Origin: a bacterium
GTDB taxonomy: Bacteria > SZUA-79 > Acidulodesulfobacterales > Acidulodesulfobacteraceae
Reading direction: 5' to 3'
DNA: 64,000 nt
NCBI GenBank assembly: GCA_021818985.1
Contig: JAKASO010000008.1
Coordinates: 1 to 64,000 of the forward strand
The notes beneath the pieces were generated by a model. It had not been told where the DNA came from and made no database searches. It saw nothing but the letters and a program-made list of their open reading frames with translations. Both the position numbers and the translations under genes were made by a program. Shown piece after piece: positions 1-64,000 of this stretch (position 1 is its first letter; each line of letters begins with the position of its first letter).

Positions 1-457
1 TTCCGCCTGAATTAATGCTTTCACCTGCTTGATTTATTGCATAAGCAGTTTGAACAGTTGAAAGTTCATCAATATTTACTGCAACCGGCATGTTTGAAGC
101 GCTACCTGCTATTGATATCAGATGACCAGTGGGCAGAACTGCCACTACGTAAAGAATAGGATTTGAAGAAGAAGTATAAGTGTATGAGAAACTATAATTG
201 CCGTTAGAGTCGGTGGTTGTATTATTTGTCGGATTTGTATCTCCTGCTACGTATAAATAAACGGAAACACTGGGTATTGGACTTGTTCCGCCCGATACCT
301 GTCCTGAAAGTGTAACTGTCGAAGAAGAGGGACTGGACGGTGAGGAACTGGATGAGCTCCCGCAGCCGGATAGGTATAAGGGAACGACAAGGATTAACAA
401 TAACAGGGTTAAAAGGTAAAACCTGCGGGAATGTTTGAAAGAGGGTTTAGTATGCAT
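1..457 (-). CDS. Surface lipoprotein with carboxypeptidase-regulatory-like domain (partial, C-terminus off the window)
   Basis: An open frame runs from ATG at 457 to the window edge with no stop (152 codons seen). A good ribosome site, GGAGGC, lies at 467-462. The N-terminus has basic residues, a Leu-rich hydrophobic stretch (residues about 14-27) and a lipobox LSGC with Cys about residue 32, so it should be exported and lipidated. A Ser/Pro-rich linker follows, then a beta-rich segment (LSGQVSGGTSPIPSVSVYLY, then DSNGNYSF) typical of carboxypeptidase-regulatory/CnaB-like repeats found in surface proteins. Exact function is unknown. The promoter with a poly-G spacer upstream suggests phase-variable expression. 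Confidence 0.8.
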   Translation of the reverse strand, partial: MHTKPSFKHSRRFYLLTLLLLILVVPLYLSGCGSSSSSSPSSPSSSTVTLSGQVSGGTSPIPSVSVYLYVAGDTNPTNNTTTDSNGNYSFSYTYTSSSNPILYVVAVLPTGHLISIAGSASNMPVAVNIDELSTVQTAYAINQAGESINSGG

Positions 458-553
458 AATTGCCTCCTAAAATAATTACATTTATATTTAATGTCTATTC
501 GCTCGTTGCAAATAGAAATATTTTAAAAAGAATAGTACATTACCTTATTGTAA

Positions 554-580
554 ATTATACCCCCCCCCCAGAAATGTCAA
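554..580 (-). promoter_or_regulatory. Consensus promoter with G10 homopolymer spacer (likely phase-variable)
   Basis: Read on the minus strand, TTGACA (580-575) and TATAAT (559-554) both match the sigma70 consensus perfectly. They are separated by 15 nt, of which 10 are consecutive G. The predicted start of transcription is near 547, about 90 nt before the lipoprotein ATG at 457. A 15-nt spacer is suboptimal. Gain of two G by slipped-strand mispairing would give the optimal 17 nt. That is the logic of known poly-G/C spacer switches in other bacteria; here it is inferred. Confidence 0.75.
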
Positions 581-640
581 GGGGTTTTTTATAGAAAACG
601 GTAGATAGGTACGAAATGCCTTAAATCCTGCAGTTTTGAA

Positions 641-717
641 TGGGGTGGATGACAGGTTTTGAACCTGCGACCACCGGAGTCACAATCCGGGGCTCTACCA
701 GCTGAGCTACATCCACC
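641..717 (-). tRNA. tRNA-His (GTG anticodon)
   Basis: The minus strand folds as a full cloverleaf. It has the extra 5' G typical of tRNA-His, a D arm starting GTAGCTCAGCTGG, anticodon loop TTGTGAC with anticodon GTG, T arm GGTTCAAAACC, and an encoded CCA at 643-641. It lies between the lipoprotein gene and the LigD-type gene, with no other tRNA beside it. Confidence 0.95.
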
Positions 718-871
718 ATAAAGAAACGTTACATATTTTTATTTTATCAGAATTTAATTAAAAATTAAATATTTAAGATAGCAAACAAAAATGCGTCTGG
801 AATAACAAAATGATTCGAAAATAATATCATGAAAAATTAATCATATCCATTGCCCGATAAATTACTTTTTA

Positions 872-880
872 TGATATAAT
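872..880 (+). promoter_or_regulatory. Extended -10 promoter, probably leaderless
   Basis: TGATATAAT is a perfect -10 with the TGn extension. It ends 6 nt before the GTG start at 887, so transcription should begin at or next to the start codon. No Shine-Dalgarno sequence is present, which agrees with a leaderless mRNA. Confidence 0.55.
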
Positions 881-886
881 CTGTTT

Positions 887-1255
887 GTGGAAAAAATATT
901 CGTAGTCCATGAACATCATGCAAGCCATCTTCATTGGGATCTAAGATTAGAGGATAACGGCGTTCTGGTGTCTTTTGCAATACCGAAAGAACCGCCGCTT
1001 GCAAAGGGTAAAAAAAACCTTGCGATAAAAGTCGAAGACCATCCGCTTTCCTATGCCGATTTTGAGGGTGTAATATCCGAAGGGCATTACGGTGCAGGCA
1101 CCGTTAATATATGGGATAACGGAACATACCAACTGTTTAAAAAAACCCCATCGGAATACATCGTCAGCTTTAACGGCAAAAAACTTAGTGGCAAATACAT
1201 GCTTATAAGATTTAAAAAAGCTGGAGAAAATCAGTGGCTGTTTTTTAAAAATTAA
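887..1255 (+). CDS. LigD-type 3'-phosphoesterase domain protein (stand-alone)
   Basis: The 122-residue protein is the PE (3'-phosphoesterase) domain found at the N-terminus of many LigD proteins of bacterial non-homologous end joining; here it stands alone. Visible signature residues are the HEHHASHLHWDLRLE segment (residues 8-22; His, Asp and Arg of the metal site) and EGHYGAGTVNIWD (about 65-77). Such proteins trim 3'-phosphate or 3'-ribonucleotide ends of broken DNA. No ligase, polymerase or Ku gene is in the window. The start is GTG at 887, the only start that keeps the conserved N-terminus, and it has no ribosome site. Confidence 0.85.
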   Translation: MEKIFVVHEHHASHLHWDLRLEDNGVLVSFAIPKEPPLAKGKKNLAIKVEDHPLSYADFEGVISEGHYGAGTVNIWDNGTYQLFKKTPSEYIVSFNGKKLSGKYMLIRFKKAGENQWLFFKN

Positions 1256-1311
1256 CATAATTAATTACAAAATCAAAATAACAAAAATAACAAAAAAGAT
1301 TGAGGCTTGAT

Positions 1312-2454
1312 ATGAGGACGGATTTTTTGATCTCAAAAAAAAATGCTGCTGAAAAACTGATTGAATTGGGACAAAGCCCGTGGCTTGACAATATTTCAAG
1401 ATGTATTATTGATTCCGGAGAACTTGCGGCATTAGTAAAAAATAGTATAATCACCGGTGTAACTTCCAATCCGTCCATATTTGAAAAATCCATAAATTCG
1501 GGAAAATGCGGCTATCCGGAAATAATCAGGGAAATGTCCTTAAAAGGACTCAATACATTTTCAATATATGATGCTATAACACAAAAAGATATAAAAGACG
1601 CCGCTAAAATACTTTTTCCAGTTTATCTCAAAACGGGGGGGGGCGACGGCTTCGTAAGCATCGAAGTGCCTCCTGATATTGCTTCGGATACAGTAAGTTC
1701 GGTTAGAGAAGCAAAGCGCATATTTGCATCGGTAGCCTCCAAAAATGTCTTAATTAAGATCCCTGCAACAAAAGAAGGCTTGCCCGCGATCACCGAGCTT
1801 ATTTCTAACGGAATAAACGTCAACGTTACACTGATGTTCTCTTTAAAACACTATACGGATGTTAGTTCCGCCTATACCCAGGGCTTAAATTTAGCCGTTA
1901 AGAACGGCATAGACCTTAAGAATATACATTCCGTTGCTAGCGTTTTTGTCAGCAGGATTGATACTTTTATTGACAGGCAGTTAGACGGGCTTGCAAAAAA
2001 TGAAACAGGCCCCCGCAAAGAATCTTTAATAAATCTAAAAGGAAAAGCTGCAGTTGCTAATTCCAAAATAATATTTAAAAAATATTTGGAAGTAATTAAC
2101 GGCGAACGGTTTAAAACCCTTAAATCTTTGGGCGCAAACATCCAAAAGCCCTTGTGGGCTAGCACAAGTACTAAAAACCCTGATTATTATGATCTAAAAT
2201 ATGTGGAGCCGCTAATCGGTAAAAATACCATAAATACCTTGCCGGATATTACCTTAGAGGCGTTATGCGACCATGGTCTTTTAAAAGCGGATACGATATT
2301 TATGGATTTTGACGCTGCCAAAAAAACAATAAAAGAACTCTCTTACTATGGAATAAACCTGGACAATGCCGGTGAAATTCTTCAGGAGCAGGGAGTTAAG
2401 GCATTCGAAGATTCTTACGAGAAACTCTTAGATTCGATAAAAAATGTAAAATAA
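1312..2454 (+). CDS. tal: Transaldolase
   Basis: Transfers a dihydroxyacetone unit between sedoheptulose-7-phosphate and glyceraldehyde-3-phosphate in the non-oxidative pentose phosphate pathway. About 380 residues, the longer transaldolase type. The signatures GVTSNPSIFEKSI (about residues 49-61) and VLIKIPATKEG (Schiff-base Lys about 149) are clear. ATG 1312 is preferred over the in-frame TTG at 1300 because TGAGG at 1301-1305 is a well-spaced ribosome site for it. A run of nine G (1635-1643) lies inside the gene, coding Gly-Gly-Gly; slippage there would truncate the protein. The transketolase gene follows after 81 nt. Confidence 0.93.
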   Translation: MRTDFLISKKNAAEKLIELGQSPWLDNISRCIIDSGELAALVKNSIITGVTSNPSIFEKSINSGKCGYPEIIREMSLKGLNTFSIYDAITQKDIKDAAKILFPVYLKTGGGDGFVSIEVPPDIASDTVSSVREAKRIFASVASKNVLIKIPATKEGLPAITELISNGINVNVTLMFSLKHYTDVSSAYTQGLNLAVKNGIDLKNIHSVASVFVSRIDTFIDRQLDGLAKNETGPRKESLINLKGKAAVANSKIIFKKYLEVINGERFKTLKSLGANIQKPLWASTSTKNPDYYDLKYVEPLIGKNTINTLPDITLEALCDHGLLKADTIFMDFDAAKKTIKELSYYGINLDNAGEILQEQGVKAFEDSYEKLLDSIKNVK

Positions 2455-2535
2455 GAAAACGGGATATAATACGGGGATATTATAATATAAAATAAATATA
2501 ACAAATAATAATAAAGTAAAGGAGAAGAAAATCTG

Positions 2536-4482
2536 ATGGATCTTATTAAGGGATTTAATCGTGAAAAGCTTTCCGATGACGAGGTAATTTTTCTTAAAAC
2601 ATTCGCAAAAAAATGCAGGGGCGATATTTTAAAAATGACAACGCTTGCAAATTCGGGCCATCCCGGCGGCTCGATGTCCTCTATTGATATTTATACGATT
2701 TTATACGGCCTTTCAAATGTTTATCCAGACGATCCTTTTAAAAAAGACAGGGATAGAATAGTTATAAGCCACGGGCATACATCTCCGGGAGTGTATTCAG
2801 CCCTTGGCAACTACGGTTTTTTTGACATCAATGATGCCATTTTGACTTTCAGACTTGCCGGCTATCCTTTCGAAGGCCATGTAGAAAAGTCGGTGCCGGG
2901 GGTTGAATGGGATACGGGTAATTTGGGACAGGGACTTTCTGCAGCATGCGGTTTTGCGCTTGGATCACGTTTAAAAAACTTAAATTATAATACTTACTGC
3001 GTGATGGGCGACGGAGAACAGACAAAAGGACAAATTTCCGAAGCAAGAAGATTTGCCATTAAATATAGACTAACCAATTTAACGGTAATAATAGACCGTA
3101 ACGGTCTTCAAATCGGAGGTAAAACTTCCGAAGTAATGCCGAATAACATAAAAACAAATTTTGAAGCAGACGGCTTTTTTGTCATTGAAATAAACGGTCA
3201 TAACCTAAACGAAATATATGCCGCCATTAAAAACGCCCATGAAATTGACAGCCCCGTCATGATACTAGCAAATACCGTTATGGGAAAGGGCGTCTCTTTT
3301 ATGGAAAATAACGCTAAATATCACGGTTCTGCTTTAAAACCCGCCGAGTGCGCAAAAGCTCTTAACGAACTTGACGAACCTAATAATTTAGAAGAACTAA
3401 TAATAAAAAGAGAACAAAAACAAAAAATAGTTATAAAGCCCCTCCCCGCTCATATCAACAACATTTTTTTATTAGAAGATGCGGGCAATAAGATCACGTA
3501 TGCCAGAGATAAAAACATTGATAACAGATCCGCTTTCGGAAACACCCTGCTTGACATAGCTAAAAATTACGGTAAAAAAAATACTTCAAATCCGCTTCCG
3601 TTTGCCGTTTTTGACTGCGATCTCGAAGATTCGGTTAAAACCGGCGGATTCAGGTCGTCTTTTCCCGAAAATTTCTTTGAATCTGGAATTGAGGAACACA
3701 ATACCGCAACAATCGCCGGCGCGCTATCCACAGATGGAATACTAACCTTCTTTGCCGATTTTGGCGTTTTCGGCATTGACGAAGTATATAACCAACAAAG
3801 ATTGAACGATATTAACCATGCAAACCTTAAGGTCGTCTGCACCCATTGTGGCATAGATGTCGGGGAAGACGGAAAAACCCATCAATGTATTGACTATTTT
3901 GGACTTTTAAATTCTACCTTTGGTTTTAAGGTTATATTGCCCGCCGACCCTAACCAGACGGACAGGGTTATTCGCTATATATCTTCCCATGAAGGAAATT
4001 TTGCCGTCATAATGGGCAGATCAATTATACCGGTGATCTTAAATGATGAAAACAGTCCTTTATTCGGAAACAATTATGAATTTCGATACGGAAAAATGGA
4101 TATAGTTAAAAAAGGAACCGACCTCTGTATCATTGCCGGCGGCAATATGACGGCGCAAACACTGATCGCTGCGGATATGCTCTTAAAAGACGGGATTAGT
4201 CCCCTGATATTAAACCTGACGGCTCCAAACGATATAGATATTGACGACTTAAAGATGGCGGCAAAAACAGGATTCATAATCACTATCGAGGATCATAACG
4301 TTAAAACCGGAATCGGCACCGTAATAGGTTCACTACTTGCAGAAAACGGAATAAGCGTAAAATTCCGCAAACTCGGGGCGACATTTTATTCGTCTTCGGG
4401 TAAATCGGAAGACCTTTATAAATTAGCGGGATTATCGCCGAAAGAAGTATATTCGGCGGCAAAAAAAGAGCTCGGAAAATAA
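2536..4482 (+). CDS. tkt: Transketolase
   Basis: Thiamine-diphosphate enzyme that moves two-carbon ketol units between sugar phosphates. Full length (648 residues), with the pyrophosphate-binding, pyrimidine-binding and C-terminal domains in one chain. Visible are GHPGGSMSS (about residues 43-51), HGHTSPGVYSALG and the TPP motif beginning GDGEQTKGQ (about 158) with its downstream Asn (IDRNG). The second half carries GIEEHNTATIAGAL with the catalytic Glu. GGAG at 2521-2524 serves ATG 2536. It follows the transaldolase gene, so the two enzymes of the non-oxidative branch are probably co-transcribed. Confidence 0.93.
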   Translation: MDLIKGFNREKLSDDEVIFLKTFAKKCRGDILKMTTLANSGHPGGSMSSIDIYTILYGLSNVYPDDPFKKDRDRIVISHGHTSPGVYSALGNYGFFDINDAILTFRLAGYPFEGHVEKSVPGVEWDTGNLGQGLSAACGFALGSRLKNLNYNTYCVMGDGEQTKGQISEARRFAIKYRLTNLTVIIDRNGLQIGGKTSEVMPNNIKTNFEADGFFVIEINGHNLNEIYAAIKNAHEIDSPVMILANTVMGKGVSFMENNAKYHGSALKPAECAKALNELDEPNNLEELIIKREQKQKIVIKPLPAHINNIFLLEDAGNKITYARDKNIDNRSAFGNTLLDIAKNYGKKNTSNPLPFAVFDCDLEDSVKTGGFRSSFPENFFESGIEEHNTATIAGALSTDGILTFFADFGVFGIDEVYNQQRLNDINHANLKVVCTHCGIDVGEDGKTHQCIDYFGLLNSTFGFKVILPADPNQTDRVIRYISSHEGNFAVIMGRSIIPVILNDENSPLFGNNYEFRYGKMDIVKKGTDLCIIAGGNMTAQTLIAADMLLKDGISPLILNLTAPNDIDIDDLKMAAKTGFIITIEDHNVKTGIGTVIGSLLAENGISVKFRKLGATFYSSSGKSEDLYKLAGLSPKEVYSAAKKELGK

Positions 4483-4543
4483 GACCATTGCAGCTTCTTT
4501 AATTTTTAACGCCGCCTTTTTCAAAAAAGTTATTAAAAAATTA

Positions 4544-4894
4544 TTAAGATTTTAACTTATTAATAACCGCCCTTAAGTCTTTTATTCCTTTAAACCATTT
4601 TATCCGTTGTTTTTTATTCATTTTGGAGACTAAATTAACCATATAATGACAATCCATACAATTATTTTTAATACTGTCCCGCTTCGTCGTTTTAAGTATG
4701 GAATAAGCCTTTTGCGTATCTTTTTTAGTAAGCAGCTGCTTTGCAGACGGCGTACCCCCGCAAAAGCCAAAAGCCAAGACATTATAAGTGGTAAGAACCG
4801 GTATTAAAAATATTATTAAAGATATTAATATTGATAATGACGGTATTTTTACCGTTTTTAGATTCTGTTTCTGTTTAAGATGTTTTAAGCTCAT
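4544..4894 (-). CDS. Small membrane-anchored or exported protein with one CxxCH haem motif
   Basis: A 116-residue protein with a basic N-terminus, a hydrophobic segment at about residues 20-40 ending near VLAFG (signal peptide or anchor), and one haem-c attachment motif CMDCH (about residue 79). It resembles a small monohaem c-type cytochrome, but I do not recognise a named family. Two further Met after the haem motif (HYMV, SKMNKK) could supply an axial ligand. It lies downstream of zwf on the same strand with a 63-nt gap. AGGA 8 nt before the ATG is a plausible ribosome site. Confidence 0.6.
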   Translation of the reverse strand: MSLKHLKQKQNLKTVKIPSLSILISLIIFLIPVLTTYNVLAFGFCGGTPSAKQLLTKKDTQKAYSILKTTKRDSIKNNCMDCHYMVNLVSKMNKKQRIKWFKGIKDLRAVINKLKS

Positions 4895-4957
4895 GATAAT
4901 ATCCTAATCGGATGACAAAATAAATATTTTTTGTTTTTAATTAATTTACGAATTAAT

Positions 4958-6454
4958 TTAGTTATTCCACGCCCTATTATCTTTGCCAAGGAGTTCATCC
5001 GCCTCCTTTGGCCCCCAGGAACCCGCCTCGTAATTTGGAAAACCCGGCTCCGGAAGTTTAAGCCAACCTTTAATAATACCGGTTATGAATTGCCATGCTA
5101 TCATCATGTCGTCATATCTGGCAAACAGGGTCTGATCGCCTTCAATTATGTCATAAAGAAGCCTTTCATAAGCATCCGGCGGCGTCAGTTTAAAAGATGA
5201 TTTATAAGAAAACTCAAGGTTTACCGGGTTTATTTGCATTTTAAACCCAGGGGATTTTGCCCCTATTTTAATTGCGATCCCTTCATTTGGCTGAATCGTG
5301 ATAATTATTGCATTCTGTTCTATTTTTTCTATGGTTTCTTTTCCAAAAAGGCTATGCGGAAGTTTTTTAAAATAGATGGCGATCTCCGTTTTGTACGTCT
5401 TGAGTCTTTTACCCGATCTTAAATAAAAAGGAATACCCGCCCATCTGTAGTTATCAATATAAAGTTTTAAAGCCGCATATGTTTCGGTAATAGACGATAG
5501 TGGTATATTATTTTCTTCTTTATAGCTAACTACTTGTTTGCCGCCGATAAAACCTCTGTCATATTGACCTCTAACGACACTATCTTTAATATCGTTTAAA
5601 CTATACGGCCTGATGCTTTTCAAGAGCTTTACTTTTTCATTTCTAATATCGTCTGCATCAAAAAGAGCGGGAGGTTCGATAGCCACAAGAGATAATAACT
5701 GCATCATATGGTTCTGGACCATGTCTCTTATAATACCAGCACCGTCAAAATATCCTGCCCTCACCCCGACCCCGATAGATTCAAGCGCCGATATCTGCAC
5801 ATGATCAATATATTTATTGTTCCATACAGGTTCAAATACAGCATTCGCAAATCTAAACGCAAGAATATTCTGCACCGTTTCTTTACCGAGATAATGGTCT
5901 ATCCTGTAAATCTGGTTTTCGTTAAAAACGGATAACAGTTTATTATTTAGAGCCTGAGCGCTGTCATAATCGTAGCCGAAGGGTTTTTCAACGACTATTC
6001 TGATAAAACAGTTCCCTTTATAAACATCGGATACGAGGCTCGGACCTTTCAAATTTTCTATTATAATTGTATATAAGCTGGGAGGGGTGGCAAAATAATA
6101 TATGATATTTTTTGGAATATTATATTCTTTAGCTTTAGAGTTTATAAAACTATTAAGGGTCTTATAGCTTTCAGGATCGTTATAACTTGAGGGCAGATAA
6201 TATACGCGGCTTGAAAAATCCGCAAAATCCTCTTCGTCTACCGGCTTTTTTCTGCAATATATATTTAAGGATTGTATTATCGTTTTACGGAACTCTTCGT
6301 CCGTCATTTTCGTTCTGGCAAAGCCAACGATAAAAAAATTTTCGGGAAAAAATTTTTCATCCCATAAACTAAACAGCGCTGGAAATATTTTTAAATGGGT
6401 AAGGTCTCCGCTTGCACCAAAAATTACGATTGCGCATGAATTTAATTTATTCAT
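4958..6454 (-). CDS. zwf: Glucose-6-phosphate 1-dehydrogenase
   Basis: First step of the oxidative pentose phosphate pathway: oxidises glucose-6-phosphate to 6-phosphogluconolactone with NAD(P)+. 498 residues, normal length. The N-terminal dinucleotide-binding motif is FGASGDLTHLK (residues 12-22), and the active-site signature RIDHYLGKE, with catalytic His and Lys, is near residue 185. It is the last of three genes gnd - cyclase-family hydrolase - zwf. A -10-like TATAAA sits exactly 6 nt before the ATG and there is no ribosome site, so it may have its own leaderless transcript. Confidence 0.95.
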   Translation of the reverse strand: MNKLNSCAIVIFGASGDLTHLKIFPALFSLWDEKFFPENFFIVGFARTKMTDEEFRKTIIQSLNIYCRKKPVDEEDFADFSSRVYYLPSSYNDPESYKTLNSFINSKAKEYNIPKNIIYYFATPPSLYTIIIENLKGPSLVSDVYKGNCFIRIVVEKPFGYDYDSAQALNNKLLSVFNENQIYRIDHYLGKETVQNILAFRFANAVFEPVWNNKYIDHVQISALESIGVGVRAGYFDGAGIIRDMVQNHMMQLLSLVAIEPPALFDADDIRNEKVKLLKSIRPYSLNDIKDSVVRGQYDRGFIGGKQVVSYKEENNIPLSSITETYAALKLYIDNYRWAGIPFYLRSGKRLKTYKTEIAIYFKKLPHSLFGKETIEKIEQNAIIITIQPNEGIAIKIGAKSPGFKMQINPVNLEFSYKSSFKLTPPDAYERLLYDIIEGDQTLFARYDDMMIAWQFITGIIKGWLKLPEPGFPNYEAGSWGPKEADELLGKDNRAWNN

Positions 6455-6460
6455 TAATTA

Positions 6461-6466
6461 TTTATA
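6461..6466 (-). promoter_or_regulatory. -10 box (TATAAA) immediately before zwf, probably leaderless
   Basis: On the minus strand TATAAA (6466-6461) is followed by 6 nt and then the zwf ATG at 6454. The context is very AT-rich, so chance occurrence is possible. The same 6-nt spacing recurs before several other genes of this window. Confidence 0.35.
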
Positions 6467-6595
6467 ATTATTTATTATTATTTTATCCATTATTTACATT
6501 ATTCAGCCCCTTATACCATTATAATCAGCCTTAAAAATATTTCTGTATAACCGCCGCCAGCAACAATAGTAAGCGCAATCCGGGGTAATCTATTT

Positions 6596-7225
6596 TTACT
6601 TTGTCAAGATAACCCGGGCGGGTGCGCCGTCAGCTCCTTTCACCTTTAAAGGCAGGGCCGTCAGTAAGTATTCTCCGGCTGGAACATCGCCGAGACATAA
6701 ACCCTCGATAACTATAATGCCAGCACCTAGCATAATTCTATGAGTTTCGTGCCCTTTGCCGTAGCCTTCTACCGATAAGTAATCCACTCCCACAAGTATT
6801 GCGCCGGCATCTACTAAATATTTTGCCCCGTCGTTTGAAATATACACATAATCTTCATGAAATCTTTTATCGCTTTTTATAAATGTCGAATTTACAGTTT
6901 TAAACAATATCCTTTCGCCCTTTTTAATGTTAAGGGTTGAGAGTATATTTGCTGTAATGGAGCTTTCATTACGGCTTATTTCTATTACCCTGCATTTTCC
7001 GGTTAAAACTTCCAACGGAACTTTATCTATACTTATACCTTCTTCTATAAAATGATGCGGCGCATCTATATGGGTGCCTGTGTGGGTTCCCAAATACATA
7101 AAGGTATTGTTGGCGGCATCCCCTTTTTTAATGCTTGAAAATTGTTTTAAGGATACCGGCGGGTCTTTTGGCCAGTGGAGCATACCGTCTTCAATATCCA
7201 TGCTGATGTCAATAAACATAAACAA
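6596..7225 (-). CDS. Cyclase-family metal-dependent hydrolase (kynurenine formamidase/isatin hydrolase-like)
   Basis: 209 residues, complete. The family signature HTGTHIDAPHHF (about residues 47-58) supplies the metal-binding His and Asp residues, and the C-terminal block (EGLCLGDVPAGEY, LPLKVKGADGAPAR) is also typical. Relatives hydrolyse amide, lactam or ester bonds. It sits between gnd and zwf, in the place where 6-phosphogluconolactonase often stands. A role in opening that lactone is therefore an attractive but untested inference; otherwise the substrate is unknown. AGAGGTG upstream of ATG 7225 is a good ribosome site. Confidence 0.8.
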   Translation of the reverse strand: MFMFIDISMDIEDGMLHWPKDPPVSLKQFSSIKKGDAANNTFMYLGTHTGTHIDAPHHFIEEGISIDKVPLEVLTGKCRVIEISRNESSITANILSTLNIKKGERILFKTVNSTFIKSDKRFHEDYVYISNDGAKYLVDAGAILVGVDYLSVEGYGKGHETHRIMLGAGIIVIEGLCLGDVPAGEYLLTALPLKVKGADGAPARVILTK

Positions 7226-7292
7226 ACACCTCTTAAACGCCTTATGCTATTTATCTTTATTTTTATCCTTACTTAATTTATACTTATGCTGT

Positions 7293-8186
7293 TTATTTAT
7301 ATATGGCATGACCGCCAAACTGATGTCTTAATGCAGCCAAAACCCTTGCGCCAAAAGAATTTTCCTGTCTTGACCTGAATCTCATAAATACCGAATCGGC
7401 AATTACGGGGGCGGGAATACCTTTATCTATCGCCTCTTTTACGGTCCATCTTCCTTCGCCCGAATCGTCTACAACCGGCTTTAAACCAGATAATTCCGGA
7501 TCCTCTTTAAAGGCATTTACGGCAAGCTCAAGAAGCCATGATCTGATGACGGATCCGTGGTTCCAGAGATCCGAGACGCTTTCGAGATCAATATTAAAAT
7601 CGCTCGCCTTAAGTATCTCGAACCCCTCTGCATAAGCCTCCATCATGCCGTATTCTATCGCATTATGAACCATTTTTACAAAATGACCGGCTCCGTGCGA
7701 ACCCGCATATAAATAGCCTTTTTCAGGCGCTAACGTTTTAAATACCGGTTCACAGTGATCAAAAACATCTTTGTTCCCGCCCACCATTACGCAGTAGCCG
7801 ATCTTTAAACCCCAAATGCCGCCGCTCGTGCCGCAATCCAAAAATTCCATTTCTTTTTCTTTGACAGTATTTGCCCTTCTAATCGAGTCTTTATAATACG
7901 AGTTGCCGCCGTCTATGACAATATCGCCCGCCTGCGCCCATTTTAAAACTTCGTTTAACATATCGTCGGTAACCTGCCCGCTTGGAACCATTAACCAGAC
8001 AATTCTCGGCGGCGTCAGTTTTTTAATTAGCTCCCCGATGGACGCCGAACCTGTTGCGCCTTTATTTATAGCTGCGTCTTCTTTGGAAAGGGTTCTGTTA
8101 AACACTACAACCTTATGTCCTCCGCCCAAGAGCCTGAAAACCATATTCATACCCATTTTACCAAGCCCTATCATCCCCAATTCCAT
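7293..8186 (-). CDS. gnd: 6-phosphogluconate dehydrogenase, decarboxylating (short type)
   Basis: Oxidises and decarboxylates 6-phosphogluconate to ribulose-5-phosphate. At 297 residues it belongs to the short GndA/YqeC-type enzymes, lacking the long C-terminal extension of the E. coli type. The N-terminal Rossmann motif is GLGKMGMNMVFRLL (residues 7-20). VIDGGNSYYKDS (about 91-102), CGTSGGIWG and the catalytic-Lys region GAGHFVKMVHNAIEYGMM are all present. First gene of the gnd - cyclase - zwf group. Confidence 0.93.
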   Translation of the reverse strand: MELGMIGLGKMGMNMVFRLLGGGHKVVVFNRTLSKEDAAINKGATGSASIGELIKKLTPPRIVWLMVPSGQVTDDMLNEVLKWAQAGDIVIDGGNSYYKDSIRRANTVKEKEMEFLDCGTSGGIWGLKIGYCVMVGGNKDVFDHCEPVFKTLAPEKGYLYAGSHGAGHFVKMVHNAIEYGMMEAYAEGFEILKASDFNIDLESVSDLWNHGSVIRSWLLELAVNAFKEDPELSGLKPVVDDSGEGRWTVKEAIDKGIPAPVIADSVFMRFRSRQENSFGARVLAALRHQFGGHAIYK

Positions 8187-8226
8187 TTTTTGCCCCCATT
8201 AACTTAATTCATTAACTTAATTAAAA

Positions 8227-8472
8227 TTAAATTGGATTATTTTTGCCATTTTCTAATTCTTTTTTCTTAATTTTAGAAAATATAAAAATATACAAAATAG
8301 CTAAAATACCCGCAAGGTTTATAATCAATATAACTATAAACCATATTTTTTGATTAAGTCTGGCGCTTTTCCATAGAGCAATCCCTTTCCATGGTATTGT
8401 CCACAATGCAATCAGTATAATTAATAATTGCATTAACCCGCTACTACTTTGAAAAAAATAAGGCGAAAACAT
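8227..8472 (-). CDS. DUF5652-like small membrane protein
   Basis: 81 residues with two hydrophobic segments (about residues 12-32 and 43-66) joined by the conserved-looking stretch WTIPWKGIALWKSARLNQK. This pattern matches the small membrane family DUF5652, of unknown function. The C-terminus is Lys-rich and presumably cytoplasmic. It stands alone 40 nt upstream of gnd on the same strand and could be part of that transcript. Confidence 0.65.
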   Translation of the reverse strand: MFSPYFFQSSSGLMQLLIILIALWTIPWKGIALWKSARLNQKIWFIVILIINLAGILAILYIFIFSKIKKKELENGKNNPI

Positions 8473-8578
8473 TTTCTATATTTTTTGATTTTATAAAATT
8501 ATCATTATTAATATATTAAATTAATATTAATAATTTTTCATTTCTTATCTCTTATCGTTGCCGTTGTTGCCGTTATCG

Positions 8579-9340
8579 TCATTTAGAAATTGATTTGCCT
8601 ATCTCTCTTATTATATCTAAAGGAACAGGTATTACCATAGTAGTATTGTTAGTAGAGGATATTTCGTTAAGCGTTTGTAAATACCTTAGTTGAAGCGCCA
8701 TTGGATTTTCTGCAATGATCTTAGCTGCATCGCTTAATCTTTGGGCAGCCTGATATTCCCCATCGGCATTTATTATCTTTGCTCTTCTGTCCCTTTCGGC
8801 TTCAGCCTGCCGCGCCATGGCTCTTTGCATATCCTGGGGCAGATCGATCTGTTTTAACTCGACTATGGTCACCTTGATTCCCCATGGATCTGTATGTTTA
8901 TCGAGAATATCCTGAATTTCCGAATTTATTTTTTCCCTTTCCGCTAAAAGTTTATCAAGTTCGGCTTCGCCGCATATGCTCCTCAAAGTAGTCTGCGCAA
9001 GCTGGGATATTGCATAATAATAATCAGCCACCTGCACTATGGCATCAAGCGGTCCGATAATTTTAAAATAAACGACGGCGCTTATTTTAAGCGTAACATT
9101 ATCCTTAGTTATAACATCCTGTGGTGGCACATCGAGAGTAATTATTCTTAAAGAGACCCTGACCATTCTGTCTATAACAGGCCATAAAAGTATAAGACCC
9201 GGTCCTTTTACCCCGATTGCCCTGCCCAATCTGAATATTACCGCACGGTCATATTCGGGCAATATCCTTATTGCATAGAGAATAATAATAATGGCAAAAA
9301 TTATTATAACAGCAAAAAATAATACTTCCGCTCCATTCAT
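8579..9340 (-). CDS. Slipin (stomatin/prohibitin family, SPFH domain)
   Basis: 253 residues: one N-terminal membrane anchor (about residues 5-24), an SPFH/Band 7 domain ([20 protein letters not shown], then [20 protein letters not shown]) and a C-terminal helical region ([20 protein letters not shown]). Slipins scaffold membrane microdomains and regulate partner proteins. The NfeD-like gene lies just upstream on the same strand, the usual slipin/NfeD partnership. GGAGGTATT before the ATG is a strong ribosome site. Confidence 0.9.
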
Positions 9341-9418
9341 AATACCTCCCTACTTACAAAAATTTACTAATTAAATTAAACTAATTAAATTAATAAGTAA
9401 AGGCGAACTGTCTCGCCC

Positions 9419-9910
9419 TCACAGATGTTTTTTTCCGCTTTCATCATTTTCATCATAAGGCTTCACTTTAAGCCTTAATTTATTTTCGCTTACTATAACA
9501 ACCTTTGAACGTTTTAATATTTCCTGATCGGAAAATGCCGTCCATAATTCGCCGTTAACCTCTATCTGACCGTCTTTGCCTGCTTTAATATCCACGGTAA
9601 CTATGCCCGTTTCACCTGCTAACAGGGAACCGCCGACCTTTAATTCCGATTTGTGGGCTTTATATCCAAGATAGATGAAAAACGAGACAAATATAACAAG
9701 TGTAATATATGCCGGTAAAATTATTCTTTCAAAAAATACAGGGACAACCGGCATTAACGAAAATAATATCACTGTGCCTACAACAAAAAAAACCGAACCG
9801 GCTAATGTGAAAGCCCCGTAGCTCATTACAAAGAAATCAACTATGACAAGGATAAAAGCAAAAAAGATTAAAACGTCGGCAATGTATATCATTAATTGAT
9901 TATTGCGCAC
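9419..9910 (-). CDS. NfeD-like membrane protein (short form, no protease domain)
   Basis: 163 residues: about four hydrophobic segments in the first 90 residues, then a soluble OB-fold C-terminal domain (GETGIVTVDIKAGKDGQIEVNGELWTAF is its core, given here only to locate about residues 100-127). Long NfeD proteins carry an N-terminal ClpP-like serine protease; it is absent here, so this is the short type. It precedes the slipin gene by 78 nt. The start is uncertain: GTG at 9910 or ATG at 9892, neither with a clear ribosome site. Confidence 0.82.
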   Translation of the reverse strand: MRNNQLMIYIADVLIFFAFILVIVDFFVMSYGAFTLAGSVFFVVGTVILFSLMPVVPVFFERIILPAYITLVIFVSFFIYLGYKAHKSELKVGGSLLAGETGIVTVDIKAGKDGQIEVNGELWTAFSDQEILKRSKVVIVSENKLRLKVKPYDENDESGKKHL

Positions 9911-10006
9911 CCGGGTTAATTAGTTTTAATTATAATTATAACACAATAAGAACTTAAAGAACTTATGGATCCATAGCAGCCGTTTAAATGGGCCGTTTAA
10001 ATGTTT

Positions 10007-10828
10007 TTAATTTTTAAAATAAAGAAACTTGATTTTTTTCATATCCTCCCAGACTTCCCTTTTTTTTGACGCATTTCTTAAAAGGTATGACGGGTGATAT
10101 GTCGGAATAACCTTTATACCTTTATAATCATAAACATTGCCCCTTGTTTTAGTAATAGGACCGTTTTCGGCTCCAATTAAAAACTCCGTAGAAAAATTCC
10201 CCAGAGTACATATAATTTCGGGGTGTATAATATTAATCTGCTCTAATAAAAAAGGAGTGCATGATTTTATTTCGTCCGGTCCGGGATTCCTGTTTTCAGG
10301 GGGTCTGCATTTTATGATATTTGCAATATAAACATCTTCCCGCTTCAGGTTGATGGACTCTATAATTTTAGTTAAAAGCTGCCCTGCTCTTCCAACAAAC
10401 GGCCTGCCGGTCCTGTCTTCATCCGCTCCGGGAGCTTCGCCGATAAACATTAATCTTGCCCCTGGATCTCCTTCGCCAAAAACTATATTAAGCCTTGTTT
10501 TACTCAGCGGACATCTTGAACAGTTATTTACCTTTTCATTTTTTAAAGATAATAAACTATTCTTTTTTGCGATTGCGCCGTTTTTATTTAAAACCGGAGG
10601 TATAACCTTTCTTTCTTGTCTTTCTTGGGGGACCCGATTAATATAGCGCATTTTAACCGTTTCTTTGTCACTCTCAATCAGCCCTTCTTTTTCATCTTTC
10701 CCATTAATAATATCATCCAAAGCTTTATTAAAGACAAAACTATCCTTATATCTTAAGATCGTTTCTTTAAGTTCATCTATCAAAGTAAGGCCTTCTTCGT
10801 TCATTAAAAATCCTTTTCGCATTTCCAT
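10007..10828 (-). CDS. Uracil-DNA glycosylase, family 4 (iron-sulfur type)
   Basis: Removes uracil from DNA for base-excision repair. The catalytic-fold motif GEAPGADEDRTGRPFVGRAG lies at about residues 129-148. The C-terminal His motif is TYHPSYLLR (about 243). The four Cys of the [4Fe-4S] cluster are visible (NCSRC, KCRPPENR, SCTPF). At 273 residues it is longer than minimal family members (about 200), with an N-terminal extension of about 95 residues that looks charged and unstructured. ATG 10828 or the Met two codons later could start it. It lies 44 nt downstream of nothing recognisable and upstream of DNA coding NfeD. Confidence 0.88.
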   Translation of the reverse strand: MEMRKGFLMNEEGLTLIDELKETILRYKDSFVFNKALDDIINGKDEKEGLIESDKETVKMRYINRVPQERQERKVIPPVLNKNGAIAKKNSLLSLKNEKVNNCSRCPLSKTRLNIVFGEGDPGARLMFIGEAPGADEDRTGRPFVGRAGQLLTKIIESINLKREDVYIANIIKCRPPENRNPGPDEIKSCTPFLLEQINIIHPEIICTLGNFSTEFLIGAENGPITKTRGNVYDYKGIKVIPTYHPSYLLRNASKKREVWEDMKKIKFLYFKN

Positions 10829-10872
10829 TTCATTGCTCTACAATATTACTTTATAACATTGCTTTATAAATT

Positions 10873-11490
10873 TTACAGGGTAAGCCCTAAATAAAACGCC
10901 TTTAAATTATTTTCGGACTGGGATCCTTTCGCAAGAATATCTTCGACTATTTCTTTTTCAATCGGAATGCCTGTTTTTGAAAATAAAACTCCAAGCGCCA
11001 GTATATTCCTTGGAGTTAAAAAACCGAAATTATCAATGGACAGCTTATTAAAATCGTAATAATAAATCTTCGGGGTGATTATAGCCAGTTCTTTAACAAT
11101 CTCTTCAATAGCCGGATATGTATCCTTTTTCATTCTGACGCTTATCGGAAGATGAGGACTTGTGCTAAATATCACGGTAGACCGGCTATTGATATAATAT
11201 GCCGCCCTTAATGTTTCAATGGGTTCAAGCGAAATTAAAACATCCGCCCCTCCGGCCTGTATCACAGGCGAGTGTACATTTTTTCTGGGATCTTTAAGTT
11301 CATCTAAAGAATCATAAAAGATGTATTTAACGAGTGCCTCGACATACCCCTCTCTTTGGGCGCCTCCCCGCCTTTCGGAACCCGAAACGTCATGAAGCTC
11401 AGAGTTTAATGCGGCATTTTTTAATATAGTGCCTGCGGTAATTATTCCCTGCCCTCCAAGACCTGCGATTGCAATATTAAATCTTTTCAT
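10873..11490 (-). CDS. iorB: Indolepyruvate:ferredoxin oxidoreductase, beta subunit
   Basis: 205 residues. Partner of IorA in the oxidative decarboxylation of aryl 2-oxoacids (from Trp, Phe and Tyr breakdown) to aryl-CoA with reduction of ferredoxin, or in the reverse carboxylation. Family blocks visible are IAGLGGQGIITAGTIL (residues 8-23), SGSERRGGAQREG (about 40-52) and the GGADVLISLEPIETLRA region. It starts 19 nt after the iorA stop, a typical two-gene operon. Confidence 0.92.
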   Translation of the reverse strand: MKRFNIAIAGLGGQGIITAGTILKNAALNSELHDVSGSERRGGAQREGYVEALVKYIFYDSLDELKDPRKNVHSPVIQAGGADVLISLEPIETLRAAYYINSRSTVIFSTSPHLPISVRMKKDTYPAIEEIVKELAIITPKIYYYDFNKLSIDNFGFLTPRNILALGVLFSKTGIPIEKEIVEDILAKGSQSENNLKAFYLGLTL

Positions 11491-11509
11491 AAAATCTTTT
11501 TATAATATT

Positions 11510-13540
11510 TTAAGCTGTGATTATCAGTTCCGTTAATTTGCCCATGGATCTTTTTACGTCCATTTCACCGGTAAGGTTAAATTCAACCTTTCTGATAGCA
11601 CTGTTTGGACATACTTCGTAACATACCCCGCATTTGACGCAGGAAGCGGGGTCAATATAGTAATATTCTTTGGCAATGCCTGCAATGCTCGGACCGGCCT
11701 GCTCATCTTTTTTAAGCTGAATGGCGGGACATGCCAGTTCTACAAAACATTCGTCGCATTTTGCGCACCTTTCTTTCTGTATTTCATATATCGCTTGCGG
11801 TTCCGGTTTTTGAAGAGGGTTTTTTAATCTCATTAGCTTATTTCTTCTTTCTTCCTGCAATATACACTCCCTTTTTGCAATGATAACCTTGATTCCCTGT
11901 TCTTTAAGAGCGCTTTTTATCAAAACCGAAAATCTTTTGACGCTGTTTGGGTCAATGGTTTTAATATATGAAACGCCGAGAGATCTCAAAAGGTCTTTTA
12001 AATTAACGGGATTTGGAATGGCAGAACCGTTGACGTCTTTTTGGGTAGAGGGGGTTTTCTGATGACCAGTCATTGCAGTCCAGCCATTATCGAGAATGAT
12101 ATACAAAACATTTGCATTATTTTGAACGGCATTCATCAGAACGGGGATACCGGAATGAAAAAACGTGGAATCGCCGACAAGCGCGATGATTTTTTTATCT
12201 TTATCGGCAAGACTGATAGCCTGAGCGATGCTTAAGCCGGAGTTCATACACGTAAGCCAGTCCATTGCATTATAAGGCGGTAAAAGCCCTAGCGTATAGC
12301 ACCCGATATCGCCGGCTATCACAAAATCCCTGCCTTTACCGTCCGTATTGGAAAATCCGGCTGCTTTTAACAGGGAATACATCGTCCCGCGATGACCACA
12401 GCCCACGCAAAACGTCCCCATCCGCTGAGGTATCCTGCCGCAGGTTGCAGAGTTTCTATTAAGCGCTTCATCAAAATATACCGGAGTGGGTTTTTTTAAA
12501 AACCGGCTTATACCGGTAATGACATCATCTAACGTTAATTCGCCGTAAGCCGCAAATATATCTTTACCGTAAATCCTGCCTTTAAACCCGGCCTCATAAG
12601 CTATCTTCTTAATCTGAAATTCAAGAAATCCTTCCGCCTCTTCCACGATAATGACTTCATCCAGCCCTTTAAAAAATCTTTTGATAAACTCTTCGGAGAG
12701 AGGAAAGGTAATACCCAATTTTAATATTTTATGCTCGCCGGCATTAAGCATTCTGAATGCTTCCATTAAATGGGCATATATAATGCCGGAGGAGATAAAC
12801 CCTATTCGTGAATCTGATTTAATTATTCTGTTTAATTCCGATGCTGCCGTATATCTTTTAAGGAGTTCATATCTTTCAAGGTATTTTTTATGGTTTTTTA
12901 CCGCCATGCTGAAAAGATTAAGGTAATTATCCGGATCTTTTTTGAAATCGCCCTTAATATTATCCCGCTCTTTTGGATCCCCAAAGATCAAGGTGCCAGC
13001 ATTATGGCACAACCTTGAAGGCGTCATTAACATAATTCCGAAAGAGAACTCTTCTGATATGTCAAAAGCTTTTTCCGTATAATCTTTAGCTTCCTGAATA
13101 TTTGACGGCTCTATAACCGGCATATATGTATGCAGGCTATACCATCTGTCGTCCTGTTCGTTTGAACTGCTTGGTGCGCCGGGATCAGAACCTATAGCAA
13201 CAACAAGACCTGCTTTTACGCCGGTATAAGCCAAAAAATGAGCTGGTTCGCTTGCTACGTTAAAGCCTACATTTTTCATCGCGCATAAAGACCTTATACC
13301 CGACCATGAAGCCCCGATAGCTCCATGCAGAGATATTTGCTCATTCAAACTAAATTCCGTATAAAGGTTTTTAATACGGCTTTTATTTTTATCGAGCGCT
13401 ATGATAATCTCCGATGCAGGCGTTCCCGGATACATCGAAGCATAGCCTATGCCGGCTTCCAACGCCCCCCTTGCTATAGCCTCGTTACCCAGCACTATAG
13501 CTCTATCGCCTTTTTTCCCATCAACGAATAAATTTTTCAT
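11510..13540 (-). CDS. iorA: Indolepyruvate:ferredoxin oxidoreductase, alpha subunit
   Basis: 676 residues with the full domain order: a pyrimidine-binding domain (residues about 10-200; MYPGTPASEI), a central domain, a TPP-binding domain (about 370-540; GTFCVGCGHRGTMYS, GDIGCYTLG and the Mg/TPP motif GDSTFFHSGI) and a C-terminal ferredoxin domain. The latter has two Cys clusters, CAKCDEC (about 594) and CVKCGVCYEVCP (about 631-642). Oxygen-sensitive and ferredoxin-dependent, so it points to anaerobic life. First gene of iorAB. A TATAAA lies 5 nt before the ATG and there is no ribosome site, so a leaderless start is possible. Confidence 0.94.
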   Translation of the reverse strand: MKNLFVDGKKGDRAIVLGNEAIARGALEAGIGYASMYPGTPASEIIIALDKNKSRIKNLYTEFSLNEQISLHGAIGASWSGIRSLCAMKNVGFNVASEPAHFLAYTGVKAGLVVAIGSDPGAPSSSNEQDDRWYSLHTYMPVIEPSNIQEAKDYTEKAFDISEEFSFGIMLMTPSRLCHNAGTLIFGDPKERDNIKGDFKKDPDNYLNLFSMAVKNHKKYLERYELLKRYTAASELNRIIKSDSRIGFISSGIIYAHLMEAFRMLNAGEHKILKLGITFPLSEEFIKRFFKGLDEVIIVEEAEGFLEFQIKKIAYEAGFKGRIYGKDIFAAYGELTLDDVITGISRFLKKPTPVYFDEALNRNSATCGRIPQRMGTFCVGCGHRGTMYSLLKAAGFSNTDGKGRDFVIAGDIGCYTLGLLPPYNAMDWLTCMNSGLSIAQAISLADKDKKIIALVGDSTFFHSGIPVLMNAVQNNANVLYIILDNGWTAMTGHQKTPSTQKDVNGSAIPNPVNLKDLLRSLGVSYIKTIDPNSVKRFSVLIKSALKEQGIKVIIAKRECILQEERRNKLMRLKNPLQKPEPQAIYEIQKERCAKCDECFVELACPAIQLKKDEQAGPSIAGIAKEYYYIDPASCVKCGVCYEVCPNSAIRKVEFNLTGEMDVKRSMGKLTELIITA

Positions 13541-13670
13541 TTTATTTTATATTTTACAGCTATTGTTATACAGCTATTATATAGTTATTATATAATTATA
13601 TAATTATATAATATGTAATGTAAACACAGGTCAGCTTCCGAAAAAACGGTGGATATCGCCTAATATCGTC

Positions 13671-14396
13671 TTAAAATCTGTTAAATATATTGGTTTTTTC
13701 GTTCATTATCTTGACGATAAGCCCATCTGCACCGTATTCGACAGCTTTGTCCTTTCCTTCGTCTAATGATTTAATGCCGGTTTCTTTTACATTTATCAAA
13801 CATTCCCTGTTCCGGCTTTTAATGTATTTAATTGCTCCCACGTTATCTAAAAAGGAATTTATAATGAAACTGTCAACGCCCAATAAAACAAGTTTTTTTA
13901 TTTTAACAAGATCAACGGGGGTTGACGCTCCCACCATAACCCCAAGGTTAAAATCTTTAAAGGCGAGCCTGTCTAATTGAAAATTTGCTTCTTTTTCCGT
14001 TTTTAATTTGATTGCGGAGCTTAAAGCAACGGAATCTATATCATAAACGGGTTTGGCGGAATAAAAAGATGTTTTTACCGGATGAAGTCCTTCGGAAATG
14101 ATAATATTTCTAAGTCCTAACTGATTAAGGGTAACGAGATCGGAAAATATTGCAATCCTATTTTTATCCCTCATATTAAAAGCGTAGATCACATTTATTT
14201 TATTTTTATTACCGGCCTCCATTAACTCTTTGGAAATAATAATAGAGTTAATTCCAAAGTTTTGCTCTATAATAATAGAAGGATGTTGATCATTACCATT
14301 TAATTTCGATACAACTTCACACAGGGATGCAAGTTCTTTTATAAAATCTTTATAATTCCCGCTGACAGGCGTCTCTATGCAAGGTATAATCTTCAT
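13671..14396 (-). CDS. Divergent methylene-tetrahydrofolate reductase-like protein (MetF family)
   Basis: 241 residues, TIM-barrel-like in pattern, with an N-terminal CIETPVSGN strand resembling the start of MetF. Segments such as NVIYAFNMRDKNR, LNQLGLRNIIISEG and GVMVGASTPVD match the positions of MetF substrate and FAD-binding strands. It is shorter and more divergent than E. coli MetF (about 296). The next gene upstream is MetV, the usual partner of such short MetF proteins in anaerobes, which supports the assignment. Likely role: reduction of methylene-THF to methyl-THF. TATACT lies 6 nt before the ATG. Confidence 0.65.
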   Translation of the reverse strand: MKIIPCIETPVSGNYKDFIKELASLCEVVSKLNGNDQHPSIIIEQNFGINSIIISKELMEAGNKNKINVIYAFNMRDKNRIAIFSDLVTLNQLGLRNIIISEGLHPVKTSFYSAKPVYDIDSVALSSAIKLKTEKEANFQLDRLAFKDFNLGVMVGASTPVDLVKIKKLVLLGVDSFIINSFLDNVGAIKYIKSRNRECLINVKETGIKSLDEGKDKAVEYGADGLIVKIMNEKTNIFNRF

Positions 14397-14402
14397 GTTT
14401 AA

Positions 14403-14408
14403 AGTATA
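14403..14408 (-). promoter_or_regulatory. -10 box (TATACT) before the MetF-like gene, probably leaderless
   Basis: On the minus strand TATACT (14408-14403) is followed by TTAAAC and the ATG at 14396. The 6-nt distance puts the predicted transcription start at the start codon. No Shine-Dalgarno sequence is visible. Confidence 0.4.
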
Positions 14409-14475
14409 AAATGTATGCTGTATCGGCGCTTATATATATAAAATTATATAAAATGCAAACCGGCTAAAAGCTGCT

Positions 14476-15108
14476 TTATTTTTTTGGGAGCATATTTATA
14501 CTGTAATCTCTGGGGCTGAGAATACGGCCGATATTTTCTTCTTCCGAAAATCTTGACATATTGGCATAGGAGGTCATGAACACACAGGTACTATCTTCGT
14601 TTACCTCGCATTTGATACCGTCGTGTCCTTCACACGGCCCGTTTAAAAGCCCTTTTGGACATAATGTAATGGTGCAAACCCCCCCGCTTACATTTAACCT
14701 GCATTCATCGCATCCCTGACATAAGGCATGATATTCCCCGATGTGTTCTGTCTGCGCAATAAACCTGCTGTTAACGCCCGCAACTGTTTTCTTTTTCGTA
14801 AAATCTCCGATAGTCTGAACTCCGGTACCGCAAGACAGCACAAGAACAGCCTCGGTATCTTTCAATTCGTCTTCGACAAACCGCATATCTTCTTTAAGAA
14901 CCCGGGCGTCGCATGGCTCGTCTATTGAAATAGTAAAGGTAATCTCTTTTCCCATGCCGCTTAAATGCTTTTCCATTTCTTTAACCTGCGCACTGCCTCC
15001 GGTTAAACAGATCGAAGCACAGGAAGCACAACCGATTATTCCGATTTTTTTATATTTCCCAAGGGTGTCTATAACCTCGTTAATATCTTTTTTTTCGGTT
15101 AAGAACAT
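14476..15108 (-). CDS. metV: MetV-type zinc/iron-sulfur partner of methylene-tetrahydrofolate reductase
   Basis: 210 residues, Cys-rich, of the methylene-THF reductase C-terminal family. Cys groups are GCASCASICLTGG (about residues 26-38), EPCDAR, SCGTGVQT and the late block CQGCDEC (about 132-138), GGVCTITLCPKG, GPCEGHDGIKCEV. MetV binds clusters or zinc and links MetF to its electron donor in acetogen-type and sulfate-reducer-type folate pathways. It is transcribed directly upstream of the MetF-like gene with a 79-nt gap. Confidence 0.85.
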   Translation of the reverse strand: MFLTEKKDINEVIDTLGKYKKIGIIGCASCASICLTGGSAQVKEMEKHLSGMGKEITFTISIDEPCDARVLKEDMRFVEDELKDTEAVLVLSCGTGVQTIGDFTKKKTVAGVNSRFIAQTEHIGEYHALCQGCDECRLNVSGGVCTITLCPKGLLNGPCEGHDGIKCEVNEDSTCVFMTSYANMSRFSEEENIGRILSPRDYSINMLPKK

Positions 15109-15143
15109 AATTTATTTAGATTTATTTATTTGGATTTTTAGAT

Positions 15144-16277
15144 TTAAGGTTCCTTCGATAATTTTACTTTTACAAGTTTGACCACTTTGCCCCTGCGGAT
15201 TTTAACGGTAATGACTTGACCCGGTAAGAACGAGCTGATAAGCTTTTCTAACCTCGAAAAAGAATAGACTTTAATATTATTGATCCTCGTTATAATGTCG
15301 CCCCCCAGAACATATATGATATTTTTCATTTGTATTATTCTTTTCCCTGCTCGCAGTCCAGCTCTGTAAGCCGGACTGCCGGGGAAGACCTTTTCTATAA
15401 GAAGCCCGGCATGTATGTCCTTCATTCCGAAAAGCACGGCAAAATTTTTATTTATTTTTATTGCTTCGATGCCGAGCCACGGTTTGATTATACGACCATA
15501 CTTAATCAATTCCGGAATATCTTTTTTTGCAAGATTGATCGGGATGGCAAAGCCTATATTCTCGGCATTATTGGTTAATTTAGCGGTATTTATTCCTATC
15601 ACCCGCCCCTTGTAGTCCACTAAAGGGCCGCCGGAATTACCGGGATTGATTGCCGCATCCGTTTGAATGATATTTTCGTAGAACCTTGCCTGAGGAAAGA
15701 GCAGGGATCTCTTTAATCCGCTTATTATGCCGGTCGTAACCGTCTGGTAAAGGTTATAAGGATTTCCTATCGCCATAACCTTTTCTCCGACTCTTAACTT
15801 GCTCGAATTACCCAATGCCGCCGGAACAATATGTTTGCCTGATGAATTAATATGAATAATCGCAAGATCGGAAGCTGGATCGGTGCCTATTATATCAGCC
15901 TTTATATTTTTATAATGCAAAAAACCCACATATATTTTGCTTGCATTTCCAATAACATGAAAGTTAGTAAGAATATAACCGGTTTTGCTTATAAAAAAAC
16001 CCGTTCCGATACTTTCTACGGGCATTATTGCGCCGTTCTTAAGCTTAATTAGTCCAAATGCCTCGATATGTACAACGCTCGGCTTAAGCTTATTGAACAG
16101 CTTTTCTACAATGGAACTTCCAGTCGCAGAAACATCTTTTGCGACGGTAGAATGCGGGGCTGCAAAAGAACTGCGAACATTAATATTAATATTAATTGAC
16201 AGAACGGCGAACAAAAAAACGGCGGCGAAAAAAAATGCATTGTCCTTAAAATTTTTAAGCTGCTTCCAAAACGGCAT
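15144..16277 (-). CDS. HtrA/DegP-family periplasmic serine protease with one PDZ domain
   Basis: 377 residues: an N-terminal signal anchor (about residues 13-40), a trypsin-like domain and one C-terminal PDZ domain (about 275-370, GLRAGKRI and GDIITRINNIKV). The catalytic triad is visible: His in LTNFHVIG, Asp in DPASDLAIIH, Ser in GNSGGPLVD. It acts in envelope protein quality control. The start overlaps the end of the DUF2229 gene by 23 nt, which implies translational coupling. Confidence 0.92.
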   Translation of the reverse strand: MPFWKQLKNFKDNAFFFAAVFLFAVLSINININVRSSFAAPHSTVAKDVSATGSSIVEKLFNKLKPSVVHIEAFGLIKLKNGAIMPVESIGTGFFISKTGYILTNFHVIGNASKIYVGFLHYKNIKADIIGTDPASDLAIIHINSSGKHIVPAALGNSSKLRVGEKVMAIGNPYNLYQTVTTGIISGLKRSLLFPQARFYENIIQTDAAINPGNSGGPLVDYKGRVIGINTAKLTNNAENIGFAIPINLAKKDIPELIKYGRIIKPWLGIEAIKINKNFAVLFGMKDIHAGLLIEKVFPGSPAYRAGLRAGKRIIQMKNIIYVLGGDIITRINNIKVYSFSRLEKLISSFLPGQVITVKIRRGKVVKLVKVKLSKEP

Positions 16278-17484
16278 ATCCGGTCTCCTGCCACTGTTTT
16301 GCCTGATGCATGAAAGCCTCGAGCCTGAGCATTAAATTTGCGCTTTCCTGTCCATCAAACCATAAATTTATCCATGGAAAATTATTCAGATCTTCTCTGA
16401 ATTTTTTAGAAATAGTCTGGACTATTGCCCCGGGCATGCAGTGGAACGGATGGATGCTTATTACTCCGGAATACCCTTTTTTTGCAAAATCTATTGACTC
16501 GCCAACGGTCAATATAGCCTCTCCGCCAATCGGCAGGTTAATGTATTTCTTTGCATACGATAATATACGCCTGATACTTGTTTCCTTATGGTGGCGCAAT
16601 AATTTGCCAAACGGCTTAAACATATTGATTTCATCTTTTTTTTGATAATAATTTACCAAAAAACTCAGGAAAATATCCTTTATCTTTTTATTCTTAAAGG
16701 CGTTCATAGCATATTGGTAAGTGGTAAAGGTTATCCATTTATAAGTGGGCACCACCGAAACTTCTCCGCCAAGGGATTCGATCTTTTCTATCGTAAAATT
16801 ATTCGTAAATTTGTTCACCCTTAAAAATATTTCGCCGACTATGCCTATAATCGGCCTTTCTTCATCTTTTCTAGAAATATTTTCAAATTTTCCTGCACAA
16901 ACTTTTATTGTTTCATATAGATCCTCGCCGTTTTTTATCGCATCCGTGACCAAGTCTAAACATTCTTTGTAAACCGAAACAGTTTCTCCTTTGTTGATTT
17001 CGTAAGGCCTTACACGATATAAAGCCTTTTCGAGGATATCAACCGAAACGCATCCCTGCCATGCAAGCTTTCTAAATAAAAACGCTTTATCCCCTACAAA
17101 ATCGGTATATGATTTGCTTGCGCTCGGCACTAAAAATTCAACTTCATCATAACCCATATTGTTGAGAACCATTTCATGAAGCCTGTTATATTGGCCAAAT
17201 TTGCAGGGACCCGGGGAGCTCGGCATAAAAAATGCCGATTTTTTTGCGTCAAAGCCGGGTTTTTCCAATACTTTAATAATATCGCCGGTAGTAACAAAAC
17301 ACGGCATACATTCATTTCCATTTGTAAATTTAAGTCCGTAATTAAGAGTTGATTCGTTTGGTTCGTCTAAAACAGAGGCATCTATCCCGCATCTAATGAA
17401 TGTAGCGCTTAAAGCATAAGCCGCATCCGACATATACGGTATGTATACCTTTTTATTGAATATGCCTGTATTTGTATGGTGCAT
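16255..17484 (-). CDS. Acyl-CoA dehydratase-activase-related protein (DUF2229)
   Basis: 409 residues of the DUF2229 family, related to the activase/dehydratase proteins of 2-hydroxyacyl-CoA dehydration (HgdC/HgdB-like) and usually found as part of larger activase fusions. Here it stands as a separate chain. Visible Cys-containing blocks that could bind an iron-sulfur cluster are GNECMPCFVTTG (about residues 55-66), SSPGPCKFGQYN (about 89-100) and HPFHCMPGAIVQ. No ATPase activase subunit is adjacent, so the role is undefined. GAGGG before ATG 17484 is the ribosome site. Confidence 0.75.
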   Translation of the reverse strand: MHHTNTGIFNKKVYIPYMSDAAYALSATFIRCGIDASVLDEPNESTLNYGLKFTNGNECMPCFVTTGDIIKVLEKPGFDAKKSAFFMPSSPGPCKFGQYNRLHEMVLNNMGYDEVEFLVPSASKSYTDFVGDKAFLFRKLAWQGCVSVDILEKALYRVRPYEINKGETVSVYKECLDLVTDAIKNGEDLYETIKVCAGKFENISRKDEERPIIGIVGEIFLRVNKFTNNFTIEKIESLGGEVSVVPTYKWITFTTYQYAMNAFKNKKIKDIFLSFLVNYYQKKDEINMFKPFGKLLRHHKETSIRRILSYAKKYINLPIGGEAILTVGESIDFAKKGYSGVISIHPFHCMPGAIVQTISKKFREDLNNFPWINLWFDGQESANLMLRLEAFMHQAKQWQETGYAVLEAA

Positions 17485-17770
17485 ATTGCCCTCAATTATT
17501 ATTATTCAATTACTTTTAAAGAAATCAATTATAATAAATTCATAAAAAAATCCATAAAAAATATAAACCTGACAAGTCATAAATTACATAAATTATTTAC
17601 TTATATCTTATTGTTTATTTATACTATATCAAAACCTTAAAGTCAAATTAATAACCTTATAATTAATAACATTTTAATGTCAATCAATGTTAACGGCATT
17701 TTTTATTAAAAGCTGCATAGAAACTTGCATAGAAACAAGGCGGATTATATAATCTTTAAAAATTCAAGTC

Positions 17771-18160
17771 TTAGCTTTTAAATTTAACGCAATATATTTT
17801 AACTATACAATTTTCACAATTGTTTTTAATGCAGTTTTTACCGATCTTTACCAAAAAACTCTCTAAGGTATTATAATTGATATTTTCTTGAATATAATAA
17901 GTGTAAAGATCAATATTTAAGTTTTTAGCAGCCTCTCTTACGATGAATGAGGGGTATGGAGATAACAACCTTTTAGATTTAAATATTGCAAAAGTATTAC
18001 ATGCTATTTTTTCGGATATTCTTGCTCCAAATAATACAGATAGTAAAAACCATGGAAACGGATCTTTGTCTAAAGCTATGTTGAACTTTTTTGCGTAGGA
18101 GACAGAGTTTTCCTCTATAATTTCTTTAGGAATCATCGGACTAAATTTATTTTTATGCAA
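17771..18160 (-). CDS. Small HhH-GPD-related protein with endonuclease III-like Cys cluster
   Basis: 129 residues. The segment DPFPWFLLSVLFGARISEK (about 33-51) looks like the first helices of endonuclease III/HhH-GPD DNA glycosylases. The C-terminus has four Cys spaced C-x4-C-x2-C-x5-C (about residues 109-124), close to the C-x6-C-x2-C-x5-C iron-sulfur loop of endonuclease III. The helix-hairpin-helix and catalytic Lys/Asp region is not evident in this shortened protein, so activity is doubtful. TTG at 18160 or ATG at 18136 could be the start; neither has a good ribosome site. Confidence 0.55.
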   Translation of the reverse strand: MHKNKFSPMIPKEIIEENSVSYAKKFNIALDKDPFPWFLLSVLFGARISEKIACNTFAIFKSKRLLSPYPSFIVREAAKNLNIDLYTYYIQENINYNTLESFLVKIGKNCIKNNCENCIVKIYCVKFKS

Positions 18161-18225
18161 ATAAGCTATTTTTTTATTTTTTAACCAATAATATTTAAGT
18201 ATATATAAAAAACAATAAAAAAGGG

Positions 18226-18231
18226 TATAAT
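18226..18231 (+). promoter_or_regulatory. Consensus -10 (TATAAT), probably leaderless
   Basis: TATAAT lies exactly 6 nt before the ATG at 18238 in the divergent gap between the HhH-like gene and the lipid kinase. No ribosome site is visible between box and start codon. Confidence 0.5.
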
Positions 18232-18237
18232 TTTATT

Positions 18238-19188
18238 ATGACATTTAAAAACATATTAGTCGTATATAATCCTAAATCCGGCAGGTTTACTCCCAAAAAA
18301 CTTTTATTTATACAGGATTTCTTAAAAAAGAACGGCGTTAGCTTTACCGCTTTAAATTCTCTTCAAGATAATATAGATAAAACGACAACCGCCCCTTTCG
18401 ATGCCGTTTTCGTGGTGGGAGGCGACGGAACCCTAAACAATATAATTAACAGGCTTGCTTTTACCGATATACCAATAGCCCATATTCCTATGGGAACGGT
18501 AAACCTTTTTGCATTAGAAAATAAAACCCCGTTTTTTCTTAAAAAAGCGCTTGGGACAATTCTTGATACCTACAAGCCCGTTAAGACAAATATAGGAAAA
18601 ATAAATGGCAGATTCTTTTTGAGTATGGCGGGAATTGGATTTGACGCATTTGTTGTAAAGAACGTGGAAGAAGAAACTAACAGAAAAAACCTTTCCAATC
18701 AAGCTGTAAACAATCACGTAAAATATTTGGGATATATAAAAAAAATAATAAATGCTTCAAAAAATTACGAATTTCCTGAAATTTATCTGACAGTAGAGGA
18801 TGAGGGCTCTAATTCTTTTGATTTTAAGGAGCCGCTAAACGCGAATCAGATAATAGTCGCTAATCTTAAATATTATGGTGGACCTTTTAAATTGTTTCCT
18901 GAAAGCTCCTGCCTTAATGATAATTTCAGTATTCGTATATTGAACAACTTAAAACAGAGAAAGGATATAATATCATCAATTATTAAGTTTATAATCTTTA
19001 AAAACGGCTATAAAACGGATCCAAAACACTACTTCAAAGCAAAAAAAATATCCATTTGCGCAGTTGATCCCGATCGAAATAGAAATATTTATTATCAATG
19101 CGACGGCGAATTTGCCGGCTCTTTACCCGCACATATCGAGAAAGTAGAGAGCGCCGTTACTCTCCTTGCTTCACCCAATTTAAGATGA
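18238..19188 (+). CDS. Diacylglycerol/lipid kinase family protein (YegS-like)
   Basis: 316 residues with the catalytic-domain signatures of the diacylglycerol kinase/YegS/sphingosine kinase family: VVYNPKSGR (about residues 8-16), the nucleotide loop VVGGDGTLNNIINRL (about 60-74) and PMGTVNLFALE (about 86-96). FLSMAGIGFDAFVV marks the start of the second domain. It probably phosphorylates a membrane lipid such as diacylglycerol; the exact substrate cannot be told. It is followed after 55 nt by glcD, which seems to have its own promoter. Confidence 0.88.
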   Translation: MTFKNILVVYNPKSGRFTPKKLLFIQDFLKKNGVSFTALNSLQDNIDKTTTAPFDAVFVVGGDGTLNNIINRLAFTDIPIAHIPMGTVNLFALENKTPFFLKKALGTILDTYKPVKTNIGKINGRFFLSMAGIGFDAFVVKNVEEETNRKNLSNQAVNNHVKYLGYIKKIINASKNYEFPEIYLTVEDEGSNSFDFKEPLNANQIIVANLKYYGGPFKLFPESSCLNDNFSIRILNNLKQRKDIISSIIKFIIFKNGYKTDPKHYFKAKKISICAVDPDRNRNIYYQCDGEFAGSLPAHIEKVESAVTLLASPNLR

Positions 19189-19211
19189 TATACCCGTAAA
19201 ATGCAAAAATA

Positions 19212-19220
19212 TGCTATAAT
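19212..19220 (+). promoter_or_regulatory. Extended -10 promoter for glcD-glcF
   Basis: TGCTATAAT is a perfect -10 with TGn extension in the 55-nt gap between the lipid kinase and glcD. Unlike the leaderless cases, a short leader with ribosome site AGGTG (19234-19238) follows before the TTG start. No good -35 is visible, consistent with an extended -10 promoter. Confidence 0.5.
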
Positions 19221-19243
19221 AAACAAAAAAAGCAGGTGTTTAA

Positions 19244-20632
19244 TTGGCTGATAATATAATATATAACGAACTTAAAGCTATTTTTGGAATTGACAGGGTC
19301 TTATGCGAAAAAGAAGAACTTCTTTGCTACTCTTACGATGCCACAACAAAGGAATTTCTCCCCGATTATGTGGTCTTCCCTTTTGATGTCAATGAAATAT
19401 CCTCTCTTATCAAGCTATGTATAAAACATAAATTGCCCGTCGTCGGCAGGGGCGCCGGCAGCGGATTCTCAGGCGGAAGCCTGCCTTTAAAAGGTGGGGT
19501 AGTCATTTCTTTCACAAAAATGAACCGTATTCTTGAATTAGACGAAGAAAATATGTTCGTTACCGTGGAAGCGGGTGTAATAAACGGCGAACTTAAGTTA
19601 TATCTTACGGACAAAGGCTATTTTTATCCCCCCGATCCGGCAAGCTATGAATTTTCCACTATCGGCGGAAACGTTGCGGAATGCGCAGGAGGGCCCAGAG
19701 CCGTTAAATACGGCGTAACAAAAGACTTTGTTGCGAGCATCAGAGCCGTTACCGGCGCCGGAAAAATTATCGAAACCGGCTCTAAAACCGTAAAAGATGT
19801 CGCGGGATACAATTTAACGCAGCTTTTTGTCGGCTCCGAAGGAACCTTAGGACTTTTTTCAAATATAACCCTTAAAATCCTGCCCAAACCAGCGTCCAAT
19901 TCCCTTATTCTTGCGTCTTTCGGCAATGTTAAAGACGGTTTTAATGCGGCCATTTCTCTTCTAAAGTTAAGAAACAGACCCTCCATGCTCGAATTTATGG
20001 ATGAATTGTCCATAAAATCTGTAAAAAATTATTTCAAAAGTGATCTTATAGATGCAAATAACATAAACGGCAGCTTTTTATTTATTATCGAAGCGGACGG
20101 CACGGAAGAAGAAGTCGCTTTATCTATCCGTCAATATACGGATATATTAAACGGATTTTCACCCTCTTTTCTTTTTTCATCGCATAGCGACAAAGAAAAA
20201 TCTGCTATTATGGATGCAAGAAAGGCTATTTCCCCGTCGCTTAGAATATACGGAAATTTTAAAATAAATAACGACATTGCTGTTCCCGTTAATAAAATTG
20301 TCGAAATGCTCTCATTTTTGAGGTTAGTTTCCGAAAAACACGGCATCCCCGTCATTAACTTCGGACATTTTGGGGACGGCAACATCCATGTGAATATAAT
20401 GCTAAATAAAAACGATAAAGATATGGTCGCAAGGGGGGAGGAAGCAAAAAGCGAAATCCTGAGAAAAACCGTTGACTTAGGTGGCAGTATATCGGGCGAA
20501 CACGGCATCGGGCTTATAAAAAAGGAATTTATGAAGTTAAAATACGGCGAATACTATATTGATTTAATGAAAAACGTTAAAAAAGCGTTCGATCCTTATA
20601 ATATACTTAATCCGGGTAAGATATTCGACTAA
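19244..20632 (+). CDS. glcD: FAD-linked oxidase, GlcD type (glycolate/D-lactate dehydrogenase catalytic subunit)
   Basis: 462 residues. The FAD-binding domain has VVGRGAGSGFSGG and LPLKGGVVISFTKMN (about residues 64-92) and the diphosphate loop YEFSTIGGNVAECAGG (about 131-146). The C-terminal cap domain ends in GHFGDGNIHVN and GGSISGEHGIGLIKK, both typical of 2-hydroxyacid dehydrogenases. It oxidises a 2-hydroxyacid (glycolate or D-lactate) and hands electrons to the iron-sulfur subunit encoded next. The start is TTG at 19244, justified by AGGTG 6 nt upstream. No glcE-like gene is present. Confidence 0.9.
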   Translation: MADNIIYNELKAIFGIDRVLCEKEELLCYSYDATTKEFLPDYVVFPFDVNEISSLIKLCIKHKLPVVGRGAGSGFSGGSLPLKGGVVISFTKMNRILELDEENMFVTVEAGVINGELKLYLTDKGYFYPPDPASYEFSTIGGNVAECAGGPRAVKYGVTKDFVASIRAVTGAGKIIETGSKTVKDVAGYNLTQLFVGSEGTLGLFSNITLKILPKPASNSLILASFGNVKDGFNAAISLLKLRNRPSMLEFMDELSIKSVKNYFKSDLIDANNINGSFLFIIEADGTEEEVALSIRQYTDILNGFSPSFLFSSHSDKEKSAIMDARKAISPSLRIYGNFKINNDIAVPVNKIVEMLSFLRLVSEKHGIPVINFGHFGDGNIHVNIMLNKNDKDMVARGEEAKSEILRKTVDLGGSISGEHGIGLIKKEFMKLKYGEYYIDLMKNVKKAFDPYNILNPGKIFD

Positions 20633-20704
20633 ACAATAATGATATAGTCTTTTTCCGCATTTAATTTATAAAATTATTTCCTAAAGAGTTAAAGAACAAA
20701 AAAT

Positions 20705-21988
20705 TTGAACAACAATATAAATATAAACAACGGTAATAACTATAACTATAATAAGTATAAAGAGAGCTATCAAAATTGCGTTAAATGCGGTAAATGCCTT
20801 CCTGTTTGTCCCACATATAACTATAGCTTAAATGAATTTTTGAGCCCGCGGGGAAGGGTTCATCTAATCTCCATAGAAAAAAGCGGCGCCGGACCTTTAA
20901 GCGTTTCCAAAATAGATAAGGCTTTATCTACCTGCCTTTTATGCGGCAGATGTTCTTCCGTGTGTCCTAACGAGGTTTGTACCGAAATTCTCGTTGCCGA
21001 AGAAAAAGCGGCGATTAGAAAGATAAACAACGAGCCGCTTTCGGTTTCCAATTTAGTTCTTAAGATCCTTAAAAGCAAAAAAAGGCTGCTGCTTCAAACA
21101 GGGTTGAGGTTATCGGGTATTTTAAAATTCAAAAACAGGTTTGTGCCGCAACCTGAATATTTCCCTTTTATCACACATAAAGATCTAAAATTCCCGTCAA
21201 AAACAGAATATATAAAAGTGGGATATTTTACCGGCTGCGCTTTTAATGCGGTCTATCCGAAAATATCCGAAGATACTGCCTTTGCACTTAATAAGAACGG
21301 GGGTTCGGTTTACGTGCCTTCATCGCAATTATGCTGTGGTTTGCCGCATATATCCAGCGGCGATATTGCTTCTTTTAAAGAACTTGCTATAAATAACGCC
21401 TTGGCATTTAAAGAACTTAACCTTGATACTATCGTAACATCCTGTGCTTCATGTTCATATTCTATAAGTAAACTTTATCCATTATATTTTAATGAAAGCG
21501 ATAAAAATTACCGGGATGTTATAGATTTTGCCGGCAAACTTAAAGATATCTGGACGTTTTTAAATCTGCTTAAAAAAAGGGGCGGCGAAATTAAAAAAGG
21601 AGAGTTGAAAAATAAGTTGAATGCGGTATTTCATATACCGTGCCATCTTGAAACCCCTGACGATTTTTTACCCTCGACAATAAATGAAAACTTAATTGGG
21701 GAAGCCGGCTCCATCTTTGACAAAATAGACGCTCTGGAATTAAAACCGTTGAAACATAACTACTGCTGCGGAAATGGCGGAATGTTCAATATAAGGCACT
21801 ATAATATTTCCAAAGAGATAACCAAGAAAAAATTCGAGGAAATAAAGGAGGCTTCGCCGCAGATCATACTTACCTCATGTTCAGGATGTATGTTCTCCTT
21901 ACAGGATCAATCGGGGATAATAAAAAACGACAAAAAGTTGCCTGTAAAACATCTTATAGAGATCTATGCTGAAAGCCTCAAAGAGTAA
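20705..21988 (+). CDS. glcF: GlcF-type iron-sulfur subunit (two [4Fe-4S] motifs and CCG domains)
   Basis: 427 residues. Two ferredoxin-like clusters, CVKCGKCLPVCP (about 25-36) and CLLCGRCSSVCP (about 78-89), are followed by two CCG-type Cys-rich domains (GCAFN, SQLCCGLPHIS, TSCASCSYS; then YCCGNGGM and TSCSGCMF). It should carry electrons from GlcD to the quinone pool or another acceptor. The start must be the TTG at 20705: an in-frame TAA lies at 20690 and no Met precedes the first cluster. The N-terminus is an odd Asn/Tyr-rich low-complexity stretch. Confidence 0.88.
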   Translation: MNNNININNGNNYNYNKYKESYQNCVKCGKCLPVCPTYNYSLNEFLSPRGRVHLISIEKSGAGPLSVSKIDKALSTCLLCGRCSSVCPNEVCTEILVAEEKAAIRKINNEPLSVSNLVLKILKSKKRLLLQTGLRLSGILKFKNRFVPQPEYFPFITHKDLKFPSKTEYIKVGYFTGCAFNAVYPKISEDTAFALNKNGGSVYVPSSQLCCGLPHISSGDIASFKELAINNALAFKELNLDTIVTSCASCSYSISKLYPLYFNESDKNYRDVIDFAGKLKDIWTFLNLLKKRGGEIKKGELKNKLNAVFHIPCHLETPDDFLPSTINENLIGEAGSIFDKIDALELKPLKHNYCCGNGGMFNIRHYNISKEITKKKFEEIKEASPQIILTSCSGCMFSLQDQSGIIKNDKKLPVKHLIEIYAESLKE

Positions 21989-22055
21989 ATATAATTATAA
22001 GCTAGCATGGCAAGTTTATTAAAATTTTAATCATTATTAACATTAACGCTTGCTT

Positions 22056-22156
22056 AAGTGTGCTCCTGTGGATGAACGCAATAGCTTTTGCTATACCTAA
22101 AAAGCAGCCATATGTTGAAACGCGGAAGCCCCTTAATTTATTGAGGGGTAGTTCAC
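22056..22156 (+). mobile_element. IS200/IS605-type (TnpB) right-end remnant
   Basis: Between the convergent glcF and rdgB genes lies the degraded 3' end of a TnpB element. The DNA codes CAPVDERNSF in one frame and PYVETRKPLN in another, both like frameshifted TnpB C-termini. It ends in the hallmark GAAGCCCC..., a hairpin CCCCTTAA-TTTA-TTGAGGGG (22125-22148) and GTAGTTCAC, the usual right end of these elements. No transposase body or left end is visible. The element ends at or just inside the rdgB stop codon (22153-22155). Confidence 0.65.
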
Positions 22157-22797
22157 CGCCTATGTTCGATAGCGGCTGCTATCTTTCTAAAGGCTTTTGC
22201 GCGGTGGGATATTTTATGCTTTTTGGCTTCACTAATTTCGGCAAGGGTTTTATCCAGCTCTGGAATAAAAAAAACTGGATCATAGCCAAATCCGTTTTTA
22301 CCACGCGGGAAATTTGAAATAGAACCGTTTAATATACCTTCAAAAAATTCGGATGAATGACAGCGCATATCATAAAGGCAGGCAACACAAACAAATCTTG
22401 CTTTCCTATCTTTTTTGCATTTATTATTTACATCCATAGCGCTAAGCAGTTTCGCGATATTTTCGCTGCTTGCCGCATTTTCTCCGGCATATCTTGCGGT
22501 ATAAATACCCGGTTCATTATTTAAACATGCAACTTCAAGACCTGTATCTTCGGAAACGATGTAATCTATAAACAGCTTATCTAATAGTTCCGGGGTTTCC
22601 GATATAAGTTTCAGATAGCCTTTTATTTTAATTTCAGCATTTTCGCCATAAGTTTTACTGTCTTCCACAATCTCTACATTCCCAAAAATATCATTTGCAA
22701 AAATAAAAGATGCCCTATCTTTTAAACCCTTCATGATCGAAGAAATTTCTTCAAATTTATGCCTGTTTCCGGTTCCTATTAAGATTCTTATTGCCAT
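22153..22797 (-). CDS. rdgB: XTP/dITP diphosphohydrolase (non-canonical purine NTP pyrophosphatase)
   Basis: Hydrolyses ITP, dITP and XTP to monophosphates and so keeps deaminated purines out of DNA. 214 residues. Visible blocks are ILIGTGNRHKFEEI (residues 4-17), YIVSEDTGLEVACLNNEPGIYTAR-like active region (located about 79-102), FPRGKNGFGYDPVF (about 167-180) and the C-terminal KHKISHRAKAF. Its stop codon lies within the flank of the IS605-type right end, so the last residues may have been replaced. It lies downstream of the TusA-like selenoprotein gene on the same strand. Confidence 0.92.
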   Translation of the reverse strand: MAIRILIGTGNRHKFEEISSIMKGLKDRASFIFANDIFGNVEIVEDSKTYGENAEIKIKGYLKLISETPELLDKLFIDYIVSEDTGLEVACLNNEPGIYTARYAGENAASSENIAKLLSAMDVNNKCKKDRKARFVCVACLYDMRCHSSEFFEGILNGSISNFPRGKNGFGYDPVFFIPELDKTLAEISEAKKHKISHRAKAFRKIAAAIEHRR

Positions 22798-22840
22798 TAC
22801 AACGCAGAGTTAATAGCCTGCTGCCGAATATCCGTTGTTT

Positions 22841-23110
22841 TTATTTTTGTATTTGTAAAAGATCGCTCCATTTCCTGTTTTTAATAAAAAAGATAAACAT
22901 ATCGTTCATATCGGTAATTTTTATCAGATCGCACTTAATAAGATTGCACAGAGCAGGCATATCGTTAAGCATGGAAAACTTATCGGAAAGCACCACCAAT
23001 ATATCGCCTTCTTTTAGAGTTTTTAATTTTCTGGCGACCGCCAGAACCGGGGTCCCTCAACAAAGGCCCCTGATATCTAAAGAAACGCTGTCTTTAATGT
23101 TATCGCTCAA
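22841..23110 (-). CDS. TusA-like sulfur-carrier protein, predicted selenoprotein (Sec at codon 18, TGA)
   Basis: 89 residues if the single in-frame TGA (23059-23057) is read as selenocysteine. The reading is MSDNIKDSVSLDIRGLCU, then GTPVLAVARKLKTLKEGDIL and so on to NRK and TAA at 22843-22841. Before and after the TGA the protein aligns with TusA over its whole length: LDxxGLxCPxPV, xxGDxLxV and the later DMPALCNLI block. Sec falls exactly on the catalytic Cys of the CPxP motif, preceded by a Cys (Cys17-Sec18) and followed by Gly-Thr-Pro. TTG at 23110 overlaps the nusB stop (TTGA) and has a strong ribosome site GGGAGG 8 nt upstream. Family role: persulfide or selenide carrier. The SECIS-like hairpin is annotated separately. 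A simple nonsense mutation is the alternative, made unlikely by the hairpin and the intact second half. Confidence 0.85.
23029..23046 (-). promoter_or_regulatory. Bacterial SECIS-like hairpin downstream of the TusA TGA codon
   Basis: The mRNA reads UUCUGGC-GGUC-GCCAGAA, a perfect 7-bp stem with a GGUC tetraloop. The loop begins 17 nt after the UGA, inside the window known for bacterial SECIS elements (roughly 16-37 nt), and carries the GGU that SelB recognises in fdhF-type elements. The hairpin lies inside the coding sequence, as in all bacterial selenoprotein genes. Confidence 0.8.
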
Positions 23111-23610
23111 CTCGCTGCCTCCCGATTTTTACTATTTATTATAATATTGTCTTCTTTTATTTTTATATTGTCTAAAATGCCGTTAATAAATGCGGAAGAT
23201 TCCTCGTTTCCAAATTTCTTTGCTATCTCCACCGCCTCATTAATTACAACATTTTTAGGAGTTTCTGGAAAATAAAGCATTTCATAGACGGAAAGCCTAA
23301 GAAGGTTCCTGTCTATCCTTGACATGCGCTCAATGACCCAATTTTTTGAAGCATTTTTTATAAGGCCATCAATCCTACCGATATTATTAAGCGTTCCGTT
23401 TACAAGATCTACAAAAAAATGATGTATCTCGACCGACTCTTTTTTACTGTAAAGATTTTGAGCAGAATCTATAAAACCGTTTCGAAGGAGGCTTTCTGAG
23501 GCAAATTCGCGATAAAAGGAATTTATTTTTGTTTCAAGGGATACCGGGTTCCCATCTGTTTCATATAGGAACTGTAACGCCAATTCCCTGGCTTTTCTTC
23601 TTTTAGTCAT
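23107..23610 (-). CDS. nusB: Transcription antitermination factor NusB
   Basis: 167 residues, all-helical. The N-terminus RRKARELALQFLYETDG and the C-terminal blocks MSRIDRNLLRLSVYEML and PKNVVINEAVEIAKKFGNE are diagnostic. NusB binds boxA of rRNA leaders with NusE (S10). Its start overlaps the ribH stop by 8 nt and its own TGA stop overlaps the TTG start of the TusA-like selenoprotein, so three genes are translationally linked. Confidence 0.94.
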   Translation of the reverse strand: MTKRRKARELALQFLYETDGNPVSLETKINSFYREFASESLLRNGFIDSAQNLYSKKESVEIHHFFVDLVNGTLNNIGRIDGLIKNASKNWVIERMSRIDRNLLRLSVYEMLYFPETPKNVVINEAVEIAKKFGNEESSAFINGILDNIKIKEDNIIINSKNREAAS

Positions 23611-24094
23611 TTTTTTTATTTTTTTTACTTTTGATTTTAGAATAAAGATTAATCATTTCAACCGCGGACATCGCGGCATCAAATCCTTTATTCCCCATCT
23701 TTGTTCCTGCCCTTGAAATTGCCTGATCGGTTGAATCCGCTGCAATAATGCCGTAACTTACAGGAATATCGGACGAAACCGCCAACTCTGATATCGCTTT
23801 CATTACCTGCTGTGAAAGGAGGTCAAAATGTGGCGTTTCGCCCCTTATAAGGGTGCCAAGGCAGATAATGGCATCAAAGCTTTTAGACCCGATCATCTTT
23901 TTGAGCGCCATCGGAAGTTCGAACGCTCCGGGAACTTTAACGACAGTTATATCGGATTCGCCGGCTCCCGAACGCTTTAAATAATCGAGAGCGCCATCTA
24001 AAAGCTTAGCATTGATAAATTCGTTAAATCTAGAAATAACAATTCCAAAACGATAACCGGCAGCGGCAAGCCCGCCTTCAATTACATTATACAT
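23603..24094 (-). CDS. ribH: 6,7-dimethyl-8-ribityllumazine synthase
   Basis: Penultimate step of riboflavin synthesis: condenses the dihydroxybutanone phosphate and the ribityl-aminopyrimidine. 163 residues, usual size. VISRFNEFINAKLLDGA (about residues 19-35), VPGAFELPMALKKM (about 54-67), GTLIRGETPHFD with the catalytic His (about 80-91) and GNKGFDAAMSAVEM are visible. Fourth rib gene in the run ribD-ribE-ribBA-ribH, followed directly by nusB, a common pairing. Confidence 0.95.
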   Translation of the reverse strand: MYNVIEGGLAAAGYRFGIVISRFNEFINAKLLDGALDYLKRSGAGESDITVVKVPGAFELPMALKKMIGSKSFDAIICLGTLIRGETPHFDLLSQQVMKAISELAVSSDIPVSYGIIAADSTDQAISRAGTKMGNKGFDAAMSAVEMINLYSKIKSKKNKKND

Positions 24095-24130
24095 TGAATT
24101 TACTCCATGTTGTTTTCGTTTTTTTTAATG

Positions 24131-25348
24131 TTAATTCGTTTTTGTTTTAATTTTTATTATATGACCCAATTTTTCTTTTTTCGTCTTAAGGTAGTGAAAA
24201 TTGTTTTCGTTAGGGTAAATCTCGATCGGCACCCTTTCGATAAAACTAAGACCATAGCCTTCAAGTCCGATTATCTTTTTCGGATTATTGGTCATAAGCT
24301 TCATCTTTCCGACTCCAAGATCAACTAAAATCTGCGCGCCTACGCCGTATTCCCTAAGATCGGCCTTAAAACCTAATTGTTTATTGGCTTCAACGGTATC
24401 ATACCCCTGATCCTGAAGGTTATAAGCCTTTAGTTTATTAATAAGCCCTATCCCCCTGCCTTCCTGACACATATAAAGAATGACTCCCTTGCCTTCTTTG
24501 GCTATCATTTCCATAGCGGCTTTTAACTGATCGCCGCAATCGCACCGCTGGGAACCGAAGATGTCACCAGTCATACACTGTGAATGGACCCTTACAAGCA
24601 CCGGTTCATCTTTATTTATCTCTCCTTTTACAAGTGCGATATGTTCTTTAAGGTCAATGTCATTTGAATAAACTATCACCTTAAACTCCCCACCGTATTT
24701 GGTTGGAATAATAGCCTCCACAAGCCGTTTAACATGCTTTTCGTGTTTGATCCGGTAGTTTATTATATCTTGCACCGTTAATATCTTCAAATCATGCTGT
24801 TTTGCAAACTCCATCAGGTCAGGCATTCTTGCCATAGTCCCGTCGTCTTTCATAACTTCGCAGATAACACCGTAGGGTTTTAAACCGCTAATACGGGCTA
24901 TATCAATAGATCCCTCGGTTTGCCCCGTCCTTCTTAAAACCCCGCCGTTTTTTCCCCTCAGCGGAAATATATGCCCCGGTTTGACAAGGTCCGAGGGCTT
25001 AGTATCATCTTTTATCGCGGTAAAAATGGTATGCGACCTGTCCCGGGCGGATATTCCCGTAGTAACCCCTTCCTTTGCCTCAATAGATACCGTGAAAGCC
25101 GTAGCGAATTTTGACTGATTATTCTGTACCATATGAGGAAGATCGAGCTGGTCGGCTTTTTCTTCGGTTAAGGTTAAACAGATTAGTCCGCGCCCGTACT
25201 TAGCCATAAAATTTATTACTTCGGGAGTGGCTTTCTCGGCAGCTATGACAAGATCCCCCTCATTTTCTCTATCCTCATCGTCAACAAGGATTATCATCCT
25301 GCCCTTTCTCATCTCTTCTGCGGCTTCTTCTACGGTAGCTAAAGACAT
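24131..25348 (-). CDS. ribBA: Bifunctional 3,4-dihydroxy-2-butanone-4-phosphate synthase / GTP cyclohydrolase II
   Basis: 405 residues. The N-terminal RibB half (1-200) has [17 protein letters not shown] and [12 protein letters not shown]. The C-terminal RibA half (from about 210) has [20 protein letters not shown] with the zinc-binding Cys and [19 protein letters not shown]. Both halves look intact, so the protein should supply both precursors of lumazine synthesis. The RibE gene lies immediately upstream (2-nt gap). GAGGTG upstream of the ATG is the ribosome site. Confidence 0.95.
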
Positions 25349-25350
25349 GG

Positions 25351-25992
25351 TTATTGAAACACCTCTTTAAAAATTTTACCCCGATCTTTTAAATCTTTTA
25401 AAATATCTTCAACACTCTTTAAAACAGTTTTTTCTATTATATCAAACTCCAAATTAAAATGATCGCCCGGTTTTTTATTTTCAATATTGGTATTTATATA
25501 AGTAAACGGAATGATACTTGTAAAAAAACCACTGTCTTTAACATCGGCAATCGTCAGACTTATCCCGTTAACGGCAATGGATGCCTTATTTATCAAATAT
25601 TTTTTTAACCCGTTATCTATAACATTTATACCTAACACATAAGAGTTTTTATACGGCTTTTTAAGAAAAAGCCTCCCGATCCCGTCAACATGTCCAAGAA
25701 CAAAATGCCCGGATATATCTGCATTTATGGAAAGTGCAGGTTCAATATTAACGATATCGCCGTTTTTCATATACTTTAGCGTTGATTTGTTAAAGGTCTC
25801 CGGGGTAAAATCAAAACAGGCGGTTTTCTTAGTTATATTTTTAACGGTAAGGCACACCCCGTCCACCGATATGCTCTGTCCAACATAAGCATATTTGGAA
25901 GACTCCGGGATATAAACGCAGACATCGCCATTATCGAAATTTAGCCTTATTGACATTATTTTTCCTTTTTCTTTTATTATTCCGCTAAACAT
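25351..25992 (-). CDS. ribE: Riboflavin synthase, alpha chain
   Basis: 213 residues made of two similar lumazine-binding barrels. The start [12 protein letters not shown] is diagnostic, as are [10 protein letters not shown] in the first repeat with [12 protein letters not shown], and the second-repeat counterpart [12 protein letters not shown]. It dismutates two lumazines to riboflavin. A 162-nt AT-rich gap containing a long imperfect palindrome separates it from ribD. No FMN riboswitch features are seen in that gap. Confidence 0.94.
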
Positions 25993-26093
25993 AATAAAAT
26001 AAATACCCTTAAGGTTATTATTTTTTATATTTTTCCAAATCCAGATGCTAAATAAATCAGTACTTGGGTATTTTTATAATTGTTTATTATATT

Positions 26094-26159
26094 CCAAAAT
26101 TGCGGATAGAAATTTCTTAAATGAATTCTTCTTTAATAATTTCTACCCACAATTCTAGG
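26094..26159. repeat. 66-bp imperfect palindrome (MITE/REP-like), overlapping the ribD stop
   Basis: The left arm starts CCAAAATTGCGGATAGAAAT and the right arm, read on the opposite strand, starts CCTAGAATTGTGGGTAGAAA, meeting at a central GAATTC. The TAG stop of ribD (26155-26157) lies in the outer tip of one arm. Sequences like one arm recur at 54922 and 56659, so this looks like a dispersed non-coding element. It could also act as a terminator or stabiliser between ribD and ribE. Confidence 0.6.
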
Positions 26160-27390
26160 TAATTTTAGGTATAGTATATATGTTCCCGGGATAATAAGTT
26201 AAAAAGACATCGTCGCCAGCCTTCTTTACACTCAGACCGGTAAAAGCAATATAGCCTTTCTTCTTCGGGGAACCGGAAAAGGGGGCATCCTTTTTAATAA
26301 CCGGTTCAGCAGAGCCGCCGGTTATAAGCCTTACGCCGTCAAAAATGTCTATGGTACCATCAGCCCCGAGGATCTTTGGAGTAACATTAACTATTAATTT
26401 ATCACAAAGCCCGTTTAACGCCAAATAACCAAAAAGACCCCTGCCCGTTTCGACAAGAATACTCGTTATTCCCATTTCTGCACATATTTTAAAAACCTGT
26501 TTTAAATCTAAATATAATCCATTGTGCAATTTATTATATAATTTATTATAATATACTTTTTGTATAATTGCACCTTTTTGTTCAAGCAGCTCCCCCTTTT
26601 TTTTCTTTAGGCTGTCAAAATCTTCAGAAGTAAATATCAGAATCTTTCCTCCGGTTTCAAAGAGCTTTGAATCAGGCGGGGTTGCAAGATTCGGATCAAG
26701 GATTATCTTTGTGTGCAGTTTTTTACGGTTGCCGTATTTTCCATATCTTATATTTAACAACGGGTCGTCATTGATAACAGTCTTTGCAGATACCATAACG
26801 CCGTCATTGATAAACCTCAAATAGTGCACATATTCAAGAGACTCTTCGGAAGAAAGATAAAACTTTTCTTTATTTTTAAAGGATTTTTCATATCCGATCT
26901 TGCCGTCCAAACTAACGGCAATTTTAATTGTAACAAATGGTTCCTTTTTAGTAATATATTTCAGGAACACTTCATTCAATTTTTTTGCTTCGCTTTCAAG
27001 CACCCCGTATTTAACCTCTATGCCGTTTGCTTTAAGATACTTAAAACCCTTACCAGAAACTAAAGAGTTAGGATCGAGGATACCGGCAACGACCCTCTTT
27101 ATCCCGTATTTTTTGATTGCTTCAACACATGGCGGGGTTTTGCCAAAATGGCTGCAAGGCTCTAAATTAACATATAAAGTAGCCTCAATCGCTTGCTTGC
27201 CGGCTTTTTGCAAGGCATTTATTTCTGCATGGGGTTCGCCTGCCTTTTCATGGTATCCATAACCTACGATCATGCCATTTTTAACTACGAGCGCGCCTAC
27301 GAGGGGGTTAGGTGAGACAAATCCTGCCCCTTTTTTGGCAAGGGTTAAAGTGCGGGAGATAAAAAACTCATCGCTGTTTTGATATTTCAT
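26155..27390 (-). CDS. ribD: Bifunctional diaminohydroxyphosphoribosylaminopyrimidine deaminase / 5-amino-6-(5-phosphoribosylamino)uracil reductase
   Basis: 411 residues, second and third steps of riboflavin synthesis. The N-terminal deaminase domain has the zinc motif HAEINALQKAG (about residues 50-60) and PCSHFGKTPPC (about 76-86). The C-terminal reductase domain (from about 150) has IKIAVSLDGKIG and VETGRGLFG. It is somewhat longer than usual (about 370). Its start overlaps the nrdR stop by 4 nt (ATGA type), and its stop lies inside a palindromic repeat. Confidence 0.94.
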   Translation of the reverse strand: MKYQNSDEFFISRTLTLAKKGAGFVSPNPLVGALVVKNGMIVGYGYHEKAGEPHAEINALQKAGKQAIEATLYVNLEPCSHFGKTPPCVEAIKKYGIKRVVAGILDPNSLVSGKGFKYLKANGIEVKYGVLESEAKKLNEVFLKYITKKEPFVTIKIAVSLDGKIGYEKSFKNKEKFYLSSEESLEYVHYLRFINDGVMVSAKTVINDDPLLNIRYGKYGNRKKLHTKIILDPNLATPPDSKLFETGGKILIFTSEDFDSLKKKKGELLEQKGAIIQKVYYNKLYNKLHNGLYLDLKQVFKICAEMGITSILVETGRGLFGYLALNGLCDKLIVNVTPKILGADGTIDIFDGVRLITGGSAEPVIKKDAPFSGSPKKKGYIAFTGLSVKKAGDDVFLTYYPGNIYTIPKIT

Positions 27391-27851
27391 TTAATCCGGT
27401 TTTTTTCAATAAGTTCTGATACTGTCTCATACAACTCGTTTATATCTTTAAACGAAAGATAAACCGAGGCAAAACGAACATAACTGATAGCATCAATATC
27501 TTTAAGCTTGGTCAGGGCAAGCCTGCCGATCTCATCGCTCCTAACTTCTTTAAGATTGCTGTCTTCAACCCGTTTTTCAATAACTTGAACTATTTCTTCA
27601 ATGTCTCCCAAAGAAACGGGTCTTTTCTCGCATGCCTTCATTAAACCATTTAATAATTTCTGCCTATCAAAAACCTCCCGCCTTCCATCTTTTTTAATTA
27701 CTAAAGGCAACGACAGGATCACCTTTTCGATCGTGGTGAACCTTCTATTGCAGGCATTGCATTGCCTTCTCCGCCTTACGATCTTAGCATCCTTAGACAG
27801 CCGCGAATCGATTACCCTGTCATCTTCGCTTGAGCAAAAAGGGCACTTCAT
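27387..27851 (-). CDS. nrdR: Transcriptional repressor NrdR
   Basis: 154 residues: an N-terminal zinc ribbon (CPFCSSEDDRVIDSR, then QCNACNRRFTTIE; about residues 3-42) and an ATP-cone domain (about 47-137, VIKKDGRREVFDRQKLL). NrdR senses dATP/ATP and represses ribonucleotide reductase genes. No nrd gene is in the window. The order glyA - nrdR - ribD is widespread in bacteria and is what is seen here. Confidence 0.95.
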   Translation of the reverse strand: MKCPFCSSEDDRVIDSRLSKDAKIVRRRRQCNACNRRFTTIEKVILSLPLVIKKDGRREVFDRQKLLNGLMKACEKRPVSLGDIEEIVQVIEKRVEDSNLKEVRSDEIGRLALTKLKDIDAISYVRFASVYLSFKDINELYETVSELIEKNRIK

Positions 27852-27868
27852 ATTATTTTATCTACAAA

Positions 27869-29122
27869 TTATGAATGAAGATCCGCATATAAAGGGAAAT
27901 TTTTACATAGAAGCCTTATCTCTTTTTTAACAAATTCCGTTACAGTTTTATTGTCAGGATTAAGTAAAACTTCTGAAATCAGTTCGCCTATCTTGACCAT
28001 TTCCCCTTCTTTCATCCCCCTGGTGGTTACTGCAGGAGTTCCGATTCTTATTCCGCTGGTTACAAAAGGACTTCTTTCGTCGAACGGAACTTTATTTTTA
28101 TTTACCGTTATTCCGGTTTCATCTAACAACCTTTCGGCTTCTTTTCCTGTTAATTCGGATTTTCTGAAATCAACAAGCATCAGGTGGTTGTCGGTTCCGT
28201 CGGAAATCAGCTTGAAACGATTAATTTTAAGCGTATCTGCAAGCGCGGCGGCATTAAAGACAATCTGCCTTTGGTATTCCTTGAATTCATCCGATAGAGC
28301 CTCTTTAAATGACACAGCTTTAGCGGCGATTACATGCTCCAAAGGTCCTCCCTGTATTCCAGGAAAAATTGCGGAATTCAATTCCTTTTCATACTTAGTC
28401 TTAGCAAGTATAACGCCGCCTCTCGGTCCTCTGAGTGTTTTATGGGTGGTAGTAGTAACAAAATCCGCGTAAGGAACAGGATTTGGATGAAGCCCCGCCG
28501 CAACGAGTCCGGCAATATGCGCCATATCAACCATAAGGTAACAATTGACCTCATCAGCTATCTCCCTGAATTTTTCAAAATTTATTATTCTCGGATATGC
28601 GCTGGCACCTGCGATTATCATCTTAGGCGAACATGAAACGGCAATCTTTCTTAATTCCTCATAATCTATTGTTTCAGTCTCCCTGTTAACTCCATAAGAC
28701 ACAACGTTAAAATATTTTCCAGAGAAATTAACGGGACTGCCGTGGGTTAGATGTCCCCCATGGGAAAGATCCATGCCGAGAATAGTATCGCCGGATTTAA
28801 GAAATGCATAAAAGATCGCCATATTTGCCTGGGAACCAGAGTGGGGCTGAACGTTGGCATATTCCGCTTTAAAAATCTCCTTCACCCTGTCAATGGCAAT
28901 TTGTTCGATGCTGTCAATGTAGCCGCATCCACCATAATACCTCTTTTTAGGATAACCTTCGGCGTATTTATTGGTCAAAACAGATCCCTGTGCTTCCATT
29001 ACGGATCCGGATACAAAATTTTCCGAAGCTATAAGTTCGAGCGAATTTTGCTGCCTGTTTAATTCTTTCTCGATAAAACCATAAACTTCCGGATCAAATT
29101 CCTTTAAATATTTTGTATTCAA
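27869..29122 (-). CDS. glyA: Serine hydroxymethyltransferase
   Basis: 417 residues. Interconverts serine and glycine with transfer of a one-carbon unit to tetrahydrofolate; PLP enzyme. [12 protein letters not shown] (about residues 92-103), [11 protein letters not shown] and the PLP-Lys motif [14 protein letters not shown] (Lys about 226) are clear. It feeds the C1-folate pool used by the MetF-like/MetV pair elsewhere in the window. The start is TTG at 29122, supported by GAGGA 6 nt upstream. Confidence 0.96.
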
Positions 29123-29170
29123 TTTTTCCTCTATCTTTAAGGCTCTTTAAGGCTTGGTTTAAATTGGTAT

Positions 29171-29605
29171 TTATTTCTCGGCGTTCTCAATTTTTGTGAT
29201 CCTTTTATCGTGGCGTCCGCCTTCATATTCGCTGGATATAAATTTTGTTATATATCTCCGCGCTTCAAGAGGTGTCATAGTTCTTCCTCCGAGTGTAATT
29301 ATATTGGCATTGTTGTGTTTTCTGGCAACCTCTGCCGTATATTCGTCGTAGATTAATGCAGCCCTTATACCTTTGATTTTATTTGCCGCTATCCCCATTC
29401 CGATACCTGTGCCGCAGATTAGAATACCAAGCGACCCGGCAGTATTATTAACTTCTTTTGCCACCTTAAATGCATAATCGGGATAATCTACGCTTTTTTC
29501 AGAATCCGTACCTAAATCGGCATATTCAATCTTATTATCCTGAAGATAATTTTTAATATCTTCTTTTAATTCAAAACCCGCATGATCCGAAGCTATATAT
29601 ATCAT
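29171..29605 (-). CDS. rpiB: Ribose-5-phosphate isomerase B
   Basis: 144 residues. Interconverts ribose-5- and ribulose-5-phosphate and so completes the pentose phosphate set with zwf, gnd, tal and tkt. IASDHAGFELK (residues 3-13), GTGIGMGIAANKIKGIRAAL (about 66-85, active Cys in ICGTG) and RKHNNANIITLGGR are visible. AAGGA before the ATG is the ribosome site. It lies between fabF and glyA, an arrangement common in Deltaproteobacteria and relatives. Confidence 0.95.
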   Translation of the reverse strand: MIYIASDHAGFELKEDIKNYLQDNKIEYADLGTDSEKSVDYPDYAFKVAKEVNNTAGSLGILICGTGIGMGIAANKIKGIRAALIYDEYTAEVARKHNNANIITLGGRTMTPLEARRYITKFISSEYEGGRHDKRITKIENAEK

Positions 29606-29627
29606 TATTATTCCTTATTATTTCTTA

Positions 29628-30902
29628 TTATTCCTTTTCCCATTTCTTCAACACTAACGTTGCGTTGGTGCCGCCAAACCCGAAAGAATTCGAGATGGCA
29701 TATCTAACGTTAGTTTTTCTCATTACGTTAGGAACGTAATCGAGATCGCATTCTTTGTCCGGCTCATTAAAATTGATAGTAGGAGGTATTATTCCCGTGT
29801 AAACACTCAGGGTCGCGGCAACGGCTTCAATGCCTCCTGCGGCACCAAGAGCATGTCCCACCATGGATTTTATTGAACTGACCATCACTTTTTTTGAATG
29901 TTCCTTAAATAGCCTTTTAATGCCTCTCGTTTCATTTATATCGTTATAATATGTGGATGTTCCGTGAGCATTAATGTAATCAACATCTTCAGGCAAGATC
30001 CGTGCATCGTCCAGCGCATTTTTCATACTGTAATATGCCCCGTCGGCACCGGGATCTGGAGTGGATATATGGTATGCGTCGGAAGACAACCCATATCCAG
30101 TTACTTCGGCGTATATTTTTGTCCCCCTATTAACGGCGCTTTGCAGATCTTCAAGTATTACGATGCCGGCGCCTTCACTAACAACAAAACCGTCCCTGTC
30201 TTTGTCAAAAGGTCTGGATGCTTTAGCCGGTTCGTCATTTCTTGTCGAAAGTGCCTTCATGGCATTAAAACCAGAAATGCAAAGAGGGGTGATAGTGGAT
30301 TCAGTGCCTCCGGCTATCATAACATCGGCATCTCCCCTTGCAATTACTTTATAGGCATCCCCAATGGAATTAGTGCCTGTAGAACAGGCAGAAACCGTAC
30401 TCGCATTGGGACCTTTGGCACCAGCCATGATCGAAACCTGTCCCGACGCCAGATTTATAAGCAGCATCGGTATAAAAAACGGGGAAATCTTTTTTGGACC
30501 GCTTTCAAGTAGCAGGGTATGGTATTTTTCGATAGTCATAAGCCCGCCGATGCCGGCGCCAATCCAAACACCTACTCTATGGGCATTTGAATCATTTATT
30601 TTGAAACCGGAATCTGAAAGAGCCATTTTTGCACATGCCGCCGCATAATGGATAAATTGATCCATTTTTTTCACATCTTTTTTATCAATAAACTTTTCAG
30701 GGTCGAATCCTTTAACCTCCCCGGCTATTTTTGTTGCATAATTAGACGCGTCAAAACGGGTTATCATACCTATGCCACTTACCCCTTTTATCATGTTGTT
30801 CCAGGAAGTTTCCGCGTCGTTTCCTAAAGGAGTGATCATTGACAATCCGGTAATGACGACCCTTCTATTGCAATCAAATTTTTCCATTTTCGTATACCGC
30901 AT
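29628..30902 (-). CDS. fabF: 3-oxoacyl-[ACP] synthase II
   Basis: 424 residues. Condensing enzyme of fatty-acid elongation. The catalytic triad is visible: Cys in VSACSTGTNSIG (about residue 172), His in NAHGTSTYYND and His in MVGHALGAAGG. The N-terminus RRVVITGLSMITPLGND and C-terminal SFGFGGTNATLV are typical. ATG 30887 (giving MEKFD) is an equally good or better start than ATG 30902. Follows acpP after 81 nt, the classic acpP-fabF order. Confidence 0.95.
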   Translation of the reverse strand: MRYTKMEKFDCNRRVVITGLSMITPLGNDAETSWNNMIKGVSGIGMITRFDASNYATKIAGEVKGFDPEKFIDKKDVKKMDQFIHYAAACAKMALSDSGFKINDSNAHRVGVWIGAGIGGLMTIEKYHTLLLESGPKKISPFFIPMLLINLASGQVSIMAGAKGPNASTVSACSTGTNSIGDAYKVIARGDADVMIAGGTESTITPLCISGFNAMKALSTRNDEPAKASRPFDKDRDGFVVSEGAGIVILEDLQSAVNRGTKIYAEVTGYGLSSDAYHISTPDPGADGAYYSMKNALDDARILPEDVDYINAHGTSTYYNDINETRGIKRLFKEHSKKVMVSSIKSMVGHALGAAGGIEAVAATLSVYTGIIPPTINFNEPDKECDLDYVPNVMRKTNVRYAISNSFGFGGTNATLVLKKWEKE

Positions 30903-30983
30903 CCGTAATAAAACCAGATATTTTTATTTATTATAAATAGATCAATATTTCTGAAACTTTTTTACTTCAAAATTCACGCCGGA

Positions 30984-31217
30984 TTATTTTGTATGCTCTT
31001 CGATATAAATAACGGCATCTTTGACCGTTTTAATCTTTTCAGCATCTTCATCGGATATCTCTATTCCGAATTCTTCTTCAAAAGCCATAACAAGTTCAAC
31101 GGTATCAAGAGAATCCGCTCCAAGATCTTCGACGAATGAAGCGTCATCGGTAACCTCATCAGGCGTAACACCGAGTTGTTCCACTATTATCTCTTTAACT
31201 TTTTCTTCGACCGACAT
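30984..31217 (-). CDS. acpP: Acyl carrier protein
   Basis: 77 residues, highly acidic. The phosphopantetheine attachment Ser lies in [15 protein letters not shown] (Ser about 37). Carries growing acyl chains for the Fab enzymes encoded around it. AGGAGGTG upstream is the strongest ribosome site of this region, as expected for one of the most abundant proteins. Located between fabG and fabF. Confidence 0.97.
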
Positions 31218-31258
31218 TTAAAAACACCTCCTATACGAACATAATTAAGTTAACATCG

Positions 31259-32014
31259 CTATCTCATAAACATTCCGCCATTAACGTCTATTACCGTTCC
31301 TGTAATATAATCGGACATGCCGGAAGATAGAAATAAAACCGCAAGGGCAACGTCATCCGGACTGCCAAATCTGTTAAGCGGTATCCCTTCTTTAATGCCG
31401 CTTATTATATTTTCATTTAACTTTTCCGTCATTGCCGTAGCAATAAAACCCGGGGCAACAGCGTTAATACAAATATTTCTTGAAGCATATTCCTTTGCCG
31501 CAGATTTAGTAAAGGCTATCATGCCGGCTTTTGCCGAAGCATAATTTGCCTGACCGGCATTGCCGGTTTCTCCTACGACTGAGCTAATATTAACTATTTT
31601 GCCACTTTTAGCCCTGACCATATATTTTAATATGCTCTTTGTAACATAAAATAGTCCGTTTAAATTGACGTTAATAACGTCAAGCCAGTCATCGTCGGTC
31701 ATTCTAAGCAAAATAGAATCCTTTGTAATTCCCGCATTATTAACAAGTATATCTATTTTCGATTCTTTCTTGATAATTTTTCCGATCGTTTCCGGAATAT
31801 TTTTGCCATTTTTTATATCAAGTTCATAAAAATCAAAATTACCGGATAGACCAGCAAGTTCTTTTGCCGCCTCTATAAATTTATCGTAACTCTTCCCCGC
31901 AATAATCGCCCTTGCTCCTGCACCGAGCAGCGCCTTTGTAATTGCAAGACCGATCCCGTTGTAACCGCCGGTTACAACCGCCACTTTACCGCTCAGATCA
32001 ATAGAGTAAGCCAT
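31259..32014 (-). CDS. fabG: 3-oxoacyl-[ACP] reductase
   Basis: 251 residues, short-chain dehydrogenase. The coenzyme motif is VTGGYNGIGLAI (about residues 14-25), NNAGITKDSILLRM follows the fourth strand, and the catalytic Ser-Tyr-Lys set is in ISSVVGETGNAGQANYASAK (Tyr about 156, Lys about 160). Reduces 3-oxoacyl-ACP with NADPH. The N-terminal glycine motif GGYNGIG is slightly unusual compared with GASRGIG. Sits between fabD and acpP. Confidence 0.95.
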   Translation of the reverse strand: MAYSIDLSGKVAVVTGGYNGIGLAITKALLGAGARAIIAGKSYDKFIEAAKELAGLSGNFDFYELDIKNGKNIPETIGKIIKKESKIDILVNNAGITKDSILLRMTDDDWLDVINVNLNGLFYVTKSILKYMVRAKSGKIVNISSVVGETGNAGQANYASAKAGMIAFTKSAAKEYASRNICINAVAPGFIATAMTEKLNENIISGIKEGIPLNRFGSPDDVALAVLFLSSGMSDYITGTVIDVNGGMFMR

Positions 32015-32038
32015 AACAAAACCTGATACCTCATTTCT

Positions 32039-33019
32039 TTAGGAATTAACCGTGAGCGCTTTATTAAATCCTTTTATAGATTCGATTGAATCAACCGCGA
32101 CCGCCATGCTGCCTTTTTGTATTCTCTTAATAAGCCCGGTTAAAACATTCGACGGGCCTATTTCGATGAAGATGTCTATATTGTATAATTTTTTCATATT
32201 TAACACGCAGCCTTCCCATTTCACCGGAGCTGTAACCTGCTCAAGCAAGAGGTTCATGACATCTTCCTTTTTTGAATAATTCAAAGCCGTCGCATTTGAA
32301 AATATGTCTATTTCGGCATCTTTAAACCACTTCGGATTAAAAAAAGACTCGAGACCATTTTTTGCCTCTTTCATATATGGAGTGTGAAAAGGAGCGCTAA
32401 CAGGCAAAAATACTATCTTTTTAGCCCCTTTTTCTTTAAGCATAGAACACACCTTGTCTATTGCGGATGCCTCGCCGGATATCACCGTTTGAACAGGCGA
32501 GTTATAATTAGCAATATAGGCGCCGCCTTCTTTCATTGCATTTATCCCCGGTACAGCAAAATTTATAGTTTCCTTTATGGTTTCAATATCAAGCCCGATA
32601 ACTGCCGCCATTTTTCCAAATCCGACAGGACAGGCATTCTGCATTAATACCCCCCTCTTTTTTGTTATGCGCAGCGCATCACCCATATCAAGCGAACCTG
32701 CATAGACATTGGCGCTGTATTCGCCAAGGCTGTGACCAGAAGTACATAATGCGCTTATGCCGTATTCCTCCATAAGAACATTAAGTATGGCAATGCTTAC
32801 GATCAATATCGCAGGCTGAGTATTTTCCGTCAGATCGAGAAGCTTTTTGTCATCGCCGAAGATTAATTTTTTCATATCGGTCTTAAGAACATCCGAAGCC
32901 TCTTCAAAAATAAGTTTTGCTGTTTTAAAGTTCTCGAAAATGTCTTTACCCATCCCAGTATACTGGGATCCCTGACCGGGAAAAACAAACGCCAATCTGC
33001 TGTCTAATCCATTTTCCAT
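32039..33019 (-). CDS. fabD: Malonyl-CoA:ACP transacylase
   Basis: 326 residues. Loads malonyl groups onto acyl carrier protein. FVFPGQGSQYTGMG (residues about 11-24), the active-site GHSLGEYSA (Ser about 97), and the His of VSAPFHTPYM (about 214) are visible. It begins only 5 nt after the fabK stop, so the two are co-translated. Confidence 0.95.
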   Translation of the reverse strand: MENGLDSRLAFVFPGQGSQYTGMGKDIFENFKTAKLIFEEASDVLKTDMKKLIFGDDKKLLDLTENTQPAILIVSIAILNVLMEEYGISALCTSGHSLGEYSANVYAGSLDMGDALRITKKRGVLMQNACPVGFGKMAAVIGLDIETIKETINFAVPGINAMKEGGAYIANYNSPVQTVISGEASAIDKVCSMLKEKGAKKIVFLPVSAPFHTPYMKEAKNGLESFFNPKWFKDAEIDIFSNATALNYSKKEDVMNLLLEQVTAPVKWEGCVLNMKKLYNIDIFIEIGPSNVLTGLIKRIQKGSMAVAVDSIESIKGFNKALTVNS

Positions 33020-33024
33020 TTTAG

Positions 33025-33978
33025 TTAATTAATTACACCCGATAATTCAGGAAAATTTTTTATAAAATTTTCCGTCTTTTCCATTATTTCATCTAAAACT
33101 TCTTTTACCGTTTTTTCTTCCGTTATCATTCCTGCTATCTGGCCGCTCATAACGGAGCCATATTCAACATCGCCGTCAACCGAGGCAGCTTTCAACCTTC
33201 CTATTCCCAATTCTTCATATTCCTTTATGTTCGCACATTTTTCTTCCAGTTCCAGAAACTTCCTGGAAAGCTTATTCTTTAAAACCCTGACGGGATGACC
33301 GGTAGGTCTGCCTGTTACAACGGTATCCCTGTCTCCCGCTTTAATTATCATATCTTTCCAGTTTTGATGAACGGGACATTCCTTTGTAGCTAAAAACCTT
33401 GTTCCCATTTGTACCGCGCAAGCGCCAAGGCAGAGAGCGGCGGCAAAACCCCTATAATCCGCTATACCGCCTGCTGCTATAACCGGTATATTGACGCTGG
33501 AGACAACCTGAGGAACAAGCGTCATCGTCGTAAGTTCGCCAACATGTCCGCCTGATTCCATTCCTTCGGCGATCAAGGCATCCGCTCCTGCTTTTTCTAA
33601 TCTTTTTGCAAGAGCAGTGGACGGAACAACAGGGATGACTTTTATTCCAGCATCGTGAAATTTCTTTATAAGCAGACCGGCATTACCGGCGCCGGTAGTA
33701 ACGACTGAAACACTTTCCCGTATCACGGCATCCACAAGCTCGTCAATATATGACAAATAAAGAATAAGATTTACCCCGAACGGCTTATCGGTGTTTTCTT
33801 TAGCCTGTCTTATCTGTTTGACAAGCGCTTCGGGCGGCATCTGGCCGGCGCCGATTATTCCAAGACCTCCCGCGTTTGAAACGGCTGCAGCAAGCCTGAA
33901 ATCAGATGCCCACGCCATTCCTCCCTGAAAAACCGGATATTTTATGCCTAACATTTCACATATAGGCGATCTTATCAT
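33025..33978 (-). CDS. fabK: Enoyl-[ACP] reductase II (FMN-dependent FabK type)
   Basis: 317 residues, FMN TIM-barrel protein of the nitronate monooxygenase/FabK family. PVFQGGMAWASD (about residues 15-26), GVNLILYL, ESGGHVGELTTM (about 141-152), PVIAAGGIAD and VQMGTRFLATKEC are typical. Its place in a fab operon without fabI supports enoyl reductase over nitronate monooxygenase. FabK-type enzymes are resistant to triclosan, which is family knowledge. No fabZ or fabA is in this cluster. Confidence 0.88.
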   Translation of the reverse strand: MIRSPICEMLGIKYPVFQGGMAWASDFRLAAAVSNAGGLGIIGAGQMPPEALVKQIRQAKENTDKPFGVNLILYLSYIDELVDAVIRESVSVVTTGAGNAGLLIKKFHDAGIKVIPVVPSTALAKRLEKAGADALIAEGMESGGHVGELTTMTLVPQVVSSVNIPVIAAGGIADYRGFAAALCLGACAVQMGTRFLATKECPVHQNWKDMIIKAGDRDTVVTGRPTGHPVRVLKNKLSRKFLELEEKCANIKEYEELGIGRLKAASVDGDVEYGSVMSGQIAGMITEEKTVKEVLDEIMEKTENFIKNFPELSGVIN

Positions 33979-34073
33979 TTTCGTAAATATTTAATATTTT
34001 CTTACAATATTCATTGACTTAACGTTAAACATAATGTCAGCTCAAGCATTGTCTATAAAAGTCTATAAAACTC

Positions 34074-35099
34074 TTACCATTTTATGAGCGCGGATGACCA
34101 TGTAAGACCGGCTCCTATGGCGTCAACCAGGACAATATCCCCTTCCTTGACCCTGCCGCTTCTGTATGCTTCATCTAAAGCAAGCGGTATCGAACCGTTC
34201 GAGGTATTGCCGTACTTCTGAAGGTTGACAAATACCTTTTCCATAGGAAATCCCAATTTTTTTGCGGTTGCCTCGACTATTCTCATATTTGCCTGGTGAG
34301 GAATAAACAGATCAATATCCTCAGGTTTTAAATTATTGTACAGTATTGCTTCCATGGCAACATCCTTAAGATATGTAACGGCATATTTAAAAAGTTCCGA
34401 TCCCTTCATTTTTATAAAATGAGCGCGGTTAGTCATCGTTCCAAGTGAAGCAGGCATACACGATCCTCCCGCAGGGAGTTTAAGAATATCGTCATGACCG
34501 CCTTCGGCGTGTATATGTGTAGATAATATGCCTCTACCGCCGTTATAATTTGCGGAAAGAACCGCCGCCCCGCCGCCGTCTCCAAACAAAATACACGTCG
34601 CCCTATCGGTATAATCAGTAATTCTAGACAGAATATCAACGCCTACAACAAGCACATTTTTGAATTTTTCCGACCTGATAAAACTGTCGGCTATCGAAAG
34701 AGAATATATAAAACCACTGCAGCCGGCGCTTATATCAAAAGCCGCAGCATTTTTGAGACCCAATCTGTGCTGAACCATACATGCGGTAGCAGGAAAAAGC
34801 ATATCGGGCGTAACCGTCCCCAAAATTATAAGATCAATTTCGAGCGGATCTATCTTAGCCATTTCAAGTGCGGCTTTTGATGCGTAAGTGGCGATATCAG
34901 CCGTCGTTACGTTATCTCGGGCGATCCTTCTTTCTTTGATGCCGGTCCTCGACGTTATCCATTCATCGGATGTATTGACCATATCGCATAGATCGGCATT
35001 AGTAAGCACCTTTGGAGGAGCATAAGAACCTACCCCTTTTATCAATGATCTTATCAATTTGTAACAACCCTTAATTTCATAAATTTCATGATAAACCAT
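34074..35099 (-). CDS. fabH: 3-oxoacyl-[ACP] synthase III
   Basis: Starts fatty-acid synthesis by condensing acetyl-CoA with malonyl-ACP. 341 residues from ATG 35099. The catalytic Cys is in ISAGCSGFIYSL, with His in IPHQANMRIV and Asn in GNTSNGSIP. The conserved part begins at IRSLIKGVGSYAPP. GGAGG sits only 1 nt before ATG 35099, so that start is doubtful. TTG at 35057 is the better homology start. A tiny frame from ATG 35089 (11 residues) ends in TGA overlapping that TTG and may be a coupling leader. A perfect 12-bp palindrome lies 52 nt upstream. Confidence 0.93.
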   Translation of the reverse strand: MVYHEIYEIKGCYKLIRSLIKGVGSYAPPKVLTNADLCDMVNTSDEWITSRTGIKERRIARDNVTTADIATYASKAALEMAKIDPLEIDLIILGTVTPDMLFPATACMVQHRLGLKNAAAFDISAGCSGFIYSLSIADSFIRSEKFKNVLVVGVDILSRITDYTDRATCILFGDGGGAAVLSANYNGGRGILSTHIHAEGGHDDILKLPAGGSCMPASLGTMTNRAHFIKMKGSELFKYAVTYLKDVAMEAILYNNLKPEDIDLFIPHQANMRIVEATAKKLGFPMEKVFVNLQKYGNTSNGSIPLALDEAYRSGRVKEGDIVLVDAIGAGLTWSSALIKW

Positions 35100-35151
35100 A
35101 CCTCCGATACTCTCATATTTATACGAAAGAGAAGAACTATCCTTTAAGTTT

Positions 35152-35163
35152 TAGAACGTTCTA
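35152..35163. promoter_or_regulatory. Perfect 12-bp palindrome TAGAACGTTCTA (candidate operator) upstream of fabH
   Basis: TAGAACGTTCTA stands about 50-60 nt upstream of fabH in an otherwise AT-rich gap. Its GC core and perfect symmetry suit a dimeric repressor site. It is not the known FapR box sequence. No regulator gene is adjacent, so the binding protein is unknown. Confidence 0.4.
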
Positions 35164-35200
35164 TCGGTTTTAACATTAGACACTAATATTTCCTGATATA

Positions 35201-35230
35201 TAATATATCTATATTAATATAGATATATTA
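35201..35230. repeat. Perfect 30-bp AT palindrome in the plsX-fabH gap
   Basis: Each 15-nt half (starting TAATATATCTATATT) is the exact reverse complement of the other. In RNA it would form a 15-bp A/U stem with almost no loop; in DNA it could extrude a cruciform or bind a dimeric protein. It lies 42 nt after the plsX stop. It lacks the GC stem of an ordinary terminator. Confidence 0.55.
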
Positions 35231-35271
35231 ATATTAATTAATATTAATTTAATTCTTGATTTGAATAAAAG

Positions 35272-36312
35272 TTATACCGGATTAGCGGAACTTTTAACGG
35301 TATTATTTATCATCTGCACATTAGATTCTATCTTTTTCCTGATCTTTGAATTTATTTGTTTTTCCACAAAATGTTTTGCGACAAATATCGCGCTTGATAT
35401 GGCTTTTGAGCCGGCTCCACCATGCGCAATAAAACCTGCGCCATTGATCCCAAGTAACGGCGCCCCGCCGTATTCATTGTGATCAATGAGTTTTTTAAAG
35501 TTTTTTATCGCCTTATGGGCAAGCAGATATCCGACTTGTGCCATCGGACTTTTTTTGATCTCGTCTCCTAAAAGCTTAAATATTGTTTCTGCCAAAGTTT
35601 CGGATGATTTTAAAACAACATTGCCGGTAAAACCATCACATACGACCACATCAACTTTGCCATTAAAGATTTCTCTGCCCTCAACATAACCATAAAAGTT
35701 TAGATCGGTTTTTTGAATTATTTTATAAGCCTCGCGGGTCAGCTCGTTCCCCTTGGATTCCTCTTCGCCGTTACTTAAAAGACCTATTAAAGGGTCGCCA
35801 ATATCTTTTATAAAAGCTGCATATTCGGAACCCATAATCGCAAACTGGGCTAAATGATGAGGCTTTACATCAACATTGGCGCCGGCATCTAAAAGTATGG
35901 TATAGCCTCCAAGCGCCGGTATAATAGCGGCAATAGCAGGCCTGTCTATTCCTTTAAGCCTTTTAAAAATCAATATGGCGACGGCAAGGGATGCTCCCGT
36001 ATTACCGGCACTGACCACGGCATCAGCTTCCCCTTTACCGACAAGTTCATAAGCAACCCGTAAAGACGAATCCTTTTTATTCCTTACGGCAAAAGAAGGA
36101 AGATCGTGCATCGTGATTCGTTCCGAAGCATGCTTTATTGTAATCCTGCCGGAAGAATGATAGTTTTTTTTAAGAACACTGGCAATAACGCCTTCATCTC
36201 CCACAAGGATCACTTCCAAATTTTCATCAGCCTTAATCGCAGCTATAGCCCCGAGAATTTCAGGATCAGGCGCCATATCCGAACCAAAAGCATCTAAAGC
36301 TATTTTAATCAT
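35272..36312 (-). CDS. plsX: Phosphate acyltransferase PlsX
   Basis: 346 residues. Makes acyl-phosphate from acyl-ACP for PlsY and so links fatty-acid and phospholipid synthesis. IALDAFGSDMAPDPEI (residues 3-18), VSAGNTGASLAVAI (about 100-113), GLLSNGEEESKGNE (about 176-189) and VVCDGFTGNVVLKS are characteristic. It lies between rpmF and fabH, the common bacterial order. Confidence 0.95.
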   Translation of the reverse strand: MIKIALDAFGSDMAPDPEILGAIAAIKADENLEVILVGDEGVIASVLKKNYHSSGRITIKHASERITMHDLPSFAVRNKKDSSLRVAYELVGKGEADAVVSAGNTGASLAVAILIFKRLKGIDRPAIAAIIPALGGYTILLDAGANVDVKPHHLAQFAIMGSEYAAFIKDIGDPLIGLLSNGEEESKGNELTREAYKIIQKTDLNFYGYVEGREIFNGKVDVVVCDGFTGNVVLKSSETLAETIFKLLGDEIKKSPMAQVGYLLAHKAIKNFKKLIDHNEYGGAPLLGINGAGFIAHGGAGSKAISSAIFVAKHFVEKQINSKIRKKIESNVQMINNTVKSSANPV

Positions 36313-36440
36313 TGATAAAAAACGCTCATAAAATTGAACTGCCTTTCCTTAATTAATAACTAAATTGTCATAAACTAAGTTATTATACAAGTTATTATAA
36401 ATAATATAGTAAAAATGGTGCCGAACCCGTTATGTAAAAC

Positions 36441-36623
36441 TTAAGCGGTCTTTTCCGCAACTATCTTTCTGCCCGCATAAGTTTTACAATTCGGACACAT
36501 TCTATGCGACAGAACAGGTTCTCCGCAATTAGGACATTTTGAATAATTTGCAACCTCAAGAAAATCATGAGAACGCCTTTTATCTCTTCTACACTTGGAA
36601 TGCCTTTTCTTCGGATTTGCCAT
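36441..36623 (-). CDS. rpmF: Ribosomal protein bL32
   Basis: 60 residues. N-terminus MANPKKRHSKCRRDKRRSH and a C-terminal zinc ribbon CPNCGEPVLSHRMCPNCKTY (four Cys retained, the zinc-binding version). Structural protein of the large ribosomal subunit. AAGGAG is the ribosome site. Forms the widespread yceD-rpmF-plsX group. Confidence 0.97.
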   Translation of the reverse strand: MANPKKRHSKCRRDKRRSHDFLEVANYSKCPNCGEPVLSHRMCPNCKTYAGRKIVAEKTA

Positions 36624-36653
36624 AAGATAAATATCTCCTTAATTTATTATTAT

Positions 36654-37145
36654 TTATTCGCACTTACATTTTTCCGTATTTAAATTCGCGCCGCAACTCT
36701 GGCATAAGCCTTCACACCTTAGTAAGCATACGGGATTTAAAGGAATACTTAAATTTATTGCTTCTATTATGATATTATAAGCATCTATACTTCCTTCATT
36801 ATAATAACCTATGTTCATATCCTGCTCTTTAAGCTCGATATTTTTGGAGATTGCCCCTTCGTAAGCCATATTGGCAGGCATATATACAAAATCGTATGAT
36901 TCGTTGATATCAAAGAGAAATTCCGACAGACATCTGACGCATTGCAATAATATCTTAGTCTCTAAAACGACACGCGCATTTAACCGCAAACCGCTTAATT
37001 TCAGGTTTATAACCCCGATTATATCGTTTGCCCGCGCATTTAACCGCAAACCGCTTGCTTGTAAAACATTCTGAAAAAGCTGATCAGATAACCTGATCTC
37101 ATACGCTTTTGCGTTTTTTTCTAAACCTTTTAGATTTACTATCAT
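36654..37145 (-). CDS. yceD: YceD/DUF177 family protein
   Basis: 163 residues of the DUF177 family that precedes rpmF in most bacteria and is linked to 23S rRNA maturation. The Cys pair in LLQCVRCLSEF (about residues 87-97) and the C-terminal Cys cluster (CLLRCEGLCQSCGANL) are the typical metal-binding positions. The first half contains the octapeptide SGLRLNAR twice, 20 residues apart, coded by identical 24-bp DNA repeats; this internal duplication is unusual for the family. Confidence 0.88.
   Translation of the reverse strand: MIVNLKGLEKNAKAYEIRLSDQLFQNVLQASGLRLNARANDIIGVINLKLSGLRLNARVVLETKILLQCVRCLSEFLFDINESYDFVYMPANMAYEGAISKNIELKEQDMNIGYYNEGSIDAYNIIIEAINLSIPLNPVCLLRCEGLCQSCGANLNTEKCKCE
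36973..37056. repeat. 24-bp perfect direct repeat, 60-bp period, inside yceD
   Basis: CGCGCATTTAACCGCAAACC plus GCTT occurs at 36973-36996 and again at 37033-37056 with no mismatch. The period is a multiple of three, so the frame is kept and SGLRLNAR is coded twice. The intervening 36 nt are not repeated, so this is not a simple tandem duplication. Confidence 0.85.
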
Positions 37146-37181
37146 TAAAAAATAAGATAATTTTAAAAAGAAATCTGCTAT

Positions 37182-37210
37182 ATTATTAAACTAAATTGCA
37201 AGATTGTCAA
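37182..37210 (-). promoter_or_regulatory. Promoter for yceD-rpmF-plsX-fab genes
   Basis: On the minus strand a perfect TTGACA (37210-37205) is followed by 17 nt and AATAAT (37187-37182, 5 of 6). It lies in the gap between valS and yceD and predicts a start near 37175, about 30 nt before the yceD ATG. It would drive the long lipid/riboflavin gene run. Confidence 0.6.
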
Positions 37211-37213
37211 TAT

Positions 37214-39709
37214 TCATTTTTCAAGCGATATAAAAATTGCCGGATTAGCGGTGGGAAAATCTGCCAGGTCCGATATTATAAGTTCGTCCGCCCTGCAGGC
37301 AGAAATAATATCCGCCGACAATATGTTCAGCGCATCAATAAGCTCCGCATCCAAGGATCTGATAAAAAGCCTCTTGATCTTATGATTTTGATGCAGGTTT
37401 AAATTCGTTCTTAATTTTCTGGAAGATTCGAGTATATCAAGAAGTATTTGCATCGTTTTTATGGAATCTTCGTGTATTAAATCTTTGCGCAATTCAGGCC
37501 ATTTAGATAAATGTATGCTTTTTCCCGTTTCGAATCTGCTGTAAAATGATAAAAACAACTCCTCCGTGATAAACGGTAAAAACGGGGCAAAAACCTTCAG
37601 TATGTTTAACGATACAAAATACATCGCATTAAGCGATCTTCTTTTCCTTTCGCTTTTTCCTTCAATTGATGAACCGCCTTCATCCCAAAAAATGTTCTTT
37701 ACTATTTCAAGATAATTATCGCAATAAATATTATAAAAAAAATCGACTGTAATCCTTAGCGCCGAAGAATACTCATAAGACTCGAGGTACTTTCCCGCGC
37801 TTCGCAAGATATTTTCAAATCCGGTTAAAAGCCATCTTTCAACCATCCCAAACCCAATTTTCCCTATATCTTCCAAATATGGATCAAAATCATCGTCAAT
37901 ATTAGACACTAAGAACCTTACGGCATTCCATATTTTTATGAGGAGCCTTCTTCCGTTGGCAACATCTTCCTCGTTGAACCGCAGATCCTGTCCAAGGTTT
38001 GCCTTTGCCGCCCAGTATCTTAAGCTGTCTGCCGAATATTTTTCTATCACGTCTTCGGGAGCCACAAAATTGCCGAAGCTTTTAGACATTTTTTTACCGT
38101 TTTTATCGAGACCCCACCCACTTATCATAACATTATTGAACGGCAGGTTGCCGGTATGATAGATGGACTTAACCACCGTATAAAATAACCATGTCCTGAT
38201 TATCTCCTGCGCCTGAGGCCTAAGACTCATCGGAAATATCTTGGTCATTAAAGAACTGTCCTTCTCAACCCAGGAGGCATTAATAAAAGGAGTCATTGAA
38301 GATGTCATCCATGTATCCATAACATCTTTTTCGGGAATAAAGGATTTGTTTGCGCATTTAGGACATTGCGCGGCGCGGCGCGGCGGTGAAACTAACGGAT
38401 CAACCGGAAGCTCGTCTTCTTCGGCAAGAACAGGTTCGGCACATTTGGAGCAGTACCATACGGGAAACGGCACCCCGTAAAATCTCTGCCTTGAGATATT
38501 CCAATCCCACTTGAGATTGGAAACCCATTCTTCATACCTTGTCTTCATAAAAGACGGAAACCAGGTAAGACCGTTCCCCGCAAAGGTAAATTCATCTTTA
38601 TGGTCCAGAATATTTATAAACCACTGCGAAGTCTGGATAAACTCGACCGGGGCATCGCATCTGTCGTGTATGCCTATCGTATGCACAAGCCGGTTTTCAT
38701 TTTTAACAAGGTTGTTTTGTTTGAGATCTTCGACTATTAATTTTTTCGCTTCCCTTATATTTACGCCTTTATATTGTCCGGATTTTTCGTTCAGCCTGCC
38801 ACCTTCATCTATAATAATAACAGTATCTAAGTTATGCTCTTTCCATTTTCTTACATCTTCGGCGTCTCCCCAGGTACAAACCATCATAAGGCCGGTTCCA
38901 TATGACATATCTACCGACTCGTCATATTTTACCGGAACATCGCGGCCGTAAAGCGGTATTTTTATTCTTTCGTCTTTTAAGCGAAGGTATCTGGCATCGG
39001 CAGGATTTGCGTAAACAGCGACACAGGCGCCTATGAGTTCCGGCCTTGTCGTTGAAATTATCAGCTTCTCACCAGACAGGGAACTAAATTCGATGTCGTA
39101 AAGAATGCCCGGGGATTCCTGAGTGGCGATATCCGCCTGGGCTAAAGATGTTCTGCATGCCGGACACCAGATAATAGGCTCATTTCTTCTCTCTATTAAT
39201 TTTTTTTTATAAAGTTCGATAAACGATTTTTGTGAAGTTTTTCTGCACTTTTCGTCTATGGTAGAAAACGAAAGACTCCAATCAACGCTAATTCCTAACG
39301 ATTTCCAGAGGTTTTTATAAGTCTGCGCTCCGATCTTTGTCTCTTTAAGGCAATAATCTATAAACTCTTCCCTTGAAATTTTGCCTTTATTGATCTTATA
39401 TTTTTTTTCGACATAACGCTCGGTAGGAAGTCCATTATCGTCGAAACCCATAGGATAAAAGATATTAAATCCTTTCATTCTTTTATATCTGATTATAAAT
39501 TCAGCCTGCGAATAGCTCATCGCATGCCCGGTGTGAAGATGAGCGGAAGAAACATAAGGCGGCGGTGTATCAACCGAGAAAACAGATCTTGTATTATCAT
39601 CTTCGTCAAACCCGTAAATATCGTTTTCTTCCCAGTATTTAGCTATCTTTTTTTCAGCCTCTTTGTAGTTGTAACTTCTAGGAAGACCAATTAATTCATA
39701 TTTTTGCAT
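37214..39709 (-). CDS. valS: Valyl-tRNA synthetase
   Basis: 831 residues, class I synthetase. The HIGH-type motif is HLHTGHAMSY (about residues 57-66, within DTPPPYVSSAH) and KMSKS lies in GKKMSKSFGN (about 530). The editing (CP1) domain is between (about 190-390) with WCPAC upstream of it. The C-terminal coiled coil of the E. coli type is absent; the chain ends after the anticodon-binding domain. This shorter form is the one shared by archaea and some bacteria. Divergent from dnaX with a 75-nt gap between start codons. Confidence 0.9.
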   Translation of the reverse strand: MQKYELIGLPRSYNYKEAEKKIAKYWEENDIYGFDEDDNTRSVFSVDTPPPYVSSAHLHTGHAMSYSQAEFIIRYKRMKGFNIFYPMGFDDNGLPTERYVEKKYKINKGKISREEFIDYCLKETKIGAQTYKNLWKSLGISVDWSLSFSTIDEKCRKTSQKSFIELYKKKLIERRNEPIIWCPACRTSLAQADIATQESPGILYDIEFSSLSGEKLIISTTRPELIGACVAVYANPADARYLRLKDERIKIPLYGRDVPVKYDESVDMSYGTGLMMVCTWGDAEDVRKWKEHNLDTVIIIDEGGRLNEKSGQYKGVNIREAKKLIVEDLKQNNLVKNENRLVHTIGIHDRCDAPVEFIQTSQWFINILDHKDEFTFAGNGLTWFPSFMKTRYEEWVSNLKWDWNISRQRFYGVPFPVWYCSKCAEPVLAEEDELPVDPLVSPPRRAAQCPKCANKSFIPEKDVMDTWMTSSMTPFINASWVEKDSSLMTKIFPMSLRPQAQEIIRTWLFYTVVKSIYHTGNLPFNNVMISGWGLDKNGKKMSKSFGNFVAPEDVIEKYSADSLRYWAAKANLGQDLRFNEEDVANGRRLLIKIWNAVRFLVSNIDDDFDPYLEDIGKIGFGMVERWLLTGFENILRSAGKYLESYEYSSALRITVDFFYNIYCDNYLEIVKNIFWDEGGSSIEGKSERKRRSLNAMYFVSLNILKVFAPFLPFITEELFLSFYSRFETGKSIHLSKWPELRKDLIHEDSIKTMQILLDILESSRKLRTNLNLHQNHKIKRLFIRSLDAELIDALNILSADIISACRADELIISDLADFPTANPAIFISLEK

Positions 39710-39768
39710 AATTTGATAAGTTTAGCAGTTTTTCATATAAAAATCAATCATGCAAGTTGCCTAAAATA

Positions 39769-39777
39769 TGTTATAAT
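39769..39777 (+). promoter_or_regulatory. Extended -10 promoter, probably leaderless dnaX transcript
   Basis: TGTTATAAT is a perfect extended -10 ending exactly 6 nt before ATG 39784. No Shine-Dalgarno sequence follows. This supports 39784 rather than the upstream TTG (39757), which lies 5' of the promoter and would not be transcribed. Confidence 0.55.
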
Positions 39778-39783
39778 AAAACC

Positions 39784-41370
39784 ATGTATCAGATTTTAGC
39801 TAGAAAATACAGGCCGAAAACATTTAACGAGGTTATAGGACAGGATGTAATCGTTAAAACGTTGAAAAATGCCGTCAATTCGGGACGGATCGCCCATGCC
39901 TATATATTTTCCGGAACAAAGGGGGTAGGCAAAACATCACTTGCAAGAATCCTTGCCAAATCTATAAACTGTAAAAATGGGCCAACTGTTGATCCGTGTG
40001 GCACTTGTTCCGCCTGTGCCGAAATTCAAAACGGAAGTTCCGTTGACGTAATAGAAATTGACGGAGCGTCTAATACCGGTGTAAACGATATAAGAGAATT
40101 AAAAGAAAATATACTGTATTCCCCTCAAAGCTTAAAATATAAGATATATATAATAGACGAAGTCCACATGCTTTCTAACAGTGCATTCAACGCCCTTTTA
40201 AAAACCTTGGAGGAGCCGCCTTCACATGTAAAGTTCATCTTTGCCACCACGGAGATCCACAAAGTTCCGGAAACGATACTTTCAAGGTGCCAGCGGTTTA
40301 CCTTTAAAAGAATACCGCCCTCCACCATATATACAAAATTGAAAGATGTCTCAAAAGAAGAAAATATAATAATATCGGAAGAAAACCTTATGACTATCGC
40401 CAGCATCAGCGATGGCTCTTTAAGGGACGCCCTTTCTACATTAGATACCGTAATATCTTATTATGGAAAAGAAATAAACGACGATGTAAGCTCTATTCTT
40501 GGAATAACCCCTAAAGAGGCATTAAAAAATGCCGCTTCGGCAATCTTCAGAAAAGATTATGAAAACTCTATCGCAATCGTTAACGATATATATATTTCTG
40601 GTGCAGATATCAGGCAATTTATAAGACAGCTTGCTTATTTTATAAGAAACATTCTTGTGATAAAGCTTAATTACCAATCTCTTATAACTGATATGCTTGA
40701 AGGAGAAGCAGGCTCTCTCGCTCCTCTTGCCGGACAAAAAAGCCCCGAGGAACTTTTGGATATGATTGATATACTCATGGAATCTGAAGTCCGGTATCAA
40801 CGTATATCTTCTCCGCAACTCATGATAGAGCTGGTTATATTCAAGCTCCTTAATGTTCCGTCAAGAAGCGATATGAAAAAATTAATCGAAAAGATAGATA
40901 AGATAGAGATAAATAAGATAGATAAGTTAAATTCGGTTTCCCCTGTTAAAACGGTCATGCCGCCATCTTCAAATACGGCTTTATCTGAAAATAATTATAA
41001 TAATTATAAAGTTAATCAAGTTAATCCCGATATTAATGCCGGCCTTTTGCCGGCGGAACTGGAACTGGAAACAGACCGTTCCGGCAATAGCCCTGCCGGT
41101 ATTGTCGATGCCGGCTCTATAGAACATATAGAACAAGATAGTATGCCTTCCTCTGAAACTGAAACTGCCCTGAAAAGCGGCGAAAGCTTTTTAAATTTTA
41201 TAAACAGCTTTTCAAATTTACCGGAAGATAAAGCCGGAAACGACTCACCTGAAACCGGCCAATCTGGCAATAATCCCGCTGATATCACCGATGCCGGATT
41301 TAGAGAAATGATAAGCAATGTTAAAGATGTATTTAACGGTTATATCGAAAGCATTAGAAAAATCCGGTAG
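39784..41370 (+). CDS. dnaX: DNA polymerase III subunits gamma/tau
   Basis: Clamp-loader ATPase. Starting at ATG 39784 (MYQILARKYRPKTF, the universal start) it has 528 residues. Walker A is GTKGVGKTSLAR (about residues 43-54), the zinc Cys are in CKNGPTVDPCGTCSAC (about 64-79), and DEVHML is the Walker B. The C-terminal third is low-complexity, with two copies of a GN(S/N)PA-x-x-x-DAG motif, and lacks an obvious conserved tau domain. A -10 box 6 nt upstream suggests a leaderless mRNA. First gene of dnaX-ybaB-recR. Confidence 0.94.
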   Translation: MYQILARKYRPKTFNEVIGQDVIVKTLKNAVNSGRIAHAYIFSGTKGVGKTSLARILAKSINCKNGPTVDPCGTCSACAEIQNGSSVDVIEIDGASNTGVNDIRELKENILYSPQSLKYKIYIIDEVHMLSNSAFNALLKTLEEPPSHVKFIFATTEIHKVPETILSRCQRFTFKRIPPSTIYTKLKDVSKEENIIISEENLMTIASISDGSLRDALSTLDTVISYYGKEINDDVSSILGITPKEALKNAASAIFRKDYENSIAIVNDIYISGADIRQFIRQLAYFIRNILVIKLNYQSLITDMLEGEAGSLAPLAGQKSPEELLDMIDILMESEVRYQRISSPQLMIELVIFKLLNVPSRSDMKKLIEKIDKIEINKIDKLNSVSPVKTVMPPSSNTALSENNYNNYKVNQVNPDINAGLLPAELELETDRSGNSPAGIVDAGSIEHIEQDSMPSSETETALKSGESFLNFINSFSNLPEDKAGNDSPETGQSGNNPADITDAGFREMISNVKDVFNGYIESIRKIR

Positions 41371-41503
41371 CAGACGCCTTAGTTTCTTCGCGATCAAGTT
41401 TTCAATTTTATTAATTTTATTGCAATTTAATATAAAAATATATTAAAATGATAAAGTTAAATTAAATTTAATCAAAAAATAAAATAACCGGAGGAAAATT
41501 AAA

Positions 41504-41818
41504 ATGTCAAAAAATATTGCGGGCATGCTGAAACAGGCTCAGAAACTTCAAACAGACATGCTTAAAATGCAGGAGGAGCTTGCAGAAAAAGTTGTCGAGG
41601 CAAGTTCGGGCGGCGGCATGGTAACCTCTAAGGTGAATGGAAAACAGGAGCTTATTTCAATAACTATTGATAAAAACGTCATAAACGCCGATGATGCGGA
41701 AATGCTTCAAGATCTTATCGTTGCTTCAGTTAACGAGGCTTTGAATAAATCTAAAGAACTTATCACCAATGAAATGTCCAAGCTTACCGGCGGACTTAAT
41801 ATACCAGGACTTTTTTAA
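41504..41818 (+). CDS. ybaB: YbaB/EbfC nucleoid-associated protein
   Basis: 104 residues. The N-terminal helix GMLKQAQKLQTDMLKMQEEL and the middle VEASSGGGMVTSKVNGKQEL are typical of this dimeric DNA-binding family. Usually found between dnaX and recR, as here. Strong ribosome site GGAGG 9 nt before the ATG; 133-nt gap to dnaX. Confidence 0.93.
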   Translation: MSKNIAGMLKQAQKLQTDMLKMQEELAEKVVEASSGGGMVTSKVNGKQELISITIDKNVINADDAEMLQDLIVASVNEALNKSKELITNEMSKLTGGLNIPGLF

Positions 41819-41883
41819 TCTCCAGCTTATTACAGATATAACTGCATATTTTCTTTAGCGGCAATTCTAAATACCGATAACCT

Positions 41884-42486
41884 ATGGCAATTGATAAAAT
41901 AGATTATGTAAAAGAGCTCGTAACTTCTTTAAGGAAGCTGCCGGGCATAGGAGAAAGGTCTGCAAGAAGGCTCGCTTTTCACATACTTTCGCAAAACGAG
42001 GCTATCGCATACAATCTTGCAAACACCTTGACTAATGCTAAAAAAAACGTTAATTTGTGCAGGCAGTGCTTTAATTTAAGTTATGATGAGCTATGCCCAA
42101 TATGCAACAGCGGCTCAAGGAATACAAAAACCCTTTGCGTGGTAGAAAATCCGGAAATAGTTTATGTTTTTGAAAAAAGCGGGAATTTTAAGGGGGTTTA
42201 TCATGTTCTACATGGTTTAATAAGTCCGTTAGAGGGCATAGGACCATCCGATATAAAGCTTAAAGAACTTGTTGAGAGAGTTCAAAATGGACAATTCGAA
42301 GAAATATTAATAGCCTTAAATCCAAACTCCAACGGGGAAGCAACCGCTTTTTACATCCAAAAACTGCTCTCGCCGTTAGATATTTCAATTACTACGCTGG
42401 CAAGAGGCATCCCTGTGGGTTCCGATCTTGAATATATAGACAAAGACACTTTATCGGAAGCCATTTCAGGCAGGAGAAGGCTTTAA
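41884..42486 (+). CDS. recR: Recombination mediator protein RecR
   Basis: 200 residues: an N-terminal helix-hairpin-helix (LRKLPGIGERSARRLAFHIL, residues about 16-35), a zinc finger (CRQCFNLSYDELCPIC, about 57-72) and a Toprim domain (LCVVENPEIVYVFE, GEATAFYI). Works with RecO/RecF in loading RecA at gaps. Closes the dnaX-ybaB-recR set. Confidence 0.95.
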   Translation: MAIDKIDYVKELVTSLRKLPGIGERSARRLAFHILSQNEAIAYNLANTLTNAKKNVNLCRQCFNLSYDELCPICNSGSRNTKTLCVVENPEIVYVFEKSGNFKGVYHVLHGLISPLEGIGPSDIKLKELVERVQNGQFEEILIALNPNSNGEATAFYIQKLLSPLDISITTLARGIPVGSDLEYIDKDTLSEAISGRRRL

Positions 42487-42558
42487 TTATCAAATTATCA
42501 TTATCATAATGCATAATAAATAAATAAAAATTATCGTAAATAAACCGGCATCATATCC

Positions 42559-42588
42559 TATAACTATTATAATTATAACTATTATAAT
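42559..42588 (+). repeat. Two tandem copies of a 15-bp AT-rich unit upstream of ffh
   Basis: TATAACTATTATAAT is repeated twice without a gap and without mismatch, followed by another TATAAT at 42592-42597. Each copy contains a TATAAT hexamer, so the array may hold several overlapping -10 boxes for ffh (ATG 42609, no ribosome site). Confidence 0.6.
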
Positions 42589-42608
42589 ATATATAATATT
42601 ACATTAAT

Positions 42609-43949
42609 ATGTTTGATAGCTTAAGTTCAAAATTAGAAAAGGTATTTAAAAACCTCAGGGGTTACGGAAAGTTATCCGAGAAAAATATCGAAGACTGCCT
42701 TAAAGAAGTCAAGCTCAGCCTTTTAGAAGCCGATGTCAACTACCTGATCGTAAAAGAATTTATCGAAAACGTCCAAAGCAAGTCTATCGGCGAAAAGGTA
42801 GCGGACAGTCTGACGCCGTCCCAACAAATGATAAAAATTATCAGGGACGAGATGGTCAATCTTCTCGGGGAACCCGAACCCCTTAATATAAAGGCAAAAC
42901 CGCCCGTAATTATCATGCTTATCGGTCTTCAGGGCTCCGGTAAGACGACTACAGCAGGCAAACTTGCGCTTTATCTTTCGCGTTCAAAAAGAAGCATATA
43001 TCTTGTTCCTGCCGATATTTACAGGCCTGCGGCAATACTTCAACTTAAGAAAATAGGCGCAAGTTTAAATTTGCCGGTTTACGAAACAAGGCGGGATAAT
43101 CGAGACGAAAAACCAGATGAAATATTGGCTAATGCCGTCAATATAGCGGAAAAAAACGCTTACGATACTATCATAGTAGATACGGCAGGAAGGTTTGAAA
43201 TAGACGAACCTCTTATGAACGAGCTTAAGATGCTTAAAAATAAATTTAACCCGAACGAGATTATTTTCGTTGCCGATTCCATGCTTGGCCAGAGCGCCGT
43301 TTCCGTGGCAAAAAAATTTAATGATATTTTAGATATTACAGGCGTTATATTAACTAAAGTTGATGGAGATTCAAGGGGAGGGGCTGCCCTTTCCATTAAA
43401 AAAACCATAAACAAACCTATTAAATTTATCGGGATCGGTGAAAAACTAAATGAATTTGAGGTTTTTTACGGTGAAAGAATAGCAAACCGCATACTTGGAA
43501 TGGGCGACGTTTTAACATTAATCGAAAAAGCACAGGATGCCATTGATGAAAAAGCCGCTAAAGCTATAGAAGACAGTCTTAATAAAAAAGAATTCACCAT
43601 AAATGATTTTGCCGACCAGCTTAAAATGATTGGAAAAATAGGCGGAATATCCCATATAGCATCCATGATGCCCGGCTTTTCTAAGATTAAGGATAAATTC
43701 AATCCCGAAATAGCTGAAAAAGAATTAGTTAAAACAAGGGCAATAATAGACTCTATGACTAAGAAAGAAAAAGCAAACCCGGATATTCTTAACGGCAACA
43801 GGAGAAAAAGGATTGCCGGCGGCGGCGGAGTAACGGTAAACGATGTAAATCTATTCATAAAAAAGTTCGAAGAAGTCAAAAAAATGATGAAATCATTTAA
43901 AAAAAATAAATTTGGCGCATTGTCAAATTTTAAAAATCTATTTAATTAA
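42609..43949 (+). CDS. ffh: Signal recognition particle protein Ffh
   Basis: 446 residues: an N domain, a GTPase domain with GLQGSGKTTTAGKLA (about residues 105-119), DTAGRFEID and TKVDGDSRGGAAL, and a C-terminal Met-rich M domain (from about 300; SHIASMMPGF, MKSFKKN). Binds signal sequences and 4.5S RNA for co-translational membrane targeting. The RNA-binding helix reads RKRRIAGGGG where GSG is usual. First of the ffh-rpsP-rimM-trmD-rplS group. No 4.5S RNA gene was found nearby. Confidence 0.95.
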   Translation: MFDSLSSKLEKVFKNLRGYGKLSEKNIEDCLKEVKLSLLEADVNYLIVKEFIENVQSKSIGEKVADSLTPSQQMIKIIRDEMVNLLGEPEPLNIKAKPPVIIMLIGLQGSGKTTTAGKLALYLSRSKRSIYLVPADIYRPAAILQLKKIGASLNLPVYETRRDNRDEKPDEILANAVNIAEKNAYDTIIVDTAGRFEIDEPLMNELKMLKNKFNPNEIIFVADSMLGQSAVSVAKKFNDILDITGVILTKVDGDSRGGAALSIKKTINKPIKFIGIGEKLNEFEVFYGERIANRILGMGDVLTLIEKAQDAIDEKAAKAIEDSLNKKEFTINDFADQLKMIGKIGGISHIASMMPGFSKIKDKFNPEIAEKELVKTRAIIDSMTKKEKANPDILNGNRRKRIAGGGGVTVNDVNLFIKKFEEVKKMMKSFKKNKFGALSNFKNLFN

Positions 43950-43987
43950 TTTAATTAATTTATTAATTATTAATAAGGGAGGTTTAA

Positions 43988-44224
43988 GTGGCAGTTAAGA
44001 TCAGGCTTGCGAGAACCGGTTCGCATAAAAAACCTTTTTACAGAATCGTTGCGGCCAGCAGCGAAAGGTCTGCAAGTAAAAAATTCATCGAGATTATAGG
44101 GACTTACAACCCGAATATTAATCCGGCAGAGGTTAAAATAAACAAAGAAAAGTTTGACAAATGGGTTAAATTGGGCGCTGCCCCTTCCGACACCGTAAAG
44201 TCTTTGGTTAAAAAATTAGGCTGA
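43988..44224 (+). CDS. rpsP: Ribosomal protein bS16
   Basis: 78 residues, small-subunit protein. VKIRLARTGSHKKPFYRIVAA (residues 3-23, quoted in part) and the middle EIIGTYNPNINP are typical. Start is GTG at 43988 with GGGAGG 7 nt upstream. The gap to rimM is short and lacks the KH-domain gene often found there. Confidence 0.96.
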   Translation: MAVKIRLARTGSHKKPFYRIVAASSERSASKKFIEIIGTYNPNINPAEVKINKEKFDKWVKLGAAPSDTVKSLVKKLG

Positions 44225-44316
44225 TTAACAAATGCCGGACAGCCTTTTATTTTTATTTTGAGTTGCATTGCTCATTTTTAAAAAAGCAAGATTGTTATTT
44301 AATCTCGCCTGTTTCT

Positions 44317-44919
44317 ATGAACAGCGATACTTATATTTCCGTCGGCAGTATAATTAAGCCTCACGGCATTAAAGGCGAACTTATCGTAAGGTTTTACAAT
44401 CCTTTTACAAAGATTATCGCCGAAAAAACGCCTTTATATTTATGTATTGGCGGCGCATACAGCCGGCTAAATATACAAAATATCAGGTCAAATAATAAAA
44501 GCTATATTTTTAAAATATACAATACCGGTTCGGATCTTATCAATATGCATAATACGCATACTTCTTTGCCTGTATCTTCTTCCGTAACCTCTTTTGTATC
44601 TTCTGTCGTATCTTCTATAGACGAGGCAAAAAAATATGCGGGCTTTAAGCTGTTTGTGAAAAAAGATGACATCGTCATTAAAGATATTAAAAAGAATGAA
44701 TATTTCGTGATAGACCTCGTCAACTTAAACTGTTATAATACAAAAAGCAAAAATATAGGAATAGTAACCGAAATTTACTCTGGTAGCGGCGCCGATATAA
44801 TGGAAATAAAATCGGATAACGGCGTTTACCTTTTGCCGATGACGGAAGAAAACATAATAGCCGTAGATCTCCGGACAAAAAGGGTTACGGTAAAAAACGA
44901 AGAACTTTTCAAGGTATAA
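44317..44919 (+). CDS. rimM: 16S rRNA processing protein RimM
   Basis: About 200 residues from ATG 44317 (MNSDTYISVG), which fits the family start IxVGxIxKPHGIKGEL. The open frame extends upstream to a TTG at 44263, but those codons are not family-like. PRC-barrel second domain: YFVIDLVNLNCY and SGSGADIMEIKSDNGVYLLP. A Ser/Thr/Val-rich insertion of about 20 residues (coded by imperfect 15-bp repeats, 44562-44622) interrupts the inter-domain helix. Assists 30S maturation. Confidence 0.88.
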   Translation: MNSDTYISVGSIIKPHGIKGELIVRFYNPFTKIIAEKTPLYLCIGGAYSRLNIQNIRSNNKSYIFKIYNTGSDLINMHNTHTSLPVSSSVTSFVSSVVSSIDEAKKYAGFKLFVKKDDIVIKDIKKNEYFVIDLVNLNCYNTKSKNIGIVTEIYSGSGADIMEIKSDNGVYLLPMTEENIIAVDLRTKRVTVKNEELFKV

Positions 44920-44970
44920 AAATAATATAAATATAAACAATAGCAGCATAAACGGAAAATTAATGAAACA

Positions 44971-45702
44971 ATGAAAAAAATCATAGATATTATTTCAATA
45001 ATGCCCGAATATTTCGACTCTTTTCTTGCAGCCGGTTTAATACGCCGGTCAATAAAAGACGGCATCGTCGAGATAAATATTATCAATCCACGGACATTTT
45101 CAAAAGACAAGCATAAAAAAGTTGATGAAAAAATATACGGGGGCGGAGCTGGACAACTATTAATGGCGGAACCTATACTAAAAGCATGGGAATACGCTAA
45201 TCTTGCCTGTAATAAAAAATATAGTTCCGGAAATATCACGCCTATTAAGACGCAAACCATAATTATGTCCGCATCCGGCAAGCTTTTAAGCAATTCCATA
45301 GCTAAAGGTTTTGCGGCTTTAGGTCATCTAATAATAATATGCGGCAGATATGAAGGAATTGATGCCCGCGTTACCGGCTTAACTAATGCCGTCGAAATAT
45401 CCATAGGCGATTACATCCTTTCGGGTGGCGAAATTGCCGCCATAGTGCTAATCGAATCTGTAGCAAGATATATTGACGGATTTCTCGGCAATACCGGATC
45501 GTTAAAGGAAGAGAGCTTTTGCGAAGGTATATCCGAAGGCTTTCGGCTGCTTGAATATCCCCAGTACACGAAGCCTCGCGAGATATATGGCCGTGAGGTT
45601 CCTGCAGTTTTGCTAAGCGGAAACCACAAACTTATAAACGAATGGAGAATAAAAAACGCCGTTCGTAAAACTAAGATTAACAGACCGGGGCTGCTCAAGT
45701 AA
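44971..45702 (+). CDS. trmD: tRNA (guanine-N1-)-methyltransferase
   Basis: 243 residues, SPOUT methyltransferase that makes m1G37. IYGGGAGQLLMAEPI (about residues 55-69), CGRYEGIDARV (about 124-134) and the knot motif SIGDYILSGGEIAA (about 145-158) are visible, with QYTKPREIYGREVP near the C-terminus. Between rimM and rplS as in most bacteria. Confidence 0.96.
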   Translation: MKKIIDIISIMPEYFDSFLAAGLIRRSIKDGIVEINIINPRTFSKDKHKKVDEKIYGGGAGQLLMAEPILKAWEYANLACNKKYSSGNITPIKTQTIIMSASGKLLSNSIAKGFAALGHLIIICGRYEGIDARVTGLTNAVEISIGDYILSGGEIAAIVLIESVARYIDGFLGNTGSLKEESFCEGISEGFRLLEYPQYTKPREIYGREVPAVLLSGNHKLINEWRIKNAVRKTKINRPGLLK

Positions 45703-45747
45703 TTAATTCATTACTAAATAGTTAAAAACCAAAAGGAGTAAAAAATC

Positions 45748-46110
45748 ATGAGTATCGTGGAAAAGATCGAGAACTCTTCTTTAAAAACAGGCATACCGGA
45801 TTTTAAGGCTGGAGATACCGTCAGAGTGCATCAAAAGATCAAAGAAGGCGATAAGGAAAGAATTCAGATATTCGAAGGGGTTGTTATTGCTAAAAAAGGG
45901 AGCGCCGCGCGTTCATCTATTACCGTTAGAAAATTATCTTACGGGATAGGCGTGGAAAAAACGTTTTTGGTAAATTCACCTCTGATTGATAAGATAAAAC
46001 TCATGTATCGCGGAAAAGTCAACAGGGCTAAACTATACTACCTTAGAGAGAAAAAGGGGAAAGAAACTAAAATAGAGCGCCTCGAAACCTATAATAATTC
46101 TGAAGTATAG
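45748..46110 (+). CDS. rplS: Ribosomal protein bL19
   Basis: 120 residues. [20 protein letters not shown] (about residues 18-37), [19 protein letters not shown] and [13 protein letters not shown] are diagnostic. AAGGAG 11 nt before the ATG. Followed by a 138-nt gap with a C8 run and a short CCCC/GGGG stem. Confidence 0.96.
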
Positions 46111-46248
46111 CCAATCACCCCCCCCTTTGCGAACGGGGCTTGAACCGTGAGTTTTAAGAGTAATTAGCCGGCTGATTTAGATAAAATTTAAGTTAATTAA
46201 GTTAATAATTAAGTCAATATTGAAATTTAAATTTTAAGTGGAGGGATT

Positions 46249-46560
46249 ATGGAAGAAAAAAAATCCAATCTGGAAAAGTTATTCGGGCTTGTGAGCAGTT
46301 TTCTTACGGCAACCGACGATAAATTTCAAAAGATATTAGACGACTTTATCGTAAACCAGGATTTTGGCAAGAAAGAAGCAGAGGATTTTTCAAAAAACAT
46401 GAAGGATTTTTATTCTAATAGCAAACAGAAACTTTCCTCCTTGATTGACGAATCCATTAAAAAAACTCTCGAAAGAGCTGATATTGCCAGATCTTCGGAA
46501 ATCAAAGAACTAAAAGAAAAGATCCATGAATTGGAGAAAAAGCTCGCCGAACGGCAATAA
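46249..46560 (+). CDS. Phasin-like coiled-coil protein
   Basis: 103 residues, almost entirely helical and strongly charged. The C-terminus (about 80-103, EIKELKEKIHELEKKL) is a clear coiled coil with heptad Leu/Ile. The pattern fits the phasin/PHA-granule regulator-like family. No polyhydroxyalkanoate genes are in the window, so a granule role is not supported by context. Strong ribosome site GGAGG. It is followed 17 nt later by acyP. Confidence 0.6.
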   Translation: MEEKKSNLEKLFGLVSSFLTATDDKFQKILDDFIVNQDFGKKEAEDFSKNMKDFYSNSKQKLSSLIDESIKKTLERADIARSSEIKELKEKIHELEKKLAERQ

Positions 46561-46577
46561 CAAAAAACAACGCAAAA

Positions 46578-46856
46578 ATGGGTTTAAAAGCTTACAGGGT
46601 AATTATAAAGGGTATAGTTCAAGGGGTTAATTTCAGATATTTTGTCAAAACCGAAGCCGACAGACTAAATATTAAAGGCTTTGTAAAAAATACCCTTGAC
46701 GGGCATGTTGAAGCTTTTTTCGAAGGCGAAGAAGAAAACATCAAAGAGATCATCTCGCTTAGTCATATAGGTCCGTCAAACGCAAGGGTAAAAGAAGTTA
46801 AGCTTTACGAACAGGAAAGCCCGTTCAATTTCAAAGAGTTTACAATAATGCGGTAG
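46578..46856 (+). CDS. acyP: Acylphosphatase
   Basis: 92 residues. The active-site signature is GIVQGVNFRYFVKTEA (about residues 11-26, catalytic Arg 19) and GFVKNTLDGHVEAFFEG has the catalytic Asn (about 38). Hydrolyses acyl-phosphates. No ribosome site is visible; translation may couple to the preceding phasin-like gene. It is convergent with rsmI. Confidence 0.93.
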   Translation: MGLKAYRVIIKGIVQGVNFRYFVKTEADRLNIKGFVKNTLDGHVEAFFEGEEENIKEIISLSHIGPSNARVKEVKLYEQESPFNFKEFTIMR

Positions 46857-46892
46857 GATAAGATAATACGATAGATAGGATAGATAGATAGA
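46857..46892. repeat. GATA-rich microsatellite between convergent acyP and rsmI
   Basis: Imperfect (GATA)n repeats fill the 50-nt gap between the two convergent genes. No hairpin terminator is seen. Confidence 0.6.
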
Positions 46893-46906
46893 CGGTAGGG
46901 ATTGCA

Positions 46907-47599
46907 TCAGGTATCCGGATTTACGATCAACGGATTTACGATCAACGTTAGTTCACCCTTCAAAAGTGCGGGATTTTTCTTTAATTCCTCCCTTATGCTC
47001 CGTATATCCGTTGTGCGTATATATTCAAAAAGCTTTGTGAGTTCTTTTGCATAGCAGATTTTTACATTGCCGGTAATTTCTTCAATCAGGTCAAGCAATT
47101 TTTCTATACTCCTTGCCGGTTCAAAAACTATAAAAGTCCTGCCTTCTTCTTTAAGCTTCAATAACACTTTTTTTCTTTTTCCCAGTTTTTTAGGTAAAAA
47201 CCCCACAAAGGTAAATTCCGATAAATCAAGGCCTGAAACCGATAGCGCGGCAACGGCGCTTGACGGTCCTGGTATCGGAACAACCCTGATCCCTTTTTCA
47301 AGACATATCCGCACAAGATACGACCCGGGATCCGAAACGAGCGGCGTTCCTGCTTCGCTAACTAATGCGACATCGCCGGTTTTTATTATGGTATCAACAA
47401 TTCGTTCTGCCGCCACTTTTTTGTTATATTCATGATATGAGATAAGACGTGTTTTGATATGATATTTCGAGGTCAGGATCCTTGTTTTTCTAGTATCTTC
47501 GCATGCAATAAGCTTAACCGAGCGCATAACCTTGAGCGCTCTTATCGTTATATCCTCAAGGTTTCCTATCGGCGTCGCAACGACATATAAAACAGGCAT
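46907..47599 (-). CDS. rsmI: 16S rRNA (cytidine-2'-O)-methyltransferase
   Basis: 230 residues, tetrapyrrole-methylase fold. VVATPIGNLEDITIRAL (residues 6-22), CEDTRKTRIL, SEAGTPLVSDPGS (about 81-93) and PGPSSAVAALSVSG (about 107-120) are diagnostic. Methylates C1402 of 16S rRNA. It is shorter than the E. coli enzyme by the C-terminal domain. AGGA lies upstream of the ATG. Confidence 0.95.
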   Translation of the reverse strand: MPVLYVVATPIGNLEDITIRALKVMRSVKLIACEDTRKTRILTSKYHIKTRLISYHEYNKKVAAERIVDTIIKTGDVALVSEAGTPLVSDPGSYLVRICLEKGIRVVPIPGPSSAVAALSVSGLDLSEFTFVGFLPKKLGKRKKVLLKLKEEGRTFIVFEPARSIEKLLDLIEEITGNVKICYAKELTKLFEYIRTTDIRSIREELKKNPALLKGELTLIVNPLIVNPDT

Positions 47600-47676
47600 T
47601 TTACATTAAATCCTGCATCCGTAAACACTTGATTTCAGATTTCAGCTGAATTCCTTTAGCCTTATGCAAAGCAGGT

Positions 47677-48546
47677 TTACGCCCAGTCTCTTAAATATCT
47701 AAAGTCAATATTTATCGTGCGCTGGGACACCTTTGCTATCAAAGGCATTCTTCTTTTATACTGGGACCGCTTTATTTTACCGTATATAAGGCTGACAAGA
47801 TTTTCGTCATACCCCAACGAAGAAACGGTCTCCGGCTTGTACATCTTATCAACAAGAAGGAACATAATGTTATCGGCTTCTTTATATGTAAAACCAAGCT
47901 CCTTTTCATCAGTCTGATCTATCCAAAGATCTGCGGACGGGGCTTTTTTAACAATTAGTTTCGGGATATTCAAAAAGCCGGCAAGCTGGTGTATCTGCGT
48001 CTTATAGATATCGCCTATCGGATTGACGGCCGAAGCCATATCTCCATAAATTGTGCCATATCCTAAAAGAAGTTCTGATTTATTGCTTGTTCCAAGGACA
48101 AGCGAACCAAGTTTATATGAAAGGTCATATAAAATAGACATCCTTTCCCTTGCCATTTTATTTCCTATTCTTACCTTAAGACCGTTTTCGCCAGCGCCAG
48201 CGCCGTCCGAATCTCCGCCGGCATCTTTTGCAAAATAATCATCTATCTGCCTACTTATATCTATTACAAAGTGTTTTATACGTAATGCCCCGACAACTTT
48301 TAAACCATCCTCAAGGCTTTTTGGAGAACTTGTCTTATAAGGCATAAGAACGGCGGTAACGTTTTTATTGCCGAGCGCCGAAGCGGCAAGATAACTTACG
48401 ACGGCAGAATCAACCCCTCCGGAAAGTCCCAGCACTACTTTATTGAGGCCGGCCCTTAATATCTCCTCCTTGATAAACCCCGTAAGAAGTTTATTTATTA
48501 TTCCAAAGTTTGTCGAATTTATTTCCGGCAGATTGTTATGCAGCAT
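47677..48546 (-). CDS. nadE: NAD synthetase (ammonia-type, synthetase domain only)
   Basis: About 289 residues from ATG 48546, chosen over TTG 48561 because GGAG stands 9 nt before it. P-loop LGLSGGVDSAVVSYLA (about residues 39-54) and downstream LGTSNKSELLLGYGTIYGD and SADLWIDQTDEKELG are typical. It amidates nicotinate adenine dinucleotide to NAD. A nitrilase-type amidase is encoded just upstream; together they equal a two-domain glutamine-dependent NAD synthetase split in two. Confidence 0.93.
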   Translation of the reverse strand: MLHNNLPEINSTNFGIINKLLTGFIKEEILRAGLNKVVLGLSGGVDSAVVSYLAASALGNKNVTAVLMPYKTSSPKSLEDGLKVVGALRIKHFVIDISRQIDDYFAKDAGGDSDGAGAGENGLKVRIGNKMARERMSILYDLSYKLGSLVLGTSNKSELLLGYGTIYGDMASAVNPIGDIYKTQIHQLAGFLNIPKLIVKKAPSADLWIDQTDEKELGFTYKEADNIMFLLVDKMYKPETVSSLGYDENLVSLIYGKIKRSQYKRRMPLIAKVSQRTINIDFRYLRDWA

Positions 48547-48628
48547 GCCCGCAAACTCCAAAACCCAGCAGTTCCGCCCTTTTTATTGCCCGGCGCAAAA
48601 ACTGCCGTTATGTTAGTTATTAGAAGCT

Positions 48629-49498
48629 TTAGTTTTTAGTACTTATAATGCTTTCGAGTTCTTTAACCGTCAAGCTTAAATTTTCATCGCGGAGCAAAGG
48701 AGTTTTAAATCTTTCATTTTTTAGAAGGCTAATATTAAGCTTGGCGCTCAACAACCCTTCATCTAAATATTCCAAATGATATTCTTTATTTCCATCGGGG
48801 GAAAAAATGCACGAGCCGCCGGCAAAACCGATACCGTCTTCAAAACCTACCCTGTTGGCATATATAACATAACTTTTATAATAAAACGCGATAACCGACA
48901 AAAGCCTCTCCCACATTTCAATAGAACTAAATTTTTCCGAACCGCTTTCGATGCCCCTTGCCGGCGAAGCGGAATTAATTATTATTAATTTTGCGCCCTT
49001 ATTAACGGCTATATACGAAGAAGAAAGATGCCATGCGTCTTCGCATGTCAAAATCGCGGAAGTAATCCCGGATATGCCGAAAACATTAAAACCGTTTCCC
49101 GCTTTAAAATACCGCATCTCTTCAAACATCCCGTAAGTCGGCAGATAAACCTTCCGGTGAACATTTAGTATGCGTCCGCCGGACATACAAAGTGAACTGT
49201 TATAAAAATTATAGTCATCGTCAACCTCGACAAATCCTGCAATGACGGATATATTGTTACTTTCCGGCAGAAGATCGTGAATAATGTTTTTGCTTTCGTC
49301 TTTCAGGTTAATGGCTACGTCGTAAATACTGTCTTTTAAAAAATAGCCGGTTAAAGAAAGCTCCGGAAAAATAACAAGACCGCTCCCCTCCTTCTTTGCC
49401 GTTTTTATATATCTTAAGTGCTGTTTCAAGTTGTGTTTAAGGTCCGAAGGTTCCGGCTTGATCTGCGCAATAGATAACTTAATCGAATGTGTTTTCAA
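48629..49498 (-). CDS. Carbon-nitrogen hydrolase (nitrilase family), probable glutaminase partner of NadE
   Basis: 289 residues. The catalytic Glu-Lys-Cys triad is visible: Glu in VIFPELSLTGYF (about residue 44), Lys in HRKVYLPTYGMFEE (about 116) and Cys in ILTCEDAW (about 152). The YGMFEE-RYF and CEDAW contexts match the N-terminal glutaminase domain of glutamine-dependent NAD synthetases. It probably supplies ammonia to the adjacent NadE. Start TTG 49498 overlaps the yraN end by 20 nt. Confidence 0.8.
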   Translation of the reverse strand: MKTHSIKLSIAQIKPEPSDLKHNLKQHLRYIKTAKKEGSGLVIFPELSLTGYFLKDSIYDVAINLKDESKNIIHDLLPESNNISVIAGFVEVDDDYNFYNSSLCMSGGRILNVHRKVYLPTYGMFEEMRYFKAGNGFNVFGISGITSAILTCEDAWHLSSSYIAVNKGAKLIIINSASPARGIESGSEKFSSIEMWERLLSVIAFYYKSYVIYANRVGFEDGIGFAGGSCIFSPDGNKEYHLEYLDEGLLSAKLNISLLKNERFKTPLLRDENLSLTVKELESIISTKN

Positions 49499-49892
49499 AA
49501 TAAATAAGTTTAACCGAACTGTTTTCTAAAAATTCTACCGAAATAACCCCATAATGGGGCAAACTTTTGCCGATGCCGATACCGTTTTCAAGCATAAACA
49601 TTTGCGAAGCCACGATTATGCGGCCTTTTTTCTTATTATCAATGGCTTCAAATGGCTTTCCGAAACGACCCGATGACCTTGTCTTAACCTCAATAAAATT
49701 TATTATGCCTTCTTTGTCGTTTCCGGCTATTATATCAATTTCTCCGTGCTTTTTTCTATAATTTGTTTTTATAATATGGTAACCGGCCTTTTCTAAGAAC
49801 CCGCATGCGATCTTTTCTCCCAACTCCCCTTTTATCTTATTTAGCGACTTTGAATGTATTTGTTTGATTAGTTTATTAGTTTTCATAGTCAA
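49479..49892 (-). CDS. yraN: YraN family endonuclease-like protein (UPF0102)
   Basis: 137 residues with the restriction-endonuclease-like fold motif GEKIACGFLEKAGYHI, then KKHGEIDIIAG (Asp) and INFIEVKTRSSGRFG (E-x-K), the typical catalytic-type residues. The biological role of the family is not established; it often neighbours rnhB and rsmI, as here. The start at 49892 follows rnhB by 33 nt. Confidence 0.9.
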   Translation of the reverse strand: MTMKTNKLIKQIHSKSLNKIKGELGEKIACGFLEKAGYHIIKTNYRKKHGEIDIIAGNDKEGIINFIEVKTRSSGRFGKPFEAIDNKKKGRIIVASQMFMLENGIGIGKSLPHYGVISVEFLENSSVKLIYFENTFD

Positions 49893-49924
49893 TTTAAAAT
49901 CAATTTAAATGCGGTAAAATAATA

Positions 49925-50485
49925 TTAATGTTTAAATGTCTTTCTATGTATATCCGTAAAACCGTATTTCCTGATATTTTCTTTATGCTCTTTTGTGGCA
50001 TAACCTTTATGGTTTTTAAACCCGTACTGCGGATATTGTCCGTCATATTGCATCATCAGCCGGTCCCTTGCCACTTTTGCTATAACCGAAGCGCATGAAA
50101 CTATCTTTATTTTTTCATCCGCCTTAATAACGGGAATTACTTTCATTCCGGTCACGCTGCTCAACTTTTCCGGAGCAAAAGGTCCGTCAATTATAAGAAC
50201 ATCCGGCTTTATCGAAAGATTATCGTATGCCCTTACCATCGAAAGCATCGTTGCCTGTAATATATTTATTTCGTCTATTTCATAATTAGAAGCGGTGCCG
50301 ATGGAATAAGAAACAGCATAATTTATCAGGTAATCATAAAAAAAATCCCGCTCTTTACAGGTTAAAAACTTAGAATCTTTAACATTTGCCGGAATAGAAC
50401 TTTTTTTTATAATAATTGCGGCGGATACGACCGGCCCTGCAAGACATCCCCTTCCAGCTTCATCAATGCCACATACATAAAGCAT
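49925..50485 (-). CDS. rnhB: Ribonuclease HII
   Basis: 186 residues. GIDEAGRGCLAGPVVSAAII (about residues 6-25) has the first catalytic Asp/Glu, IIDGPF the next Asp, and ASVIAKVARDRLM (about 133-145) the last. YPQYGFKNHKGYATKEH is the typical C-terminal block. Removes ribonucleotides from DNA. Starts 6 nt after the gltX stop. Confidence 0.95.
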   Translation of the reverse strand: MLYVCGIDEAGRGCLAGPVVSAAIIIKKSSIPANVKDSKFLTCKERDFFYDYLINYAVSYSIGTASNYEIDEINILQATMLSMVRAYDNLSIKPDVLIIDGPFAPEKLSSVTGMKVIPVIKADEKIKIVSCASVIAKVARDRLMMQYDGQYPQYGFKNHKGYATKEHKENIRKYGFTDIHRKTFKH

Positions 50486-50491
50486 AAAGCA

Positions 50492-51970
50492 TTAAAAAAG
50501 ATAATTATGAATAAAATCAATAAATTTAAGTATCCTTCCACCGCTTCTTTTTTTCCCGAGCGCGTAAATAACTTCATATATGCCCGGGCTGACCTTTTCG
50601 CCGGTGAGGGCTATTCTTATTATCATCGCTTTTTCTTTTAATGTCCAATTATGCCCGGACAGAAAAGAATTAAACCGTTCTTTTATTAAATTCACACCGG
50701 AATTATCTGGCAGGCTTTCAAGAAACAGCATAAATTCGTTTAGAAACGACACTTCTTTATTAAGGTTTTCACCGTCATTAAAATTAAAGCCGCTTAAAAG
50801 ACTGCCGTTATAAGTTATATCATCATACAGATAAAAATGCATCTTTTCTTTCATCTCGCGCAGGGTTTTGCTTCTGGGCTTTAATGCCTCGATCAAAGAA
50901 GCGGTTTTATCGCCAGCCTCAATTTTAAGGCGCCTTTTTCTCGTCCGCTTTCCGTTCGCGTCTTTAACACCGGCATCAACATCCATATCGTTGATCATAT
51001 TAATAAGCCTTTCCGGCGGCGATGATTTAATATAGTGGGAGTTCAGCCACAGCAGTTTTTCCATGTTAAAAACCGCAGATGACCTGTTTATATTCTTTAA
51101 GCTAAAATGTTTTATCATATCTTCCATCGAGAATATCTCTTCATTTCCGTAAGACCAGCCAAGTCTTACAAGATAATTATTTAATGCCTCCGGCAAAAAG
51201 CCGCCGTTTTTATAGTGCTTTACGGATGTCGCCCCGTGCCTTTTAGACAGCCTTTTGCCGTCTTCGCCGAGGATCATGGAAACATGCGCAAATTCCGGCG
51301 GGGTAAAACCAAGGGCATTGTATATAAGCACTTGCTTCGGGGTATTACTAATATGGTCGTCGCCTCTTATAATATGGGTTATATTCATCAAGGCATCGTC
51401 AATTACCACTGCAAAATTATAAGTCGGTACCCCGTCTGCGCGCATAATAACGAAATCGTCTATTTCGTTATTGCTTACAACAACATACTGATCTCTGATC
51501 ATATCTCTAAATCCGGTTGTAAGGTTATCTCCTCTTTCAACCTTAAATCTAACAACATGCGGCTTCGCCGGATTTTCTTCTTCAGGTTTCAAATTGCGGC
51601 ATCTGCCGACGTACATCGGCTTTTTACCTTCAGAGATCAGCCTGTTTCTGTCCTCTTCCAATAGTTCCTCACTGCAATAACAGTTATAAGCATGCCTGTT
51701 CGTGGTAAGCCTGCCGCAGTAAGATCTGTAAATATCAAACCTTTTCGATTGATGAACGGCTTCTTCGTCTGAATTTATCCCAAGCCAGTTAAGACTATCT
51801 ATAATATCCTTTTCATATTCTTTTAAGGATCTTTCAAGATCGGTATCTTCTATTCTTAAAACGAACTTTCCGCCGGAATGTTTTGCAAACAGGTAATTAA
51901 AGAGCGCGGTTCTTACGCCGCCTATATGTAAAAATCCGGTCGGACTTGGCGCAAATCTTGTTTTGATCAT
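50492..51970 (-). CDS. gltX: Glutamyl-tRNA synthetase
   Basis: 492 residues, class I. FAPSPTGFLHIGGVRTALFN (about residues 6-25) contains the HIGH motif (HIGG), RIEDTDLERS follows, and KMSKS-like KRLSKRHGATSV is near 250. Charges tRNA-Glu (and often tRNA-Gln in bacteria lacking GlnRS; no glnS or gatCAB is in this window to decide). TATTAT 7 nt before the ATG and no ribosome site hint at a leaderless start. Confidence 0.95.
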   Translation of the reverse strand: MIKTRFAPSPTGFLHIGGVRTALFNYLFAKHSGGKFVLRIEDTDLERSLKEYEKDIIDSLNWLGINSDEEAVHQSKRFDIYRSYCGRLTTNRHAYNCYCSEELLEEDRNRLISEGKKPMYVGRCRNLKPEEENPAKPHVVRFKVERGDNLTTGFRDMIRDQYVVVSNNEIDDFVIMRADGVPTYNFAVVIDDALMNITHIIRGDDHISNTPKQVLIYNALGFTPPEFAHVSMILGEDGKRLSKRHGATSVKHYKNGGFLPEALNNYLVRLGWSYGNEEIFSMEDMIKHFSLKNINRSSAVFNMEKLLWLNSHYIKSSPPERLINMINDMDVDAGVKDANGKRTRKRRLKIEAGDKTASLIEALKPRSKTLREMKEKMHFYLYDDITYNGSLLSGFNFNDGENLNKEVSFLNEFMLFLESLPDNSGVNLIKERFNSFLSGHNWTLKEKAMIIRIALTGEKVSPGIYEVIYALGKKRSGGRILKFIDFIHNYLF

Positions 51971-52042
51971 TTAATATATAATATACCACTATGGATGAAT
52001 AACATTGTCAAATTGCTAAATTGGTCAAATGTATCGGCGCTA

Positions 52043-52864
52043 TTAATACACCACTATGGATGAATAACCAACGACGCTGGAATAATCTCCCGTAGTCTCT
52101 CCCGAATTAGTATAATTGATCAGTTTAGCATTCGCCCTTCCGCTCATTTTAGCTGTCAGGATCATTATGGAAGCCGGAATAAAGCCGCACATCGAAATAC
52201 CATTTTCCATCACCTTATTATAAAGCCCGTAAGCGTTGAGATTAAGTATCTGTCTAATCGCGATCTCGTCCTTAATTTTTGCGTTCTGAGCCGTTTCATA
52301 ATGCGTCATATCTGAACTTGCAACGATAAGAACATCATTCAAAAGACCTGATTTTTCAACTGCGTGATATATGGCATTTGCGGCCTTTACCACATCGTTA
52401 TATCTAATATATGAAAAAACTACCGGCACAATAGAAAAATTATCTTTAAAATAATGAATAAGGGGAATTTGAACTTCTATCGAATGTTCCTTTGCCTGCG
52501 CAAGTTCATCAACCTTGAACGGACTATCATTTTCATTGATTATTGCCTTTGCAAGATCGGAATTAACAGGAATTTTAAAATCGCTAAAATTATACGCACC
52601 TTCATCTATTATCGAAAAATCCGACCCAAAACCAGTATGATTCGGCCCTAATATTATTATATTGTTCTTTATAACGATCTTTGAATACCCCATAAATGCA
52701 GTCTTTCCGGAATAAACATATCCCGCATGGGGAGAAACGATCCCGAAGGCGTCTATTTTTTCTTTTTCATTAACCTCAGGAATATTAAAAGAGGCAATAA
52801 GCTTTTTTATATTATTTATGCCGGCAGGATAGAAATAGCCGGAAACGGCGGGCTTACGAATCAA
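52043..52864 (-). CDS. amrB: Memo-like protein (AmmeMemoRadiSam system protein B)
   Basis: 273 residues of the Memo family. PAVSGYFYPAG (residues 5-15), FGIVSPHAGYVYSG (about 42-55), ILGPNHTGFG (about 72-81) and VASSDMTHYE (about 186-195) hold the conserved His/Asp metal-site residues. In many bacteria it accompanies AMMECR1 and a radical SAM protein, but neither is adjacent here. Start TTG 52864 is supported by GGGAGGTG upstream. Function unproven. Confidence 0.88.
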   Translation of the reverse strand: MIRKPAVSGYFYPAGINNIKKLIASFNIPEVNEKEKIDAFGIVSPHAGYVYSGKTAFMGYSKIVIKNNIIILGPNHTGFGSDFSIIDEGAYNFSDFKIPVNSDLAKAIINENDSPFKVDELAQAKEHSIEVQIPLIHYFKDNFSIVPVVFSYIRYNDVVKAANAIYHAVEKSGLLNDVLIVASSDMTHYETAQNAKIKDEIAIRQILNLNAYGLYNKVMENGISMCGFIPASIMILTAKMSGRANAKLINYTNSGETTGDYSSVVGYSSIVVY

Positions 52865-52916
52865 TTATTATCACCTCCCTATCGTCCTAAAATTATTTGC
52901 CAAAGCAAGCTGGCGC

Positions 52917-54806
52917 TTACTCCACGTAAATAAGGGTTTCGTCGGGATTAATCGTATCCCCTTCTTTAACGTATATCTCTTTTACCACCCCGTCAACAGG
53001 CGTGTGAATCTCGTTTTCCATTTTCATGGCTTCTACTATCACAACCGTATCGCCCGACTTTACGCTATCCCCTTTCTTGACCAATACTTTAGTAACTTTT
53101 CCGGGCATTGGAGCATTAACATCGCCGTCACGTTTCGGCAACGGTCTTTTCGACTTTGCTATATTTTTATTGGCAATTTCCCCGCCGTAACTTGGAACAA
53201 CCTCCATTAATGATTCGATCGTAACTTCTTCTAAAACACCGTCCACATTTAAGAAAAACGGACGTTTTTGATCAGATTTATGACCTGCGCCGGCAATTTT
53301 TATTTTGTAATTTTCTCCATGAACGGTAATGATAAATTCACTGGGAGCAAGCCCATAGTTGTTTTCCGCTTCGGTTTTTAAAGACTCGCTTAAATTTTCC
53401 ATTTTCAGACCGGTGCCGCTTTGCATTTCTTCGTTCTTTATCTGATCGGGCAATTTTCCTTCCTTTCTGTCCTTAAAAAATTCGACGGCTATTTGAGGAA
53501 ATAAAACATATGTAATGAGATCTTCCTCACCGGTAAGATATTCTTTGGCTTTTTCACGGTTCTGTTCCACTTCCGGCTCAAGAAGGTCTGCCGGTCTCAC
53601 TGTTATATATTCTTCGTCGCCGAGAACTTTTTTCCGTACTTCATCGTTTACAGGCGCGGGCGGCTGACCGTAATAGCCCTTAAGATAGTTTCTCGTTTCA
53701 CTGGTTATCACTTTATACTTTTCTCCGATCAACACATTAAGGGTCGCTTGCGTCCCTACTATCTGCGAAGAAGGCGTTACAAGAGGCGGATAGCCAAAAT
53801 CCTCGCGAACCTGCGGCACCTCATATAGAACCTCATCCATTTTATCTAAAGCATTTTGTTCTTTAAGTTGGCTCGCCAGATTGGACATCATGCCGCCGGG
53901 AACCTGGGTAACCAGAATATCCGCATTTATAGAGGTGTATTCGCTTTCGAATGCGGCATATTTTTTCCTTACTTCTCTAAAGTAATCGGCTACTTCTTTT
54001 AACTTTTCGATATCTAAGTCTATATCATAGCCCATTTCGGACAAGGCAAATACCATAGGTTCAGTTGGCGGATGCGATGTGCCGCACGCCATTGAAGAAA
54101 TAGCGGTATCAATGATATCTGCGCCCGCCTCCACAGCTTTTAAAAGCGCCATTGAAGCAAACCCGCTAGTAGAATGGGAATGAATATGGAGAGGCAGGTT
54201 GACATCTTTTTTTATCATAGAAACGAGTTCATAAGCGTTCATGGGCGAAAGAAGTCCGGCCATATCTTTGATGCATATAACATCGGATCCTATTTCGGCA
54301 AGCCTGACAGCCATTTTTACAAACAATTCGTTGGTATGCACGGGGCTTGTCGTATAACTTATCGCACCTTCAACCATTTTTTTTCTTTTTTTTACAACTT
54401 TTATAGCCTTTTCGATATTTCTAAGGTCGTTTAAGGAGTCAAATATTCTGAAAACGTCAATTCCGTTATCAATACTTAAATTAATAAATTTTTCGACCAC
54501 ATCGTCGGCATAGTGGCGATATCCAACTAAGCTTTGCCCCCTTAAAAGCATCTGAAGGCGCGAATGTTTATATGCCTTTCTTATTTTCTTCAGCCTTTCC
54601 CATGGATCCTCTTTTAAAAATCTGAGGCATGTATCGAATGTAGCCCCTCCCCATACTTCTAAAGACCAAAAGCCTAAAGAATCGAGAACCGGGGCTATCC
54701 CCAAAATATCAGGCGTCTTCATTCTTGTTGCAAAAAGCGACTGATGGGCATCCCTTAAAACGACCTCCGTTACGCCTATTTTTCTTATATAGTTTTGCTC
54801 ACTCAT
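52917..54806 (-). CDS. pycB: Pyruvate carboxylase subunit B (carboxyltransferase plus biotin carrier)
   Basis: 629 residues: a carboxyltransferase domain (VTEVVLRDAHQSLFATRMKT, about residues 8-27; later HIHSHSTSGFAS metal site), a conserved linker, and a C-terminal biotinyl domain with VEAMKMENEIH (biotin-Lys about 595). With PycA it carboxylates pyruvate to oxaloacetate. An oxaloacetate decarboxylase alpha subunit would look similar. The adjacent biotin carboxylase and the absence of the membrane beta/gamma subunits favour pyruvate carboxylase. Confidence 0.9.
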   Translation of the reverse strand: MSEQNYIRKIGVTEVVLRDAHQSLFATRMKTPDILGIAPVLDSLGFWSLEVWGGATFDTCLRFLKEDPWERLKKIRKAYKHSRLQMLLRGQSLVGYRHYADDVVEKFINLSIDNGIDVFRIFDSLNDLRNIEKAIKVVKKRKKMVEGAISYTTSPVHTNELFVKMAVRLAEIGSDVICIKDMAGLLSPMNAYELVSMIKKDVNLPLHIHSHSTSGFASMALLKAVEAGADIIDTAISSMACGTSHPPTEPMVFALSEMGYDIDLDIEKLKEVADYFREVRKKYAAFESEYTSINADILVTQVPGGMMSNLASQLKEQNALDKMDEVLYEVPQVREDFGYPPLVTPSSQIVGTQATLNVLIGEKYKVITSETRNYLKGYYGQPPAPVNDEVRKKVLGDEEYITVRPADLLEPEVEQNREKAKEYLTGEEDLITYVLFPQIAVEFFKDRKEGKLPDQIKNEEMQSGTGLKMENLSESLKTEAENNYGLAPSEFIITVHGENYKIKIAGAGHKSDQKRPFFLNVDGVLEEVTIESLMEVVPSYGGEIANKNIAKSKRPLPKRDGDVNAPMPGKVTKVLVKKGDSVKSGDTVVIVEAMKMENEIHTPVDGVVKEIYVKEGDTINPDETLIYVE

Positions 54807-54921
54807 ATATCATGCGTATAATGCGGGTATTATATAAATAATAAATACTGAATACAATATAACAATATAATAAAATAATAATATAACATTTATCAGCTGG
54901 CTTACAAAGAAACTACATTAG

Positions 54922-54952
54922 CCCAAAATTGCCGCAAAAAATTTCTTAAACA
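54922..54952. repeat. Single arm of the dispersed palindromic element
   Basis: CCAAAATTGC...AAATTTCTTAAA here matches the left arm of the 66-bp palindrome at 26094 with about four differences in 28 nt. It lies in the 190-nt gap between pycA and pycB, which otherwise shows nothing. Confidence 0.45.
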
Positions 54953-54996
54953 GATTTTTCGCTCACGTGGGTTAGAGCTTAATAAAAGTTTGATGG

Positions 54997-56421
54997 TCAA
55001 ATGCCATAATATGCGGCAACAGCCGCCGATATGGCAAGAACTTTATCAAACGGATCTCTTTGCAGCTTATAATCCCTTAGATATTGCCTCTCGCCGATAA
55101 AATGCGTATCAAAATCACCTTTTATGAAATCATCGTCCTGTACTATTTTTAACTGAAAAGGTATCGTCGTTCTGATGCCTTTTATCTGAAACTCGTCAAG
55201 GGCGCGTGCCGCCCTCCTGACCGTTTCATCCCATGTTCTGCCGCTGACGGTAAGCTTGGCTATCATCGAATCGTAAAACGGCTGTATTATGTAATCCTTA
55301 TAAACCGCCCCGTCAATCCTCACCCCGATACCGCCGGGAGAATAATATGCTGTTATTTTTCCTGTGCTCGGCACAAAGTCTTTTCTGGGATCTTCAGCAT
55401 TAATCCTGCATTCTAAGGCATATCCCCTCATTACCACGTCTTCTTGTCTTATATCGAGTTCCTTCCCCATTGCTATCTGTATCTGCTCACCGACGATATC
55501 CACGCCTGTAACGATCTCCGTAACGGAATGTTCGACCTGTATCCTTGTATTCATCTCCATAAAATAATAATTGCCGTCTTTATCTACTATATATTCTATC
55601 GTCCCTGCGTTCCGGTAGTTGCAGGCTTTGGCAGCCATAATGGAAGACTCCCCCATCTTTTGCCGTAATTCTTCATTTAGGATAAGCGACGGAGCTATCT
55701 CTATAAGTTTTTGATGTTTCCTCTGAATGGAGCAATCCCTTTCTCCCAGATGTATAATATTGCCGTGGTTATCCGCAAGTATCTGAAATTCAATATGATG
55801 AGGCTTTGTTATATATTTTTCAATAAATACTTCGGGATTGCCGAATGCTTTTTGCGCTTCGGACTGCGATAAAGAAAAATTCCTCACGAGTTCACCATCA
55901 TCAAAACATATTCTAATACCCTTGCCGCCTCCGCCGGCGGATGCCTTTATCATAACAGGATAACCGATCGCTTTTGCAATCTCTAAAGCCTCGTCTTCCG
56001 ATAATACCGCATTATCGGAACCTTCGACCACGGGAATACCGGCGGCTTTCATAAGCTTTTTTGATTGTATCTTATCCCCCATCATGGCTATGGCTGATGA
56101 TGACGGACCTATAAAAACAATTCCTCTTTTTTCGCAAACCTCGGGAAATTCCGGATTTTCGGACAAAAAACCGTAACCCGGATGAATAGCGTCCGTCCCG
56201 GTATTAACCGCAAGGTCAACGATCCTGTTAATATTCAGGTAGCCGGAAATGGGACCGGGACCTACAAGATATGCTTCATCGGCTTTTTTTACATGTAAAG
56301 CCTGCGAATCCGCTTCGGAATAAATCGCTACCGTTTTTATCCCAAGCTCTTTACATGCCCTTATAACCCTTGAAGCAATCTCGCCCCTGTTAGCTATTAA
56401 AACCTTTTTGAATTTTTTCAT
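54997..56421 (-). CDS. pycA: Pyruvate carboxylase subunit A (biotin carboxylase)
   Basis: 474 residues, ATP-grasp enzyme that carboxylates biotin. VLIANRGEIASRVIRA (about residues 7-22), HPGYGFLSENPEF (about 80-92), the glycine loop KASAGGGGKGIR (about 159-170), CSIQRKHQKLIE and FMEMNTRIQVEHSVTE (about 286-301) are visible. An acetyl-CoA carboxylase role (AccC) is possible, but the pycB gene directly downstream favours pyruvate carboxylation. Confidence 0.92.
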   Translation of the reverse strand: MKKFKKVLIANRGEIASRVIRACKELGIKTVAIYSEADSQALHVKKADEAYLVGPGPISGYLNINRIVDLAVNTGTDAIHPGYGFLSENPEFPEVCEKRGIVFIGPSSSAIAMMGDKIQSKKLMKAAGIPVVEGSDNAVLSEDEALEIAKAIGYPVMIKASAGGGGKGIRICFDDGELVRNFSLSQSEAQKAFGNPEVFIEKYITKPHHIEFQILADNHGNIIHLGERDCSIQRKHQKLIEIAPSLILNEELRQKMGESSIMAAKACNYRNAGTIEYIVDKDGNYYFMEMNTRIQVEHSVTEIVTGVDIVGEQIQIAMGKELDIRQEDVVMRGYALECRINAEDPRKDFVPSTGKITAYYSPGGIGVRIDGAVYKDYIIQPFYDSMIAKLTVSGRTWDETVRRAARALDEFQIKGIRTTIPFQLKIVQDDDFIKGDFDTHFIGERQYLRDYKLQRDPFDKVLAISAAVAAYYGI

Positions 56422-56804
56422 ATATTTATATCATCCATATCAGGTTACCCAGATCATTAAATTTATAGGCCTGCAGAAAAATTAAACTGTTCCCTTTGTC
56501 AATACATTTTTTAATACCACATAGGTGGATTAGTTAAAAGTATGTTTTAGTATCTTATATTAAATTATATTTATATTGTGGTAACTTGCGGTGAATATTT
56601 AACGATAAGTATTTAAATTTTAAACCAATATTTTAAAAAAGTCAATCACTTATAGTATCCCAAAATTGCCGATAGAAATCTAAAATTGTTTCAAAATATT
56701 AAAAATACTGAATTAACGCTCCCTCACTTCTCTCGTGCTCGTGAAGTTTCTTTGAAACTTTCTTCGCTTACGCGAAGAGCAGAAAATATTTTAGACTTTT
56801 TAGA
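56422..56804. other. Non-coding gap hisS-pycA with repeat arm and two adjacent hairpins
   Basis: No gene is visible. 56659-56680 repeats the arm CCCAAAATTGCCGATAGAAA of the palindromic element. Two perfect hairpins follow: AAGTTTC-TTT-GAAACTT (56744-56760) and TCTTCGC-TTAC-GCGAAGA (56761-56778). They lie just after the hisS stop (56805, read leftwards) and may stabilise or terminate its mRNA. A CCAC-ATAG-GTGG stem is near 56520. Confidence 0.5.
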
Positions 56805-58157
56805 TCACATCCTGTCTTCAAATTTTAATGCAGTTTGCGTAATCGCTTCTTCTAAGGTTAGAAATTTTTCCTCTCTCGTGTGTAAATTTTTCAGGGTTAA
56901 TTTGTTTTCATTTACCTCTTTTTCGCCAATTATGACAACATATTTTATCTTTTTCTTATCGGCATACTTAATCTCTTTTCCAATATCTGGCTTGCCCGAA
57001 ACACATAACTCCGCACCTATTCCCTTTAAGCGAAGAGTTTTAGCGACTTTGTAAGCGTATAACCTTTCATTTTCGCTTAAATAAACAATATATAATTTTA
57101 TAGACAAAGGCAATGATTTAACCGCCTTTTCATCCCTTTGCATGACAATGTCTATCATCCTTTCCACCCCGAATGAAATCCCGCAAGCACCTTCGGGACG
57201 AGCGCCGTATAATTCCACTAAATTATCGTATCTTCCGCCCGCCGCAAAACTTCCAATGCTCACATCTTTGGATTTTATCTCAAAAACAGGCCCTGTATAA
57301 TACCCTAATCCTCTAACCAAAAGGGGATCGTATTTTATAAAGTTTAGCCCTATCGCACCTATATTTTTTAATATATATAAAAGTTCTTCGATCCCTTCTA
57401 CAGCTTTATTCCTAATTAATTCATCCTTAATCGCTTCGTTAAGCCTTTCTTTTAAGATTAATAATTTTTTTTTATCATCCAATCCCTTATTAAATGAAAC
57501 AATTTTTATAAATGAATTGTATTTCCCCCTGCCGATGCCGTTTTTTTGAAACTCTTTTATTACCCCGTCTTTCCCTATCTTTGCTATTTTATCTATTGCT
57601 CTAAGCGCAGCGCCTTTTTTTGTTTCCTCAATTCCTGCCGCATTAATAATTCCGTCGAGTATCTTTCTGTCGTTTATAATGATTTCGTAATCGTTAAACC
57701 TTAATTTTGCAAGGATAAAAACTGCCAGATCCAAAAGTTCAAGTTCAACGGACATATCATATGAACCTATTATATCGGCATCAGCCTGATAAAATTCCCT
57801 GTATCTTCCCATCTGTGTATTTTCATACCTGTAAACCTTGCCAATCATATATCTTTTAAATGGCTTGGTAAGTTTTTCCCTGTTTGTTGCATAATATCTT
57901 CCTAAAGGAGAGGTAAATTCAAACCTGAGGCCCAATTTTCTTTTGGCTTTATCCTCAAAAGTGTATATTTCCTTTTCGATTTCCTCGCCGCATTTCCTTG
58001 AAAGAAGTTCAAAATATTCAAAAACTGGCGAATCTATCTCGACAAACCCGTAAAGGATAAAGCATTCCCTTATGGTGTCCATAACATTTCTTCTTAATGC
58101 CATCTCTTGGGGCAAAAAATCCCTCGTTCCTTTGGGGGGCTGTATAAGATTGCTCAT
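56805..58157 (-). CDS. hisS: Histidyl-tRNA synthetase
   Basis: 450 residues, class II. PPKGTRDFLPQE (residues 7-18), motif 2 YRYENTQMGRYREFYQADAD (about 108-127), and the His-specific blocks LVRGLGYYTGPVFE (about 283-296) and GGRYDNLVELYG are visible, then a C-terminal anticodon-binding domain. The start is 12 nt after the tpiA stop. It is the cognate enzyme of the tRNA-His at the window start. Confidence 0.95.
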   Translation of the reverse strand: MSNLIQPPKGTRDFLPQEMALRRNVMDTIRECFILYGFVEIDSPVFEYFELLSRKCGEEIEKEIYTFEDKAKRKLGLRFEFTSPLGRYYATNREKLTKPFKRYMIGKVYRYENTQMGRYREFYQADADIIGSYDMSVELELLDLAVFILAKLRFNDYEIIINDRKILDGIINAAGIEETKKGAALRAIDKIAKIGKDGVIKEFQKNGIGRGKYNSFIKIVSFNKGLDDKKKLLILKERLNEAIKDELIRNKAVEGIEELLYILKNIGAIGLNFIKYDPLLVRGLGYYTGPVFEIKSKDVSIGSFAAGGRYDNLVELYGARPEGACGISFGVERMIDIVMQRDEKAVKSLPLSIKLYIVYLSENERLYAYKVAKTLRLKGIGAELCVSGKPDIGKEIKYADKKKIKYVVIIGEKEVNENKLTLKNLHTREEKFLTLEEAITQTALKFEDRM

Positions 58158-58169
58158 AATATTTATATT

Positions 58170-59060
58170 TCAGACAAAAGATTTAAATATATCAAAAAAA
58201 ACCACGGGATCTAAACTTGCACCTCCTACCAGCACTCCGTCTATGTGTTCTTTTTTTACAAGCGGTTTAATATTTGTTTCGGTTACGCTGCCGCCGTATA
58301 AAATTCTTAATTCTTCTATTTTGTAATTTTTATTTAAGTGTTCATAAATAAACCTGTGCATTGTTTCTCCGTCTTCAGGCGCGATAGGAACACCGGTTCC
58401 TATGGCCCAAAGAGGCTCGTATGCAACTATAAGCGCCGGAATATTTCTGGCTTTTAAACTAATAAGGGCCTTATCCAACTGATTTGATACAAAACCGGAC
58501 TCCATCCCTTTTTTCCTTGTTTGCAAGTTCTCGCCTACGCAAAGTATAGGTATGACACCGGCATTAATATTGTTATTATAATTATTATCATTATTGTAAT
58601 TATTATGATTATCGGGATTATTATTGCGGCTGTCGTCATAAACAGCCTTGATTTTTTTGCCGATCATTTCATCCGTTTCGTTAAATATACAGCGGCGTTC
58701 CGAATGCCCGACGATTGCATAGCTACACCCGCACTCTTTAATCATCCGAATAGATATTTCACCGGTGTATGCCCCGCTTTTTTCATAATATACATTTTGG
58801 GATGCTAATTTAATTTTAACGGAACCGTCATAATTTTTAATTCTGTTATATGTTTCTAAAAGGGAAGTAAACGAAGGGGCAAAAATTATTTCGGAGTTTA
58901 TTAAATTTAACTTTTTACGGCTATTTTTATTTTTATCCTTATTATTGAGATCAACAAATTTTTCTTCGCCCAAAAGTTCTAAAAATACATTAAAATAATT
59001 CTGCGTTTCGGCGGGCGTCTTATTCATTTTAAAATTAGCGGCTATTATTTTTTTATTCAT
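58170..59060 (-). CDS. tpiA: Triosephosphate isomerase with low-complexity insertions
   Basis: Glycolytic isomerase. NFKMNKT (residues 9-15) has the substrate Asn and Lys, VGHSERR (about 117) the catalytic His, YEPLWAIGTG (about 214) the catalytic Glu, and LYGGSV the phosphate loop. At 296 residues it is about 45 longer than usual, because of a Lys/Asn-rich insertion (about 38-52) and an Asn/Tyr-rich one (about 145-166) coded by an ATT/AAT microsatellite. Both fall in surface loops outside the catalytic residues, so the enzyme should work. Adjacent to ileS (5-nt gap). Confidence 0.93.
   Translation of the reverse strand: MNKKIIAANFKMNKTPAETQNYFNVFLELLGEEKFVDLNNKDKNKNSRKKLNLINSEIIFAPSFTSLLETYNRIKNYDGSVKIKLASQNVYYEKSGAYTGEISIRMIKECGCSYAIVGHSERRCIFNETDEMIGKKIKAVYDDSRNNNPDNHNNYNNDNNYNNNINAGVIPILCVGENLQTRKKGMESGFVSNQLDKALISLKARNIPALIVAYEPLWAIGTGVPIAPEDGETMHRFIYEHLNKNYKIEELRILYGGSVTETNIKPLVKKEHIDGVLVGGASLDPVVFFDIFKSFV
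58563..58627 (-). repeat. ATT-type microsatellite inside tpiA
   Basis: Degenerate trinucleotide repeats (ATT/AAT on opposite strands) code the Asn/Tyr/Asp-rich insertion of TpiA. Being in units of three, length changes keep the frame. Confidence 0.7.
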
Positions 59061-59065
59061 TTTTG

Positions 59066-62065
59066 TTATTTGTTCATATCTTTTATATTCATATTTTTCA
59101 GAATATCAAAACACCTGTCGCAAACATCGTTAAATCCTGCATGCGTTCCTACGCTTTCGCTATACACCCAGCACCTATTGCATTTTTTGCCCTTAGCTTT
59201 TTTGATAACGGCTTCGGAAATAAGTTCGCCTCTTCCCGTTCCAGACGGCTCGTTTTTGCTATTGTCGCCATTCTTGTTGCCATTCTTGTCGCCGCCCCCC
59301 TCCATGCCGTCCGGATTAAGCCGTTCGATTGCTAAACCTGATACGATAAATATTTCTTTTAAATCCTCCGGCTTAAACTTACTTAATAACCCGTAGTCGT
59401 CTTTAATCGCCTTTATCGTTACAAAAGCCTCTAAGGAACTGCCTATCGTCTTTTCAGCTCTTGCCTTTTCAAGCGCCGAAAGAACGATATTTCTTATTTC
59501 GATAAGGCTATCGAATTTATAGGCAAGTTCATAATCTATTAGATTCTCGTCCGGCTCGTCGTAAATCTCAAAAACAAGCTGATTCATTTTTTCGCTTTTA
59601 TTGAAATATCCCCATCCTTCTTGCGCAGTAAACGGCAGGATAGGACCTAAAAATTTAAGAAAAATATTTAATCCGTAGTGTAAAACAGTCTGAACACCGC
59701 GTCTTTTATAAGAATCCTTCGCCTCAACATAAAGGGAATCTTTTGCAATATCAAGATAAAAAGAAGAAAACTCTATCGCAAATTTATATATATTCTGGTA
59801 AACTAAATGAAAATCATAGGCCTCATAATACCTTAAAAGGTTTTGAGCGAGCAGCGTTGCTTTATGGAGGGCATATTTATCAACGTCCCTTAAGTCTTCA
59901 TATTTGATAACGCCGGCTTTTTCATTGAAATCATATAAATTACCGAGCATAAACCTTATGGTGTTCCTTATCTTCCTGTAACCTTCGGAAAGGCGTGAAA
60001 GTATTTCATTTGAGATCCTCATATCATTCTTATAATCCTCTGACGCCGCCCACAATCTTAATATATCCGCTCCATATTTATTTATGATCTCCTCTGGCAA
60101 TATTACATTGCCAAGCGATTTAGACATTTTTCTTCCGGATTGATCAACTACGAAGCCGTGCGTAAGAACCGATCTATAAGGAGCGCCTTCGCCTGTTCCC
60201 ACTCCTATTAAAAGGCTTGAATGGAACCACCCGCGATGCTGGTCGGAGCCTTCGAGGTAAAGATCTGCAGGAAAACCTATGCCTTCCATACCTTTATCTT
60301 TTTCCAAAACGCAATAATAACTGACCCCGCTGTCAAACCAGACATCAAGGATATCGCTTTCCTTTTCGAATTTGAAACTGCCGCATTTTTTACATTTTAT
60401 TTCATCTTTCCGGTTTATTCCGTTGCGTTCAGCGTCTTTTTTTAACTTGCCGCTTTCGCTGTCTTTCTTGTCTTCAGTTTTACCCAATTTACCCAAAAAA
60501 TATTCTGCCGGCTTTTCAAACCAGATATCGGCTCCAAACTTTTCGAATTCGTCCGCCACTTTCATGGTAACATCATAATCTATTAAAGGCTCGCCGCAGG
60601 ATTTGCAGTAAAATGCAATTATCGGGACTCCCCATGATCTCTGCCTTGAAACGCACCAGTCGGGCCTGATTTCGAGCATACCGGAAATTCTGTCTATACC
60701 CCATTTGGGTATCCACTCGACCTTTTTTATTTCATTTAAGGCATTTTCCCTTAAATTGCCTATTTTCATTGAAATAAACCACTGTTTTGTGGATCTCAAT
60801 ATTATGGGATTTTTACATCTCCAGCAGTGTGGATAAGAATGGTTTATCTTTTCTTCAAGGACAAGGGCGCCGACTTCTTTAAGTTTTTCCACAACGGCGG
60901 GATTGGATTCAAAAACATGCATGCCGGCAAACAGATCGACATCTTTTAGAAATTTTCCTTCGTTGCTGACGGGAGCATAAGCCGGAAGATTGTATTTAAG
61001 CCCTATCGCATAATCGTCGTCGCCGTGTCCGGGCGCCGTATGGACAAGCCCTGTGCCGGCATCGTTTTTAACATGCCCCCCCAGAACAAACACAGAAGTC
61101 CTGTTTATGAACGGGTGTGCAGCAAGCTTGTTTTCAAACCTTTTACCGTTTGCTTTTGCGATTATATTAAAACCAGCATAGCCGAATTTCGCCATAAGCT
61201 CTCCGGCAAGGTTAGACTCCAGAATAAATATCTCTTTACCGTTATCAACAAAAGAATACTCAAAATCAGGATTAACGGAAATTGCAAGGTTAGCAGGTAA
61301 AGTCCACGGGGTAGTGGTCCAGATAACCGCATAAATATCTTTATTTTCGGGCAAAAAAGGAACTATGTCGTTTAAACTTGATTTAACCTTAAATTTTACA
61401 AAGATCGAGGAAGATGTTTTTTCGGCGTATTCAACTTCGGCTTCGGCAAGGGCGGTTTTGCAGGATGAACACCAGTAAATCGGTTTATTTGCCCTGTAAA
61501 GCCCGCCATTTTTTATGAACCCCGCCATCTTTCTAACCGTACCTGCTTCATAAGAATAGTTCATCGTCAGATAAGGATCGTCATACCTGCCTATACTGCC
61601 AAGCCTTTTAAATTCGACTTTTTGAATCTCGACGAATTTTGAAGCATATTCCCTGCAAAGCTTTCTTTTCTCAAGTATGGAAATAGAATCTTTGTGTTTG
61701 AGATTTTTATCTACATTATGTTCGATTGGAAGACCATGGCAGTCCCACCCTGGAATAAAAGGGGTATAATAACCGTGCATAAACTTGAAGCGGACTATAA
61801 TATCCTTTAATACCTTGTTTAAAGCGGTGCCGAGATGGATATGACCGTTTGCGTAAGGTGGACCGTCGTGAAGAATAAATGTTTTTGTTTTCGAACCGGC
61901 ATCTGTTTTACGAACCTTGCGAACTCTTTTTAATGCCTCTTCGGTTAGTTTGTCGTACAGACCGATATCGTCCCATTCTTTGAGAAGTTTCTCTTCAGCC
62001 GATTTTAAATTTGCTTTCATCGGAAATTCAGTGAACGGAAGATTCAGCGTGTTTTTATAGTCCAT
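59066..62065 (-). CDS. ileS: Isoleucyl-tRNA synthetase
   Basis: 999 residues, bacterial type. The HIGH-type motif is in GPPYANGHIHLGTALNK (about residues 68-84); KMSKS is in GRKMSKSLGNV (about 640). The CP1 editing domain lies between, and a C-terminal zinc site (CNRCW and CDRC, about 968-990) closes it. An insertion rich in Gly/Asn/Lys (about 935-957) precedes the zinc domain and is absent from typical sequences. A second charged insertion follows residue 540 (KTEDKKDSESGKLKKDAE). First gene of ileS-tpiA-hisS. Confidence 0.95.
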   Translation of the reverse strand: MDYKNTLNLPFTEFPMKANLKSAEEKLLKEWDDIGLYDKLTEEALKRVRKVRKTDAGSKTKTFILHDGPPYANGHIHLGTALNKVLKDIIVRFKFMHGYYTPFIPGWDCHGLPIEHNVDKNLKHKDSISILEKRKLCREYASKFVEIQKVEFKRLGSIGRYDDPYLTMNYSYEAGTVRKMAGFIKNGGLYRANKPIYWCSSCKTALAEAEVEYAEKTSSSIFVKFKVKSSLNDIVPFLPENKDIYAVIWTTTPWTLPANLAISVNPDFEYSFVDNGKEIFILESNLAGELMAKFGYAGFNIIAKANGKRFENKLAAHPFINRTSVFVLGGHVKNDAGTGLVHTAPGHGDDDYAIGLKYNLPAYAPVSNEGKFLKDVDLFAGMHVFESNPAVVEKLKEVGALVLEEKINHSYPHCWRCKNPIILRSTKQWFISMKIGNLRENALNEIKKVEWIPKWGIDRISGMLEIRPDWCVSRQRSWGVPIIAFYCKSCGEPLIDYDVTMKVADEFEKFGADIWFEKPAEYFLGKLGKTEDKKDSESGKLKKDAERNGINRKDEIKCKKCGSFKFEKESDILDVWFDSGVSYYCVLEKDKGMEGIGFPADLYLEGSDQHRGWFHSSLLIGVGTGEGAPYRSVLTHGFVVDQSGRKMSKSLGNVILPEEIINKYGADILRLWAASEDYKNDMRISNEILSRLSEGYRKIRNTIRFMLGNLYDFNEKAGVIKYEDLRDVDKYALHKATLLAQNLLRYYEAYDFHLVYQNIYKFAIEFSSFYLDIAKDSLYVEAKDSYKRRGVQTVLHYGLNIFLKFLGPILPFTAQEGWGYFNKSEKMNQLVFEIYDEPDENLIDYELAYKFDSLIEIRNIVLSALEKARAEKTIGSSLEAFVTIKAIKDDYGLLSKFKPEDLKEIFIVSGLAIERLNPDGMEGGGDKNGNKNGDNSKNEPSGTGRGELISEAVIKKAKGKKCNRCWVYSESVGTHAGFNDVCDRCFDILKNMNIKDMNK

Positions 62066-62171
62066 AAATTATTTTTATCTTCACAAATAAAATCTTTGCT
62101 TTTGGATTATTAAATTTTTGATCGTTTGTTACTTTTTAACATTGTTTAACTTTAATATCGTTAACTTATTT

Positions 62172-62525
62172 TTAGCTTATTTTTAGCGGCTGTCCGGGCG
62201 TTTTTATTTTAGCCGGCATTTTCGAAGACGCAGGCAAAACAGCAGGCTGAACATTGCTTCCCTTTAAAGAGCCTTTGCCTTTACAAAGCTGGATCTTTTT
62301 TGAATACGCATATTTATCCGGACAAATATAAATATGATGTTTGGTTTTAAAAACGCTGATCCTTCTTGACGGAATGGCGTTATAGCCTTTAAGCTTTCCG
62401 GTTCCGATGCATAACTGGAGCTTTGAATTAAAAATATAGCCTAATGGACAATAAAATGCCGCAAATGCCGGAGGCGGGATAAACAGGGACATAAATATAA
62501 AAGCAAGAATTATAAAACCTTTCAT
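62172..62525 (-). CDS. Secreted protein with two Cys-pair repeats
   Basis: 117 residues, signal peptide (about 1-22, ending PPAFA-A). Two repeats of about 32 residues follow: YCPLGYIFNSKLQLCIGTGKLKG and YICPDKYAYSKKIQLCKGKGSLKG (located at about 24-47 and 67-92; pattern C-P-x9/10-LC-x-G-x-G-x-LKG). Each has one Cys pair that could form a disulfide. The tail is Pro/Lys-rich. I do not recognise the family. AAAGGGG is the ribosome site. It stands downstream of the pilin-like gene. Confidence 0.6.
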   Translation of the reverse strand: MKGFIILAFIFMSLFIPPPAFAAFYCPLGYIFNSKLQLCIGTGKLKGYNAIPSRRISVFKTKHHIYICPDKYAYSKKIQLCKGKGSLKGSNVQPAVLPASSKMPAKIKTPGQPLKIS

Positions 62526-62619
62526 AGCTTGATTTCCCCTTTAATTTTATGGTTATTTTATAGTTATTTTGTGGTTTATGCAAAATTTTTTATATTATAA
62601 CATCAGCGGGCGCTTTTGT

Positions 62620-62663
62620 AAATTGCTCATCCTCGTTATGAAGATAAGAGGCTTTCGCAATTT
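62620..62663. repeat. Imperfect hairpin in the gap before the Cys-repeat protein gene
   Basis: AAATTGC (62620-62626) pairs with GCAATTT (62657-62663), with an inner CCTC/GAGG stem. It lies between the pilin-like gene and the secreted-protein gene. The rest of this gap is AT-rich and shows nothing. Confidence 0.3.
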
Positions 62664-62788
62664 AAAAGTTCCGTTGAATAAGTAAAAGAACAAAGGAATG
62701 TTTTTATATCTTTATATATTTTTATATTATATTATATAAATGAAAAGCGTATAAATACTAAATACGATGTTATCAGAAAAACTTCGGT

Positions 62789-63367
62789 TTACAACGTTCC
62801 TTCGGAACTGATCAAGCCTGTATTGGGATATATGTAAAAGGTTGGCGCCGTGGGCGGAGTGCCGGGCGGCAAAGGGGCAAATGAAACGACTTCTACCTCG
62901 TTGCTTGTTAAAAGAGTAAAAGCGGAGGAGCATTGAGTAGAGCTGGAGCTAAAAACTCCGGGTTGTCCCTCGGAATTAAAAGCAATAGAACTTATTGAAG
63001 AACTTATTGAAGAATAATAATTTATTCCATAGTTAAATGAAACGGTAAAATTTGCCGAAGTCTGAGATAGCGGGCTCGTCAATGGATTAGGCGCTCCATT
63101 TACGCATGTGTAAATCTGGTAACCGGAAAACTGGGAAGCTCCGGCAGCGACAGGTGTGAATACGACGATCCCGTAACTAAAATGCGACATGGCATACTGC
63201 TGGGTATAACGTATCGCAGATTCAAATTGCCTTGCATAGATTGCCCGATCGCTCGAAACGGCAGAACCTAATCCTATCGTGCCGATTATGGCAATAATAC
63301 CGATAAGTATGATAACCATGATAAGCTCGACAAGGGTAAAGGCGGCATATTTATTGTTATCCTTCAT
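62789..63367 (-). CDS. Type IV pilin-like / pseudopilin protein
   Basis: 192 residues. A short leader MKDNNKYAA is followed by FTLVELIMVIILIGIIA, the class III prepilin cleavage/methylation motif with Glu at +5. The rest is a Ser/Tyr-rich extracellular domain with Cys near residues 86 and 145, as in GspH/FimT-like minor pseudopilins. No pilus or secretion machinery gene is adjacent. Its ATG overlaps the end of a frameshifted cupin remnant. Confidence 0.85.
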   Translation of the reverse strand: MKDNNKYAAFTLVELIMVIILIGIIAIIGTIGLGSAVSSDRAIYARQFESAIRYTQQYAMSHFSYGIVVFTPVAAGASQFSGYQIYTCVNGAPNPLTSPLSQTSANFTVSFNYGINYYSSISSSISSIAFNSEGQPGVFSSSSTQCSSAFTLLTSNEVEVVSFAPLPPGTPPTAPTFYIYPNTGLISSEGTL

Positions 63368-63516
63368 CTTTTTTCTTTACCTACAGTCATATCTATCTTA
63401 CCTTCCAATGTTGTTGAGGTATCTGCCCATTAGAATGCTTATGTTCGGGTATAATGCTGCCGCGTTTGAACCTCATATGCGTCATCATTAAATTTCCTAA
63501 ATAATTTTTTTTTCAT
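63364..63516 (-). pseudogene. Frameshifted cupin-domain remnant
   Basis: A ribosome site GGGGAG and ATG 63514-63516 open a frame MKKKLFRKFNDD that soon stops. A second frame (from ATG 63488) reads MRFKRGSIIPEHKHSNGQ, the cupin metal motif (G-x5-H-x-H). A return to the first frame gives TTLEGKIDMTVGKEKR, the next cupin strands, ending in TGA overlapping the pilin ATG. An A9 tract follows the first ATG. The pieces make a truncated small cupin disrupted by compensating frameshifts. Low certainty because of the short length. Confidence 0.4.
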
Positions 63517-63545
63517 ATATTGTCTCCCCTATAGTCTATAATAAT

Positions 63546-63575
63546 ATTATACCTTCTTTGATACCCAAATGTCAT
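63546..63575 (-). promoter_or_regulatory. Promoter (proximal) for the cupin remnant / pilin-like gene
   Basis: On the minus strand ATGACA (63575-63570, 5 of 6) is followed by 18 nt and a perfect TATAAT (63551-63546). Start predicted near 63540, upstream of the ribosome site GGGGAG. Confidence 0.55.
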
Positions 63576-63586
63576 ATCTTTTCATT

Positions 63587-63616
63587 TTTATACATTTTTT
63601 TGCAAACGACCGTCAA
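63587..63616 (-). promoter_or_regulatory. Promoter (distal) for the cupin remnant / pilin-like gene
   Basis: TTGACG (63616-63611), 18-nt spacer, TATAAA (63592-63587), both 5 of 6 to consensus. With the proximal promoter this gives a tandem pair about 40 bp apart. Confidence 0.5.
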
Positions 63617-63658
63617 GCGGAAAATCTCAGGAATGGCTCAAATACCGCTGTTTTAGAC

Positions 63659-63732
63659 TGGCTGGGGGAGAAGGATTCGAACCTCCGTAATGGGAGTCAG
63701 AGTCCCAAGTCCTGCCGCTAGACGATCCCCCA
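63659..63732 (-). tRNA. tRNA-Gln (CTG anticodon)
   Basis: Cloverleaf on the minus strand: acceptor TGGGGGA/TCCCCCA, anticodon stem TGGGA/TCCCA with loop CTCTGAC (anticodon CTG), T arm GGTTCGAATCC, discriminator G and encoded CCA (63661-63659). It reads the rarer Gln codon CAG, so a separate TTG tRNA-Gln is expected elsewhere. Confidence 0.93.
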
Positions 63733-63786
63733 ATAAAAAATCTTTCCGTTTTTAATTCTTCTTTGCTGCTATTTGCGTATTGCCTG

Positions 63787-63815
63787 ATAATATCGAACGA
63801 ACCGTTGTAAAGCAA
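63787..63815 (-). promoter_or_regulatory. Possible promoter of tRNA-Gln
   Basis: TTGCTT (63815-63810), 17-nt spacer, TATTAT (63792-63787, 5 of 6), about 55 nt upstream of the tRNA. The -35 is weak. From 63816 to the end of the window the sequence is AT-rich and shows no gene. Confidence 0.35.
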
Positions 63816-64000
63816 ATTAAAAGCGGCATCACAGCATTTTTGTTACTGTCAAATTTTTTGTGGCTATTTTATATATTTTATATATTTTTTATATATTATT
63901 TATTATAAAGGTTTAAAAAAATTTTGTCATTGACTTTTATAATCCTTAATCCTTAATTAGTTAGATGATTAGTTAAATCTTGATGTTTTATTGATATTTT

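Follow-up and report, generated by a model that had tools for sequence, protein, structure and literature searches.

A poly-G tract in the spacer of a sigma70-type promoter ahead of a lipoprotein gene, a candidate phase-variable promoter with relatives across the phylum SZUA-79

Introduction

The strength of sigma70 promoters depends on the length of the spacer between their two hexamers. In some bacterial promoters this spacer contains a homopolymer. In Neisseria meningitidis, the porA promoter carries a poly-G tract between the -35 and -10 boxes, and the gain or loss of a single G alters transcription (PMC3899988). Another example is the Neisseria fetA/frpB promoter, which is switched by a poly-C spacer (PMC5320596). 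In Campylobacter and Helicobacter, G/C homopolymers form contingency loci (PMC8355987, PMC2823697). Phase variation of a different kind is found at the pdcB switch of Clostridioides difficile, where it occurs by DNA inversion and concerns a phosphodiesterase (PMC9286219).

In this work, we describe a candidate promoter of the porA and fetA type in a contig of Ca. Acidulodesulfobacteriota (SZUA-79), a phylum with genomes of 0.88-3.04 Mb and a GC content of 28-44% (PMC11382960). The window, meaning the whole analysed stretch of 64,000 nucleotides, has a GC content of 38%, and its base 1 is base 1 of a 73.5-kb contig (C66) of the genome designated G000. The comparison set comprised 30 genomes of the phylum, all of one family and 0.9-3.0 Mb in size; these sizes, the GC content and the single family agree with the placement in this phylum, and dsrA exceeded the cut-off in 23 of the genomes, G000 included. 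Phase variation and c-di-GMP are absent from the main text of the description of Ca. Acidulodesulfobacterales (PMC6776010).

The window locus shares with porA a G tract in the sigma70 spacer ahead of a surface-protein gene, and differs from it in having a lipoprotein as its target and in belonging to an uncultured, probably free-living acidophile lineage. With fetA/frpB it has in common a homopolymer that determines the distance between the -10 and -35 boxes; that tract is described as poly-C, whereas in this phylum G on the coding strand is preferred 20 to 1. Many poly-G/C tracts per lineage, acting on surface genes, are also a feature of Campylobacter and Helicobacter, but those bacteria are host-associated and their tracts are both intergenic and intragenic, while the tracts analysed here are promoter spacers in an environmental phylum. 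Some sister loci are comparable to pdcB, as phase variation there lies upstream of a c-di-GMP enzyme; in contrast to an inversion acting on a phosphodiesterase, they have a homopolymer tract and mainly GGDEF cyclases.

The Promoter at the Window Locus

The promoter lies on the minus strand, at window positions 580..554, and reads TTGACA TTTCT GGGGGGGGGG TATAAT. Both hexamers, the -35 box (575..580) and the -10 box (554..559), match the consensus at 6/6 positions. The spacer between them (560..574) has the form TTTCT-G10 and measures 15 bp, and the G10 tract (560..569; C10 on the plus strand) makes up 10 of these 15 positions. The sequence thus confirms the preliminary description, which had reported perfect TTGACA and TATAAT boxes 15 bp apart with G at 10 of the 15 positions. 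A spacer of 17 bp would need G12. Three features of the porA/fetA class are present together, namely both hexamers on the coding strand, a homopolymer covering 10/15 of the spacer, and an exported product.

Perfect TTGACA-N10-22-TATAAT pairs occur 42 times in G000, compared with 9 occurrences of the reversed pattern, so they constitute a genuine signal in this genome. Their commonest spacer is 17 bp (about 10 of the 42), while 15 bp is rare (3 cases; both counted manually). The number of G8+ runs in G000, about 24, is close to the 9-25 expected under Markov models of order 1-3. A genome-wide excess of poly-G was therefore rejected, and the argument rests on the position of the tract and on its recurrence.

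The presumed 5' untranslated leader extends over 458..547 on the minus strand, with the transcript assumed to start about 7 nt past the -10 box; a scan of this leader for further promoters gave chance-level matches only. Upstream, on the same strand, the promoter is adjoined at a distance of 60 bp by a tRNA-His gene (641..716), a neighbour outside the switch. A CCCC-TTGACATTTCT-GGGG hairpin was considered as an intrinsic terminator of tRNA-His and rejected on inspection, as it has no T run after it; the C arm is also missing at several sister loci, and a terminator scan gave no entry at this place. Two other G tracts were recorded in this genome. A G9 tract at window positions 1635-1643 is found inside a transaldolase-like ORF (1300-2454, plus strand), where it is read in frame as KTGGGDGF and a slip would break the enzyme. 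A G10 run in another contig (C74, positions 30902-30911; L144) abuts a tRNA-Ala gene at its 5' end.

The Downstream Lipoprotein Gene

The gene behind the promoter is an ORF on the minus strand (457..2) whose start lies 97 bp from the -10 box. A Shine-Dalgarno sequence, AGGAGG (463..468), precedes the ATG at 457 by 5 nt. The ORF covers 152 aa from the 5' part of a gene for a Ser-rich lipoprotein and is incomplete, being cut off at base 1 of the contig, where the window also begins; a search for the rest of the gene in the other contigs of G000 did not find it. The signal peptide MHTKPSFKHSRRFYLLTLLLLILVVPLYLSGC (362..457), conserved in the phylum, combines an N-terminal positive charge, a hydrophobic core and a lipobox cysteine (LSGC, Cys32), as expected of a signal peptidase II substrate. 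This peptide and its lipobox support the earlier proposal that the controlled gene encodes an exported Ser-rich lipoprotein, and we infer that the product is exposed at the surface. Past the signal peptide, a Ser-rich stretch is followed by weak SdrD_B and CarboxypepD_reg matches, both under the Pfam cut-offs.

Lipoprotein genes lie directly 3' of a tRNA gene or its remnant in three genomes (window 457-716; L069, ~1268-1330; L150, ~330-404), which suggests insertion at tRNA ends. When the window gene (2-457) is compared with its counterpart in G011 (L149), the promoter, leader and signal peptide are almost identical and the mature lipoproteins differ, as though a common promoter-signal cassette had been combined with different protein bodies.

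Recurrence Across the Phylum

The preliminary description had proposed looking for the same layout in related genomes, and it is present there. The pattern TTGACA-N2-9-G7 was counted at 13 loci, spread over 11 of the 30 genomes, with 0 occurrences of the reversed control. Neither this sharing of the layout throughout the phylum nor the prominence of diguanylate cyclases among the targets (see below) had been noticed in the preliminary description. Eleven of the 13 loci run on into a -10-like box; the other two (G013:C17 and G016:C86) appear to be coding.

The reverse approach started from the G runs themselves, using 146 sampled G9+ runs with their flanks and, as a control, shuffled flanks. 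Fifteen of the 146 lie in a promoter scoring 10/12 matches or better, compared with an average of 0.8 after shuffling. With a threshold of at least 9/12 and TTTAAT-type -10 boxes allowed, 20 of the 146 are promoter spacers, whereas shuffling gave 3.3 on average (maximum 9); at this threshold 20 have G on the coding strand and 1 has C. A partner-swap control for the joint occurrence of both boxes (observed 16, mean 10.9, maximum 19) is less decisive because AT-rich flanks often hold a -10-like hexamer, and it indicates that the promoter excess comes mostly from the -35 side.

Outside the phylum, TTGACA-N-G7 was found in 82 of 356 genomes, compared with about 35 for the reversed pattern (a control counted manually). 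The motif TTGACATTTCT-G7+ also occurs in MAGs labelled otherwise (bacterium DP16D_bin.2, Acidobacteria and Parcubacteria; L110, L112, L115), three times before exported-looking genes. Poly-G spacers may be more common among bacteria than has been recorded. The motif was not found in viral contigs.

Genes Behind Poly-G Promoters

Lipoproteins with a similar signal peptide stand behind G-tract promoters in G000 (G10), G011 (G5AG), G015 (G10), G025 (G7) and G026 (G11). An exported protein of 175 aa is preceded by a poly-G promoter in G001, G016 and G025, and membrane PAS-GGDEF proteins are found in this position in G001, G004, G008, G009, G010, G016, G022 and G025. A GGDEF-EAL protein (G028), a chemotaxis receptor (MCP), a TonB receptor, a NicO transporter and a NosZ-propeller-like protein are among the other targets.

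About 406 GGDEF domains were counted across the phylum, an estimated ~0.7% of genes, yet of the roughly 15 gene groups with a poly-G promoter, 6-7 are of this type. The corresponding binomial probability of ~1e-9 overstates independence, since most of these cyclases are mutual paralogs. A general upstream-tract enrichment over all GGDEF genes was also considered and is weak: a G7+ run lies upstream of only 4 of 76 usable top-scoring GGDEF genes, compared with 1 of 53 window ORFs, and the association is confined to one subset of sensory cyclases. At two further loci (G016:C65:2637 and G022:C5:15856), a G9/G10 tract follows right after a start codon, with a GGDEF domain just downstream on the contig; these tracts are possible translational switches.

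Tract-Length Variation Between Alleles

Alleles were compared in five pairs of segments, each pair near-identical and drawn from different assemblies; the alignments span 13,358 bases. They contain 16 mismatches and 3 indels, and all 3 indels fall inside five G/C runs of at least nine bases. In three pairs the tract indel is the only indel, and 2 of the 5 pairs have no tract change. The 68 A/T runs of at least six bases in the same pairs contain 0 indels, but only one of these runs is as long as nine bases, so that run length is poorly controlled for. The clearest case is that of G016:C45 and G009:C160, which share 99.9% identity across 2,291 bp. A single mismatch and a single indel separate them, and the indel is G10 versus G11 in the spacer of a GGDEF-gene promoter. 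In G008, this promoter falls where the ends of two contigs meet, one with G13 and the other with G11. These alleles belong to bins of different genera, and the presence of near-identical contigs across genera suggests binning errors or mobile DNA. Homopolymer indels can also be errors of sequencing or assembly; homopolymer trouble in Illumina data is reported mainly above 14 bp (PMC8808543).

For the window locus, the sole comparison is G011, which is near-identical over the alignment (query 126-244) and has the spacer TTTCTGGGGGAG, with G5AG and a length of 12 bp. Across loci and relatives, spacers vary in length between 12 and 20. One orthologous locus has exactly G10 in three relatives (G001, G016 and G025). 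The lipoprotein promoters of G009 and G014 have G-rich interrupted spacers, CGGCGTGGTG and GGGAGGTG, and some lipoprotein paralogs have a T8/T9 run where the G tract would be, so a homopolymer is not required. In two related paralogs (L147 and L152), a T run stands straight after TTGACA and differs in length between the two promoters.

Proposed Mechanism and Alternative Explanations

We interpret the window locus as a sigma70-type promoter with a slippery poly-G spacer of the porA/fetA kind, belonging to a phylum-wide phase-variable set, and give this reading a probability of roughly three in four. Replication slips would add or remove G in the tract, and each change would shift the spacer toward or off the optimum of ~17 bp. 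By analogy with Neisseria porA and fetA, the assembled 15-bp state (G10) is probably weak and the 17-bp state (G12) would be strong, and lipoprotein expression would then vary from cell to cell. The anatomy of the promoter, its recurrence, the strand bias and the tract differences among near-identical alleles of sister loci are observed; from these we infer slippage within populations, an effect on transcription, and adaptive value. The preliminary description had already proposed that tract slippage tunes expression, and comparison lends this idea support, short of proof, through the recurrence of the layout, the tract differences between alleles and the 12-bp spacer of G011.

The G-rich spacer might instead be a fixed structural or regulatory element, such as stiff DNA or an overlapping protein site, whose length is no switch. 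The G-rich interrupted spacers kept in G009 and G014, the unchanged G10 of three relatives at one locus, and the occurrence of TTGACATTTCT-Gn before other genes in unrelated MAGs are all in keeping with this explanation. A fixed site would, however, hardly tolerate spacers of 12 to 20, the indels of near-identical alleles all fall in G/C tracts, and no conserved flanking motif was seen besides the promoter boxes and the TTTCT-like start, so that we consider a fixed element unlikely. Somewhat less probable still is a real promoter in which poly-G is a neutral by-product, with slippage-expanded G runs tolerated in spacers and no selection for switching. It would agree with a G8+ run count in G000 no higher than the Markov expectation and with the presence of poly-G spacers beyond the phylum (82 of 356 genomes versus about 35 for the reversed pattern), but neutral runs are not expected to show a bias of 20 G to 1 C, nor to concentrate before lipoprotein and diguanylate-cyclase genes (6-7 of ~15 gene groups, compared with 0.7% among all genes, in a count that is not fully independent given that the cyclases are partly paralogous).

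Poly-G read noise, producing a sequencing or assembly artefact, would explain why some very long G runs are located at contig ends or next to odd sequence, and two assemblies do break at such a tract. The window tract, on the other hand, is internal to its 73.5-kb contig, with 560 bp between it and the end, and is flanked by perfect promoter boxes, and the G10 of one orthologous locus is repeated in three separately assembled genomes; an artefact is thus very improbable.

Beyond the single promoter, the phase-variable reading can be extended to a multi-locus poly-G contingency system, in which random tract states would set the expression of several membrane-anchored PAS-GGDEF cyclases and of surface lipoproteins. 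DNA slippage would in this way make c-di-GMP signalling differ from cell to cell, and with it attachment or motility. We put this extension forward tentatively, at slightly less than even odds.

Significance

Most contingency loci of this type have been described in host-associated bacteria, and their usual explanation is immune evasion. The mechanism itself is already known; the novelty lies in the lineage, in the scale and in having diguanylate cyclases as targets. Genes for surface proteins and signalling enzymes are probably switched up and down in this group by random copying slips. That such promoters recur in an acid-mine lineage which is probably free-living, and that diguanylate cyclases are one of their commonest targets, points to host-free bet-hedging on attachment and signalling.
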